Source of the DNA: Candidatus Cloacimonadota bacterium | GTDB lineage: Bacteria > Cloacimonadota > Cloacimonadia > Cloacimonadales > Cloacimonadaceae | Assembly: GCA_028695495.1 (NCBI GenBank) | Contig: JAQVIX010000014.1 | Location: 1-40,361 of the forward strand | Length of the DNA stretch: 40,361 bases | Direction of reading: 5' to 3' | In this document: piece after piece, positions 1-40,361 of the stretch | Numbering within the stretch: the first letter of the stretch is position 1 | Layout of the letters: the number at the start of each line of letters is the position of its first letter | Position numbers and translations under genes: made by a program | The notes under the pieces: model-generated | The model's database searches: none | Seen by the model: the letters and a program-made list of their open reading frames with translations, nothing else | Told to the model about the DNA's origin: nothing

Positions 1-385
1 CCCCATAATTAAAAACCGGATAAATACCAGAACCGGAGTTCCCCCTCATATCCCCTATATATATCATAATATTTGCCGATTTAATTTTATAACCTTCGGG
101 AATGCTTGGCAATTCAAAGGAAAGATATCCAATGCTGGCAAAGTACACCATCCAGCCCCAATTGTAAACATCTCCAATATATGTCTCGCTTTCCTGCCAA
201 TTTGCATCTACTGTAGTGTAGTTATTTTGATAATAAATCGACCCGGTGAGCCGGTCTACTGCCAATAGCGAATCCACGATTTCATGTTTGGTGCTACCAT
301 TTTTAGCAGTAAATGAGTCTGCTACGGCAAATAAAAGGCTTGCAAATATCAGCAACGCCATAATACAAATCAATCTCGTTTTCAT
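1..385 (-). CDS. Exported protein with N-terminal signal peptide, 5' part only (tandem copy of the 486-1499 gene)
   Basis: The first 128 codons are visible; the 3' end lies beyond base 1 of the window. The protein begins with a typical signal peptide (MKTR then a hydrophobic stretch to LLFAVA, cleavage likely near residue 22). Its visible residues are nearly identical to those of the downstream-numbered neighbour at 486-1499, with about eight substitutions clustered just after the signal peptide. The DNA identity continues through the start codon into about 100 bases upstream, so this is a recent tandem duplication. By analogy with its twin it probably ends in a type IX-like sorting domain, but that part cannot be seen. 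The start ATG overlaps the stop codon of a small leader ORF (382-465). It lies about 100 bases after the stop of the 486-1499 gene on the same strand, so the two are probably co-transcribed. The function is unknown. Confidence 0.8.
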   Translation of the reverse strand, partial: MKTRLICIMALLIFASLLFAVADSFTAKNGSTKHEIVDSLLAVDRLTGSIYYQNNYTTVDANWQESETYIGDVYNWGWMVYFASIGYLSFELPSIPEGYKIKSANIMIYIGDMRGNSGSGIYPVFNYG

Positions 386-465
386 GGTTCCTGCCTTTGA
401 TATTTTAGCTTGGGTCTTAAGCTTTTGTGTAGATTCCTTTTCATTCTGGTATCATTATTCATCAT
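382..465 (-). CDS. Leader ORF (27 aa) translationally coupled to the partial exported-protein gene
   Basis: On the minus strand a strong Shine-Dalgarno (GAGGAG) stands 5 bases before ATG-ATG, opening a 27-codon frame that is rich in Arg, Lys and Asn (begins MMNNDTRMKRNLHK). Its TGA overlaps the ATG of the exported protein (CCATGA), the classic arrangement for translational coupling. The same leader occurs before the second copy of the gene (1502-1579) with a 25-codon version. The exported gene has only a weak site (AAAGGCAG) of its own. The ORF may be a coupling device rather than a functional peptide. Seen directly: the frame, the ribosome site and the overlap. Inferred: that it is translated. 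Confidence 0.5.
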   Translation of the reverse strand: MMNNDTRMKRNLHKSLRPKLKYQRQEP

Positions 466-485
466 GTTCTCTCCTCATATATTAT

Positions 486-1499
486 TTATCTCAGATACAA
501 GATTTTACTGCTTGCCTTGTAGTTACCTTTTTCCAGTACAACAAAATAGATACCGCCACTTAGCTGGTTTCCCTTGTCATCTTTTGCATCCCATTGGAAA
601 TCGTGATCGCCCGCAGTCTTGGCAGAAATATTGTGAGTTCTGATCCTTTGCCCCTTGATGTTATAGATAGTGAGCTTGCATTGCCCCGATTCAGGTAACT
701 TAACTGTGATTGTGCTTTTGTCTGAAAATGGATTAGGATAGCTGGAAATGGCAAACTGGGCTTGAGGTATCGAAGGATCAGAATTGGATTCTCCGTCTGT
801 AAGAGTATAAACAATTTTGGGAGATTGCGGTAACAGAGGATGACTATATGATTCATATACGACGTAATCTTCCCTGTTATCCCAATCGGAGAAGCCATCC
901 AAATAGATACGATATTGGGTAAGCGACCTATTTGCAGCATAGTCCATCAAAAGGCATTCGGTAACATCATAAGTCACCCAAGTTGGTGGCATCAGGGTCT
1001 CATGAGTAAAGAAAGTATAAGAAGCATATACCGAATCTGGAATCACATCATTGGAGTTAAAAATACTACCATAATCAATGTGTTCTAATATCCCCGCTGG
1101 ATTTACTACAGCATCCCCATAATTAAAAACCGGATAAATACCAGAACCGGAGTTCCCCCTCATATCCCCTATATATATCATAATATTTGCCGATTTAATT
1201 TTATAACCTTCGGGAATGCTTGGCAATTCAAAGGAAAGATAGCCAATGCTGGCAAAGTACACCATCCAGCCCCAACTGTAAACATCTCCAATATATGTAA
1301 GACCTTCCTGCCAATTTGCATCTACTGTAATGTAGTTATTTTGATAATAAATCGACCCGGTGAGCCGGTCAACTGCCAACAGCGAATCAACAATTTCATG
1401 CTTGGAACTACCATTTTTAGCATTAAATGGGTCTGCTCTGGCAAACAAAAGGCTTGCAAATATCAGCAACGCCATAATACAAATCAATCTCGTTTTCAT
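486..1499 (-). CDS. Exported protein with type IX-like C-terminal sorting domain
   Basis: A 337-residue protein with a signal peptide (residues 1-21, ending LLFARA) and a C-terminal domain of about 80 residues that begins with the YPNPF motif (NPF at 256-258). Further motifs are LTIYNIKGQRI, WDAKDDKGNQLSGGIYF and a final basic/hydrophobic tail (SSKILYLR). This is the FlgD-like/Por secretion C-terminal fold used as an export and surface-attachment signal in Bacteroidota and related phyla. The N-terminal 230 residues form a beta-rich domain with many aromatic and Gly residues that I cannot assign. It probably reaches the periplasm through Sec and then the surface through a type IX-like system. 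A near-identical paralogue follows on the same strand at 1-385. The start ATG lies 2 bases after the stop of a leader ORF. Sorting domain: confident; overall role unknown. Confidence 0.88.
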   Translation of the reverse strand: MKTRLICIMALLIFASLLFARADPFNAKNGSSKHEIVDSLLAVDRLTGSIYYQNNYITVDANWQEGLTYIGDVYSWGWMVYFASIGYLSFELPSIPEGYKIKSANIMIYIGDMRGNSGSGIYPVFNYGDAVVNPAGILEHIDYGSIFNSNDVIPDSVYASYTFFTHETLMPPTWVTYDVTECLLMDYAANRSLTQYRIYLDGFSDWDNREDYVVYESYSHPLLPQSPKIVYTLTDGESNSDPSIPQAQFAISSYPNPFSDKSTITVKLPESGQCKLTIYNIKGQRIRTHNISAKTAGDHDFQWDAKDDKGNQLSGGIYFVVLEKGNYKASSKILYLR

Positions 1500-1598
1500 G
1501 GCTACTGCCTTTGATCTTTTTGCTTGGGTCTTAAGCTTTTGTGTAGATTCCTTTTCATTCTGGTATCATTATTCATCATGTTATCTCCTCATATCTTA
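1115..1598. repeat. Tandem duplication, unit B
   Basis: This is the counterpart of bases 1-484 (offset 1114). It contains the 5' coding third of the exported-protein gene, the leader ORF and the ribosome site. The similarity stops at about 1598. Upstream of unit B lies unique gene-free DNA, whereas upstream of unit A lies the stop codon of the 486-1499 gene, so the likely repeat unit is the whole gene plus its leader, about 1.1 kb. Confidence 0.9.
1502..1579 (-). CDS. Leader ORF (25 aa) before the exported-protein gene
   Basis: A strong ribosome site (GAGGAG, 5 bases before ATG) opens a 25-codon frame ending TAG two bases before the exported-protein ATG. It matches the leader before the second copy (382-465) at 23 of its 25 codons, but its end differs (TAG-CC-ATG instead of the overlapping CCATGA). 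Both versions therefore end exactly at the next start although the stop codons are not the same base change. This suggests selection for coupling, or reflects only recent duplication. The peptide has no hydrophobic segment. It could equally be an untranslated leader with a chance frame. Confidence 0.45.
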   Translation of the reverse strand: MMNNDTRMKRNLHKSLRPKQKDQRQ

Positions 1599-1599
1599 T

Positions 1600-2085
1600 T
1601 CACAATTAATTAGCTTAGTCTTCTCAAGCACCTGTAAAGCTCTTGTTTTCAGCCATTCCTTCCGGTCGAGCTAAATGAAAGCTTTAGAACCTTAAGATTT
1701 CTAATCGTCGTGCATTATCACTATATTAAATGAATCCCATAATAAAGAGATTTTGGTCTTCATTTATAAAGTTACTATTATTTCGTGCTTGTCTCTGTGT
1801 CAAGAACTTTTTTTAGTCTTTTTGGGGCTTGCTCATCTTGAAATAAGTTGACTCTTTTTGTAATGGAATTAGCATTGTTTTAGGGGTATTCTTGAGGGTT
1901 TTCTCAGGCATTGCCAAAATAATGTGCCGGACTCATGCTATTTGAGATCACTAAGCGCGCTTGAGGCTATCCAGAAACGAAAAATAACAGAATAACAAGT
2001 AATATCCGGGCATTTATTATTGCGGCATTCATTAAGGCGGAATGCCCCTAAATGCCATATCTATCAGCTATTTAGAGCATGTCCA
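1600..2085. other. Gene-free DNA upstream of the exported-protein genes
   Basis: No coding frame here resembles a known protein. The first part must contain the minus-strand promoter of the leader/exported-protein unit, but I cannot pick clear promoter hexamers. At about 1963-1977 a short sequence (GAGGCTATCCAGAAA) resembles the terminal repeat of the element at 2086-2346 with a few mismatches and may be the end of another, decayed copy. Confidence 0.5.
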
Positions 2086-2346
2086 CCGAGCAGAGAGGCT
2101 GTCCAGTAATGCCAAAACCAAACACGATATCAGGCAAAACGAGAATGTAGGGGCGCAGGGCGCCAAAGCCCGCTTTTAACAAAGCGTGCGCTAGCGCACA
2201 CCGTAATAAATTGATATTGAGTACGTAATGATTAGCTGTTGCGTGTAAATTTCGGCTGGTTCAATGCCTTGAACCCCTACATATCAGGTGTGGACATTTC
2301 TTGATATTGTGTTGTTTGCGTATTTCTGGACATCTTCTCCGCTCGG
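2086..2346 (+). mobile_element. MITE-like element, copy 1 (most complete)
   Basis: A 261-bp non-coding element bounded by imperfect terminal inverted repeats of 25 bp (2086-2110 and 2322-2346, 21 of 25 positions matching; core GGCTGTCCAGTAAT). Inside are a nested inverted repeat (ATGTAGGGG near 2145 against CCCCTACAT near 2273) and small hairpins: GTGCGC-TA-GCGCAC near 2187 and GGTTCAA-TGCC-TTGAACC near 2260. Related copies lie at 23820-24006 (reverse), 35530-35617 (reverse, fragment) and 38743-38986 (forward). There is no transposase inside, so movement would need an enzyme from elsewhere. The terminal repeats, length and lack of coding capacity fit a miniature inverted-repeat element. I could not confirm a target-site duplication. 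Confidence 0.75.
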
Positions 2347-2736
2347 CAGCCAAATATGTTAAGCTCCCATCTATTCTGAGCTTCTAAATCGATAAAAACT
2401 CTGATAATTATACATTTATCACTATACATTCTACCCTTTCCCGTCCCTTCCCCGTCCATTGTCCGTGCAAGCAACGGGTAAATAACAAGTTACGAGTGTA
2501 TTCCCTGTCTCTGCTGATTTTACGGCTAAGAAGCACCAGATCCGCTTACCTGCCTGTCTTGCCATTGAAGGGTAAGATCACATTGGAAAACACATCGACC
2601 AAAGAGCAAGGCTGAGGCGCATTTATAGCAATATATCCTGCTCTGTATGCAAAACATTCAGTTCGCTATCTCATTAAAACAATGGATATTGCCAAGCTAT
2701 TTCCCACGCAAATCAAGAATATATTAAACATTCCTC
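2347..2736. other. Gene-free DNA between the element and tRNA-Asp
   Basis: No convincing gene is seen. The only recognisable item is a GC-rich motif at 2448-2495 that is repeated near 24987. Confidence 0.5.
2448..2495 (+). repeat. Short dispersed repeat, copy 1
   Basis: The block begins TTCCCCGTCCAT, has ACGGG in the middle and ends with AGTTACGA. The same start, middle and end recur in order at 24987-25034, in another gene-free region. The origin is unknown; it may be the relic of a small mobile element. Confidence 0.45.
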
Positions 2737-2765
2737 TTGACAAAAAAAGCCCCTTTATAGACACT
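2737..2765 (+). promoter_or_regulatory. Candidate promoter for tRNA-Asp
   Basis: A perfect TTGACA (-35) at 2737-2742 is followed after 17 bases by GACACT (2760-2765), which keeps only the A and T that matter most in a -10 hexamer. The distance of about 30 bases to the mature tRNA 5' end is reasonable. Similar TTGACA plus weak -10 pairs precede the 24585 gene, the cyclase gene and thrS. Confidence 0.4.
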
Positions 2766-2794
2766 GCTCTTACTTATTCATGTTGAGCAACGCT

Positions 2795-2872
2795 GGGGGC
2801 GTAGTTCAGTTTGGTTAGAACGTCTGCCTGTCACGCAGAAGGCCGCGAGTTCGAGTCTCGTCGCTCCCGCCA
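2795..2872 (+). tRNA. tRNA-Asp (GTC)
   Basis: A 78-base gene including an encoded CCA end (2870-2872). The acceptor stem GGGGGCG pairs with CGCTCCC (one G-T wobble). The anticodon arm CTGCC-TGTCACG-CAG has anticodon GTC, the T arm holds GTTCGAG, and the discriminator base is G as expected for Asp. It is followed at once by a terminator-like hairpin and then by waaA. Confidence 0.96.
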
Positions 2873-2875
2873 TTT

Positions 2876-2905
2876 AAGGACGTCCTTCGTGGCGTCCTTT
2901 TTCTT
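2876..2905 (+). terminator. Rho-independent terminator after tRNA-Asp
   Basis: The stem AAGGACG (2876-2882) pairs with CGTCCTT (2893-2899), extended by CC/GG around a 5-base loop, and is followed by a T-rich run (TTTTTCTTTT). The next gene starts only 9 bases after the T run, leaving no room for a separate promoter. waaA must therefore be read by read-through or from a start within this element. Confidence 0.75.
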
Positions 2906-2913
2906 TTGATACT

Positions 2914-4140
2914 ATGAAAATGTTAAACTGGCTACTACTTAGATTCTACCAGCTCCTATGCGAGCTCGTATATTTTTGCGCATATCCGCTCTTATGGATA
3001 TTTTTGAAAGGCAAGAACTATACAGAAGCGCTTAATGCCCGCAGCCAAACAGCGGATATCCTTATCCACGCCGCATCTTTGGGCGAAATAAATGCTTTGT
3101 GCGCCTTGATAAAACGCCTGCTTGCGGAGGGGCATAGTGTTGCGATAAATACCATTACGGTTACCGGCAAAAAACGTGCACAGGAGCTTTTTCCGCAGCT
3201 TCAGGTTCGCTTAGCTCCCTTTGATATTTTGCATCTCAAACAGCAATATCTAAAGCAACTTAAGCCTAAACTCATCCTCATTGCCGAAACCGAAATATGG
3301 CCAAATATGCTTTATGCTGCCCAAAATGCAGAGATTCCTGTTCTTTTTATAAATGCCCGCATCTCGGAAAAAAGCCTGAAAGCCTACCTGCCCATCAAGG
3401 GACTTTTAAGTATTGTATCCAATTCCGTAAAGGGAATCATGGCGCAAAGTCAAGCGGATGTCGGGCGTTTTTCCCGTATTTTCGATTTACCTATTAAGAA
3501 CCTGGGAAACCTCAAATACGCCTTGGAACTGCCGATAATAGAAAGTGAAAAACAAAGAGCTGATCTGGGATATGCAAAAAATGATTTCATTCTGGTATGG
3601 GGTAGTTCCCGCCCCAAAGAAGAAGCGCTCTTGCTTAAGGTTTTGCCAGAATTGCAACGCAAGATTCCGGAGCTAAAGCTTATTATCGCACCGCGCCATC
3701 CCAAGCGCATTTGCGAAGTGAAAGAACTACTAAAAGACCTTAACTATCAGCTTTATAGCCAGCGTAAGGCAGGAGCAGCACCAGATATTCTCTTAATAGA
3801 CGTCTTAGGGAGACTCAATGCAATCTATGCCATTTCCGATCTCAGCATTGTCGGCGGCAGTTTTGGCGATTTTGGTGGGCATAATCCGCTCGAACCAGCA
3901 TTTTACCAAAAAGCGATTATCATGGGCGGGGACTACAGTTCATGTAAGGATTCCGTTCGTAGTCTCTTGCAACGCGAGGCTATTTTGATCTCAGGTTCAG
4001 ATACGCTGGCAGGGGACATCATCAAACTGTATCTAAACCCCGCATTACGCCAGAAAATGGGGGAGAATGCTAAAAAGGTCTTGACGGAAAATGCCGCTGC
4101 GCTTTCGCTCCATTTGATGGAGATAGAAAAATGTATTTAG
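2914..4140 (+). CDS. waaA: 3-deoxy-D-manno-octulosonic acid (Kdo) transferase
   Basis: This 408-residue protein transfers Kdo from CMP-Kdo to lipid A, an inner-membrane step in lipopolysaccharide synthesis. The length is close to that of the E. coli enzyme (about 425). An N-terminal hydrophobic anchor (residues 5-30) is followed by the GT30 N-lobe with the catalytic-Glu motif SLGE (55-58) and the AETEIWPN motif (124-131). The C-lobe has the CMP-binding motifs APRHPKR and GGSFGDFGGHNPLEPA. ATG 2914 lies just after the tRNA terminator and has no visible Shine-Dalgarno. ATG 2920 is an alternative, but the hydrophobic N-terminus matches the family, so the start cannot be far off. It overlaps the next gene by 10 bases. 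Confidence 0.94.
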   Translation: MKMLNWLLLRFYQLLCELVYFCAYPLLWIFLKGKNYTEALNARSQTADILIHAASLGEINALCALIKRLLAEGHSVAINTITVTGKKRAQELFPQLQVRLAPFDILHLKQQYLKQLKPKLILIAETEIWPNMLYAAQNAEIPVLFINARISEKSLKAYLPIKGLLSIVSNSVKGIMAQSQADVGRFSRIFDLPIKNLGNLKYALELPIIESEKQRADLGYAKNDFILVWGSSRPKEEALLLKVLPELQRKIPELKLIIAPRHPKRICEVKELLKDLNYQLYSQRKAGAAPDILLIDVLGRLNAIYAISDLSIVGGSFGDFGGHNPLEPAFYQKAIIMGGDYSSCKDSVRSLLQREAILISGSDTLAGDIIKLYLNPALRQKMGENAKKVLTENAAALSLHLMEIEKCI

Positions 4141-5132
4141 AACCATACGAAGCATTATATTATGAAAAGCTGGAACATAAAGAGCTTATCTGCCATTTAT
4201 GTCCGCATAATTGCCAGCTCAAAGTGGGGCAGAGGGGCTTTTGCCGCAGTCGTAGCAATATCGACGGCACTCTGTTTGCTACAAATTACCGTAAATGCGT
4301 GGCGATTGCTGAGGATAATATCGAGAAAAAGCCTTTGTATCATTACTTTCCTGGTACGCAAATCCTATCTTTGGGACCCAATAGCTGCAACCTGCTCTGC
4401 AATTTTTGCCAGAATTACCGTATCTCCATCTTGGACGCTCCCACTAAGTTTTTAGATGAGTTTAGTCTCAATGAATTAGCATTGTTTTGTACGCCGCAGC
4501 ATCCGCAGCTGGCTTTTACCTATAGCGAGCCGCTTACCTGGTATGAATATATCAAGGAAACTGCTGAGTTTAATCCCGAATTGGCGATAGTATTGGTTAC
4601 AAATGCTTTCCTGAATATCGAGCCTTTTCAGGATTTACTGCCTTATATTTCTGCGCTAAATATCGATCTCAAAGCCATGAATAACGATTTTTATAAAGAG
4701 CAATGTAAGGGGAGATTAGCTCCGGTTTTGGATAATATCCGCTTCGCTTATGAAGCTGGCAAACATTTAGAGATTACTCTGCTACTCATTGAGGGTTTGA
4801 ATAATGCCGATGCTGAAATATCTGCCCTGGCAGGATTTATCAGCGAGCTTAGCCCGGATATCCCGCTGCATATTTCTGCTTATCATCCCGCTTTTAGAAT
4901 GAGCCTTCCCGCTACCAGTCAGGCGGCTATCGAACGCGCTATTAATATTGCCAAAGAACATTTGAATTTTGTGTATGGCGGAAACTTACGCACGCAAAAC
5001 TATATGCAAACTTATTGCCCGGTTTGCGATGCGCTCGTTATAGAACGCAGCTATGAGGGCGGCAGAAGCTTTTTGGTGGATGATAATAAATGCCCAAAAT
5101 GTGGACATACTATTTACGGGGTATTCGCTTAA
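4131..5132 (+). CDS. amrS: AmmeMemoRadiSam-type radical SAM protein (AmrS family)
   Basis: A 333-residue radical SAM protein. The [4Fe-4S] motif CxxxCxxC is at Cys86, Cys90 and Cys93 (SCNLLCNFCQN). An N-terminal cysteine cluster (Cys21, 24, 28 and 38; CHLCPHNC) and a C-terminal zinc-ribbon-like pair (CPVC...CPKCG) flank the barrel, as in the PflA-related AmrS family. AmrS members usually work with AMMECR1 and Memo partners in an uncharacterised modification. Neither partner gene is adjacent here, so the substrate is unknown. The start ATG overlaps the end of waaA, which suggests translational coupling. A pyruvate formate-lyase activase role is less likely given the extra Cys clusters and the absence of pflB nearby. 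Confidence 0.85.
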   Translation: MYLEPYEALYYEKLEHKELICHLCPHNCQLKVGQRGFCRSRSNIDGTLFATNYRKCVAIAEDNIEKKPLYHYFPGTQILSLGPNSCNLLCNFCQNYRISILDAPTKFLDEFSLNELALFCTPQHPQLAFTYSEPLTWYEYIKETAEFNPELAIVLVTNAFLNIEPFQDLLPYISALNIDLKAMNNDFYKEQCKGRLAPVLDNIRFAYEAGKHLEITLLLIEGLNNADAEISALAGFISELSPDIPLHISAYHPAFRMSLPATSQAAIERAINIAKEHLNFVYGGNLRTQNYMQTYCPVCDALVIERSYEGGRSFLVDDNKCPKCGHTIYGVFA

Positions 5133-5135
5133 AGC

Positions 5136-5501
5136 ATGAAAAAGCGTATCTTTAGCCGCATCACCATTAGCGATGTACTTTTAATACTGTTTTGCATGCT
5201 GGCAGTTGTTTTTTCATATTCGCATTTTAAGCAGGATAAAAGTGATAGGAAACTCTATGTGTATAAAGATAATGAACTCATTGGCATATATGCGCTTAAA
5301 CCGGATCGGGAGATTGAGATCGATAGTCATAATACCTTGGAACTCTCCGGTACTAAGGTGCGCATGCTATACGCCGATTGTCCGGATAAACGCTGCGTAA
5401 AGCTTGGTTATGTGCAGAATATGCCCATTATCTGTATGCCCAATAAGCTGTTGTGTGAGATTAAAACTCAGGAAGAACGCACGAAGTTCATCCTACACTA
5501 A
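5136..5501 (+). CDS. NusG domain II-containing membrane-anchored protein
   Basis: A 121-residue protein with a single N-terminal membrane segment (about 12-29) and an extracytoplasmic NusG domain II-like fold. The family's conserved motif is present as DCPDKRCVKLG (Cys82 and Cys87), followed by IICMPNKLLCEI with Cys100. The biochemical role of this family is not established; it often sits near electron-transfer (Rnf or ApbE-type) genes, which are not adjacent here. It follows the radical SAM gene by 3 bases and precedes the glycosyltransferase/Ppx fusion by 10 bases, within the same operon. Confidence 0.8.
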   Translation: MKKRIFSRITISDVLLILFCMLAVVFSYSHFKQDKSDRKLYVYKDNELIGIYALKPDREIEIDSHNTLELSGTKVRMLYADCPDKRCVKLGYVQNMPIICMPNKLLCEIKTQEERTKFILH

Positions 5502-5511
5502 GAGGCGCATA

Positions 5512-7431
5512 ATGTACCGTTTTGCAATATATATATCGAATCATGGCTATGGACACGCCACGCGAATGGCTGCTCTGGCGCAGGCGTTAAATGATTTTGG
5601 TATAAATACCTTTATCTGTACCGATCGTCCGGATTTCCTCTTTCAAAATCTTGACCCCGAATGCTATACATATCGCAAATGCAGCCTGGATGGCGGGGTA
5701 AAACATCAGGAAAACTTAGTGGCGGATTTGGTAGCTACCAAAGAGATGCTGCTGGGGCTTTTCAGCCGGCGCGAAGATCTGGTGCATCAGGAAGCGATCT
5801 GGCTACGAAAAAACAAGATAGATTTGGTAATTGCGGATATTCCGTATTTCATCATCGAAGCGGCTGGCTATGCCCAAATCCCCGCTTTTGGAATCAGCAA
5901 TTTCGATTGGGTTTTTATCTATGGTGAATTATTCAAAGATGATCCGGATTTAAAACTCATTATTAATACCATTTACGGGCTTTATCGCCGGCTGGATAAA
6001 TGCTATTTACCGGCTTTGGGAACTGCCCTCAGCGTGCCGGGATTTCGCAATCCTGAAAGCTGTGGTATTTTAGTGCGGAGTTCACAGGCAGATACAAAGA
6101 TTCTGCATAAAAACATCCTGCTCATTATGTTTGGTGGAGAGGGGGAGATGAGTGTGGATTTCCCGCAAATCTGCGCTGCCTGGGAAGGCGAAGTCCTTTC
6201 CATCAATAGTTCGGTGCAGGCGTCTAATCATCGTTTAATTCCACGTGATGCAGATTTTAGTGCGCTTATGCAACAGGCAAGCCTTGTGCTTTGCAAACCA
6301 GGATACAGCACCTTTGCGGAAATCCGCCAGGCAGGAGTGCCGGCATATTACATCCCGCGGCGAAACTATCCCGAAGAGCGGGTTTTAATCGAGGGTGTAC
6401 AGGGCTACGCAAACTTAAGGGAGATTAGCAAACTGCCGGAGAATGAACAGGAATGGCGCGATTTATTTGCCAATAAACCGGAAAGGGGGAGTGGGGAAGA
6501 GGCGGCAAATGAACAGATTGCCGGGCTTATCCTGCGGGACTATTTGCAGCTTAAACACCCTAAAGCAAAGCTACTTAGCGTATTTGATATGGGGTCTAAT
6601 AACCTAAATTACTGTATCTTTGATCAGGATAAAAGAAAGCTCTTACACCGGGTGTGGATCACCACTTCTTTGGCGCTGAATACCCGGGACAATCTGCTGA
6701 GTTTTAATCAATTGGATGATATTGCTGCCCTGCGTAAACTGCTGGTATCCGATGCGCAAATCCCTTCTGAAAAGCGGCTTTTGGCAACGGGTATCATGCG
6801 ACGGGCGCTTAATGCGCCGGAGCTTTTGGATAAACTTTCTTCTGCCTGGAAGCTGGAAGCGAAGATTATCAGTAGTAAAGCCGAAATGCGTTATGCCTGG
6901 TATGCAGCATCTTCTCATTTGGCTAAAGGGCTTAAAGCCTTGGTAATCGATATCGGTGGAAGCAGTACAGAGCTGGTTTGGCGGGCGGAGACAGGCGCTT
7001 TTCACGGGCAATCCTGCGAGATCGGTTTGGTAAGCCTGGCGCAAAGCCAGGAGCCGCAGTGCCTTATGCAAGAAGCGGTGGAAAGCATTGCCGAACAGGG
7101 CTTTGAACGTATCATCACCGTGGGGCTTACCGCTACAATCTTAGCCAAAATAGCTACGGGTAAAACCTGGTGGGAATTGTGGAATCTGGGGGCGATGCTG
7201 CTAAGTATTCAGGAGCTTACTAAGCTGCGGGAAAGGCTTGGTAAAGAGGCTGAAGCAAATAAATCCGAAAGCAATCCGGCGGCTTTCCGGCTTTATACCA
7301 TGCTTCTGGCAACAGACTTTTTAATACTAATACTGGACAGATTTGGCTCAAAAGAAATAATGGTTTCAAATGACGGAATATCGATTGGATATGCAAGATA
7401 CAAAACGCGAAATAGATTGGCACGGCTTTAA
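5512..7431 (+). CDS. Fusion protein: GT-B glycosyltransferase-like domain + Ppx/GppA phosphatase domain
   Basis: A 639-residue two-domain protein. Residues 1 to about 345 resemble the GT-B fold found in UDP-GlcNAc-type transferases and in the N-terminal part of L-arabinokinase. The N-terminal loop is ISNHGYGHATRM (9-20) and the C-lobe has KPGYSTFAEIRQAGVPAYYIP. Residues from about 353 form an exopolyphosphatase/GppA domain of the sugar-kinase/actin superfamily, with phosphate-1 motif FDMGSNN, the LATGIMRRA segment and phosphate-2 motif VIDIGGSSTELVW. I chose ATG 5512 because AGAGGCG precedes it and the GT domain begins there; the frame is open further upstream, but that part lies inside the preceding gene. 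The substrate of either half is unknown. Possible roles are polyphosphate or (p)ppGpp hydrolysis coupled to a sugar-nucleotide reaction. Confidence 0.8.
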   Translation: MYRFAIYISNHGYGHATRMAALAQALNDFGINTFICTDRPDFLFQNLDPECYTYRKCSLDGGVKHQENLVADLVATKEMLLGLFSRREDLVHQEAIWLRKNKIDLVIADIPYFIIEAAGYAQIPAFGISNFDWVFIYGELFKDDPDLKLIINTIYGLYRRLDKCYLPALGTALSVPGFRNPESCGILVRSSQADTKILHKNILLIMFGGEGEMSVDFPQICAAWEGEVLSINSSVQASNHRLIPRDADFSALMQQASLVLCKPGYSTFAEIRQAGVPAYYIPRRNYPEERVLIEGVQGYANLREISKLPENEQEWRDLFANKPERGSGEEAANEQIAGLILRDYLQLKHPKAKLLSVFDMGSNNLNYCIFDQDKRKLLHRVWITTSLALNTRDNLLSFNQLDDIAALRKLLVSDAQIPSEKRLLATGIMRRALNAPELLDKLSSAWKLEAKIISSKAEMRYAWYAASSHLAKGLKALVIDIGGSSTELVWRAETGAFHGQSCEIGLVSLAQSQEPQCLMQEAVESIAEQGFERIITVGLTATILAKIATGKTWWELWNLGAMLLSIQELTKLRERLGKEAEANKSESNPAAFRLYTMLLATDFLILILDRFGSKEIMVSNDGISIGYARYKTRNRLARL

Positions 7432-8158
7432 TATCATCGCCGGTCCCTGCTCCATCGAGAGCTACGAAAGCCTCTATGCCACTGCTTTGGAACTAAAGCA
7501 GATGGGTATCAGAATGCTGCGCGGCGGAGCATATAAATTGCGCACTTCCCTGCACTCCTTCCGGGGGCTGGGAGATGCCGGAGTATTGCATCTTTCCCAG
7601 GTGGCAAAAGAGCTTGATCTCATTAGTGTATCCGAATGCACCCAAGTAGATAAGGTAGAAGATATGTCCCGCCATTTAGATGTATTGGTGGTGGGAACCC
7701 GTAATATGCACAATTACCCGCTTTTGGAGGCTTTGGCGCAGGTGCCAAATCCGGTAATTCTCAAGCGCGGGATAGCCGCTACATATTCCGAATGGCAGGC
7801 TGCGGCAGAGTATCTATTGCAATATGGCAAGAAGGATCTAGTTCTCTGCGAACGCGGTATCCGCAGTTTTGAACGCGAAACCCGCTATACTCTGGATATA
7901 TCTGCTCTTCCGGTAATGCAAAGGAAGTGTGGCTTGCCGGTTTATATCGATCCATCGCATGCTTCCGGAGATAGAGACTTAGTGCCGGCTTTGGCGTTAG
8001 CTGCTGTGGCGGCGGGAGCGAATGGACTCATGCTGGAAGCGGCTATTAACCCCTGTACCAGCATTTGCGATGCTTCCCAAACTATTTCTCTGGATACTTT
8101 GGGACACCTGCTCAAACAAATCCAGGCAGTGCGAACTGCTATATCTAAGGATGTTTAA
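7370..8158 (+). CDS. aroF: 3-deoxy-7-phosphoheptulonate (DAHP) synthase, type I-beta
   Basis: This 262-residue enzyme condenses phosphoenolpyruvate with erythrose 4-phosphate, the first step of the shikimate pathway. The metal ligands of the I-beta family are all present with the right spacing: Cys27 (AGPCSIES), His197 (DPSHASGD), Glu223 (GLMLE) and Asp234. The substrate loop RGGAYKLRTSLHSFRGLG is intact. Only the core barrel is present, with no N-terminal ferredoxin-like or chorismate-mutase regulatory domain, so feedback control by that route is not expected. The usual EVHxxP segment reads EAAINP. The start overlaps the end of the fusion gene by 62 bases; ATG 7391 is an alternative. KdsA is less likely because of the RGGAYK loop and the length. 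Confidence 0.9.
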   Translation: MTEYRLDMQDTKREIDWHGFNIIAGPCSIESYESLYATALELKQMGIRMLRGGAYKLRTSLHSFRGLGDAGVLHLSQVAKELDLISVSECTQVDKVEDMSRHLDVLVVGTRNMHNYPLLEALAQVPNPVILKRGIAATYSEWQAAAEYLLQYGKKDLVLCERGIRSFERETRYTLDISALPVMQRKCGLPVYIDPSHASGDRDLVPALALAAVAAGANGLMLEAAINPCTSICDASQTISLDTLGHLLKQIQAVRTAISKDV

Positions 8159-9436
8159 TTGAAATATTATATAGAAACTTATGGTTGCCAGATGAATGTA
8201 TCCGATAGCGAGCTGGTGGCGTCCATTCTGAATACTGCAGGTCATGACGCTGCTGCGGATATCGACTCTGCCGATGTATTGCTCTTTAATACCTGCTCGG
8301 TGCGCGAACATGCCGAAGAGCGGGTTTTGGGGCGTATATCCAATGAAAAGCACCGCAAGAAAGCAAAACCAAAGTTCAAGATTGTGCTTTTGGGTTGCAT
8401 GGCGCAGCGGATAGGGAAGAGGCTCCTGGAAACAGATACCGGCATCGACTATGTGGTGGGGGTGGATAATTACCGGCAATTGCCCTCTATCCTGGCGGGT
8501 GAGGCACACTATGCGCTGGATTTTGATACTAAGGAAGTGTATCGGGAATTGCAACCGGTACATAGTAATAAACACCTGGGCTTCGTTACTATCATGCGCG
8601 GTTGCAATAACTTCTGTAGCTATTGCATTGTGCCGTACGTGCGGGGACGCGAACGCAGCCGCCCTTATGAAGACATCCTGCAAGATATGCAAATCGCTAT
8701 CGGGCAAGGTATTAAGGATATTACTCTACTCGGTCAAAACGTTAATTCCTATAACTATAATGGTTTAAGCTTCCCTGAATTGCTGCGGCGTTTGAACGAT
8801 ATCAAGGGTTATTACCGCCTGCGTTTCATAACCTCCCATCCCAAAGACCTCTCAGATGAGCTGATCAAGGTAATGCGGGATTGCGATAAAGTATGCGAAC
8901 ACATCCATTTGCCCCTGCAAAGCGGCGATCCGGAAATCCTTAAAAAGATGAACCGTGGCTACAGCTATCAGCATTATTTAGAACGCATTATTAGCTTGCG
9001 CCAGCAGGTTCCGGATATTGCCATTACTACAGATCTCATTGCCGGCTTCCCAGGCGAAAGCGAAGCGCAATTTGAAGCTACTTTAAACGCTATGCGTGAG
9101 ATTGAGTATGATTATGCCTTTTGCTTCAAATATAGCGAGCGTAGCGGAACTCTGGCGGCGACATCCGCTGAACAGCTTCCGGAGTCCGTGCGTTTGGAAA
9201 GGTTGCAGCGTATGATAGATTTGCAACGCGAGATTACCTTAAAGAAGTTCCGCGCCGAGATTGGAAAGACAGTGGAAGTATTCGTGGAAGATTTTAGTAA
9301 GAAAAGTAAAGCGCAGGTGAGTGGCAAGACCCGCGATTTTAAGATTGCAGTTTTAAGCGGGGATGCGAGCCTGATCGGTAGCCTGCAATATGCCAAAGTA
9401 TTGGATGCCACATCAGGCACCCTAATTTGTGAGTGA
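8159..9436 (+). CDS. miaB: tRNA-2-methylthio-N6-dimethylallyladenosine synthase
   Basis: A 425-residue methylthiotransferase that adds the 2-methylthio group to i6A37 in tRNAs. It has an N-terminal UPF0004 domain with Cys10, Cys46 and Cys80 binding the auxiliary cluster (YGCQMN, NTCSVR, LGCMAQR). The radical SAM motif is Cys149, Cys153 and Cys156 (GCNNFCSYCIVP, followed by RGRERSR), and a TRAM domain lies in the last 60 residues. The start is TTG, placed directly after the aroF stop and preceded by AAGGA inside aroF. The family N-terminus (KYYIETYGCQMN) begins exactly there, and no ATG would preserve it. Confidence 0.95.
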   Translation: MKYYIETYGCQMNVSDSELVASILNTAGHDAAADIDSADVLLFNTCSVREHAEERVLGRISNEKHRKKAKPKFKIVLLGCMAQRIGKRLLETDTGIDYVVGVDNYRQLPSILAGEAHYALDFDTKEVYRELQPVHSNKHLGFVTIMRGCNNFCSYCIVPYVRGRERSRPYEDILQDMQIAIGQGIKDITLLGQNVNSYNYNGLSFPELLRRLNDIKGYYRLRFITSHPKDLSDELIKVMRDCDKVCEHIHLPLQSGDPEILKKMNRGYSYQHYLERIISLRQQVPDIAITTDLIAGFPGESEAQFEATLNAMREIEYDYAFCFKYSERSGTLAATSAEQLPESVRLERLQRMIDLQREITLKKFRAEIGKTVEVFVEDFSKKSKAQVSGKTRDFKIAVLSGDASLIGSLQYAKVLDATSGTLICE

Positions 9437-9551
9437 GGTGCAGGTGCATTATCTTAAGACATGTTATGTAAACTTGCCTGCAAAAGGCAAGCATTTGTGC
9501 CGCTTCGAGATACGCCTCTACCCTACCCCTAAGTTCTTGTTGGAGAATTAA

Positions 9552-10430
9552 ATGAAAAGCATGACTGGATTTGGCAAATGCCATCAGATTAAAAATGATA
9601 TAGAATGCGATATAGAAATAAAGAGTATCAACGGACGCTATCTGGATTTGAAGCTCTATTTACCCCGTGAGCTTAACTATTTTGAATATCAGATACGTAA
9701 GGTGCTTCCCACCTATATCCGGCGCGGAACCGTGGAATTACGCCTTAGTCTAAAGGATTTCCGGGAACCGCGTTTGGTGCTAAATAAAGGTAAACTATTG
9801 AAGTATTATGATATAGTTAAACAAGCGCAGGCGGAATTGGGCTTGGAATCTTGCATTGCGCTGGATTTTCTCTTGGCAGAGCCTGGGGTAATAGAAGCCA
9901 GCAACAACCTTATTGAAGATAAGATTCTGCAAGAAGTGCTGAATGAATGCCTGCATAATGCGCTTGATGAGACGGTTAAAACTATGGAACAAGAGGCAGA
10001 AGGCATTGCTGCTGAACTAAAAGAATCTATGAATAAGGTGACCAATGCCTTAAATGCTATTGTAAAAGAGATACCGCCTTTTAAGCAAAATCTCTATGAA
10101 ACCATGCATATCAGAATAACCGAGATTATGCGGAAGTACAATGCAGAAAGCCTGGAACAGCGCCTAATGCAAGAGCTTGCCCTCTATGTAGATAGATACG
10201 ATATACAAGAAGAAATAACCCGTTTGCACTCGCATATTAAATACTTCTGGCAATGCTTGGAAGAAGATAAAGAGGATATGGGTAAAACCCTTAATTTCAT
10301 CACCCAGGAAATGCAGCGCGAAGCCAATACATTAGGCTCGAAATTCTCTACTGCCAATACTTTCAAAGATATCCTGATCATCAAAGAAGAGATCGAGAAA
10401 TGCCGGGAGATAGTACAAAATGTCTCGTGA
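9552..10430 (+). CDS. yicC: YicC family endoribonuclease-like protein
   Basis: A 292-residue protein of the YicC/YloC family. The N-terminal signature MKSMTGFGK is present, followed by EIKSINGRYLDLKLYLPRE and IRRGTVELRL. The acidic C-terminal DUF1732 region (VDRYDIQEEITRLHSHI, KTLNFITQEMQREANTLGSKF) is complete. E. coli YicC is reported as an RNase acting on small RNA and mRNA; the activity here is inferred from family membership. GGAG lies 7 bases before the ATG. The gene follows miaB after 115 bases, which contain a 6-bp-stem hairpin (CTTGCC/GGCAAG at 9473-9491), and it overlaps the next gene by 11 bases. Confidence 0.92.
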   Translation: MKSMTGFGKCHQIKNDIECDIEIKSINGRYLDLKLYLPRELNYFEYQIRKVLPTYIRRGTVELRLSLKDFREPRLVLNKGKLLKYYDIVKQAQAELGLESCIALDFLLAEPGVIEASNNLIEDKILQEVLNECLHNALDETVKTMEQEAEGIAAELKESMNKVTNALNAIVKEIPPFKQNLYETMHIRITEIMRKYNAESLEQRLMQELALYVDRYDIQEEITRLHSHIKYFWQCLEEDKEDMGKTLNFITQEMQREANTLGSKFSTANTFKDILIIKEEIEKCREIVQNVS

Positions 10431-10857
10431 ACCTATCTTAAGCTGGAAATCCTGGCCCTTTGCCGAGCGCGTGTATCACTCCATCTTTTTGGTGCTGTTT
10501 CTTTGCATGCTCTCAGTTATCCTCTTTAAAATCACCATTGTAGAGTGGAATATGCCGCTCTTTTACTTTGGTGGTTTGACCTTGGTATTTGGCAACCTTC
10601 TCCCCTATTTCATTCAAACTGAATATGAACTCTTTGATAATGAGATAGTTATCCATTATGCTTTTATCAAAGTAAAACGTCCTTACTCCCAGTTTGGCTG
10701 CTTTTACCGAGATAAACTGGGTGTAATGCTTTCTACATTCAGGGTACCCCGGCGTTTAGACCCCTTCCGGGGACAGAGCTTGCGCTTTAGTAAAACGCAG
10801 GAAGAAGTGCCTAAACTCATAGAAATATTAGGGGATAAAATTGGCAAAGAATACTAA
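10420..10857 (+). CDS. Small membrane protein with PH-like domain
   Basis: A 145-residue protein with two adjacent membrane segments (about 19-40 and 45-63) followed by an 80-residue cytoplasmic beta-rich part (TEYELFDNEIVIHYAFIK, PRRLDPFRGQSLRFS). The layout resembles bacterial PH-domain membrane proteins (YdbS/YdbT-like), but the similarity is only by pattern. It overlaps both neighbours (yicC by 11 bases, rnr by 17), so it is translated as part of the operon. No specific role can be given. Confidence 0.7.
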   Translation: MSREPILSWKSWPFAERVYHSIFLVLFLCMLSVILFKITIVEWNMPLFYFGGLTLVFGNLLPYFIQTEYELFDNEIVIHYAFIKVKRPYSQFGCFYRDKLGVMLSTFRVPRRLDPFRGQSLRFSKTQEEVPKLIEILGDKIGKEY

Positions 10858-13132
10858 TAAAGCCACGGATAGCAATAAGTTAAATAACGCTATCTTAAGT
10901 GCATTGGATACCAATAAGGTTAAGGGACTATCATACAACGAGATATGCTCTATATTGGGTATTACTGGGAAAGATAAGTTCCAAACCAGTAAAGCGCTCT
11001 CTCAATTATGTTTAGAGGGAGAGATTGTAAAAGAAGGGCGTAATTATATCCGAAAGAGAATGCCAAAGCCCAAAGCCGAAGCCAAAAAGCCGGTAAAAAG
11101 TGCGGCAAACAGCAATACACCCGAAGGCATCTTCGATGCTACTCCCCTCTCACGCAATATGTCTTTCGCCTTTATCCGTACACCCGAAAAGGATTACTTT
11201 GTAGATGCCGAAGATACTCTAAACGCCTTTCACCGAGATAAAGTAAGCTTTACGATTACCGACCATCGTGAAGGTAAAGAGCGCGCTAAAGTGAGCAAAA
11301 TCCTGGAGCGTGCCAATCCTTATATTGCCGGAGAGATAAGTAAAACCGGAGATCGCTATATCTTCTTGCCTTCCAATCCCAAACTCTATACCTGGTTTGA
11401 GGTTACGGATTTAGCTGCTGCTAAACCCAAAGAAAAGCTAATCTTGGAGGTTTCGGATTGGGGGCAGCCCGCTTTTTCCAAAAGGCCATCCGGCAAGATC
11501 GTCGAAGTCTTAGGACCTTCAGGCGATCCGCAGGCAGAGATGATGGCACTGATACGCGAGTATAACTTGCCCTTGGAGTTTCCGGATGAGGTTTTGGCAG
11601 AATTGGAGCCTCTCTCCCCCACTCCACCGCCAGAGGAAATTGCTTGCCGCAAGGATTTACGCGCTTTATTTACCTTTACTATCGATCCCATCTCGGCTAA
11701 GGATTTTGACGATGCTATTTCGATTAAGGTCAATAGCCAGGGCTTTGAGCTTTGGGTGCATATTGCGGACCTGGCGCACTATGTACCGCTAAAGAGTAAA
11801 TGCTTTGCCGAAGCCGTAAAGCGCGGAAACAGCTTTTATTTCCCCAAATTAGTCATCCCTATGTTGCCGCAAAAGCTTTCTAACCAAATCTGTAGCTTGC
11901 GTCCTGATGAGGATAAACTCTGCTTAAGCCTTTATACACAGTTTGATACCCAGGGGCAGATACTTAGGCAAAAACTCTATGAAAGCGTAATCCGCTCCAA
12001 TATCCGCCTGGCTTATGAAGAAGTAGATGAGTATTTTGAGGGCAAAGCTAAGGGTATCTCTACCGAATTAGCCGAAGCTTTGAACCAGGCGCGCTTGCTT
12101 TCGCGCTTGCTCACGGCAAAACGCAAGGCTGCCGGCTATATTTTCTTCGACTTGCCAGAAATAGAATACATTTACGATGAGGAGGGGTTTGTTCACCGCC
12201 TGGATTTATCCCTCGAAACCGAAAGCCATAAATTGATTGAGAACTTCATGTTAGTGGCAAATGAGTATTTAGCCAACGCCTTATCCAAGAAAGCGCCTGC
12301 TTCCATGTACCGCATTCATGAGGAGCCAGAGCAGCGTAAACTTGATAGGCTCATAGATTTACTAAGCTTCTATGGCATTGGCTATATCCCCAAAGCAAAT
12401 CTCAATCTCAGCATTCAGGCGCTGCTCAGCAGCCTGCCCAGCCCGGATTATCATAAGGTATTTGACCGCTTGATCCTACGCAGCATGAAAAAGGCAAAGT
12501 ATTCCGTAAGGCATATCCCCCACTTCGGTTTGGCTCTTAATGATTACACCCATTTTACCAGTCCCATCCGCCGTTTATGCGATCTCAGTATCCACCATTT
12601 AGCCAAAATCCATCTGCTAAAATCCAGTAAAGAGAGCATAAGCAGCCAACAGCTATTACGTTGGTCAGCAGTAGCTTCCGAGCAAGAACTTAATGCAGAT
12701 TCTGCAGAGCGGGATATAGAACGATTGTTTAGTCGTATTTACATGAAGAATAAAGTAGCTGAAAGCTTCACCGGCATGATTATTTCCACCACCGCGCGGG
12801 GCTTGATTGTTCGCTTAAACGAAATACCCATCTCCGCTGTTCTGCTGAAAGAGCAATTTCCTTCTGGCAGATGGGACTATCGGGAAAGCGAAATGCGCTA
12901 TGTAAATAACGCCAGCGGCAGCTCTTTGATGCTGATGGATACCCTGAAAGTAAAGGTGCGGGATATCCGGGATGATATTTATCTGGAATTGGAAGAGGAG
13001 CCGGATGCTCATACTCCTTACAGAGCCATCCGCAAGCCAGCGGAAATCCGTAAATCAAGAAATAAGGTTGACGGTAAAAGCCGTTCCAAAAAACTTGCCA
13101 GTAAAGCACAGAAAAAAGGCAGAAAACGATGA
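10841..13132 (+). CDS. rnr: Ribonuclease R (RNB-family 3'-5' exoribonuclease)
   Basis: A 763-residue RNase R: an N-terminal winged-helix region (residues 10-75), cold-shock domains, the RNB catalytic core from about residue 270, an S1 domain and a strongly basic tail (SRSKKLASKAQKKGRKR). The catalytic metal-binding motif is FTIDPISAKDFDDAIS. The other conserved blocks MYRIHEEP and HFGLALNDYTHFTSPIRR are intact. It degrades structured RNA, including mRNA decay intermediates and defective rRNA. The start is TTG with AGGGG 5 bases upstream, lying inside the end of the preceding gene. It is joined to murI by an ATGA overlap. Confidence 0.94.
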   Translation: MAKNTNKATDSNKLNNAILSALDTNKVKGLSYNEICSILGITGKDKFQTSKALSQLCLEGEIVKEGRNYIRKRMPKPKAEAKKPVKSAANSNTPEGIFDATPLSRNMSFAFIRTPEKDYFVDAEDTLNAFHRDKVSFTITDHREGKERAKVSKILERANPYIAGEISKTGDRYIFLPSNPKLYTWFEVTDLAAAKPKEKLILEVSDWGQPAFSKRPSGKIVEVLGPSGDPQAEMMALIREYNLPLEFPDEVLAELEPLSPTPPPEEIACRKDLRALFTFTIDPISAKDFDDAISIKVNSQGFELWVHIADLAHYVPLKSKCFAEAVKRGNSFYFPKLVIPMLPQKLSNQICSLRPDEDKLCLSLYTQFDTQGQILRQKLYESVIRSNIRLAYEEVDEYFEGKAKGISTELAEALNQARLLSRLLTAKRKAAGYIFFDLPEIEYIYDEEGFVHRLDLSLETESHKLIENFMLVANEYLANALSKKAPASMYRIHEEPEQRKLDRLIDLLSFYGIGYIPKANLNLSIQALLSSLPSPDYHKVFDRLILRSMKKAKYSVRHIPHFGLALNDYTHFTSPIRRLCDLSIHHLAKIHLLKSSKESISSQQLLRWSAVASEQELNADSAERDIERLFSRIYMKNKVAESFTGMIISTTARGLIVRLNEIPISAVLLKEQFPSGRWDYRESEMRYVNNASGSSLMLMDTLKVKVRDIRDDIYLELEEEPDAHTPYRAIRKPAEIRKSRNKVDGKSRSKKLASKAQKKGRKR

Positions 13133-13932
13133 AAAAAGCAATAGGTATATTCGATTCCGGGGTGGGCGGTCTTACGGTTTACAAGGCGATCCGCCAGGCT
13201 TTTCCCGCCGAAGACCTCATCTATTTTGGCGATACGGCGCGGGTGCCTTACGGTCCCAAATCCCGCCGCACGATTATCGACTATTCGGTACAAAATGCCC
13301 GCTTTTTGATTCAGCAGAGGGTAAAGACCATCGTGGTAGCCTGCAACACCTCTTCTGCCCTGGCTTTGGATGCGCTTCATAGCCTTACGCCGCTGCCCAT
13401 TATCGGGGTAATCGCCCCTGGTAGTGAAACTGCCGTTAAAAACACCCGCAATGGCAAAATCGGGGTAATCGGCACCGAAGCTACCGTGCGCAGTGCCGCG
13501 TACGATGAAGCAATCAAACTCCTGATGCCGGAAGCAAAGGTATATTCCAAAGCCTGCCCGCTTTTTGTGCCCATTGTGGAAGAAGGCTGGCAAGACCATC
13601 CCATTGCCTTCGAGATTGCCAAAACCTATCTGCAGGAGCTTATGGATAAGGGGATCGATACCCTGGTATTGGGCTGTACGCACTATCCGCTTTTGAGCCA
13701 AACCATATCCCAGGTTTTGGGAGATGAAGTAAAGCTTGTAGATAGCGCCGAGGCAATTGCCCTGCACTTGGGTGAAATACTGGAGCAACCCGAAAGCACA
13801 AAGCCTGGTGCCGATCACTTTTATGTAAGCGATAGTGAAGAGAAGTTTAGCGCTCTTGCCTTGCGCATCCTACAGCGAGATATACAAAACTTAAAACGTG
13901 TAAAGCTTTATGAAAGCTGGTTTATAGATTAA
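13129..13932 (+). CDS. murI: Glutamate racemase
   Basis: This 267-residue cofactor-independent racemase makes D-glutamate for peptidoglycan. The two catalytic cysteines are Cys72 (VACNTSSA) and Cys183 (GCTHYPLL). The N-terminal IGIFDSGVGGLTV motif and FGDTARVPYG are conserved. The length is normal for the family. The ATG overlaps the rnr stop (ATGA). Confidence 0.96.
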   Translation: MKKAIGIFDSGVGGLTVYKAIRQAFPAEDLIYFGDTARVPYGPKSRRTIIDYSVQNARFLIQQRVKTIVVACNTSSALALDALHSLTPLPIIGVIAPGSETAVKNTRNGKIGVIGTEATVRSAAYDEAIKLLMPEAKVYSKACPLFVPIVEEGWQDHPIAFEIAKTYLQELMDKGIDTLVLGCTHYPLLSQTISQVLGDEVKLVDSAEAIALHLGEILEQPESTKPGADHFYVSDSEEKFSALALRILQRDIQNLKRVKLYESWFID

Positions 13933-13949
13933 ATAATAATAAGATATAA

Positions 13950-14795
<846 letters not shown>

Positions 14796-14805
14796 GGGCA
14801 ACACT

Positions 14806-17073
14806 ATGCATCTTAGCGAAAATGCCCTGGTTGTGCTGGAAAAGCGCTATTTCATGAAGGATGAAGCAGGCAATAGCATCGAGGATTGGGATGCCCTTAT
14901 TCATCGTGTAGCAGAGAACATTAGTGCTGGCGATGAAGCGGAATACCAGAAGTTCTACAGGCTTTTGGATAGCGGCTATTTCCTGCCCAATTCGCCTACC
15001 TTGATGAATGCCGGCGGGGATTTGCAGCAGCTTTCTGCCTGCTTTGTGCTCCCCATCGAAGATAGCATGGAAAGCATCTTTGAAAGCATCAAAAATGCCG
15101 CACTCATCCATAAAAGCGGTGGCGGTACCGGCTTCTCGTTCAGCCGTTTGCGTGAGGCAAATAGCCGCGTGCGCTCTACCAATGGCGTATCCAGCGGGCC
15201 CATCTCCTTTCTCAAGGTCTTCAATGCCGCTACCGACGCCGTAAAACAAGGCGGAACCCGCCGCGGCGCCAATATGGCGATATTGAACGTGGATCACCCT
15301 CAGATTCTGGATTTTATTACCAGTAAAAAGGACACTAATGAGCTTACCAATTTTAACCTGAGCGTGGGGCTTACCGAGCGCTTTATGCAAGCTGTGGCAG
15401 AAGATACGGATTATGACTTGATCTCGCCCTACAATCAGCAGGTAGTGGATAAACTCAATGCGCGCCAGGTCTTTGAACTGATCGTGGAGATGGCGCATCA
15501 TAGCGGCGAGCCTGGCATCATCTTTTTGGATAGGATCAATGACGCCAATCCCACTCCGCTTTTGGGCGATATTGAATCCACAAACCCCTGTGGCGAGCAG
15601 CCCCTTTTGCCAAATGAAGCTTGCAACTTAGGCTCCATCAATCTTGCCGCCATGGTGGATGATAATGCAGTAAATTGGCAGCTTCTGAACGAAGTGGTGC
15701 GCGATAGTATAGACTTTTTGGATGCGGTAATAGACCAATCCCGCTATCCCCTGCCGCAGATTGATGAGATGGCAAAAAGCAACCGCAAGATAGGTTTAGG
15801 CGTTATGGGCTGGGCAGATATGCTATACCAGCTAAAGATTCCTTACGCCAGTTTTGATGCGGTGGATTTAGCCGCTCAGGTAATGGAAACCATCGATTAC
15901 GAAGCCAAAAAGCGCAGTATGGAATTAGCCGAGATAAAAGGCAGTTTCCCGAACTTCAAAGGCAGTATATACGATACCGGCGAACTTAAGCGGGATACCA
16001 AACACTGCGATTGGGATGCCCTCATCAAGCAGATTCAGCAAAAAGGCATACGCAACGCCACCGTTACCACCATTGCCCCCACTGGCACCATATCCATGAT
16101 AGCCGATACCTCCAGTGGGATAGAACCGCAATTCTCACTGGTGTATGTAAAAAACGTAATGGATGGCGAGAAATTGCTTTACGTAAATAAATGGTTTGAA
16201 GCAGCGCTGGAAGAATGGGGAATGCTTACCCACGAGCTTTTGGAAGAGCTAAGCAACAATGGCAGCATCAGCCACTTTACCGAGATGCCGGAAGAGCTTG
16301 TGGCGGTGTATCAGACAGCGCATGACATCAGCCCCGAATGGCATATCCGCATGCAGGCGGCTTTCCAGAAATATACGGATAATGCGGTGAGCAAAACGAT
16401 TAACTTCCAAAACAGCGCCAGCGTTGAAGACATCTATATGGCGTATGAACTTGCCTATCAGCTTGGCTGCAAAGGTTTAACGGTATATCGTGATGGCAGC
16501 CGCCAAAATCAGGTGCTCTCAGTGGGTAAAAGCACGGAAACTGCTTCCGAAGCCAGCCCCGCAAAGAAGGTAGCACCGCGGCAGAGACCAGAGGTTACTG
16601 CCGGCACCACCCAACGCCTGGAAACCGGTTGCGGACACATGTATGTAACGATAAATACCGATAACATTGGCGCTTGCGAAGTATTTGTAACCATGGGTAA
16701 AGTAGGCGGTTGTGCCTCTGCGCAGTTGGAAGCTATTGCCCGGCTTTCCTCTTTGGCAATGCGCTCCCGCATCAAGATAGAATCCATTATCCGCCAACTC
16801 AAAGGCATCCGCTGCCAATCCCCCATGTGGCACAAAGGCAAGATGATTACCTCTTGTGGCGATGCCGTGGGTCAGGCTTTGGAGCAATTCCTCAGCATGC
16901 AGAGCGGACAGGAGATTAAGAGCCTGAAAATACAGGCAGCAGCGCCGGAAGATAACCCAGAACCCGAAAGCGGCAACCGCAGCTTTATCGCCCTCTGTCC
17001 AGATTGCGGCAGCAGCATCGAACACCTTGAAGGTTGCCTCAAATGCCCCGCTTGCGGCTGGTCTAAATGCTAA
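14806..17073 (+). CDS. nrdJ: Adenosylcobalamin-dependent (class II) ribonucleoside-diphosphate reductase
   Basis: A 755-residue class II ribonucleotide reductase that makes deoxynucleotides without oxygen. It has a short N-terminal region followed by PNSPTLMNAG, the redox Cys in LSACFVLP (about residue 79), and KSGGGTGFSFSRLR. The active-site loop NPCGEQPLLPNEACNLGSINL begins near residue 260 and carries Asn, Cys and Glu plus the second redox Cys. The C-terminal part has a TSCPD domain and a zinc-ribbon (CPDCGSS...CLKCPACGWSKC), where the last cysteines probably relay electrons. The ATG at 14806 is chosen because AAGGG precedes it and the family starts there. No cobalamin riboswitch or NrdR box is evident in the 10-base gap from kce. 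Confidence 0.95.
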   Translation: MHLSENALVVLEKRYFMKDEAGNSIEDWDALIHRVAENISAGDEAEYQKFYRLLDSGYFLPNSPTLMNAGGDLQQLSACFVLPIEDSMESIFESIKNAALIHKSGGGTGFSFSRLREANSRVRSTNGVSSGPISFLKVFNAATDAVKQGGTRRGANMAILNVDHPQILDFITSKKDTNELTNFNLSVGLTERFMQAVAEDTDYDLISPYNQQVVDKLNARQVFELIVEMAHHSGEPGIIFLDRINDANPTPLLGDIESTNPCGEQPLLPNEACNLGSINLAAMVDDNAVNWQLLNEVVRDSIDFLDAVIDQSRYPLPQIDEMAKSNRKIGLGVMGWADMLYQLKIPYASFDAVDLAAQVMETIDYEAKKRSMELAEIKGSFPNFKGSIYDTGELKRDTKHCDWDALIKQIQQKGIRNATVTTIAPTGTISMIADTSSGIEPQFSLVYVKNVMDGEKLLYVNKWFEAALEEWGMLTHELLEELSNNGSISHFTEMPEELVAVYQTAHDISPEWHIRMQAAFQKYTDNAVSKTINFQNSASVEDIYMAYELAYQLGCKGLTVYRDGSRQNQVLSVGKSTETASEASPAKKVAPRQRPEVTAGTTQRLETGCGHMYVTINTDNIGACEVFVTMGKVGGCASAQLEAIARLSSLAMRSRIKIESIIRQLKGIRCQSPMWHKGKMITSCGDAVGQALEQFLSMQSGQEIKSLKIQAAAPEDNPEPESGNRSFIALCPDCGSSIEHLEGCLKCPACGWSKC

Positions 17074-17079
17074 AGGAAT

Positions 17080-17880
17080 ATGAACAATATGCGTTGTAAT
17101 AAATGTAATGCCCCGCTTGCCGTGCACGATATCTGGTGCATGGCATGCGGAACTCAAAGCCCGGTGGTAAAGAACGAGCTTTCAGCACTCGCCAGTTTGC
17201 AACAAAGCTACCGGACGCTAAAAGGTAAATGGACAGAATATGTGCCCGCTGCCAGTATCGCTATCATCCTGGGCGTAGTGCCCATTGTGGCGATATTCTT
17301 CATCCTGCACTTTGTTTTAAGCCTTGAAAGCAGTAATGATATCACCCATTTGCTAAACCTGATTGTAAAGAATATAGTGTATGCTATCTTTTTGCCAATG
17401 CTTTTACTGCCATTTAGCAAGATAAGCACAAACAAAGACTACGCGCTAAAGCTGGATGGATTTGCTGCCTATTTCAAGCCTTATGGCAGATACCTTCTGT
17501 TTACTTTGATCAATGCCTTCTTTCTGGTGCTCTTTAACGTGGTGTGTTTTGGCTTGCCCGGCTTTGCCAGCGATCCCATCCTGCGTTTGGTATGGTTGGT
17601 GCTTATCAACTATTGGCTGGCGATAATCCTACCTGCTGTGGTGATTATGGAATACAAACAAGTATCCCCGCTTAAGGCCATCGGGCTTAGCTATCGGCAT
17701 TTGGGCGATCTGCGCTGGAATATCTATCTTTTGGCACTCGTTTTGACGGTATTAAACCTTGTTGCGTTTACTCTTGCCATCTTCCCGCTGCTTTTCAGCC
17801 TGCCGCTTAGCTATTTTGCCATTCGCGATTATACCCACAAACTGATTGAATACGAACTTCTGGATTACAGGATTAAATAA
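17080..17880 (+). CDS. Zinc-ribbon integral membrane protein of unknown function
   Basis: The N-terminus carries a CxxC...CxxC zinc ribbon (CNKC and CMAC; Cys6, 9, 20 and 23 from ATG 17080). About five or six membrane segments follow (roughly 56-80, 90-110, 140-160, 170-190 and 218-250). The segment VSPLKAIGLSYRHLGDLRWN resembles cytoplasmic loops of DUF4013-type membrane proteins. AAAGGA upstream sits better before ATG 17089 (protein starting MRCNKC), which is the more likely start. The gene is tightly linked to nrdJ (6-base gap) and to apbE (TAATG overlap). Function not recognised. Confidence 0.75.
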   Translation: MNNMRCNKCNAPLAVHDIWCMACGTQSPVVKNELSALASLQQSYRTLKGKWTEYVPAASIAIILGVVPIVAIFFILHFVLSLESSNDITHLLNLIVKNIVYAIFLPMLLLPFSKISTNKDYALKLDGFAAYFKPYGRYLLFTLINAFFLVLFNVVCFGLPGFASDPILRLVWLVLINYWLAIILPAVVIMEYKQVSPLKAIGLSYRHLGDLRWNIYLLALVLTVLNLVAFTLAIFPLLFSLPLSYFAIRDYTHKLIEYELLDYRIK

Positions 17881-18881
17881 TGAGCAAAAAAGAGATTGTC
17901 TCTTTAATCATTCTGGTGCTGGTAATAGGCTATGGCGCATACAAATACATCACCAGAGAATATAGCGATACCCAAAGCCGTTACCTCTTGGACGCCATTG
18001 TAGAGATTTCCGGCTCCTCAGCAAATAAGAACCTCAGCGCCCGTATTGCCAATATCTTTGAATTGATTGCCGAATTTGAAAAGAACTACAACGAGTTCGC
18101 TGAAGATAGCTACATCTCAAGAATCAACAATTCAGATGAAGAAGAGTTTGATATGCAGCCCGAACTCTATGACATGCTGGTAATTGCAGATTCGCTTTAT
18201 AAACTTACTGATGGCGCTTTTGATATTACCATCAAGCCTGTATGGGAGCTCTGGGATTTCCAAAGCGAGAATCCAGAATTGCCAGACGCCAAGCTCATCC
18301 AGGAAAAGCTGCAATTTGTAGGCTTTGATAAGCTGAAATATGATCAGGAAAAGCTCTACAAACCCAAAGGAATGCAGCTAAGCCTGGGCGCCATTGCCAA
18401 AGGCTATATCTTTGAAAAAGCGCAGAAACAGATGCAGGATAAGGGTTTTACCCGCGGCTATGTGGATTCCCGCAGCTCGATCACCCTCTTTGGCGACAAA
18501 GTTCCGCCCATCATCTACATTACCCATCCCCGCAAGCCAGACGCCACTATCGCCCATTTCCGTTTGCAAAACTTAGCAGTAAGCACCAGCGGCGATTATC
18601 AGCAATATTTCGAGCTGGAAGGCAAGCGCTATCACCATATTATCAATGCCCATACTGGTTACCCGGTGGAAGCGGTATATTCTGTTACCTTTATCTGCGA
18701 TTCCCCCGCCTGGGCAGATGGGCTTTCCACTGCTCTATTCCTGATGCCGCCGGAGCAAGCCATGGACTACGTAGCAGCAGATCCCAATATAAACTGCGTA
18801 ATCTACTATGAAGCGGAAGGCGAGATCAAATCCCTCAAATCCGCCGGCATGCAAGCACTTGAGCTAAAAGAAGAACTATGA
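17880..18881 (+). CDS. apbE: FAD:protein FMN transferase
   Basis: A 333-residue ApbE protein with an N-terminal membrane anchor (about 6-22), likely exported. It transfers FMN from FAD to a Thr in target proteins such as Rnf, NQR or Fe-reductase subunits. Visible family motifs: SLGAIAKGYIFEKA, STSGDYQQYFELEGKRYHHIINAHTGYP and WADGLSTALFLM (metal-binding Asp and Thr). The usual HIIDPRTG is HIINAHTG here, a change that may weaken or alter binding. No flavinylation target is adjacent. The start overlaps the previous stop (TAATG), and the end overlaps folE2 (ATGA). Confidence 0.9.
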   Translation: MSKKEIVSLIILVLVIGYGAYKYITREYSDTQSRYLLDAIVEISGSSANKNLSARIANIFELIAEFEKNYNEFAEDSYISRINNSDEEEFDMQPELYDMLVIADSLYKLTDGAFDITIKPVWELWDFQSENPELPDAKLIQEKLQFVGFDKLKYDQEKLYKPKGMQLSLGAIAKGYIFEKAQKQMQDKGFTRGYVDSRSSITLFGDKVPPIIYITHPRKPDATIAHFRLQNLAVSTSGDYQQYFELEGKRYHHIINAHTGYPVEAVYSVTFICDSPAWADGLSTALFLMPPEQAMDYVAADPNINCVIYYEAEGEIKSLKSAGMQALELKEEL

Positions 18882-19654
18882 GTATCCCAGATTTACAAAG
18901 CGAAAAAGATAGCCGCAATATCGCCATCGACAAAGTGGGCGTAAAAGGTTTGCACTACCCCATTTTGGTAGAAGACCGCATCCAGGGTACACAGCACAGT
19001 GTGGGCGAGCTTGATATCTATGTAGAGCTTCCGCATCACCTGCGCGGCACCCACATGAGCCGCTTTATCGAGATTTTGCACCATTACCATACCGAGGCAT
19101 TGATCGGCAGTTTGGAGGATTTCCTCAAAGAACTAAAGCAATCTCTCAAAGCCGAAGCAGCTTATATCGATATCAATTTCCCATACTTTATCAAAAAGCA
19201 AGCGCCAGTTTCCGGTATTGAATCCATCATGGCTTACGATGCCAGTTTTTCCGCCTCTCTCAAAGAAGACTACGAATTGCAAATAGGCGTAAAAGTGCCC
19301 GTTACCACGCTTTGCCCCTGTTCCAAAGAGATCTCGGAATATGGCGCACACAACCAGCGCAGTTTTATCTTCATCCGGATAAGCTACGAAGGCTTTGTAT
19401 GGCTGGAAGAGCTTATCGATATTGCCGAAAGCGTTGCCTCTTGCGAGGTCTATTCTCTGCTCAAACGCGTTGATGAAAAATACGTAACCGAAAAGGCATA
19501 TAACAACCCCAAATTCGTGGAAGATATCGTTCGCGAAATCACCCTTATCCTGGAAGCGGATAATCGCATCAAGAGCTTCTATGTGGAATCCGAAAACGCT
19601 GAATCCATTCATTTGCATAATGCTTATGCCATGATCTCGCGCCCCCATAGATGA
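18878..19654 (+). CDS. folE2: GTP cyclohydrolase IB
   Basis: This 258-residue FolE2 opens GTP to 7,8-dihydroneopterin triphosphate, the first step of folate synthesis. The diagnostic block is PVTTLCPCSKEISEYGAHNQR with the metal-binding Cys146. The N-terminal VGVKGLHYPI and the Glu-containing SENAESIHLHNA near the C-terminus are also typical. The type IB enzyme is metal-flexible, which suits metal-limited or anaerobic cells. folP, later in the same pathway, is at 27566 on the other strand. It overlaps apbE and the M16 peptidase gene by 4 bases each. Confidence 0.95.
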   Translation: MSIPDLQSEKDSRNIAIDKVGVKGLHYPILVEDRIQGTQHSVGELDIYVELPHHLRGTHMSRFIEILHHYHTEALIGSLEDFLKELKQSLKAEAAYIDINFPYFIKKQAPVSGIESIMAYDASFSASLKEDYELQIGVKVPVTTLCPCSKEISEYGAHNQRSFIFIRISYEGFVWLEELIDIAESVASCEVYSLLKRVDEKYVTEKAYNNPKFVEDIVREITLILEADNRIKSFYVESENAESIHLHNAYAMISRPHR

Positions 19655-22248
19655 ACTATTCCCAGATTAGCCAGATCCGGGTGGATGAAAAACGCTTGCC
19701 CAATGGCATGCAGATTTACGGCCATCGGGATTCTGCCAACCCCATCATCTGCCTACAGCTTTATATCCAAAGCGGTTCCGCGATAGAAGCGGCAGCCGAA
19801 TATGGCTATGCTCACTATCTGGAGCATTTGGTTTTTAAAGCCACCCAGGAATATCCGGATAACCAGATTAGCGAGATTGCCGGCAGTTTGGGGCTTGCGC
19901 TAAATGCCTTTACGGATTTTGATACCAGCTGCTTCTATATAATGCTGCCCAAAGAAAGGCTAAGAGAAGCGCTTAAAATACTCTCGCAAATGGCGATCCA
20001 CGCATCTTTTAGCGAAGAAGACGTGGAAACCGAACGGGACATCATCATCGAGGAAATCTATCAGTACAAAAGCGATCCGGAAATGAACTTTATTGAAGCG
20101 ATTCAGGAGAGCTATTTCCCGAAAAGCCCTCTCTCACACCCCGTTTTGGGCAATGAAAAAAGCCTGAAACAGGCAACTCATAATAAACTAAAAGCTTTCT
20201 ACAAAAAGCATTACAGACCGGATAATGCCTTTATAATAGCTTCCGGAGATTTTGAGCCAAAAGAACTGCAAGAGCTACTTGAGCAATACTTTGGCAAATG
20301 GCAGCCCCGGCGGATAGCTGCTGAAACAAAGCAATTACATACATATCCAAATAGCTTTAGAATAAACAAATACGAAAAGAATGGCTCGAAACTAATTGCT
20401 ATTGCCCTGCCAGAATTGAACGAACTACATCCGGATAGCGAAGCCCTGCATGCAGCGATCCGCTATTTGGCGATAGGTAAAGCTTCGCTCTTGCACAAGG
20501 AGCTGGTGGAAGAGCGCAAACTCTGTTCTTTTGTAAAGGTAAGTTCCATTAGCGGACAGCTTTCTGGCATCAGCGTAATTCTCATGGCGCCCACCCAGGC
20601 GCGGTATGGCGCCAAGATATTGGATATCTTTTTCAAGCATTATCAGACGCTTCTAAATAGTGGCGTGCCTTCCTCTGCCCTAAAATTGGTAAAAAAGGAC
20701 ATGATCCACAGTTGGCTATATAGCTTTGATGGTGTGGAACACAAAGCCAATCTGATTGCTGTGGAAGTATTTAATAAAGACCTTAGCCGCATTTACCGCT
20801 ACAAAGATATTGTAGAACAAACGGATAACAGCGCCATCATAAATGCCCTCAGAAAGCATTGGAACCAAAAGTATTTGGCATTGTATTACCAAGGCTTAAA
20901 CGGCCTAAATTACCAAGCTCCAGAGCTGGCGATAGAGGGCAGCCTTCCCTCTCCCCTACCTGAGACCGAAAGCGATCTCCCATACCCCAGCCCTCACAGC
21001 CCTGCAATAGCGGATAATAACTGCAAACAGGAATACTATCTCTTCCGCTTGCCCGGCGGGATGAAGGTAATCTACAATCACATCCCGCGTCGCCCAATCA
21101 GCGGATTTGCGCTGGCGAGTTCGCTCTCGCAATTAAACGAAAAGATCGCCGGGCAAAACTACTTTACATCTTCCCTTTTGCTGTATGGCACCGAAAGGCA
21201 CAGCCATCAGGTATTGATGGAGATTTCGCGCAGCAAAGGCTTCAATATTCGCGTGCAACACCATTTGGATAGTACCATCTTTCGCGGTAAATGCCAAAAT
21301 GCCGATCTCCCTGAAGCCTTGGGCATTTTGCAGGAAATCCTTACTCAGCCTGTGTTTAACGCCAAATATTTCCGCATGCTCAAAAGCGCCAGTTTGGATA
21401 GCATCCAGCGCGAAAAAGAACACCCTGCCTCTTATGCCTATTACCGTTGGTTTGACCTGCTCTTTGGCAAACGCAATAACCTGATTAGAGCCACCGGCTA
21501 TCCGGATGAAATCAAGCAACTAAGCTTGGAGTGTTGCGTCCAATGGCATTCTCTGTGGCATTTAGGGCGAGATTTTTCCTTAAGCATCGTGGGTTCTTAT
21601 GACCCGTTGCAGATTAAGGAGCTTTGCGAAGCTCTTTTTTCCTGTAATGAAACCCAGATACCCGCCCCTTCAGAAACGCTCTCTTTCGCAGCGCAAACGC
21701 TGAAGTATCAGCGCCAATACAAGCATAAAGAGCAAAGCATTATCCATATTGGCGGCTTTGCCAGCCCTGCCGAAAATAGACAGGAAAATACCTCCTTCCA
21801 CATCTTAGCTCAGGTTTTGGGCGGCGATCTCAGCTCCCGTTTTTACAGCATTCTGCGCGAGAAATACGGTTTTGCCTATCAAACCGGCTTCGATTTCTCA
21901 TCCATCGATAAACTCGGCTTTTGGTATGCTTACGCCTTTTGTGATCCGGCAGATTACCAAGCTTGCCTAAAGTGCAGCCAAGCCATCTTGCAAGATGTAT
22001 ATACAGATGGCATTAGCGCCACAGAGCTGAGCAATGCGCAGAATTATCTGATTGCTCTTAACCGCTTTGATTCCGAGAGCACTTCCTTCCGCGCGGCATC
22101 GATAGCGAGCCTTTTGGCGCTGGGCTATGAGCTTGATTATTACCTTTCCCGCGAAGCGCGAATCCGTCAAATCCGCCTTGATGACCTTCAAGAGATAGCC
22201 CATAAATACCTGGGCAAAGATAATCAATATACTCATATAATGGTATAA
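19651..22248 (+). CDS. M16-family zinc metallopeptidase (two-domain)
   Basis: An 865-residue inverzincin-type peptidase with two M16 units. The zinc site HYLEH is at 55-59 (His55 and His59, Glu58 as base), and the third ligand is Glu135, exactly 76 residues after the second His (ERDIIIEEI). The second unit (from about 450) keeps the fold-type segments GFAYQTGFDFSS and GGFASPAENRQ but lacks HxxEH, as normal for the inactive half. No signal peptide is seen, so it probably acts in the cytoplasm or needs another route. The substrate is unknown; in general the family degrades peptides. It overlaps folE2 by 4 bases. Confidence 0.92.
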   Translation: MNYSQISQIRVDEKRLPNGMQIYGHRDSANPIICLQLYIQSGSAIEAAAEYGYAHYLEHLVFKATQEYPDNQISEIAGSLGLALNAFTDFDTSCFYIMLPKERLREALKILSQMAIHASFSEEDVETERDIIIEEIYQYKSDPEMNFIEAIQESYFPKSPLSHPVLGNEKSLKQATHNKLKAFYKKHYRPDNAFIIASGDFEPKELQELLEQYFGKWQPRRIAAETKQLHTYPNSFRINKYEKNGSKLIAIALPELNELHPDSEALHAAIRYLAIGKASLLHKELVEERKLCSFVKVSSISGQLSGISVILMAPTQARYGAKILDIFFKHYQTLLNSGVPSSALKLVKKDMIHSWLYSFDGVEHKANLIAVEVFNKDLSRIYRYKDIVEQTDNSAIINALRKHWNQKYLALYYQGLNGLNYQAPELAIEGSLPSPLPETESDLPYPSPHSPAIADNNCKQEYYLFRLPGGMKVIYNHIPRRPISGFALASSLSQLNEKIAGQNYFTSSLLLYGTERHSHQVLMEISRSKGFNIRVQHHLDSTIFRGKCQNADLPEALGILQEILTQPVFNAKYFRMLKSASLDSIQREKEHPASYAYYRWFDLLFGKRNNLIRATGYPDEIKQLSLECCVQWHSLWHLGRDFSLSIVGSYDPLQIKELCEALFSCNETQIPAPSETLSFAAQTLKYQRQYKHKEQSIIHIGGFASPAENRQENTSFHILAQVLGGDLSSRFYSILREKYGFAYQTGFDFSSIDKLGFWYAYAFCDPADYQACLKCSQAILQDVYTDGISATELSNAQNYLIALNRFDSESTSFRAASIASLLALGYELDYYLSREARIRQIRLDDLQEIAHKYLGKDNQYTHIMV

Positions 22249-22251
22249 GTT

Positions 22252-23010
22252 ATGTATTCACTCGGCATAGATATCGGTTCCCGCAATACCAAAATAGTTA
22301 TCTGGGATACCCAAAACAAGGAAATCGCCCTTGAAGGCTATAGAAGCACCGAGGTAAAGGTGATTCAAGCGGTGGAAAAGCTCCTGGAAGCAGCCGCACA
22401 AAGCCTTGACCTCAGCCGTATTAGCCGCTCCTGCGCCACCGGCTATGGCAGAAAGCTATACCGCGCTGCGGATAAGGTGTTAAGCGAAATCACCTGCCAC
22501 GCAGCAGGCTGCCATCAGCTTTTTCCGGATTGCCGTACTATTGTAGATATTGGCGGGCAGGATTCCAAGATCATCGTTTTGGAAGCTGGCGGTGCCGTGA
22601 AGGATTTTGTAATGAACGACAAATGTGCGGCGGGTACCGGACGCTTTTTGGAGATGACTGCGCTGAAACTGGATTGCGAATTGGAAGAGCTTTCCCTGCT
22701 TGCTGCAAACGCAACACAGAAGCTAAACCTAAACTCTACCTGCGTGGTTTTTGCCGAATCCGAAATCATTGGTCTTTTGGCAGAAGCTAATCCGGCGGAA
22801 GACATTGCCAAAGCGGTATTTGAAAGCATCGCCAAACGCATCTATGCCCAGATGGCAGGTTTGGAGATAATGCCTCCAGCCGTCTTTACCGGCGGAGTAG
22901 CCAAAAGCCCCGAACTTAAGAAATACCTCGCACAGCTAATGCAAATAGAATTGGCAGTACCCTTTGAACCAGAGATTACCGGTGCCCTGGGAGCGGCGAT
23001 CCTGGCATGA
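22252..23010 (+). CDS. BadF/BadG/HgdC-type ATPase, 2-hydroxyacyl-CoA dehydratase activator
   Basis: A 252-residue ASKHA ATPase of the activator type. It shows phosphate-1 LGIDIGSRNTK, phosphate-2 VDIGGQDSKII and adenosine motif FTGGVAKSPEL. The two cysteines that hold the interdomain [4Fe-4S] cluster are Cys125 (NDKCAAGTGRFLE) and Cys164 (TCVVFAESE). Such archerases drive ATP-dependent electron injection into 2-hydroxyacyl-CoA or benzoyl-CoA-type enzymes. No dehydratase alpha or beta subunit is adjacent, so the partner must be elsewhere. It is followed by the PHP gene with an ATGA overlap. Confidence 0.9.
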   Translation: MYSLGIDIGSRNTKIVIWDTQNKEIALEGYRSTEVKVIQAVEKLLEAAAQSLDLSRISRSCATGYGRKLYRAADKVLSEITCHAAGCHQLFPDCRTIVDIGGQDSKIIVLEAGGAVKDFVMNDKCAAGTGRFLEMTALKLDCELEELSLLAANATQKLNLNSTCVVFAESEIIGLLAEANPAEDIAKAVFESIAKRIYAQMAGLEIMPPAVFTGGVAKSPELKKYLAQLMQIELAVPFEPEITGALGAAILA

Positions 23011-23726
23011 TAAAGCACGATTTTCACATCCATACCGAGTTTAGCTACGATAGCCGCATCAAAGGCAAAGAATTGCTACAGCGCGCTATTGAATTGGGTT
23101 ATCAGGAGATAGCCATTACCGAACACCTGGATTTATTGCCGCAGGAAGTAAAGCTCTATGGATTGCCCTCTTTGCGCAAATATAACGCTTATATCGATGC
23201 CTTGCGCCTGGAATTTCAGGAGATTACACTGCACAAAGGCATTGAATTAGGTGATTATCACCACGTAAAAGAATATGCCGATACCATCATCCAAGGCTAT
23301 GATCTCTACCCAATATTAGGCTCGGTGCATTTTTTAAGCGACCAGATAAACGTAGCCATACCCATGCCCTGCGAGCTAAATCCGGCACAAGTAAGGGATT
23401 ATTACGAGCAGAATCTGGAGCTGGTAAGCACTTGCAATATAGACGTTCTGGCACATTTGGGGGTTTTTAAACGCTATTACAATACCCCGCCGGATGAACG
23501 GGAACATGAGTCCCTCATCCGCGAGATTTTTCGGGTTATGATACAAAAGGGGATTGCCCTGGAAATCAATTTCAGTTCGTTATATAAACCCTATCAGCGC
23601 TGTTTGCCAGAACCTTATTATCTGGAGCTTTTTCAAAAAATGGGCGGCACAAAGATTGTTTACGGCAGTGATGCGCATAGAATTGAAAACTTTGGGATTA
23701 CTCTGCAAAAATGGCACATACAATAA
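23007..23726 (+). CDS. PHP-domain phosphoesterase (histidinol-phosphatase family)
   Basis: A 239-residue PHP protein with the metal motifs DFHIHTEFSYDS (N-terminal), AITEHLD, GIELGDY, LGSVHFL, DVLAHLG and C-terminal YGSDAHR. The arrangement and length fit HisK-type histidinol phosphatases, but no other histidine gene is nearby, so a different phosphate ester is possible. It is the last gene of the long plus-strand run. A hairpin (ACCAATTT/AAATTGGT, 23726-23751) follows at the stop codon but lacks a T run. Confidence 0.85.
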   Translation: MIKHDFHIHTEFSYDSRIKGKELLQRAIELGYQEIAITEHLDLLPQEVKLYGLPSLRKYNAYIDALRLEFQEITLHKGIELGDYHHVKEYADTIIQGYDLYPILGSVHFLSDQINVAIPMPCELNPAQVRDYYEQNLELVSTCNIDVLAHLGVFKRYYNTPPDEREHESLIREIFRVMIQKGIALEINFSSLYKPYQRCLPEPYYLELFQKMGGTKIVYGSDAHRIENFGITLQKWHIQ

Positions 23727-23819
23727 CCAATTTATGCTTCCACAAATTGGTGGCAAAGAATTGATAAAAAAAGGCTCACTTTCAAATAAAGTGGGTAATC
23801 CATTTACCATCCTGAAATG

Positions 23820-24006
23820 CCGAGGCTGTCCAGTAATACACAAACAATACAACAACAAGAAGTGTCCACACCTGAAATGTGGGGGTTCAATGCCTTGAAC
23901 CCGCCGATATCTACACGCAACAGCTAATCATTACAGACTCAGTATCAATTTATTACGGTGTGCGCTGCGCGCACGCTTTGTTAAAAGCGGGCATTGGCGC
24001 CCCTGA
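23820..24006 (-). repeat. MITE-like element, copy 2 (reverse orientation, one end lost)
   Basis: In reverse complement this matches the right three quarters of the 2086-2346 element. The terminal repeat CCGAGGCTGTCCAGTAAT at 23820-23837 is intact, followed by the GGTTCAA/TTGAACC hairpin and the GTGCGC-GCA-GCGCAC stem. The match ends near GGCGCC at about 24006, so the left end is missing. It lies between the convergent ends of the PHP gene and the GyrI-like gene; the rest of the gap (23727-23819) holds two weak hairpins and no gene. Confidence 0.75.
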
Positions 24007-24024
24007 GGACTGCACTATGAAAAG

Positions 24025-24585
24025 CTATTTATACTTGAATACCGGAACCCATATTTCGATAATGGAATCGGGGTTATCTGGAGCATAATCCTTGCCATAT
24101 ACTTCAAACATCTCATAACCAGTAGGCTTCATACCAGAGCTAAAAATCCATTTACCAAAAATATAGCCATAAGTTTCGCCCAAAGTTTGAGCTAAACCCT
24201 TGTGTTCAAAGATAGCAAAATTGCCGCCAGGAGTTTCGCGCAAAATCATACCCTTGGGAATCTGCGTGGCGTCTGATACTGCCATGCCCACAAGATAATT
24301 AGAGCCTTCCATGGTTTTGGCATCAAAATCTTTGCCAGGAAAGGATAAGCCATAGATATCATCGCTTACCCGATTTTCAATCTCACTCATTCTTGCCACA
24401 AAATCTGTAAAAAGCTGAGCATAGTTTTCGCTATCGCTGCTGCTCATAATATCCAAGCCCATAATTTTGAAAGGCTTACGCTCTTCATACCTAACTTTGA
24501 TACCGCTTTCTGCATTACCATACAAGCTTGTGCTAAGATAAAGCATTAAAAAAGCTAAGGCTAAGAGAAATAGTTGATTCTTCAT
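24025..24585 (-). CDS. Exported protein with GyrI-like (effector-binding) domain
   Basis: A 186-residue protein with an N-terminal signal peptide (about 1-23). The mature part follows the AraC effector-binding/GyrI-like fold, most visibly GYIFGKWIFSSGMKPTGYEM followed by FEVYGKDY and a final IIEIWVPVF. Such domains bind small hydrophobic ligands. An exported version with no DNA-binding domain cannot be a transcription factor; ligand scavenging or sensing is a guess. GAGG precedes the ATG by 7 bases. The gene is monocistronic and flanked by a decayed element copy on one side and an IS relic on the other. Confidence 0.75.
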   Translation of the reverse strand: MKNQLFLLALAFLMLYLSTSLYGNAESGIKVRYEERKPFKIMGLDIMSSSDSENYAQLFTDFVARMSEIENRVSDDIYGLSFPGKDFDAKTMEGSNYLVGMAVSDATQIPKGMILRETPGGNFAIFEHKGLAQTLGETYGYIFGKWIFSSGMKPTGYEMFEVYGKDYAPDNPDSIIEIWVPVFKYK

Positions 24586-24618
24586 GTTGGTATCCTCATA
24601 TTATTAATATCAGACACC

Positions 24619-24646
24619 AGCTTCAAGACCAAATGAAAATTGTCAA
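24619..24646 (-). promoter_or_regulatory. Candidate promoter of the GyrI-like gene
   Basis: On the minus strand TTGACA (24641-24646) is followed after 16 bases by GAAGCT (24619-24624), keeping the A and T that matter most at -10. This lies 34 bases upstream of the ATG, leaving a short leader that includes the GAGG site. Confidence 0.35.
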
Positions 24647-24790
24647 GCATTTTCGTTAAAATATTAAAAATAAAAACGCATAGATGTTGACATTTTTCTA
24701 CTATCGAGATCACTCAAAACTGCAAATCACTGATTGTGAACTGTTTTTTCGTTGTGAAACTCCTGCCACCCGATTATATTGTGCCCAAAG
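24647..24790. other. Gene-free DNA
   Basis: AT-rich intergenic sequence. A TTGACA at 24687-24692 on the plus strand has no convincing -10 partner. Nothing else is recognised before the transposase relic. Confidence 0.4.
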
Positions 24791-24900
24791 GAGATATAAA
24801 TGTCGGATTCATATACGCATATTTATGTACATTAGGTAGCCCAGGGTGTTCGCCTCACAAAATGAGCTTGCGAGTTTTTGGCAAGATAAACCCTGGGTAA
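24791..24900 (+). pseudogene. Relic of an IS200-like (Y1/REP-associated) transposase: start plus REP-like palindrome only
   Basis: A good ribosome site (AAAGGAG) and ATG 24800 begin MSDSYTHIYVH and then a TAG at 24833. That string looks like the extreme N-terminus of Y1 (HUH) transposases (typically M-S-x-S-Y-T-x-I-Y-I-H). After the stop no transposase sequence remains. A palindrome CCCAGGGT (24840-24847) with ACCCTGGG (24890-24897) follows, of the sort that flanks REP-associated transposase genes. I read this as an internally deleted element. The similarity rests on 11 residues, so confidence is limited. Confidence 0.4.
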
Positions 24901-24986
24901 TTGATGCGTTCTTACCTAATCAAGTTTGAACAAGAACCTCTTTGTATCCATATATTTAGCTTATGTTTACACTCCTTCCCCGTGGG

Positions 24987-25034
24987 TTCCCCGTCCATCC
25001 AATGGGGAACTAACGGGATAATAACGAGTTACGA
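24987..25034 (+). repeat. Short dispersed repeat, copy 2
   Basis: This matches the block at 2448-2495 at its start (TTCCCCGTCCAT), middle (ACGGG) and end (AGTTACGA), with a diverged centre. The surrounding gene-free stretch (24901-25080) shows nothing else. Confidence 0.45.
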
Positions 25035-25080
25035 AGGAATTAGTATTCATCATAAAAGCTTCACTTTTTATGGTTTTTGC

Positions 25081-25109
25081 TTGACAGGATAAATATCTTT
25101 TCAAAAGCT
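25081..25109 (+). promoter_or_regulatory. Candidate promoter of the PAS-cyclase gene
   Basis: TTGACA at 25081-25086 is followed after 17 bases by AAAGCT (25104-25109). The sequence AAAAGCTGG recurs at the same distance from TTGACA upstream of thrS as AAAAGGTGG. The leader to the ATG is about 40 bases. Confidence 0.4.
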
Positions 25110-25156
25110 GGCTTAAACTTATAACCATATTCCAAGTGAGAACTCAAGGAGACAAG

Positions 25157-26212
25157 ATGCAGTTTTTAATCGACTTACAAAACCCGAAATCGCAATTAGC
25201 GATGGCTCTTAATTCGCTTTACGATGGAGTTTACGTAGTAAATCCCCAGCGCCAGATTCTGTTTTGGAATAAAGCTGCGGAAGAAATGACCGGCTACAGC
25301 GCACAAGAAGTAATTGGTAAAAGCTGCAAAGATGATATCCTGAACCACATCGATGAAAATGGCGTTCTCCTCTGCCGTTCCTACTGCCCCATCGTAAAAA
25401 GCTTTTCCTGCAATTGCAGCAGCAGCGCCAAAGTATATCCCAAAACCAAGGCAGGCAAACGCTTCCCCGTGGAAACTCATATCTCGCTGGTGTATGATAA
25501 TGAAGGTCAGGCAGTAGCAGCCATCGAGGTTTTTCGCGATATTAGCCATCAGGAAGATTACCGCATTATGCAGGAAAAGTTCAATAGCATCATCCGCAAA
25601 TATGTTTCATCCACTACCTACAGCAATGTATTAGACCGCGTTCAGGGTGATAACACCGGCGCCAAGCCCCGTATATTGGATTTAAGCATCCTGTATCTGG
25701 ATGTGGTGAATTTCACAGGCTTTTCCGAAAAGAACAGTCCCCAGGCGGTGGTAAAGCTGCTAAACGATCTTTTTGGCATTTGCGATGTAATTACCCGTGA
25801 ATGCTATGGCGATATCGATAAGTTTATCGGTGATGCCATCATGGCTACCTTCAACGATGCAAATGATGCCATTCGTAGCGCCGAAAAAATCTTGCAAACC
25901 GGTATCCCGGAACTCAATAAACAGCGCATTGAACACGGGGAAATGCCGCTCAGCATCCGCATTGGCATCAATAGTGGATTGGTATTGCAGGGGGATATCG
26001 GTACCATCGACCGCAAAGACCTCACTGTAATAGGAGATGCCGTAAATACTGCTGCACGTGTGGAAAAAGTAGCCCCTTCGGATAAGCTATTGATCTCTGA
26101 AGCGACTTTATCCAGATTGAGTGAGGAGAACTACGCGAAGTTTGAGTATTACCGCTGTGAAGAATTAAAAGGTAAGCGTGAAGACATCAAGCTGTATAAA
26201 TACAAGCTATGA
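25157..26212 (+). CDS. PAS-domain class III adenylate cyclase
   Basis: A 351-residue cytoplasmic protein: a PAS domain at about 12-130 and a class III nucleotide cyclase domain at about 170-350. Catalytic features: metal-binding Asp182 (YLDVVNFTGFS) and Asp226 (DKFIGDAIMATF), adenine-selecting Lys222, and Asn297 and Arg301 in VIGDAVNTAARVE. These predict ATP to cAMP conversion. The PAS loop is rich in cysteine (Cys57, 73, 77, 85 and 87; CRSYCP and SCNC), suggesting a metal, Fe-S or redox sensor. The start ATG has AAGGAG 5 bases upstream; an in-frame GTG at 25136 is less likely. The 3' end overlaps convergent coaE by 6 bases. Confidence 0.9.
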   Translation: MQFLIDLQNPKSQLAMALNSLYDGVYVVNPQRQILFWNKAAEEMTGYSAQEVIGKSCKDDILNHIDENGVLLCRSYCPIVKSFSCNCSSSAKVYPKTKAGKRFPVETHISLVYDNEGQAVAAIEVFRDISHQEDYRIMQEKFNSIIRKYVSSTTYSNVLDRVQGDNTGAKPRILDLSILYLDVVNFTGFSEKNSPQAVVKLLNDLFGICDVITRECYGDIDKFIGDAIMATFNDANDAIRSAEKILQTGIPELNKQRIEHGEMPLSIRIGINSGLVLQGDIGTIDRKDLTVIGDAVNTAARVEKVAPSDKLLISEATLSRLSEENYAKFEYYRCEELKGKREDIKLYKYKL

Positions 26213-26833
26213 TTGTGGATAGAAAGGTTTTTTAGGCTCTGGCTTAAGCTTCTTCAGCCGGCGCAAGAGGTCATCGGCAGCCCACTCCATCTCTTCAAGC
26301 TCTCCGCTATTAAACACCATATAGTCCGCCAATAATATTTTTTTGCTATCCGGTATTTGCTTTTCTAAACGCTTTAGAATGTCTTCCCTTTTGCTGCCAT
26401 CCCTTTTCATTACCCGCTCGATGATTTCCTCTGTATTGGCAAGCACTAAAACGATCTGATCTACACATTCCAGCAAGCCCGCTTCATAGAGCAGAGGGAT
26501 TTCCAGAAAAAGATACTTCTTGGGGTAGTTATCTGCCAAATCCTGCATGTCTTGCAAAACGCGGGGATGGATTTGAGAATTAAGCCATTTCAGCTCTATA
26601 GGATTATTAAAAACGATTTCGGAGATTTTCTCTCTTTTCACTTCGCCATTTTCCAAAACGCCTTCCCCCCAGCGTTTTACCCACATATCTTTTAGCTCCA
26701 GCAGATGATTATGCGCAATTTTATCTGCATAAAACACGTTATACCCTTTGTTTTCCAAGATCCTGCAAAAGGTACTTTTACCCGTGCCAATATTGCCGGT
26801 AATCCCAATGATAAGTGCTTTATTTGCTGGCAT
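26207..26833 (-). CDS. coaE: Dephospho-CoA kinase
   Basis: This 208-residue kinase catalyses the last step of coenzyme A synthesis. The P-loop is GITGNIGTGKST (about 10-21). VFYADKIAH and the family's LEIPLLYEAG are present, as is the lid segment ERVMKRDGSKREDILKR. It is the last gene of a minus-strand operon and its start overlaps the end of cdaA by 14 bases. No clear ribosome site is seen, consistent with coupling. Confidence 0.94.
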   Translation of the reverse strand: MPANKALIIGITGNIGTGKSTFCRILENKGYNVFYADKIAHNHLLELKDMWVKRWGEGVLENGEVKREKISEIVFNNPIELKWLNSQIHPRVLQDMQDLADNYPKKYLFLEIPLLYEAGLLECVDQIVLVLANTEEIIERVMKRDGSKREDILKRLEKQIPDSKKILLADYMVFNSGELEEMEWAADDLLRRLKKLKPEPKKPFYPQS

Positions 26834-27569
26834 CGCTAATAATCTGCATCATTTCTTCAAAGGCTACGTTGCTCTTTAGCACCCCTTCCTGAGCAATGGA
26901 GATTTGACCCGTTTGCTCCGAAACGATGATGCTAATGGCGTCTGTGCGTTCGCTAATACCCACTCCTGCCAGGTGGCGCGTTCCCACCGTGTGCACATAT
27001 TCCGGATTTTTGGAAAGCGGTAAAACCACTTTGTCGGCGGTGATGCGATTGCCGCGAATTACGATAGCGCCATCGTGCAATACGCTCTTGAGATTGAATA
27101 TAGCCATGATCAAACGCATGGAGATGGCGGAATCGATAGGCTCGCCGGTTTGAATATATTCTGCGGGAAGCCGGCGTTTGGTTTCGATTACCACCAAAGC
27201 ACCTATTTTGCGAAAACTCATGGAGGAGATGGCATCGATTAAGGGGGTATAAACGGACTGCTGTTCATTGCGGTTAAATGCGCTTTGAAACTCCCGCGCC
27301 AAATTGAAACGGGAGAGAATCGCCCTAAGTTCCGGCTGAAAGAGGATCACGATAGCCATCAGCCAATAGGTGCGTATGCCGCTAAGTAGTGAGGACAGTA
27401 CTTTAAGCTCAAACATACTCGCCAAAAAGTAAAGTGCCAATAGCGATAGCAAGCCCCAGAGCACCTGATAGCCACCGGATTTTCGCACAATGAGCAGGGT
27501 TTGATAGATAAGTATGCTAATGATGAGGATATCGATAATATCTTTAAAACGGGGGATTAAAAAACTCAC
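26820..27569 (-). CDS. cdaA: Diadenylate cyclase (c-di-AMP synthase)
   Basis: A 249-residue CdaA/DacA. Three membrane segments lie in the first 80 residues, then the DAC domain with VLHDGAIVI (Asp166-Gly-Ala) and GTRHLAGVGISE (196-207). The canonical nucleotide-binding motif is RHR; here it is Arg198-His199-Leu200. Most of the pocket, including SEQTGQISIA, is conserved, so activity is likely but not assured. c-di-AMP usually controls potassium and envelope homeostasis. The gene overlaps folP by 4 bases, the same folP-cdaA order known from Bacteroidota, and it lacks the cdaR and glmM neighbours of Firmicutes. Confidence 0.92.
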   Translation of the reverse strand: MSFLIPRFKDIIDILIISILIYQTLLIVRKSGGYQVLWGLLSLLALYFLASMFELKVLSSLLSGIRTYWLMAIVILFQPELRAILSRFNLAREFQSAFNRNEQQSVYTPLIDAISSMSFRKIGALVVIETKRRLPAEYIQTGEPIDSAISMRLIMAIFNLKSVLHDGAIVIRGNRITADKVVLPLSKNPEYVHTVGTRHLAGVGISERTDAISIIVSEQTGQISIAQEGVLKSNVAFEEMMQIISDASK

Positions 27570-28396
27570 TGCTCTTGCCTCCTATATGCGTTTATGGCGT
27601 TAAATACCTTGATAAATTGCTGATGCTCTTGTACCTTGTGAACTCGGATAATCTTTGCCCCCGCTTGTAGGGCAAAATATGTAGCTGCCAAACTGCCGCC
27701 AATGCGCTCATCTGCTGCAGAAGGCGTAATGCGATTGATAAAGCTCTTGCGCGATGCCCCTAATACTAAATTGTAGCCGCGATACACCTGTAGATTCGCC
27801 AATAGCAGGAGGTTATGCTCCAGATTCTTACCGAAGCCGATACCCGGATCGAGATAGATACGATTTGAGTTTATGCCTTGCGCTTCAGCATATTGCAGGC
27901 GTTTAGTAAGATATTCCTTTACTTCTGCTACTACATCTATATATTGGGGATTATCTTGCATGTTTTCTGGTCTGCCCTGTATGTGCATCAAGATTACTTC
28001 GATATGCGGATACCTGGCTACTACTTTTACCATATCAGGCTCATATTCCAATGCGGAAATATCATTGATAATATCTGCACCGGCTTGAATGGCTTTTTCG
28101 GCTACGTTTGCTTTTTGGGTATCAATGGAAATACGGCAATCTGGTATTTGGCGTTTGAGTTCGCTTAATACAGGTTCAATCCGCTGCCACTCGGTTTCTG
28201 CAGCGATGGCTTTGGCGCCGGGACGTGTGGATTCTGCTCCGATATCGATGATGCCAGCCCCTGCCTGGTGCATGGCAATACCCTGGGCAATTGCTTTATC
28301 CTTTTCAAACCACAAACCGCCATCGGAAAAGGAATCCTGTGTAAGATTCAGGATACCCATGATTTGCGGAAGTTCGTGATTCTGAAGACCGGTCAT
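27566..28396 (-). CDS. folP: Dihydropteroate synthase
   Basis: This 276-residue folate enzyme joins p-aminobenzoate to the pterin pyrophosphate. Motifs: MGILNLTQDSFSDGG, DIGAESTRPGA, the SIDTQ and NDIS strands, LDPGIGFGKN and GASRKSFI, ending IIRVHKV. All catalytic segments are intact and the length is standard. It overlaps the TonB-like gene and cdaA (4 bases each), within one minus-strand operon. folE2 supplies the upstream step. Confidence 0.96.
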   Translation of the reverse strand: MTGLQNHELPQIMGILNLTQDSFSDGGLWFEKDKAIAQGIAMHQAGAGIIDIGAESTRPGAKAIAAETEWQRIEPVLSELKRQIPDCRISIDTQKANVAEKAIQAGADIINDISALEYEPDMVKVVARYPHIEVILMHIQGRPENMQDNPQYIDVVAEVKEYLTKRLQYAEAQGINSNRIYLDPGIGFGKNLEHNLLLLANLQVYRGYNLVLGASRKSFINRITPSAADERIGGSLAATYFALQAGAKIIRVHKVQEHQQFIKVFNAINAYRRQEQ

Positions 28397-29079
28397 TTCA
28401 CTCTGAATACCACGCGGATGCGATACACGCGTTCTGCTTTATATACGCCTTTGAAGCCAAAACGCCAGTTCGGCATTTCCTTGCGGATGGCATCCCAATG
28501 TACGGCAGCTTTATAGCTTTGCACCTGCACGCTATTCATTTGTACTCTACCGGATTCCGAAAGCTGGAAATCGATTAAAATCTCATCATCCATAATGGGG
28601 TTTATCGTAGGCGCAGTTTGGCTAATGATATAGGCTTCTGCCGCTCCGGAAACTAAAGAGGCATTGTATCCGCTGCCGGGTCTGCCCCCCTGCGCTAAAT
28701 CTCCCAAGGCACTCAAGGCTCCATTATATTCGCCGCGTTTGGTACCCGGTGGGGCTATCGCGTAGGATGAGGGTGTATCGATTACGGGACTCTCAATCAA
28801 GGGACTGCTAAGGGCTGCTACTTGTGGATTGGATCTTGCTTTTGAACTCCCCTGCAATGGCTTTATAGCCTGTTCGCTTTGTGCATCTCCCCCACTTGCT
28901 TCCTGAGCCGAGATTTGCGCTGGCGGTTCCGGAGCTTCCGTGCTCATCCATTCAAATTGATGCCAGTGCAGGGTCTTTGCGGGTTGATAATACAAGAAAG
29001 CCAGAATTGAGAGGATCAGGATATGGATAGCTATGGAAATAGCATAAGCGCTTTTTCTATTCCACTTTAAGGGCATCAC
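28393..29079 (-). CDS. TonB-like energy-transducer protein
   Basis: A 228-residue protein with a short cytoplasmic N-terminus, one membrane segment (about 12-32, SIAIHILILSILAFLYY), a long Pro/Ser/Ala-rich periplasmic spacer (about 45-150) and a C-terminal domain of about 60 residues (ILIDFQLSESGRVQ...YRIRVVFRV) resembling the TonB C-terminal fold. It lies directly after exbB and exbD, completing an ExbB-ExbD-TonB-type proton-driven complex that would power outer-membrane transport or a TolA-like function. Which of the two is not decided by sequence. Confidence 0.8.
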   Translation of the reverse strand: MMPLKWNRKSAYAISIAIHILILSILAFLYYQPAKTLHWHQFEWMSTEAPEPPAQISAQEASGGDAQSEQAIKPLQGSSKARSNPQVAALSSPLIESPVIDTPSSYAIAPPGTKRGEYNGALSALGDLAQGGRPGSGYNASLVSGAAEAYIISQTAPTINPIMDDEILIDFQLSESGRVQMNSVQVQSYKAAVHWDAIRKEMPNWRFGFKGVYKAERVYRIRVVFRVK

Positions 29080-29477
29080 GGTTTTTCCACCTCGGTAGCT
29101 ACAAAGATCTTTTCAAAACCGGCGCCGCGCACCAAATCCATCAAATGAATCAGGCTTTGCAGGGGTAAATCGCTTTCTGCTGAAATGCGTACCACGGTAC
29201 CGGTATCCACAAAATCATCTTTTAGCAATTCTGCCATTTCTGCCAGATTGCATTGCATTTCGTTGTAAAACACCCGCCCATCTTTAAAGTATTTTATGTT
29301 TATGCTTTGCAGGGTTTGGCGCTCGGAATTTCGCGAGCCGGGCAGTTTGATAGGCATACCGGTTTGGCTGGCAAAATTTGAGGTAATAAGCAGAAATACC
29401 AAAAGTAGAAAGATTACGTCCGTCATTGAAATGAGCATGGTGCTGCTTATCTTCTGTTTGGAAAGGCGGATTTTCAT
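29076..29477 (-). CDS. exbD: ExbD/TolR-family biopolymer transport protein
   Basis: A 133-residue protein with a single membrane segment (about 12-35) beginning MTDVIFLLLVFLLIT. It carries the conserved Asp of ExbD/TolR that takes part in the proton path, followed by a periplasmic domain. It partners ExbB, encoded just upstream with a 4-base overlap; its own stop overlaps the start of the TonB-like gene. Confidence 0.9.
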   Translation of the reverse strand: MKIRLSKQKISSTMLISMTDVIFLLLVFLLITSNFASQTGMPIKLPGSRNSERQTLQSINIKYFKDGRVFYNEMQCNLAEMAELLKDDFVDTGTVVRISAESDLPLQSLIHLMDLVRGAGFEKIFVATEVEKP

Positions 29478-30088
29478 GATTCTTTGTAGTATTGCACCAA
29501 GAACTGGCTGGCGCTATCCTGCATATCGTGCAAGATGTTTTCCAAGCGGGTGATGATGTCGTTGTAAAACACAATGGCGATAATGCCCACGATAAGCCCG
29601 CCAATGGTGGTAAGCATGGCTTCCCAGATTCCGCCTGCCAGGATGTTGATATCGATACCGGCGCTGCTTTGATGCTGGATATTCATAAACACACGCACCA
29701 TACCGAGCACAGTTCCCAAAAAGCCAATCAAGGGCGCAATGGCGGAAAAGGTGCTAAGCCAGCCCATACCTTTTTCCAGTTTATGCAGCTCGTAATTCGC
29801 AGCGGATTCCAGGCTTTGGGTAATAAGCTCCTTGTCTTTGGTATCGTGTGCCAGCACTTTCATGAGCACCTGTGCAATCGGGCTGGCGGCGTGCCCTTCA
29901 TTTAGCTTTTCCAAAAGCGCCGTGCTATTTAGCTTCAGATTCAGTATTTCCAATACCGGGCTATTGGCTTTCTTTACTATAGCAAGCTGCCGGTATTTCT
30001 CTATCACTATTGCCAATACTGCAATGGAAAGTAGCAGCAGCACATACATCAATATGCCGCCCTGCATCATGAGAGAAAGAATGCTCAT
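29474..30088 (-). CDS. exbB: ExbB/TolQ/MotA-family proton channel protein
   Basis: A 204-residue protein with three membrane segments (one near the N-terminus, two after residue 110) and the family's conserved pore stretches (LSTFSAIAPLIGFLGTVLGMV and GGIWEAMLTTIGGLIVGI). The start ATG 30088 is preferred. A TTG further upstream (30115) is in frame, but it lies against the terminator hairpin 30117-30150 and adds only a polar extension. It begins the exbB-exbD-TonB-like-folP-cdaA-coaE series after the serC terminator. Confidence 0.88.
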   Translation of the reverse strand: MSILSLMMQGGILMYVLLLLSIAVLAIVIEKYRQLAIVKKANSPVLEILNLKLNSTALLEKLNEGHAASPIAQVLMKVLAHDTKDKELITQSLESAANYELHKLEKGMGWLSTFSAIAPLIGFLGTVLGMVRVFMNIQHQSSAGIDINILAGGIWEAMLTTIGGLIVGIIAIVFYNDIITRLENILHDMQDSASQFLVQYYKES

Positions 30089-30116
30089 ATATATTACTCT
30101 GATATTAAAAGACAAG

Positions 30117-30150
30117 TGCCCTTCAAAGCTGGATGATACCTTGAAGGGCA
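30117..30150 (-). terminator. Terminator-like hairpin after serC
   Basis: A 10-bp perfect stem (TGCCCTTCAA with TTGAAGGGCA) with a 14-base loop lies 14 bases past the serC stop in the direction of transcription, followed by CTTGTCTTTTAATAT. The T run is imperfect, so termination may be partial. It separates serC from exbB. Confidence 0.55.
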
Positions 30151-30164
30151 GCTTGCTTTAATTA

Positions 30165-31250
30165 TTAGCCGTTTTTCTTCATGAATTCTATCATGAATTC
30201 GCCCAGTGCTTTGGCAGCGGGCAGCGGCAGGGAATTATAGATACTGGCACGGCAGCCGCCTACATCGCGATGGCCTTTCAGGCCGATCATGCCAACTTTC
30301 TTGGCTTCGCTAATAAAGCTAGCTTCCAGCTCTTCGGTAGCCATTCTGAAGGTGACGTTCATCAGAGAACGTGCTTCAGGCTCCACGGTGCCTTTGTAGA
30401 AACCGTTGGATTGGTCGATGGCATCGTAGATATACTTGGCTTTCACCTGGTTATTGGTGGCGATCTTCTCCAAACCGCCCATTTCTTCCACCCATTTCAG
30501 TACCAGACCAATCATGTAGATAGTCCAGCAAGGAGGGGTGTTGTACATGGAACCGGCTTTGGTGTGAACCTTGTAATCCAGCATCGAGGGCAAGCCACTG
30601 GCAGCGGTATCGAGGAAATCCTTCTTCGCTATTACCACAACGGCACCGGCGGGACCCACGTTTTTCTGCGCACCGGCATAGATAAAGGAGTATTTGTCGA
30701 TATCAATGGGTTTGCTTACAAAGTTTGAGCTCATATCTGCGATTAAAGGCACACCGGCGGGTACTTCGGGATCATAGTGCCATTCGGTACCGTAGATGGT
30801 GTTGTTATTGGTAATATGCAGATAGGCGGGGTTGTCCGAAAGCTCGTAGCCTTTGGGGATGTAGCTGAAGTTCTTGTCTTCGCTGCTGGCTGCTACGTGT
30901 AGGGCTTTGCCTATCTTCTTGGCTTCGGCGATGGCTTTCTTGCTCCATACGCCAGTATTGATGAAGTTTGCCACCTTACCTTCATGGGCAAAGTTCATCG
31001 GCACCATAAGGAATTGCATGCTGGCGCCGCCTTGCAAAAAGAGCACCTGATGCTCATCGCCCAAGCCGTAAATACGCTTCAGCGTGGCTTCGGTTTCGTC
31101 GATAATTGCCTGATACTCTTTGCTGCGATGGCTCATTTCCATCACCGAAAGGCCCATGCCTTTGTAATTGAATAAATCCGCTTGTGCTTCGCGAAGAACT
31201 TCTTCGGGCAACACCGCGGGTCCTGCGTTAAATATATGAACGCGTTCCAT
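30165..31250 (-). CDS. serC: Phosphoserine aminotransferase
   Basis: A 361-residue PLP enzyme that makes phosphoserine from 3-phosphohydroxypyruvate in serine synthesis. The N-terminus VHIFNAGPAVLP and the GxxxxEMSHR block are conserved. The Schiff-base lysine is Lys196 in YAGAQKNVGPAG. The start is the ATG at 31250, with GGGAGGATT ahead of it; an earlier in-frame start at 31307 would lie upstream of that ribosome site. It is monocistronic or partly read through to exbB. Confidence 0.95.
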   Translation of the reverse strand: MERVHIFNAGPAVLPEEVLREAQADLFNYKGMGLSVMEMSHRSKEYQAIIDETEATLKRIYGLGDEHQVLFLQGGASMQFLMVPMNFAHEGKVANFINTGVWSKKAIAEAKKIGKALHVAASSEDKNFSYIPKGYELSDNPAYLHITNNNTIYGTEWHYDPEVPAGVPLIADMSSNFVSKPIDIDKYSFIYAGAQKNVGPAGAVVVIAKKDFLDTAASGLPSMLDYKVHTKAGSMYNTPPCWTIYMIGLVLKWVEEMGGLEKIATNNQVKAKYIYDAIDQSNGFYKGTVEPEARSLMNVTFRMATEELEASFISEAKKVGMIGLKGHRDVGGCRASIYNSLPLPAAKALGEFMIEFMKKNG

Positions 31251-31393
31251 TTTTAATCCTCCCGGATGTATATTTTTGTTCTTTGGTGCAAGGATTTCAA
31301 ATACCAATTTTTAAGGCAAGCATTATTTTTCATTCTCAGAAAAGAGTTGACGTAAAAGGGGAGCTATCCAATTTGGTTCAAAGGAATTAAAGA

Positions 31394-31981
31394 ATGTTAT
31401 ATAAACTACTTGAGCCATACAAGATTGTGCTGGCTTCGGCATCACCTCGCCGCGAATATCTCTTAAAAATGCTAAATATTCGCTTTGAAACGCAAGCCAG
31501 CCAGATTATCGAAAAAGCCAATGGCGAAGCTGTTGAAAAGCAGGTCATTAGCCACGCTTTGCATAAAGCCCAAAGCGTTGCCCAGCTGCGTCCAGATGCG
31601 GATATCATTATCGGCGCAGATACCATCGTGCATCTGGATGGTGAGCTTTTAGGCAAGCCAGAAAGCGTCGAAAAGGCAAGAGAGTATCTCAGGCGTTTAA
31701 GCGGGAATACACATGAGGTAATTACCGGCATTTGCCTGTATCATCAGGGCAAGGCATATAGCGCTTCTGAGCGCAGTGTGGTCACTTTTGCCCCTTTAAG
31801 TGAAGCCGAAATCCAGGCATATATCGCTACCGGCGAACCGATGGACAAAGCCGGCGCTTATGGTATTCAAGGGCACGGTAGCCAGTTTATCCAAGGCATT
31901 CAAGGTTGCTACTTTAACGTTATGGGCTTTCCCATCCACCGTTTTTATACACTTTGCAGATCTACGATCAAGGAACTGTAA
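31394..31981 (+). CDS. maf: Maf-family nucleoside triphosphate pyrophosphatase
   Basis: A 195-residue Maf/HAM1-fold house-cleaning enzyme. Conserved motifs: LASASPRREYLL at the substrate pocket, GADTIVHLDGELLGKP with the catalytic Asp, and DKAGAYGIQGHGSQFI. By the YhdE-type pattern it probably hydrolyses dTTP, UTP and modified pyrimidine nucleotides. AAGGA precedes the ATG by 8 bases. It is the first gene of the maf-amidohydrolase-unknown-gltX unit, which diverges from serC across a 143-base gap. Confidence 0.93.
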   Translation: MLYKLLEPYKIVLASASPRREYLLKMLNIRFETQASQIIEKANGEAVEKQVISHALHKAQSVAQLRPDADIIIGADTIVHLDGELLGKPESVEKAREYLRRLSGNTHEVITGICLYHQGKAYSASERSVVTFAPLSEAEIQAYIATGEPMDKAGAYGIQGHGSQFIQGIQGCYFNVMGFPIHRFYTLCRSTIKEL

Positions 31982-31982
31982 G

Positions 31983-33467
31983 ATGATACTGATCCACAAC
32001 GGGCATTTCTATATCGGGGGCGCATTTGACCCCGACATTAAGGCGATTTTGGTACAGGATGGCACTATCCGCGCACTCCTGCGAGAATTGCCAGCCGATC
32101 TGAATAACTACGAACTCATTGACCTAAAAGAGCACTGGGTTTACCCCGGCTTTATCGATACCCATACCCATAGCTTTGAAGGCGGGCTGTATTCCCTGAT
32201 GTTGGATCTCAGCGAAGCGCTTAGTATTCAGGATGTATTAGACCTTATTACCATCGCACGCCCAGGCGTAAAGGAGCATCTATTTGCCTGGAACTTCGAT
32301 GAGCTAAAGCTCAAAGAAAAGCGTTTCCCCACCCGCGCTGAACTGGATAGCGTAATTCCGGATAAGAATCTCATCCTGCGCCGTATGGACGGGCATTCCT
32401 GCATGATCAATAGTTTCGCCTGCAACAATCTGGAAAATGCCGGAATCAAAATCCGCTGCGAAGGTGAAGTATTCAAAGCCCTGGAAAATGACCTTACCGT
32501 GCATTGGTTTCATAAGAGCCTGGATGCCGAAAGCATTCTCGCCAACTACCGTGCAGCTGCCCAGATTGCCCTAAAAGGCGGCTTTACCACCATCCATACC
32601 ATGGTGGGCGATGCGAATGACAGCATTGGGCATTATGCCTTGCTCAAGAAACACTTAAGTAGCTTTCCTATAGATTATATCCTCTATGCCCAAAGCTTCA
32701 ATATCGAAGCCGCTTTGGAAGTGGGGGCAGATCGCATCGGCGGCTGCATCCTGGCAGATGGTTCCATTGGCAGCTATACCGCAGCGGTTTACGAACCTTA
32801 CAAAGGCATGCCTATGCGCGGGCACCTCTATCAAAGCGATAGTTTTTGGCGCAATTTCATCTATATGGCGCACCGCTACAATATGCAGGTGGGCGTGCAC
32901 TGCATTGGCGATAGAGCCATTGCGCAGATAAACGACATCTATAGCGAGCTGGCAAATACGGATTTCAAAGACCTGCGGCATATGCTAATCCATTGCGAAA
33001 TGACGGATGATGATCTGATCAACCACATTAAAGCTTCCAGCGCCGTACCCGTAATGCAGCCCGCCTTTGACCTCTATTGGGGCGGCGATAGCGGCTTTTA
33101 TGCCAGTGTATTGGGTATCGAGCGCAGCCGTAAGATGAACCGCTTTGCCAGCATGCTTAGTCGCGGCATCCGCGTTTGCGGCTCTTCGGATTGGTATATC
33201 ACCCCGCTAAATATCAATCTCTCCTTGGATGCACTCTTAAATCATAATAACCCCGCTGAACGTCTTAGCCCCGAACAGGCGATAAAGATATACACCGAAA
33301 ATGCCGCCTGGCTCTCGCACGATGAAGCGCAATTTGGCGCTATTCGCAGCGGTTTGCAGGCAGATTTTAGCGTATTGAACTACAATCTTTTTGACCCTCC
33401 CCCCTACTCCCAACGCAAAGTGAAAGCCGTAATCAAAAAAGGAATCCTCCAGTATGACGCGCTATGA
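31983..33467 (+). CDS. Amidohydrolase of the YtcJ-like family
   Basis: A 494-residue metal-dependent hydrolase. Motifs: VYPGFIDTHTHS with the HxH metal pair, GFTTIHTM and MQVGVHCIGDRAI (His ligand), and the C-terminal VCGSSDWYI with the metal-binding Asp. The end VKAVIKKGILQY is a typical amidohydrolase beta-sandwich return. The substrate is unknown; YtcJ-like proteins act on amide or ester bonds of varied small molecules. I chose ATG 31983, preceded by AAGGA inside the maf end, because the protein begins there with the usual beta-strand MILIHNGHFYIGG. Confidence 0.88.
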   Translation: MILIHNGHFYIGGAFDPDIKAILVQDGTIRALLRELPADLNNYELIDLKEHWVYPGFIDTHTHSFEGGLYSLMLDLSEALSIQDVLDLITIARPGVKEHLFAWNFDELKLKEKRFPTRAELDSVIPDKNLILRRMDGHSCMINSFACNNLENAGIKIRCEGEVFKALENDLTVHWFHKSLDAESILANYRAAAQIALKGGFTTIHTMVGDANDSIGHYALLKKHLSSFPIDYILYAQSFNIEAALEVGADRIGGCILADGSIGSYTAAVYEPYKGMPMRGHLYQSDSFWRNFIYMAHRYNMQVGVHCIGDRAIAQINDIYSELANTDFKDLRHMLIHCEMTDDDLINHIKASSAVPVMQPAFDLYWGGDSGFYASVLGIERSRKMNRFASMLSRGIRVCGSSDWYITPLNINLSLDALLNHNNPAERLSPEQAIKIYTENAAWLSHDEAQFGAIRSGLQADFSVLNYNLFDPPPYSQRKVKAVIKKGILQYDAL

Positions 33468-34014
33468 TCTGGGCAAAGAACAGATCCTTGAGATCATTGC
33501 CAGCGAGCTTTACTTTCATCCCTGGCTGAATCCGGTAGATCTCTTTAAGGTAATGTATCAGGCGTCTTTTGGTCCCTTTCATGTTGTCAAAGACAAGGAT
33601 AGTCTGATGCAGGCGATTTCCCGCGAAATCTGGTATATGGAACACGACTATCTGCCCTTAGTGCAAAAGATTGGCAGGAAATACGCACGCATTAGCCTGA
33701 ACATCTTTGGCACAAAACGCAATCTGGAAGACCATAATGCAGCGATTAGCGCTTTTGCCGAATGGATGCTTGCCTCCTGTGAAGTAGTGGAAAACCCGGC
33801 AGAAATCTCTAAGATACTCTGGAAAAGGTATCTACCTCTTTTTAAGGAATCACTAAGAGCCAGCGAAGCTGAGTGGACTCTTGCCCAAAGCTATATAGAT
33901 AAAGGCAGCCTGCCCTCCCACTCCCCTGAATATCATGCGGAATATCACCCGCACTATCGCATTGTAAAACTTGAATTAACCCAGTATAAAAGAATATTTT
34001 TTGGAGAAGATTGA
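33454..34014 (+). CDS. Conserved-looking protein of unknown function
   Basis: A 186-residue soluble protein of mostly helical pattern. I do not recognise the family. Distinct features are a short segment FKVMYQASFGPFHVVKD (about 31-47), several His (EYHAEYHPHYRIVK near the C-terminus) and a Trp-rich N-terminal half. It has no signal peptide or membrane segment. The start overlaps the amidohydrolase end by 14 bases and the stop directly abuts the gltX ATG, so it is translated in this operon. The His-rich tail might bind a metal; that is only a suggestion. Confidence 0.75.
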   Translation: MTRYDLGKEQILEIIASELYFHPWLNPVDLFKVMYQASFGPFHVVKDKDSLMQAISREIWYMEHDYLPLVQKIGRKYARISLNIFGTKRNLEDHNAAISAFAEWMLASCEVVENPAEISKILWKRYLPLFKESLRASEAEWTLAQSYIDKGSLPSHSPEYHAEYHPHYRIVKLELTQYKRIFFGED

Positions 34015-35439
34015 ATGACGCCTATTCGTGTACGTTTTGCCCCCAGCCCCACCGGATACCTGCATATTGGCGGTCTTAGAACCGCTTTATACGATTTCCT
34101 TTTTGCGCGTAGCTATGGCGGCAAGTGCATTCTGCGTATTGAAGATACGGATAAATCCCGCGAAGTGAAGGGAGCCGTAGAAGACCTGATTGAAACATTG
34201 CAAGTCCTGGGCATAGATTTTGACGAAAGCCCCATAGTGGGCGGAGATTATGCACCCTATATCCAGTCTGAAAGACTACCGCTTTACCACCAGCATGCAA
34301 ATGAACTTCTTGATAAAGGGCATGCTTATCGCTGTTTTTGCAGCTCAGAAACCCTGAATCAAATGCGTGAAGAACAGCAAGCAAAAGGGGAGTTTGTAAA
34401 ATACGACCGCCGCTGTGTGCAGCTCTCCCCCACCGAGATAAATGAGAAGCTTGCTGCCGGTACTCCTCACGTAATCCGTCTGAAAATGCCGGATGATTAT
34501 CGCTTTGCCTTTGAAGACATTATCCGCGGCAAGGTGGAAATGGATGCCGCCCAATCCGACGACCAGGTAATTATCAAATCCGACGGCTTCCCCACCTACC
34601 ATCTCGCTGCCGTGGTGGATGACCATTATATGCAAATCTCCCACGTAATTCGCGGCGAAGAATGGCTTTCCAGCACGCCCAAACACATCTGGCTGTATCG
34701 GTGCCTGGGCTGGGACGCACCGAAATGGGTGCATTTGCCCCTGATACTCAATACCGACCGCAGCAAACTCAGCAAACGCATGAACGACGTCTCGGTAGAA
34801 AGCTATCTCAAAAAAGGCTATCTCAAGGAAGCGCTCATCAATTTCGTGGCACTTTTGGGCTGGCACGAAGCGGATGACAAAGAGCTTTACACTTTAGAAG
34901 AACTGTGCCAAGTCTTTAGTTTGGAGCGCGTGAGCAAAGCCGGAGCAGTGTTTGACCTCACGAAGCTGGATTGGATGAACGGTCACTATTTGCGCAGCCT
35001 GCCCTTGGAAACCATTGCCGAACGTGCAAAGCCTTATTTTGAAGGAGTTCCCCTAAGGGATGAAAAACAATACATGGCAATAGTAGCCGCCGGACGCGAG
35101 CGCGTACAAGTGTTGCCTGCATTGGCGGAATATGCCCAGCCTTTCCTGAACCCCAAAGCCCTGGGGGATGCAGAGATAGAGCTATTAGGCACGGAAGCAG
35201 CCCAAAAGGTGCTGAAATACTTTGCCGAACATCTACCCACTACCGATATCAATGACGCCGAAGCAGTGAACGCTATGGCTAAAGATGGTATCAATCAATT
35301 GGGCATCAAAGGCAAACATTTCTATACACCGCTACGCCTGGCGCTTTTAGGCGAAAGCCACGGTCCCGATCTGCCCAGCACCTTTCAGATTATTGGCGTG
35401 GAAGAAAGCCTGAATCGCTTCGCTAAATGTAGAATGTAG
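34015..35439 (+). CDS. gltX: Glutamyl-tRNA synthetase
   Basis: A 474-residue class I synthetase that charges tRNA-Glu (and possibly tRNA-Gln if amidation is used). The HIGH motif is HIGG (17-20) in RFAPSPTGYLHIGGLRT, the KMSKS motif is KLSKR near residue 250, and LRIEDTD is present. The C-terminal anticodon-binding helical domain is complete. GGAG precedes the ATG by 9 bases, and the previous stop is directly adjacent. A hairpin 22 bases after the stop (AAGGGTTT/AAACCCTT, 35461-35490) has no T run. Confidence 0.95.
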   Translation: MTPIRVRFAPSPTGYLHIGGLRTALYDFLFARSYGGKCILRIEDTDKSREVKGAVEDLIETLQVLGIDFDESPIVGGDYAPYIQSERLPLYHQHANELLDKGHAYRCFCSSETLNQMREEQQAKGEFVKYDRRCVQLSPTEINEKLAAGTPHVIRLKMPDDYRFAFEDIIRGKVEMDAAQSDDQVIIKSDGFPTYHLAAVVDDHYMQISHVIRGEEWLSSTPKHIWLYRCLGWDAPKWVHLPLILNTDRSKLSKRMNDVSVESYLKKGYLKEALINFVALLGWHEADDKELYTLEELCQVFSLERVSKAGAVFDLTKLDWMNGHYLRSLPLETIAERAKPYFEGVPLRDEKQYMAIVAAGRERVQVLPALAEYAQPFLNPKALGDAEIELLGTEAAQKVLKYFAEHLPTTDINDAEAVNAMAKDGINQLGIKGKHFYTPLRLALLGESHGPDLPSTFQIIGVEESLNRFAKCRM

Positions 35440-35722
35440 AGTGTAAAATGCAAAATTAGCAAGGGTTTATCGCTGCGCTTCAAAACCCTTGGAAGATTCT
35501 GCTTCGCTTCGCTGCGCAATGAATGATGATTGAATCCGCCGAAATATACACGCAACAGCTAATCATTATGGATTGTGTGTCAATTTATTACGGTGTGCGC
35601 TTTGCGCCCCTACACTCCAGTTTCCTTAGATATCGGGCATGTTTTAGCATTTCTGGTTAGCTTCTGGCGCATAAAACCTACGCCAGTACATTCGCGACGA
35701 GCGCTGCGCAGCCATAAATAAC
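35440..35722. other. Gene-free DNA with a fragment of the MITE-like element
   Basis: This gap holds the hairpin after gltX (35461-35490), which may slow or end transcription, the element fragment at 35530-35617 and the region upstream of the ArsR operator. I see no gene. Confidence 0.5.
35530..35617 (-). repeat. MITE-like element, copy 3 (fragment)
   Basis: In reverse complement this matches the central part of the 2086-2346 element, including ACACGCAACAGCTAATCAT and ATTTATTACGGTGTGCGC. About 35 internal bases around the GCGCAC hairpin are missing, and both terminal repeats are lost. Confidence 0.65.
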
Positions 35723-35769
35723 TTGCTTTTTTCTCCCTATTACTTAGTATATGAACAGATATTCATATA
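35723..35769 (+). promoter_or_regulatory. Promoter and SmtB/CadC-type operator
   Basis: TTGCTT (35723-35728) and TAGTAT (35745-35750, spacer 16) make a plausible promoter. An 8-bp inverted repeat TATATGAA-cagata-TTCATATA (35748-35769) overlaps the -10. Its TGAACA-N-TATTCA core closely resembles the known ArsR/SmtB family operator (ATATGAACA...TATTCATAT type). The sensor encoded 12 bases downstream would repress itself and the ATPase until metal binds. Confidence 0.75.
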
Positions 35770-35780
35770 AGGGAGATACA

Positions 35781-36134
35781 ATGTCCACACAATGTAATTG
35801 CAAAATGATCTCTGCCAAAGAGATAGACGAGATTAAGCAGGGCTTGCCCGCCGCTGCTACCATCGAAGACATGGCAAACTTCTTCAAGGTATTTGGCGAT
35901 TTTTCGCGGCTCAAGCTCCTTTACTACCTTTCCAAAGCCGAACTCTGTGTGGCAGATTTGGCATCTTTGGCGGGCATGCAGGCTTCTGCGGTATCGCATC
36001 AGCTCAAGACCTTGCGCTTAAATAGAATTGTAAAATACCGCAAGGAAGGCACCGTGGTCTATTACTCGCTGGACGATCAGCATATTGAAGGGCTTTTTGA
36101 ACTCGCACTCACGCATTTGCAGGAGAATAGATGA
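35781..36134 (+). CDS. ArsR/SmtB-family metal-sensing repressor
   Basis: A 117-residue winged-helix repressor. The zinc site on helix 5 is complete: Asp99-x-His101 and His112-x-x-Glu115, the same spacing as SmtB/CzrA. Additional cysteines at Cys5, Cys7 and Cys56 (ELCVADL) could form the CadC-type thiol site. The recognition helix lies in QASAVSHQLKTLR. Start ATG 35781 with GGGAG upstream; the in-frame extension to 35751 would overlap the operator. It is predicted to sense Zn, and perhaps Cd or Pb, and to control the ATPase with which it shares an ATGA overlap. Confidence 0.92.
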   Translation: MSTQCNCKMISAKEIDEIKQGLPAAATIEDMANFFKVFGDFSRLKLLYYLSKAELCVADLASLAGMQASAVSHQLKTLRLNRIVKYRKEGTVVYYSLDDQHIEGLFELALTHLQENR

Positions 36135-38206
36135 TTATCAAAGAATATGAAATACACAATTTGGATTGCGCCGGATGCAGCGCCAAGATTGAAGCCAGCA
36201 TTGCCAATCTCGCCGAAGTAAGCGAGGTGAATCTGGATTTTATGAATAAACGCCTGATAGTAGAGTATAAAGACGAGAGCGCCGAGGTATTGGAACGCCT
36301 GAACAATATCGCCTCACGCATCGAGCCGGGGGTAAGCATTCACGAGCCGGGCGAGCACGACCACGTGCACGATGTGGGCGGTAAATACTCATACATCATC
36401 TTCGCTGGACTTATTTTATATCTCATCAGCTTTTTACTGCCAGTTTCTACCCTTGTCAAAAGCATTTTGGGAATAGCATCTTATCTTTTAGTATCCGGGC
36501 GCGTGCTACGCGATGCGGCAAAGGAAGTATTTACGCGTCAGCTTTTGGCAGAACATTTTCTGATGAGTATTGCCAGCATTGGCGCCTTGTATTTGGGCGA
36601 ATATTCCGAGGCAATCGCGGTGATGGCGCTGTATGAATTAGGGCAATATTTAGAAAGCCGGGCGCTGGCAGGCAGCCGCAAATCTGTAAACAGCCTCCTG
36701 AGCCTAAAGCCCGAAAAAGCGCATCGCAAAGTGGAAAATGGCGAAATCGAGGAGATAAGGCTTAGCGAACTTAAGCTGCATGACACTATCCTGATTTATG
36801 CCGGCGAGCGCATTCCGGTAGATGGCATTATCCTCAAAGGTGAAAGCAGCCTGGATGCCTCCAGCATTAGCGGTGAATCCGCGCCCTTAGCGGTAAGCGA
36901 GGGGGATTATATCTATGCCGGAACTTTGAATAATAGCGGACTTTTGGAAATGGAAGTGCAGAAAACCGAGGCGGAAAGCATGGTAAGCCGCATTACGCAG
37001 CTTATCGAAAGTGCCGGTGCGCGCAAATCGCAGCAAGAGCGCTTTATCACCCGCTTTGCGCGTTATTACACTCCGGCGGTGGTGGCGCTGGCTTTTTTGG
37101 TATTTCTCGTTCCCAGCCTCTTAGGCTATCCCGCCGCTTTATGGTTCAAGCGCGCCTTGGTTTTCCTCATCGTAAGCTGTCCCTGCGCGCTGGTAATCTC
37201 CATCCCCTTGTCATACTATATCGGCATCGGCATTGCTGCCAAGCGGGGTATCATATTCAAGGGGAGCAGTTTTTTAGACCATCTGCGCAAAATCCAAACC
37301 TTGGTTTTCGATAAAACAGGCACCCTTACCACCGGCGATTTACGCCTGGAAAAGATTATCACTGTGGGAGATATAAGCGCCGTGGAGTTTGAAGCCGGGC
37401 TTTTCATCTGTGAATATACTTCAAATCATCCTTATGCCCTGGCGGTAAAAAAAGAGCTGGATTTGCCCTTTGATACAGAGAAAGTAGAGTCTTTTACGGA
37501 AATCCCCGGCAAAGGCATCACCATCCGCTATGCTGGGAACGACTACACCGCTGGCAGCGAAGCTTTTTTTAACGAATTAGGCTATCTAAATCTCATCGAT
37601 GCAGGCGCTTTTAGCGCGGTGCATCTTAGCATCAATGCCCTGTATCAGGGCGTGGCGCTATTCAGCGATGAGATTAAGCCTTTGATGCCGGAAGTGCTTG
37701 GCACCCTAAAAGATTATGGAGTAAAGCGCCAGATTATGCTTTCCGGAGACCGCCGTGCCAAAGCCCAGGCTGTGGCAGAAGATCTGGGTTTAGACGCCTT
37801 TTATGCCGAACTCTTGCCTCAGGATAAACTGGATGTATTGGAAAAAATCATGGCAGAAAGCCCCGGCACCACCTGCTTTGTGGGCGATGGGCTGAACGAT
37901 GCGCCAGTGCTGGCTCGCGCCGATATTGGCATCGCCATGGGCGGTATCGGTGCCCAAGCCACCATCGAAAGCGGGGATATCATCTTGCTAAATGACAAAG
38001 CCGAGCAGCTTCAAAAAGCCTTTGAAATCTCGCGGCATACCCATCGCATCGTGTGGCAAAATATCGGGCTGGCGTTGGGTATCAAAATCCTGGTAATGGT
38101 GCTGGGTGTAAGCGGTATTTCCGGGCTGTGGGAAGCCATTATCGCCGATGTGGGTGTGAGTCTTTTGGTGATATTTAATTCCTTGAGGTTGCTTAAGATA
38201 AAGTAG
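36131..38206 (+). CDS. P1B-type heavy-metal (Zn/Cd/Pb) exporting ATPase
   Basis: A 691-residue P-type ATPase of the ZntA/CadA group. It has an N-terminal metal-binding domain with NLDCAGCSA (Cys13 and Cys16), a His/Asp-rich linker (EHDHVHD), the transmembrane CPC motif (VSCPCALVIS, about residue 350), phosphorylation site DKTGTLT (about 393) and GDGLNDAP (about 584). The last membrane helix has IIADVGVSLLVIFNSLRLL, with the Asp that gives Zn/Cd/Pb selectivity. It exports divalent metal from the cytoplasm under control of the upstream sensor. A rho-independent terminator follows. Confidence 0.94.
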   Translation: MIIKEYEIHNLDCAGCSAKIEASIANLAEVSEVNLDFMNKRLIVEYKDESAEVLERLNNIASRIEPGVSIHEPGEHDHVHDVGGKYSYIIFAGLILYLISFLLPVSTLVKSILGIASYLLVSGRVLRDAAKEVFTRQLLAEHFLMSIASIGALYLGEYSEAIAVMALYELGQYLESRALAGSRKSVNSLLSLKPEKAHRKVENGEIEEIRLSELKLHDTILIYAGERIPVDGIILKGESSLDASSISGESAPLAVSEGDYIYAGTLNNSGLLEMEVQKTEAESMVSRITQLIESAGARKSQQERFITRFARYYTPAVVALAFLVFLVPSLLGYPAALWFKRALVFLIVSCPCALVISIPLSYYIGIGIAAKRGIIFKGSSFLDHLRKIQTLVFDKTGTLTTGDLRLEKIITVGDISAVEFEAGLFICEYTSNHPYALAVKKELDLPFDTEKVESFTEIPGKGITIRYAGNDYTAGSEAFFNELGYLNLIDAGAFSAVHLSINALYQGVALFSDEIKPLMPEVLGTLKDYGVKRQIMLSGDRRAKAQAVAEDLGLDAFYAELLPQDKLDVLEKIMAESPGTTCFVGDGLNDAPVLARADIGIAMGGIGAQATIESGDIILLNDKAEQLQKAFEISRHTHRIVWQNIGLALGIKILVMVLGVSGISGLWEAIIADVGVSLLVIFNSLRLLKIK

Positions 38207-38242
38207 ATTTTAGCGATAGCAGGGTAAATAATGAAAGCTCCA

Positions 38243-38279
38243 GCCCCTTTTCCAGAGTTTTCAGGGAAGGGGCATTTTT
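38243..38279 (+). terminator. Rho-independent terminator of the metal-resistance operon
   Basis: The stem GCCCCTT (38243-38249) pairs with AAGGGGC (38267-38273), with additional partial pairing inside the loop, and is followed by TTTTT. Confidence 0.85.
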
Positions 38280-38505
38280 GGGTAGTTACGTTTATGAAAT
38301 ACACGAAATTTGATGTTCAAACCGATTTTGTACCTGTCTCGATATGCCAAAACCAAACTTTATAACTCCAAAGCAAGCGCCAGCTTTAAATTAGCTATTG
38401 TGAGCAAAGTGAGCAATACCGATTAAACCTGACAACTGAGACCTGTCTTCCTGAAACCTGCGGAGCTTAGCGAAGCCCGCGCTTGCGCAGCGTAACACGT
38501 TTGTT
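38280..38505. other. Gene-free DNA
   Basis: No gene or regulatory motif is recognised between the terminator and the 22-bp inverted repeat. Confidence 0.5.
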
Positions 38506-38568
38506 GCCCTCGCAATGCCCTCGCCTCTACCCGCAAAATACCGGTCGAGGCGAGGGCATTGCGAGGGC
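38506..38568. repeat. Perfect 22-bp inverted repeat with 19-base loop
   Basis: The left arm 38506-38527 and right arm 38547-38568 are perfectly complementary. Each arm itself contains GCCCTCGC twice (left) or its complement twice (right), separated by AAT/ATT. The arms are far GC-richer than their surroundings. No T run follows, so it is not an ordinary terminator. Confidence 0.85.
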
Positions 38569-38742
38569 GGCTAATGGGGAAGGGCTTTGTAAGGCGTGTG
38601 TAGTATGTAATATGGATATGCGGATTGAATACCTCAAATCTGGGATGAATATTCGTTTTTATCGCGTTCTTTTCATGTTTCATTTCAATCGCATCTTCAA
38701 TGTGTAAATAATGGACTCAAATTATGCCATTGCTAACGTTCT

Positions 38743-38986
38743 TGGGCTGCCCCGAAATGCCAAAACCAAGCACGATATCAAGCAAAACGAGAATGTAGGG
38801 GCGCAAGGTTTTGCGCCCGCTTTTAATAAAGCGTGTGCGCAGCACACACCGTAATAAATTGATACATAATCCGTAATGCTTACCTGTTGCGTGTAATTCT
38901 CGGCGGGTTCAATGCATTGAACCCCTACATTTCAGGTGTGGACATTTCTTGATATTGTGTTGTTTGTATATTACTGGACAGCCTCG
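38743..38986 (+). mobile_element. MITE-like element, copy 4
   Basis: About 244 bp aligned end to end with the 2086-2346 element. Left terminus GGCTGCCCCGAAAT (degraded), right terminus ATTACTGGACAGCCTCG (intact). Internal features: GGGCGCAA/TTGCGCCC hairpin, GTGTGC-GCA-GCACAC stem, palindrome GGTTCAATGCATTGAACC, and ATGTAGGGG against CCCCTACAT. Confidence 0.75.
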
Positions 38987-39035
38987 CCATTTTATATAAC
39001 ACACACGTTTTCAAAACACAAAATGCAATAAAACC

Positions 39036-39103
39036 CCATCCCTTCCCCTTCTTTTATGCGCAAGATCCGCGGATTTTGCGCATAAAAGAAGGGGAAGGGA
39101 TGG
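39036..39103. repeat. 68-bp near-perfect palindrome
   Basis: 33 of 34 base pairs match around the centre at 39069/39070, with one mismatched pair (39064/39075). The outer part is pyrimidine-rich on one strand (CCATCCCTTCCCCTTC) and the centre is ATCCGCGGAT. It ends 134 bases before the thrS ATG. With no loop it could form a cruciform. As RNA it would be a very stable hairpin but with no T run. Confidence 0.9.
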
Positions 39104-39179
39104 CGGATAAAAGAATATTCACCAAAACGAAACTCATACACAGCTATATCATTCCTAAACAAAAACCTCGGTTTCAAGC

Positions 39180-39208
39180 TTGACAAGATAGTGGCACATC
39201 AAAAAGGT
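39180..39208 (+). promoter_or_regulatory. Candidate promoter of thrS
   Basis: TTGACA at 39180-39185 is followed after 17 bases by AAAGGT (39203-39208). It shares the AAAAGSTGG context at the same distance with the region before the cyclase gene. The leader to the ATG is about 25 bases. Confidence 0.35.
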
Positions 39209-39237
39209 GGAAATACATTGATAATTTTGGAGATATT

Positions 39238-40361
39238 ATGTCTATAATAATAAGCCTTCCGGATGGAACGAAAAAGGAATATCCGGCGCCGGTATCTGCG
39301 CTTCAGATAGCCAATGATATTAGCCCCCGCTTAGGTGACGCAGCTTTGGCGGCAGAAATAAATGGAGTAATGAAAGACCTGAGCACGGTGATCGATAGCG
39401 ACGCCGAGCTATTGATTCACACCTTCAAAACCGAGAAAGGGCGCGAGCTATATTGGCATAGCACAGCGCATTTGATGGCGCAGGCGGTGACACAGCTTTT
39501 CCCCAAGGTGCAGGTGACCATTGGCCCCGCCATTGAACAGGGTTTTTATTACGATTTTGATAAAGACGAAGCCTTTACGGACGAGGATTTATTGCGCATA
39601 GAAGAGCGTATGAAAGAACTGATTGCCCAGGATTTACCTTACTATCGCAAAGAACTGAGCAAAGCCGAAGCCATCCAAATCTTTGGACAAATGGGCGAGA
39701 ATTACAAGCTGGAAATCCTGGACGAAATCCCCGACGATGAGGTGATAAGCTCTTACACTCAAGGGGATTTTATCGACCTTTGCCGCGGCCCGCATATCCC
39801 CTCCACCGGCAAGCTGAAAGCGGTAAAACTTTTGAAAACTTCCGGTGCTTATTGGCGCGGCGATGAAAAGAATAAGATGTTGAAGCGCATCTATGGCATC
39901 AGCTTCCCCTCCAATAAAGAGTTAAACGAATACTTGAGCTTTTTGGAAGAAGCGGCGAAGCGGGATCATCGTAAGTTAGGCAAAGATTTAGACCTCTTTT
40001 CCATCAACGACGAGGTGGGACCGGGTCTGGTGCTGTGGCATCCCAATGGCGCTATGATACGGCATTTGATTGAAAACTTTTGGAAAGAAGAGCACATCAA
40101 ACATGGCTACAAATTGATTTATACCCCGCATGTGGGGCGTAGCAAGCTGTGGGATACCAGCGGGCATTTAGGCTTTTACAGCGAAAATATGTATGCCAAG
40201 ATGGATGTGGAAGGGCAGGATTATTATATCAAACCCATGAATTGCCCTTTTCACTTGAGCATTTACAATGCAAATCACCATAGCTATCGCGAGCTTCCCA
40301 TCCGCCTGGCAGAGCTGGGTACGGTTTACCGCTATGAACGCAGCGGCGTATTGCATGGGCT
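39238..40361 (+). CDS. thrS: Threonyl-tRNA synthetase, 5' part
   Basis: The first 374 codons of thrS; the rest lies beyond the window. An N-terminal TGS domain (1-62) is followed by the editing domain, whose HxxxH site is His74/His78 (WHSTAHLMAQ) with the later CRGPHIPSTG (about 182). The start of the class II catalytic core follows (PNGAMIRHLIENFW, YTPHVGRSKLW, MNCPFH). GGAG stands 5 bases before the ATG. No T-box or operator-like tRNA mimic was recognised upstream; the large palindrome at 39036 is the only strong structure there. Confidence 0.95.
   Translation, partial: MSIIISLPDGTKKEYPAPVSALQIANDISPRLGDAALAAEINGVMKDLSTVIDSDAELLIHTFKTEKGRELYWHSTAHLMAQAVTQLFPKVQVTIGPAIEQGFYYDFDKDEAFTDEDLLRIEERMKELIAQDLPYYRKELSKAEAIQIFGQMGENYKLEILDEIPDDEVISSYTQGDFIDLCRGPHIPSTGKLKAVKLLKTSGAYWRGDEKNKMLKRIYGISFPSNKELNEYLSFLEEAAKRDHRKLGKDLDLFSINDEVGPGLVLWHPNGAMIRHLIENFWKEEHIKHGYKLIYTPHVGRSKLWDTSGHLGFYSENMYAKMDVEGQDYYIKPMNCPFHLSIYNANHHSYRELPIRLAELGTVYRYERSGVLHG

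Follow-up and report, generated by a model that had tools for sequence, protein, structure and literature searches.

A 244-bp foldback element found in the exact place of small hairpins in a Cloacimonadota genome

We have found that a 244-bp intergenic element in this Cloacimonadota genome stands in the exact place of small hairpins, and we show that hairpin and element alternate exactly at shared sites in several unrelated sequence contexts. This main feature was missed in the preliminary description of the window (the whole stretch of 40,361 nucleotides that was analysed, our contig C36), which had presented the family as a non-autonomous MITE. Our reasoning as to spread is that, because the element occupies precisely the position that a hairpin has in other copies of the same DNA, it appears to move by swapping in for hairpins and not by ordinary insertion. 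We favor the possibility, at a probability of about 0.5, that this is a species-private, non-autonomous, foldback MITE-like element dispersed by a transposase that recognises its terminal inverted repeats (TIRs) and targets the base of a hairpin.

The four related copies reported earlier in the window are present (Table 1); the best pair matches with a BLAST E value of 5e-67 and the family is not due to chance. All four loci stood, but their limits had to be redrawn: copy 1, previously taken as 2086-2346, had been made 9 bp too long on each side, its outer 9 bp (CCGAGCAGA and TCCGCTCGG) being flanking host repeats and not element, and copy 3 had been made too short. The latter consists of consensus 94-171 (35530-35607) and consensus 1-64 (35602-35664), and both it and copy 2 are truncated, as had been noted. 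Copy 4 is followed on its right by GCCATTTTATATAAC, a host motif of the type that we call beta. The cluster 5 host repeat, which elsewhere adjoins either the element or the hairpin AGCCCGTCAGGGCT, adjoins a related end, GAGGCTATCC, at 1963 in the window. The window also contains a 300-bp direct repeat (1-300 and 1115-1414, 95% identical), and a search of Rfam returned no match in it except a tRNA.

Table 1. Copies of the element and of its host repeats in the window
Feature	Position	Strand	Description
Copy 1	2095..2337	+	full length, 243 bp, 93% identity to consensus; ends GAGGCTGTCCAGTAAT ... ATTTCTGGACATCTTC
Copy 2	23822..24001	-	truncated, consensus 65-244, 95% identity; right end GAGGCTGTCCAGTAAT intact at 23822
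Copy 3	35530..35664	-	degraded; lacks right third
Copy 4	38745..38985	+	near full length, consensus 3-244, 91%
Left flank of copy 1, CCGAGCAGA	2086..2094	+	host repeat; element-free homologues have ACCCCTAACGGGGT here
Right flank of copy 1, TCCGCTCGG	2338..2346	+	host repeat; in element-free homologues the adjoining hairpin is ACCCCTAACGGGGT
Host-repeat copy	1837..1962	-	cluster 5 flank, 83%
Element-free copy of cluster 0 host repeat	24832..24897	+	85%; edge hairpin decayed

The consensus of the element is 244 bp long (GAGGCTGTCCCGAAATGCCAAAACC...GCGTATTACTGGACAGCCTC, with GAGGCTGTCC...GGACAGCCTC outermost) and has imperfect inverted arms with well-conserved ends of 10-16 bp. The terminal inverted repeats that had been proposed do bound the element, the ends GAGGCTGTCC[CA]G[AT]AAT / ATT[AT]C[TG]GGACAGCCTC being shared in 65 aligned copies; these 65 are distinct, with a mean pairwise identity of 86% (range 77-99%). 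In the same alignment the ends read GAGG...CCTC and GTAG is found solely before two internal palindromes, the element thereby holding two inverted 'GTAG + palindrome' units that resemble REP/REPIN. The guess that copy number would be high throughout the genome (2.72 Mb in 155 contigs, judged 95% complete) was borne out: a search with the 16-bp end, allowing up to 2 mismatches, found 124 + 131 = 255 end motifs versus 2 (1 + 1) for a reversed control pattern. In the 298 kb of stretches that we fetched, a biased sample as these were picked for element copies, there were 69 near-full copies and 38 fragments. None of the 69 was overlapped by more than 120 bp by an ORF of at least 120 aa, in keeping with the gene-free location and lack of a coding frame reported for the window copies, and no larger gene-bearing repeat of which the copies could be fragments was seen. 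A search of other Cloacimonadota had been suggested; none of the 49 other genomes of the family that we searched yielded a copy, and in the 11 of these that are congeners the end motif occurs at background level; judged on sequence, the element thus appears to be species-private. The consensus folds as single-stranded DNA at -47.1 kcal/mol versus -30.0 +/- 3.3 for shuffles (z -5.15), a stability that is expected of an inverted repeat. Two-sided changes were found at 0 of 33 consensus pairs (RNAalifold, 65 copies) and a conserved functional structured RNA was ruled out on the lack of covariation in these copies.

The evidence for replacement comes from the flanks. Among the 138 flanks of near-full copies, 85 fall into clusters of shared sequence, and what these represent is one half of some other intergenic repeat, which in many cases is itself an inverted repeat. 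Element-free copies of these host repeats carry a small hairpin at the exact place of the element, and these hairpins include ACCCC-GTTA-GGGGT, GTCCC-GTCA-GGGAC, AGCCC-GTCA-GGGCT, ACTCC-GTTA-GGAGT, TCCCC-GTCA-GGGGA and GTTCC-GTTA-GGAAC. At all clear sites, what stands directly before the beta motif (GGCATTTTAGATAGC-like) is the element in 19 cases and a 14-bp hairpin in 23; on the other side, what follows a motif that we call alpha is the element in 37 cases and a hairpin in 18. An element-free homologue exists for 83 element ends, and for 66 of these a hairpin, perfect or nearly so, ends no more than 1 bp from the junction, compared with 5-23 of 83 at nine shifted positions. With the chance rate set at 23/83 the binomial tail is about 1e-22, which is only a guide since element ends are not independent. 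Counted by element-free site, the hairpin ended exactly at the junction in 70/220, versus 0-13 beyond an offset of 1 bp. There is no hairpin at the junction for 17 of the 83 ends, and 14 of the 69 copies have no homologous flank. The element-free sites are all from this one genome because the element and its host repeat R3 (see below) are absent from the 49 other genomes of the family, and in a draft assembly so rich in repeats any single junction could be misassembled.

In the cleanest pair, the 244-bp element at C38:1534-1777 corresponds to the 14-bp hairpin GTCCCGTCAGGGAC at C94:10683-10696, and the flanking bases are identical at 58/60 and 57/61 positions. Elsewhere the same host site holds R3, a foldback of 306-313 bp (C57, C96, C75), or a 506-bp insert (C33). 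When C39 is compared with C74, ACCCCGTTAGGGGT has been replaced; the right flank matches at 58/60 and the left flank at 43/63 over 60 bp, with near-identity over the inner 30. C126 and C90:5491, compared with C57, have the element in place of CATTGCGAGCCTGCGAGCAAT, and the copy at C61:27535 stands where relatives have CTGCGCTTGCGCAG, in this case with lower flank identity (37/63 and 47/64). Relative to the host repeats, the element occurs in either orientation. Two alpha-type flanks are joined in some copies; simple replacement would not produce this arrangement, and for these copies later recombination must be assumed. In addition, both flanks are common to C39 and C143, and likewise to C8, C58 and C78, which indicates that composites have been duplicated or recombined.

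The element is also nested within copies of itself. On C110, C74, C58, C57, C127 and C90 one end of the element abuts approximately position 106 of another copy, where the sequence is ACCGTAATAAATT or a variant, and on C50 an element is directly preceded by GCTTTTGACAAAGC of another copy, a sequence whose end is at approximately position 90. Taken together, the junctions at ~106 and ~90 identify the missing piece as the central hairpin GTGCGCGCAGCGCAC. Since almost every copy retains this hairpin, it is the older of the two states where nesting is seen. The halves of copies that are missing were probably lost through recombination between the direct repeats that nesting creates. R3 is a second species-private foldback family (loci L194-L205, among them C57:11939-12329 and C96:3228-3611), measured at 306-313 bp between host flanks, with 117 first-look candidates in the genome and none in the 49 other genomes of the family. 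Another set of repeats consists of perfect palindromes with stems of 18-38 bp (window 39036-39103; C74:6825, C143:10971, C68:4136, L197, L203 and others), in which the outer bases CCCCAGCCC... are shared and the inner stems are wholly different yet perfectly paired; from their sequence, it seems that each hairpin is exchanged or corrected as one unit.

The preliminary description had suggested looking for target duplications and for a complete transposon that shares the ends of the element, and neither was found. Comparison of left and right flanks in 42 copies gave no excess identity at lengths of 2-10 and offsets of -2 to 2; the element lacks the target-site duplication that is a hallmark of MITEs. 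A search of the draft assembly with five Pfam transposase families (matches: PF01609, 2; PF01797, 2; PF02371, 1; PF05598, 0; PF00665, 1 clear) found no transposase carrying the ends of the element, and the enzyme is therefore hypothetical. The earlier assignment to non-autonomous MITEs thus holds for form and distribution; it does not extend to target duplication, and the five families searched gave no partner transposon with these ends. Several individual genes were considered. A single IS1634-family element (L116, C12:1300-3392) lies approximately 230 bp from a copy; it was rejected as parent as its 17-bp inverted repeats, TAACCGAACTTTACCAT, are unrelated to the element. A DDE transposase on C68 was also rejected, no matching ends being seen. 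On the same contig a 439-aa IS4-like transposase gene adjoins a gene tentatively read as encoding an FGE-sulfatase-type protein, and a Y1 gene of IS200 type, truncated so that its N-terminal part is missing (L115, 4407-4733, minus strand) lies between inverted copies of the element (3847-4088, plus; 4789-5030, minus). C80 encodes a RAYT-like Y1 transposase of 190 aa (L136, C80:14476-14721) amid tandem GTGGCATCTTGCCAC / GGTGGTTGTGGCATC repeats, with which it likely forms a REPtron of its own; it is not flanked by the 244-bp element. The single IS110-type gene (L214, C25:693-947 and upstream) does not have element end motifs at both sides, and an element-like fragment, GAGGCCGCCCGGAAATGCCAAAAACATGCAGGATATC, lies approximately 250 bp from this ORF.

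In the scenario that we favor, the target would be the base of a hairpin extruded from the DNA as a cruciform. A TIR-recognising transposase would join both ends of the element across the four-way junction at this base, and the hairpin would be left as a flap and then lost. Loss of the hairpin as a flap would result in exact replacement, no target duplication and insertion in both orientations. Subsequent homologous recombination between copies may have reshuffled the flanks and made tandem and half copies. Both the TIR transposase as agent and the four-way-junction geometry are what we infer from these features. More tentatively, it is possible that hairpin is exchanged for hairpin in general; that is, an enzyme may recognise the base of a fold and exchange the fold in its entirety, with neither a duplication nor a scar left behind, such that 14-bp hairpins, the 244-bp element and R3 would be interchangeable.

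The main rival, which we regard as doubtful, is that an HUH/Y1 enzyme (IS200/IS605, RAYT or a TIR-associated tyrosine transposase) takes single-stranded DNA of the lagging strand as its substrate, recognising hairpin folds, cutting at their feet and exchanging folded units, of which the element would be the largest. Such an enzyme would leave no target duplication, and the whole element does fold as a single strand and contains the REP/REPIN-like GTAG units. Precedent comes from two papers, which describe Y1 genes flanked by inverted repeat copies, as the truncated gene on C68 is, under the name TIRtron (PMC3733652), and REPINs that insert into or beside other REPINs (PMC3116915). Set against this, the C68 gene is the sole Y1 gene beside the element and is truncated, the longer RAYT-like gene sits amid other repeats, and the outer ends of the element do not have the GTAG tag. 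Furthermore, Y1 insertion has an orientation that is fixed relative to the target, whereas the element is seen in both.

Two other explanations were considered. One, which is unlikely, reverses the direction of change: hairpins would be remnants left when the element or R3 was deleted by recombination between its arms. Each end of R3 has a 14-bp hairpin, and recombination between these would leave exactly one at the host site. Nevertheless, the hairpins ACCCCGTTAGGGGT, TCCCCGTCAGGGGA, CTGCGCTTGCGCAG and CATTGCGAGCCTGCGAGCAAT are not derivable from the ends of the element; in the nested cases the alternative to the element is its own central hairpin, which almost every copy has; and among R3 copies retrieved independently of the element the edge usually has the hairpin, the element being seen at one edge. 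From the nested cases and the element-free majority among independently fetched host-repeat copies we infer that the hairpin is older than the element. The other, which is likewise unlikely, is that an ordinary DDE MITE made a few insertions into hairpin-bearing repeats, the composites spreading by gene conversion and amplification while target duplications eroded. The loci sharing both flanks are consistent with this, as is a mean pairwise identity as low as that found; it is at odds with the recurrence of exact replacement in unrelated hosts and in copies of the element itself. Moreover, at ~7-14% divergence a duplication of 2-9 bp would still be statistically visible in 42 copies, and there is none. 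If small hairpins are indeed exactly replaced by a larger foldback, this would be a kind of DNA mobility in which the target is lost and not duplicated. Hairpin replacement would then explain the nesting and diversification of palindromes in bacterial intergenic DNA, and it bears on the spread of REP-like palindromes and of MITEs without a parent, which is an open question. Sites at which hairpin and element naturally alternate between near-identical flanks provide ready-made substrates for enzyme tests.

The element resembles bacterial MITEs in its size, terminal inverted repeats, lack of a gene, high copy number and intergenic dispersal; it differs from them in having no target-site duplication and no parent that we could find, and in standing in place of a hairpin rather than adding to its target. 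ANME archaea have gene-less MITEs of 42, 107 and 181 bp in many copies that end in GAGGCTGTCC.R.AAT (L137, L146, L148, L151, L159 and L160 in an ANME-3 archaeon; L140, L145 and L156) and thus share the 10-bp end of the 244-bp element, with no similarity seen beyond the ends. Unlike the element, most of these have a TA at either side, the pattern that a TA target duplication would give; this, and the lack of an autonomous copy in the loci examined, led us to discard them as leads to a parent IS. For IS110/IS1111, whose DEDD enzymes target hairpins, the comparison covers the IS110-type gene on C25. REP/BIME/REPIN sequences with their RAYTs, and TIRtrons, share with the element palindromic inverted units, clustering and nesting (PMC3733652, PMC3116915), and the C68 Y1 gene flanked by inverted copies recalls the TIRtron arrangement of the former paper, the difference being that this gene is a fragment. 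The element further departs from both groups in its length of 244 bp and its specific ends, GAGGCTGTCC, where the GTAG (or CGTC) found at the foot of a mobile REPIN/RAYT hairpin is absent. A non-exhaustive literature search for nested or replaced palindromes gave no matching paper, and the parts consulted of papers on REPIN/RAYT, TIRtrons and GC clusters gave no description of exact hairpin replacement (PMC3116915, PMC3733652, PMC4478555). Mitochondrial GC clusters (PMC4478555), for which a putative AG target duplication has been reported, and double-hairpin elements (named in PMC7218506) are organelle elements of tens of bases; like the element, they are mobile palindromes that merge, shuffle and occur in alternative forms at one homologous site.

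Follow-up and report, generated by a model that had tools for sequence, protein, structure and literature searches.

Results

A palindromic repeat restricted to one genome

Does a short, multicopy repeat of a Candidatus Cloacimonadota bacterium carry the mark of selection on its folded form, and what kind of element would such a repeat be? The question arises at positions 38743-38985 of contig JAQVIX010000014.1, whose 40,361 nt constitute the window analysed here. A preliminary description had pointed to compensatory base changes in the hairpins of this repeat and proposed selection on the fold, as RNA or as a single-stranded transposition substrate.

The segment 38743-38985 (plus strand; copy 4 of the preliminary description) is one copy of a repeat of approximately 244 nt, with ends set by aligning 42 and 115 copies. 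Its own 5' end is worn, with TGGGCTGCCC in place of GAGGCTGTCC. Profile matches locate a second full copy in the window at 2095-2338 (plus strand) and two partial copies on the minus strand, one at 23821-24004, covering model positions 55-244, and one at 35529-35663, from which the central hairpin is deleted internally. All four lie between the main ORFs. The repeat has inverted termini of 10-19 nt, stays under about 300 nt and has no coding capacity. Two other features of the window are a 300-nt direct repeat (1-300 and 1115-1414, 95% identical), which overlaps an ORF with FlgD_ig and Por_Secre_tail domains, and a long near-perfect palindrome at 39037-39102, between the copy at 38743-38985 and the next ORF.

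Across the genome, a draft of 155 contigs, a sequence-only profile built from 42 copies gives 152 matches. BLAST with the window copy as query finds at least 51 places, with 40 candidates scored. For the alignment, 115 near-full copies were taken from 167 non-overlapping matches; the 52 partial ones were left out of the counts, and the copy at C125:62298 lies outside the aligned set. As judged by BLAST, the repeat is restricted to its source genome: none of 96 related genomes, 11 of them from the same genus, contains a match. A profile search of 49 relatives returned two matches, both weak and partial, and the end pattern occurs in named genomes as 31 single, scattered stretches, which we take as chance.

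Two inverted hairpins in an enclosing palindrome

The repeat consists of two GTAG-tagged hairpins, arranged as a REP dimer with GTAG on the outside, a structured spacer, and the enclosing inverted arms GAGGCTGTCC/GGACAGCCTC. Averaged over 42 copies, the fold of the whole element contains terminal arms, weaker subterminal arms and a GTAG/CTAC stem. The 5' terminal arm (38743-38760, consensus GAGGCTGTCCCGAAATGC) is paired in most copies with the 3' terminal arm (38968-38985, consensus GTATTACTGGACAGCCTC). Pairing between the subterminal arms at 38763-38777 and 38953-38965 is weak, with a mean pair probability of 0.25-0.72 in the 42 copies. The preliminary description had also noted ATGTAGGGG and CCCCTACAT around the hairpins, and both are present.

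Inside the GTAG/CTAC stem lie hairpin D (38799-38818), the small stem E, the central hairpin F (38833-38847) and hairpin H (38905-38924). The first REP (38795-38818, plus strand) is a near-invariant GTAG tag at 38795-38798 followed by hairpin D, GGGCGCAAGGTTTTGCGCCC. The spacer contains stem E (GCTTT..AAAGC, 38819-38832), seen in the 42-copy fold and the 115-copy alignment, and hairpin F, GTGTGCGCAGCACAC, defined by the 115-copy alignment and including the covarying pair 38836/38844. The alignment places the second REP in inverted orientation at 38905-38928 (minus strand), with hairpin H, GGGTTCAATGCATTGAACCC, and a closing CTAC at 38925-38928 that reads GTAG on the minus strand. Each of D and H is therefore preceded by GTAG on its own strand, with the tags outside. 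The GTAG/CTAC positions (columns 54-57 and their partners) are paired in 112-115 of 115 copies, and the two inverted REPs form one folded unit. The fold is more stable than all of 200 dinucleotide shuffles (z -4.0 as DNA, -4.9 as plus-strand RNA, -4.0 as minus-strand RNA). The outer palindrome also exists without the GTAG dimer, its arms joined at GTAGGGG, at four exact places, one of them 107 nt long.

Covariation differs from stem to stem

The central stem was described as changing on both arms between copies, and the sequences bear this out. It reads GTGCGC/GCGCAC in the copies at 2095 (plus strand) and 23821 (minus strand) and GTGTGC/GCACAC at 38833-38847, where the changed pair is 38836 (T)/38844 (A). 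In 109 copies this pair is C-G 79 times, T-A 13, T-G 10 and C-A 5 times (Fisher p=1.5e-6). Its correlation (r 0.51) is above the 95% point (0.39) and below the 99% point (0.59) for unpaired columns separated by the same distance. We also dealt the 3' halves of the stems at random among copies and compared arm stability in these chimeras with that in the real copies. Hairpin F becomes less stable when shuffled (z -2.4 as DNA, -4.2 as plus-strand RNA), as do stem E (DNA z -3.2) and hairpin H (z -6.6 to -9.3). The stability of hairpin D is unchanged (z 0.2, -0.3 and -0.1), and no overall covariation is seen in the terminal and outer inverted arms (z -1.2 to +2.1). The central stem thus covaries, the arms of the first REP hairpin assort freely, and the outer arms lack whole-arm covariation.

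For hairpin D, the preliminary description had claimed self-complementary sequences that differ between copies. The GGGCGCAA/TTGCGCCC hairpin is found at 38799-38818 as described. In the copy at 2095, GGGCGCAGGGCGCCAAAGCCC does fold, but with the register shifted to GGCGC-AGG-GCGCC; the arms mismatch if the original register is kept. Two inner pairs of D are below expectation among the 115 copies (69 versus 72.3 and 63 versus 69.8) because arms of two kinds recombine, and copies with recombined arms still form shorter, register-shifted hairpins.

The GGTTCAA/TTGAACC stem of hairpin H is present as well, at 38906-38923. In 45 of 115 copies the hairpin reads GGGTTCAAGGCATTGAACCC, and another 36 carry the exact reverse complement of that sequence, two-orientation alleles that look like loop inversion. 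We infer that the covariation score of H is driven mostly by this inversion. Compensatory change therefore holds for one pair of the central stem; it does not extend to hairpin D, and the GGTTCAA signal is mostly of another kind.

A structure-based count in 42 copies finds 95.2% of cells paired, compared with 94.6% after shuffling, and 18 double-changed cells, compared with 6.4. Under a tree-based null for the same 42 copies, all 29,646 column pairs stay at or above E 0.05, with the central pair in fifth place. In the 115 copies, Watson-Crick counts approximate the product of the column frequencies at nearly all pairs, so most of the pairing is explained by conservation alone. Many copies carry mismatched hairpin arms or a deleted central hairpin. 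An alignment of many genomic copies, proposed earlier as the check on covariation, thus bears it out for the central stem (115 copies), while the tree-based test singles out no pair, and the first REP hairpin and the outer arms vary without covarying.

Linkage between alignment columns drops to background past about 25 nt in the 115 copies, so the copies are mosaics. Together with the two exact reverse-complement forms of the GGTTCAA hairpin, a footprint of loop inversion, this fits a purely mutational origin of the compensatory changes and the hairpin variety. Template switching would homogenise arms and invert loops, and gene conversion would spread the products. In the cases described in PMC8604942 and PMC8794818, template switching produces loop inversions, and according to PMC8794818 it can yield compensatory changes even when no product is under selection. 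Central pairs changed on one side only (T-G 10, C-A 5) weigh against this origin, though recombination could make them too. We consider it plausible, if somewhat improbable overall, and the strand-specific pattern described below is what it does not predict.

The inner core tolerates G-U pairs on one strand

A change from a Watson-Crick to a G-U pair keeps the stem on the plus strand and breaks it on the minus strand, while the converse type has the opposite effect. The type that keeps the plus-strand stem is seen in at least two copies at 22 pairs of the inner helices, and the converse type at 7; in the outer helices the numbers are 13 and 16. Among paired inner columns the plus-strand G-U-keeping type is seen at 23/34, versus 11/34 for the converse type (p=0.007, or p=0.013 without two linked H columns), p-values that are optimistic because the columns are not fully independent. 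Unpaired inner columns give 19/35 versus 21/37 (p=1.0). On the plus strand of the inner core, G-U-type changes are tolerated twice as often as A-C-type changes.

This supports selection for folding of the plus strand in the inner core, whether as RNA or as single-stranded DNA. The bias is confined to paired inner columns, which template switching does not predict. This strand-specific G-U tolerance is the main support for selection on the folded form. The general idea of the preliminary description survives for the central stem and the inner core, and is not supported for the outer arms and the first REP hairpin.

The element and short hairpins share their sites

The flanks of the repeat are families of other repeats. 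We searched for sites with eight arm motifs anchored on both sides, complementarity not being required. There are 24 distinct sites with exactly 14 nt between the arms, 19 with the element, and none that is empty. The 14-nt occupants are perfect 5-bp hairpins in 22 of 24 cases; the other two pair at 4 of 5 positions. Four arm pairs were observed both with a 14-nt hairpin and with the element, which occurs in both orientations at arm pair Q/Z, one of the four, and at X/X2. Among these 14-mers, the two outer pairs (1 and 2) covary fully, with Watson-Crick pairing in 24/24 where about 10 are expected, and whole stems are switched, a further point in favour of a mutational origin of hairpin variety.

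An element-free homologue of a flank was found for 72 of the 99 copies with both ends. In 60 of these 72, a 5-bp hairpin begins exactly at the junction, as it does at 0.8% of random positions. A junction peak of 39% over 630 stretches is an inflated figure because the central hairpin of the element itself makes up many of the stretches; safer figures come from the per-copy count and the two-arm test. The host repeat carrying the hairpin is also absent from 58 relatives, so these do not polarise the change from hairpin to element.

In seven cases a half element is attached to the 3' end of a full copy. The half starts right after the central hairpin in five (C58:31663, C129:12662, C74:30338, C110:11278, C57:12629) and in the 3' arm of hairpin D in two (C140:12726, C58:1149). 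Each joint falls at one of these two positions, next to an internal hairpin, and the upstream flanks differ. On C140 the insertion is into another element copy's own hairpin. The full copy at C50:17969 is preceded by a left half whose end coincides with the base of the central hairpin.

Could the short hairpins and the element be swapped between loci without any transposition? Homologous recombination or gene conversion between repeat arms common to many loci would fit flanking arms that are themselves repeats, composites of full and half elements joined at hairpin bases, and mosaic copies. It does not readily account for the insertion into another copy's hairpin on C140, or for the presence of the element in different arm pairs, to each of which some step must have delivered it. 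As a full account we find it rather doubtful.

A decayed DDE insertion sequence, its terminal arms cut by a transposase in trans, is unlikely. The size, the inverted termini of 10-19 nt, the high copy number and the lack of coding capacity are those of a classical MITE. Against this, target duplications of at least 4 nt are no more frequent than chance among 99 copies (a 2-nt duplication is in weak excess, 13 versus 5.8), and the hairpin at the site is replaced exactly by the insertion. As target duplication is a defining feature of MITEs, we do not file the repeat among them, MITE-like as it is. The genome contains only two DDE_Tnp_1 genes. The IS1634-type one was considered as the parent insertion sequence and rejected, since it has other ends (TAACCGAACTTTACCAT); the ends of the element itself match at 206 places in the genome, of which 100 were listed.

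It is very improbable that the repeat is a structured RNA, either a gene or a regulator, that has multiplied in this genome: its stable multi-branched fold and plus-strand G-U bias would fit, but Rfam matched nothing except a tRNA, which rules out an Rfam RNA identity, none of the 96 genomes has a relative, many copies have mismatched arms or lack the central hairpin, and copies are located inside other repeats.

Candidate enzymes

The genome has two Y1 genes. A truncated one scores as IS200-like (53.1 bits, cut-off 55), and the other scores 54.5 bits against the REP-transposase cut-off of 80 (NCBIfam REP_Tyr_transpos), which neither gene exceeds. The truncated gene, a Y1 fragment on contig C68, has element copies on either side. 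Around the second Y1 gene (contig C80, 190 aa) lie tandem GGTGGTTGTGGCATCTTGCCACAG hairpins, which belong to another palindromic repeat (L047, 3370-3430 and 4050-4160). In a genome of the same family (G018, L228), a Y1 gene is surrounded by three GTAGGAGCGACATCCTGTCGCTC GTAG hairpins in a REPtron-like arrangement.

To our knowledge, known Y1 elements do not require long terminal inverted arms, so a Y1 enzyme leaves the terminal arms of the repeat unexplained. We also know of no Y1 reaction in which a hairpin is removed exactly upon insertion.

Contig C25 carries an IS110-family transposase gene of 464 aa (L252, 360-1754). Next to it is a diverged version of the element's 5' half, whose first hairpin differs (L252, about 130-270). 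IS110 elements are among those described as targeting REPs (PMC1525189).

Discussion

We tentatively propose, at a probability of about 0.45, that the repeat is a non-autonomous, REPIN-like mobile palindrome that uses hairpins as target sites and is moved in trans as a folded single strand. Its spread would proceed through the folded plus strand. A hairpin-recognising enzyme acting in trans, most likely an HUH (Y1, REP-type) transposase, would cut at hairpin bases and join the element in at the position of a short hairpin. Folding would be under selection mainly in the inner GTAG dimer and the central stem. Recombination and loop inversion would shuffle the remaining parts among copies, which may be why compensatory changes are seen in some stems only.

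The anatomy, the copy number, the restriction to one genome, the mosaic copies, the lack of target duplication beyond the weak 2-nt excess, the occupation of hairpin sites, the versions without the GTAG dimer and the plus-strand bias of the inner stems speak for the REPIN-like reading. So do the element copies on both sides of the C68 Y1 fragment and the GTAG hairpins around the Y1 gene of the same-family genome. Against it, conservation explains most of the pairing, the Y1 scores are under the REP-transposase cut-off, an IS110-family gene is also present, and ordinary recombination between the flanking repeats could swap the short hairpins and the element.

It is also conceivable, though unlikely, that whole hairpins, and not sequences, are the mobile unit. 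In such a hairpin-exchange system, the never-empty sites where repeat arms end would hold either a 14-nt perfect hairpin or the 244-nt multi-hairpin element, and a structure-specific enzyme would swap the two precisely at the base of the hairpin.

Several known systems resemble the repeat in part. Head-head dimers of GTAG REPs are described inside longer palindromes in Anabaena variabilis and others (PMC3733652). The examples given there, such as GTAG-15 of A. variabilis, share GTAG outside two inverted hairpins, spacer stem-loops, a longer enclosing palindrome and more than 100 copies. In contrast to these, the palindrome of our repeat also exists without the dimer (the four exact places), and the repeat, at approximately 244 nt, has defined ends and replaces short hairpins. 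REPINs, as presented in PMC3116915, have in common with it an inverted REP pair that folds to a hairpin, a restricted distribution and compensatory changes on both sides of the hairpin. It differs in the absence of arm matching in the first hairpin and in its extra terminal inverted arms, and its cognate RAYT is only a candidate.

MITEs and the modular BOX and RUP repeats, in the account of PMC3049150, share size, inverted termini, a strong fold, species restriction and nested insertions, whereas in our repeat no target duplication was found and the site hairpin is replaced. Hairpin target sites are common to the REP-targeting insertion sequences of the IS110, IS3 and IS4 families. Those covered in PMC1525189 split the REP and both halves stay, while here no hairpin is left. 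The repeat also has the perfect stems and loop inversions of hairpin evolution by template switching, which PMC8794818 and PMC8604942 describe in rRNA genes and yeast genes, whereas the present case is a multicopy mobile repeat.

An exact exchange between hairpin and element, if true, would suggest that hairpin-recognising transposases have an outcome not yet described. It is widely held that compensatory changes prove an RNA to be functional. In this one genome, with more than 100 copies, the signal splits into a covarying stem, a freely recombining stem, an inversion and a strand-specific tolerance of G-U pairs. The repeat is thus a natural test bed for separating selection from template switching.
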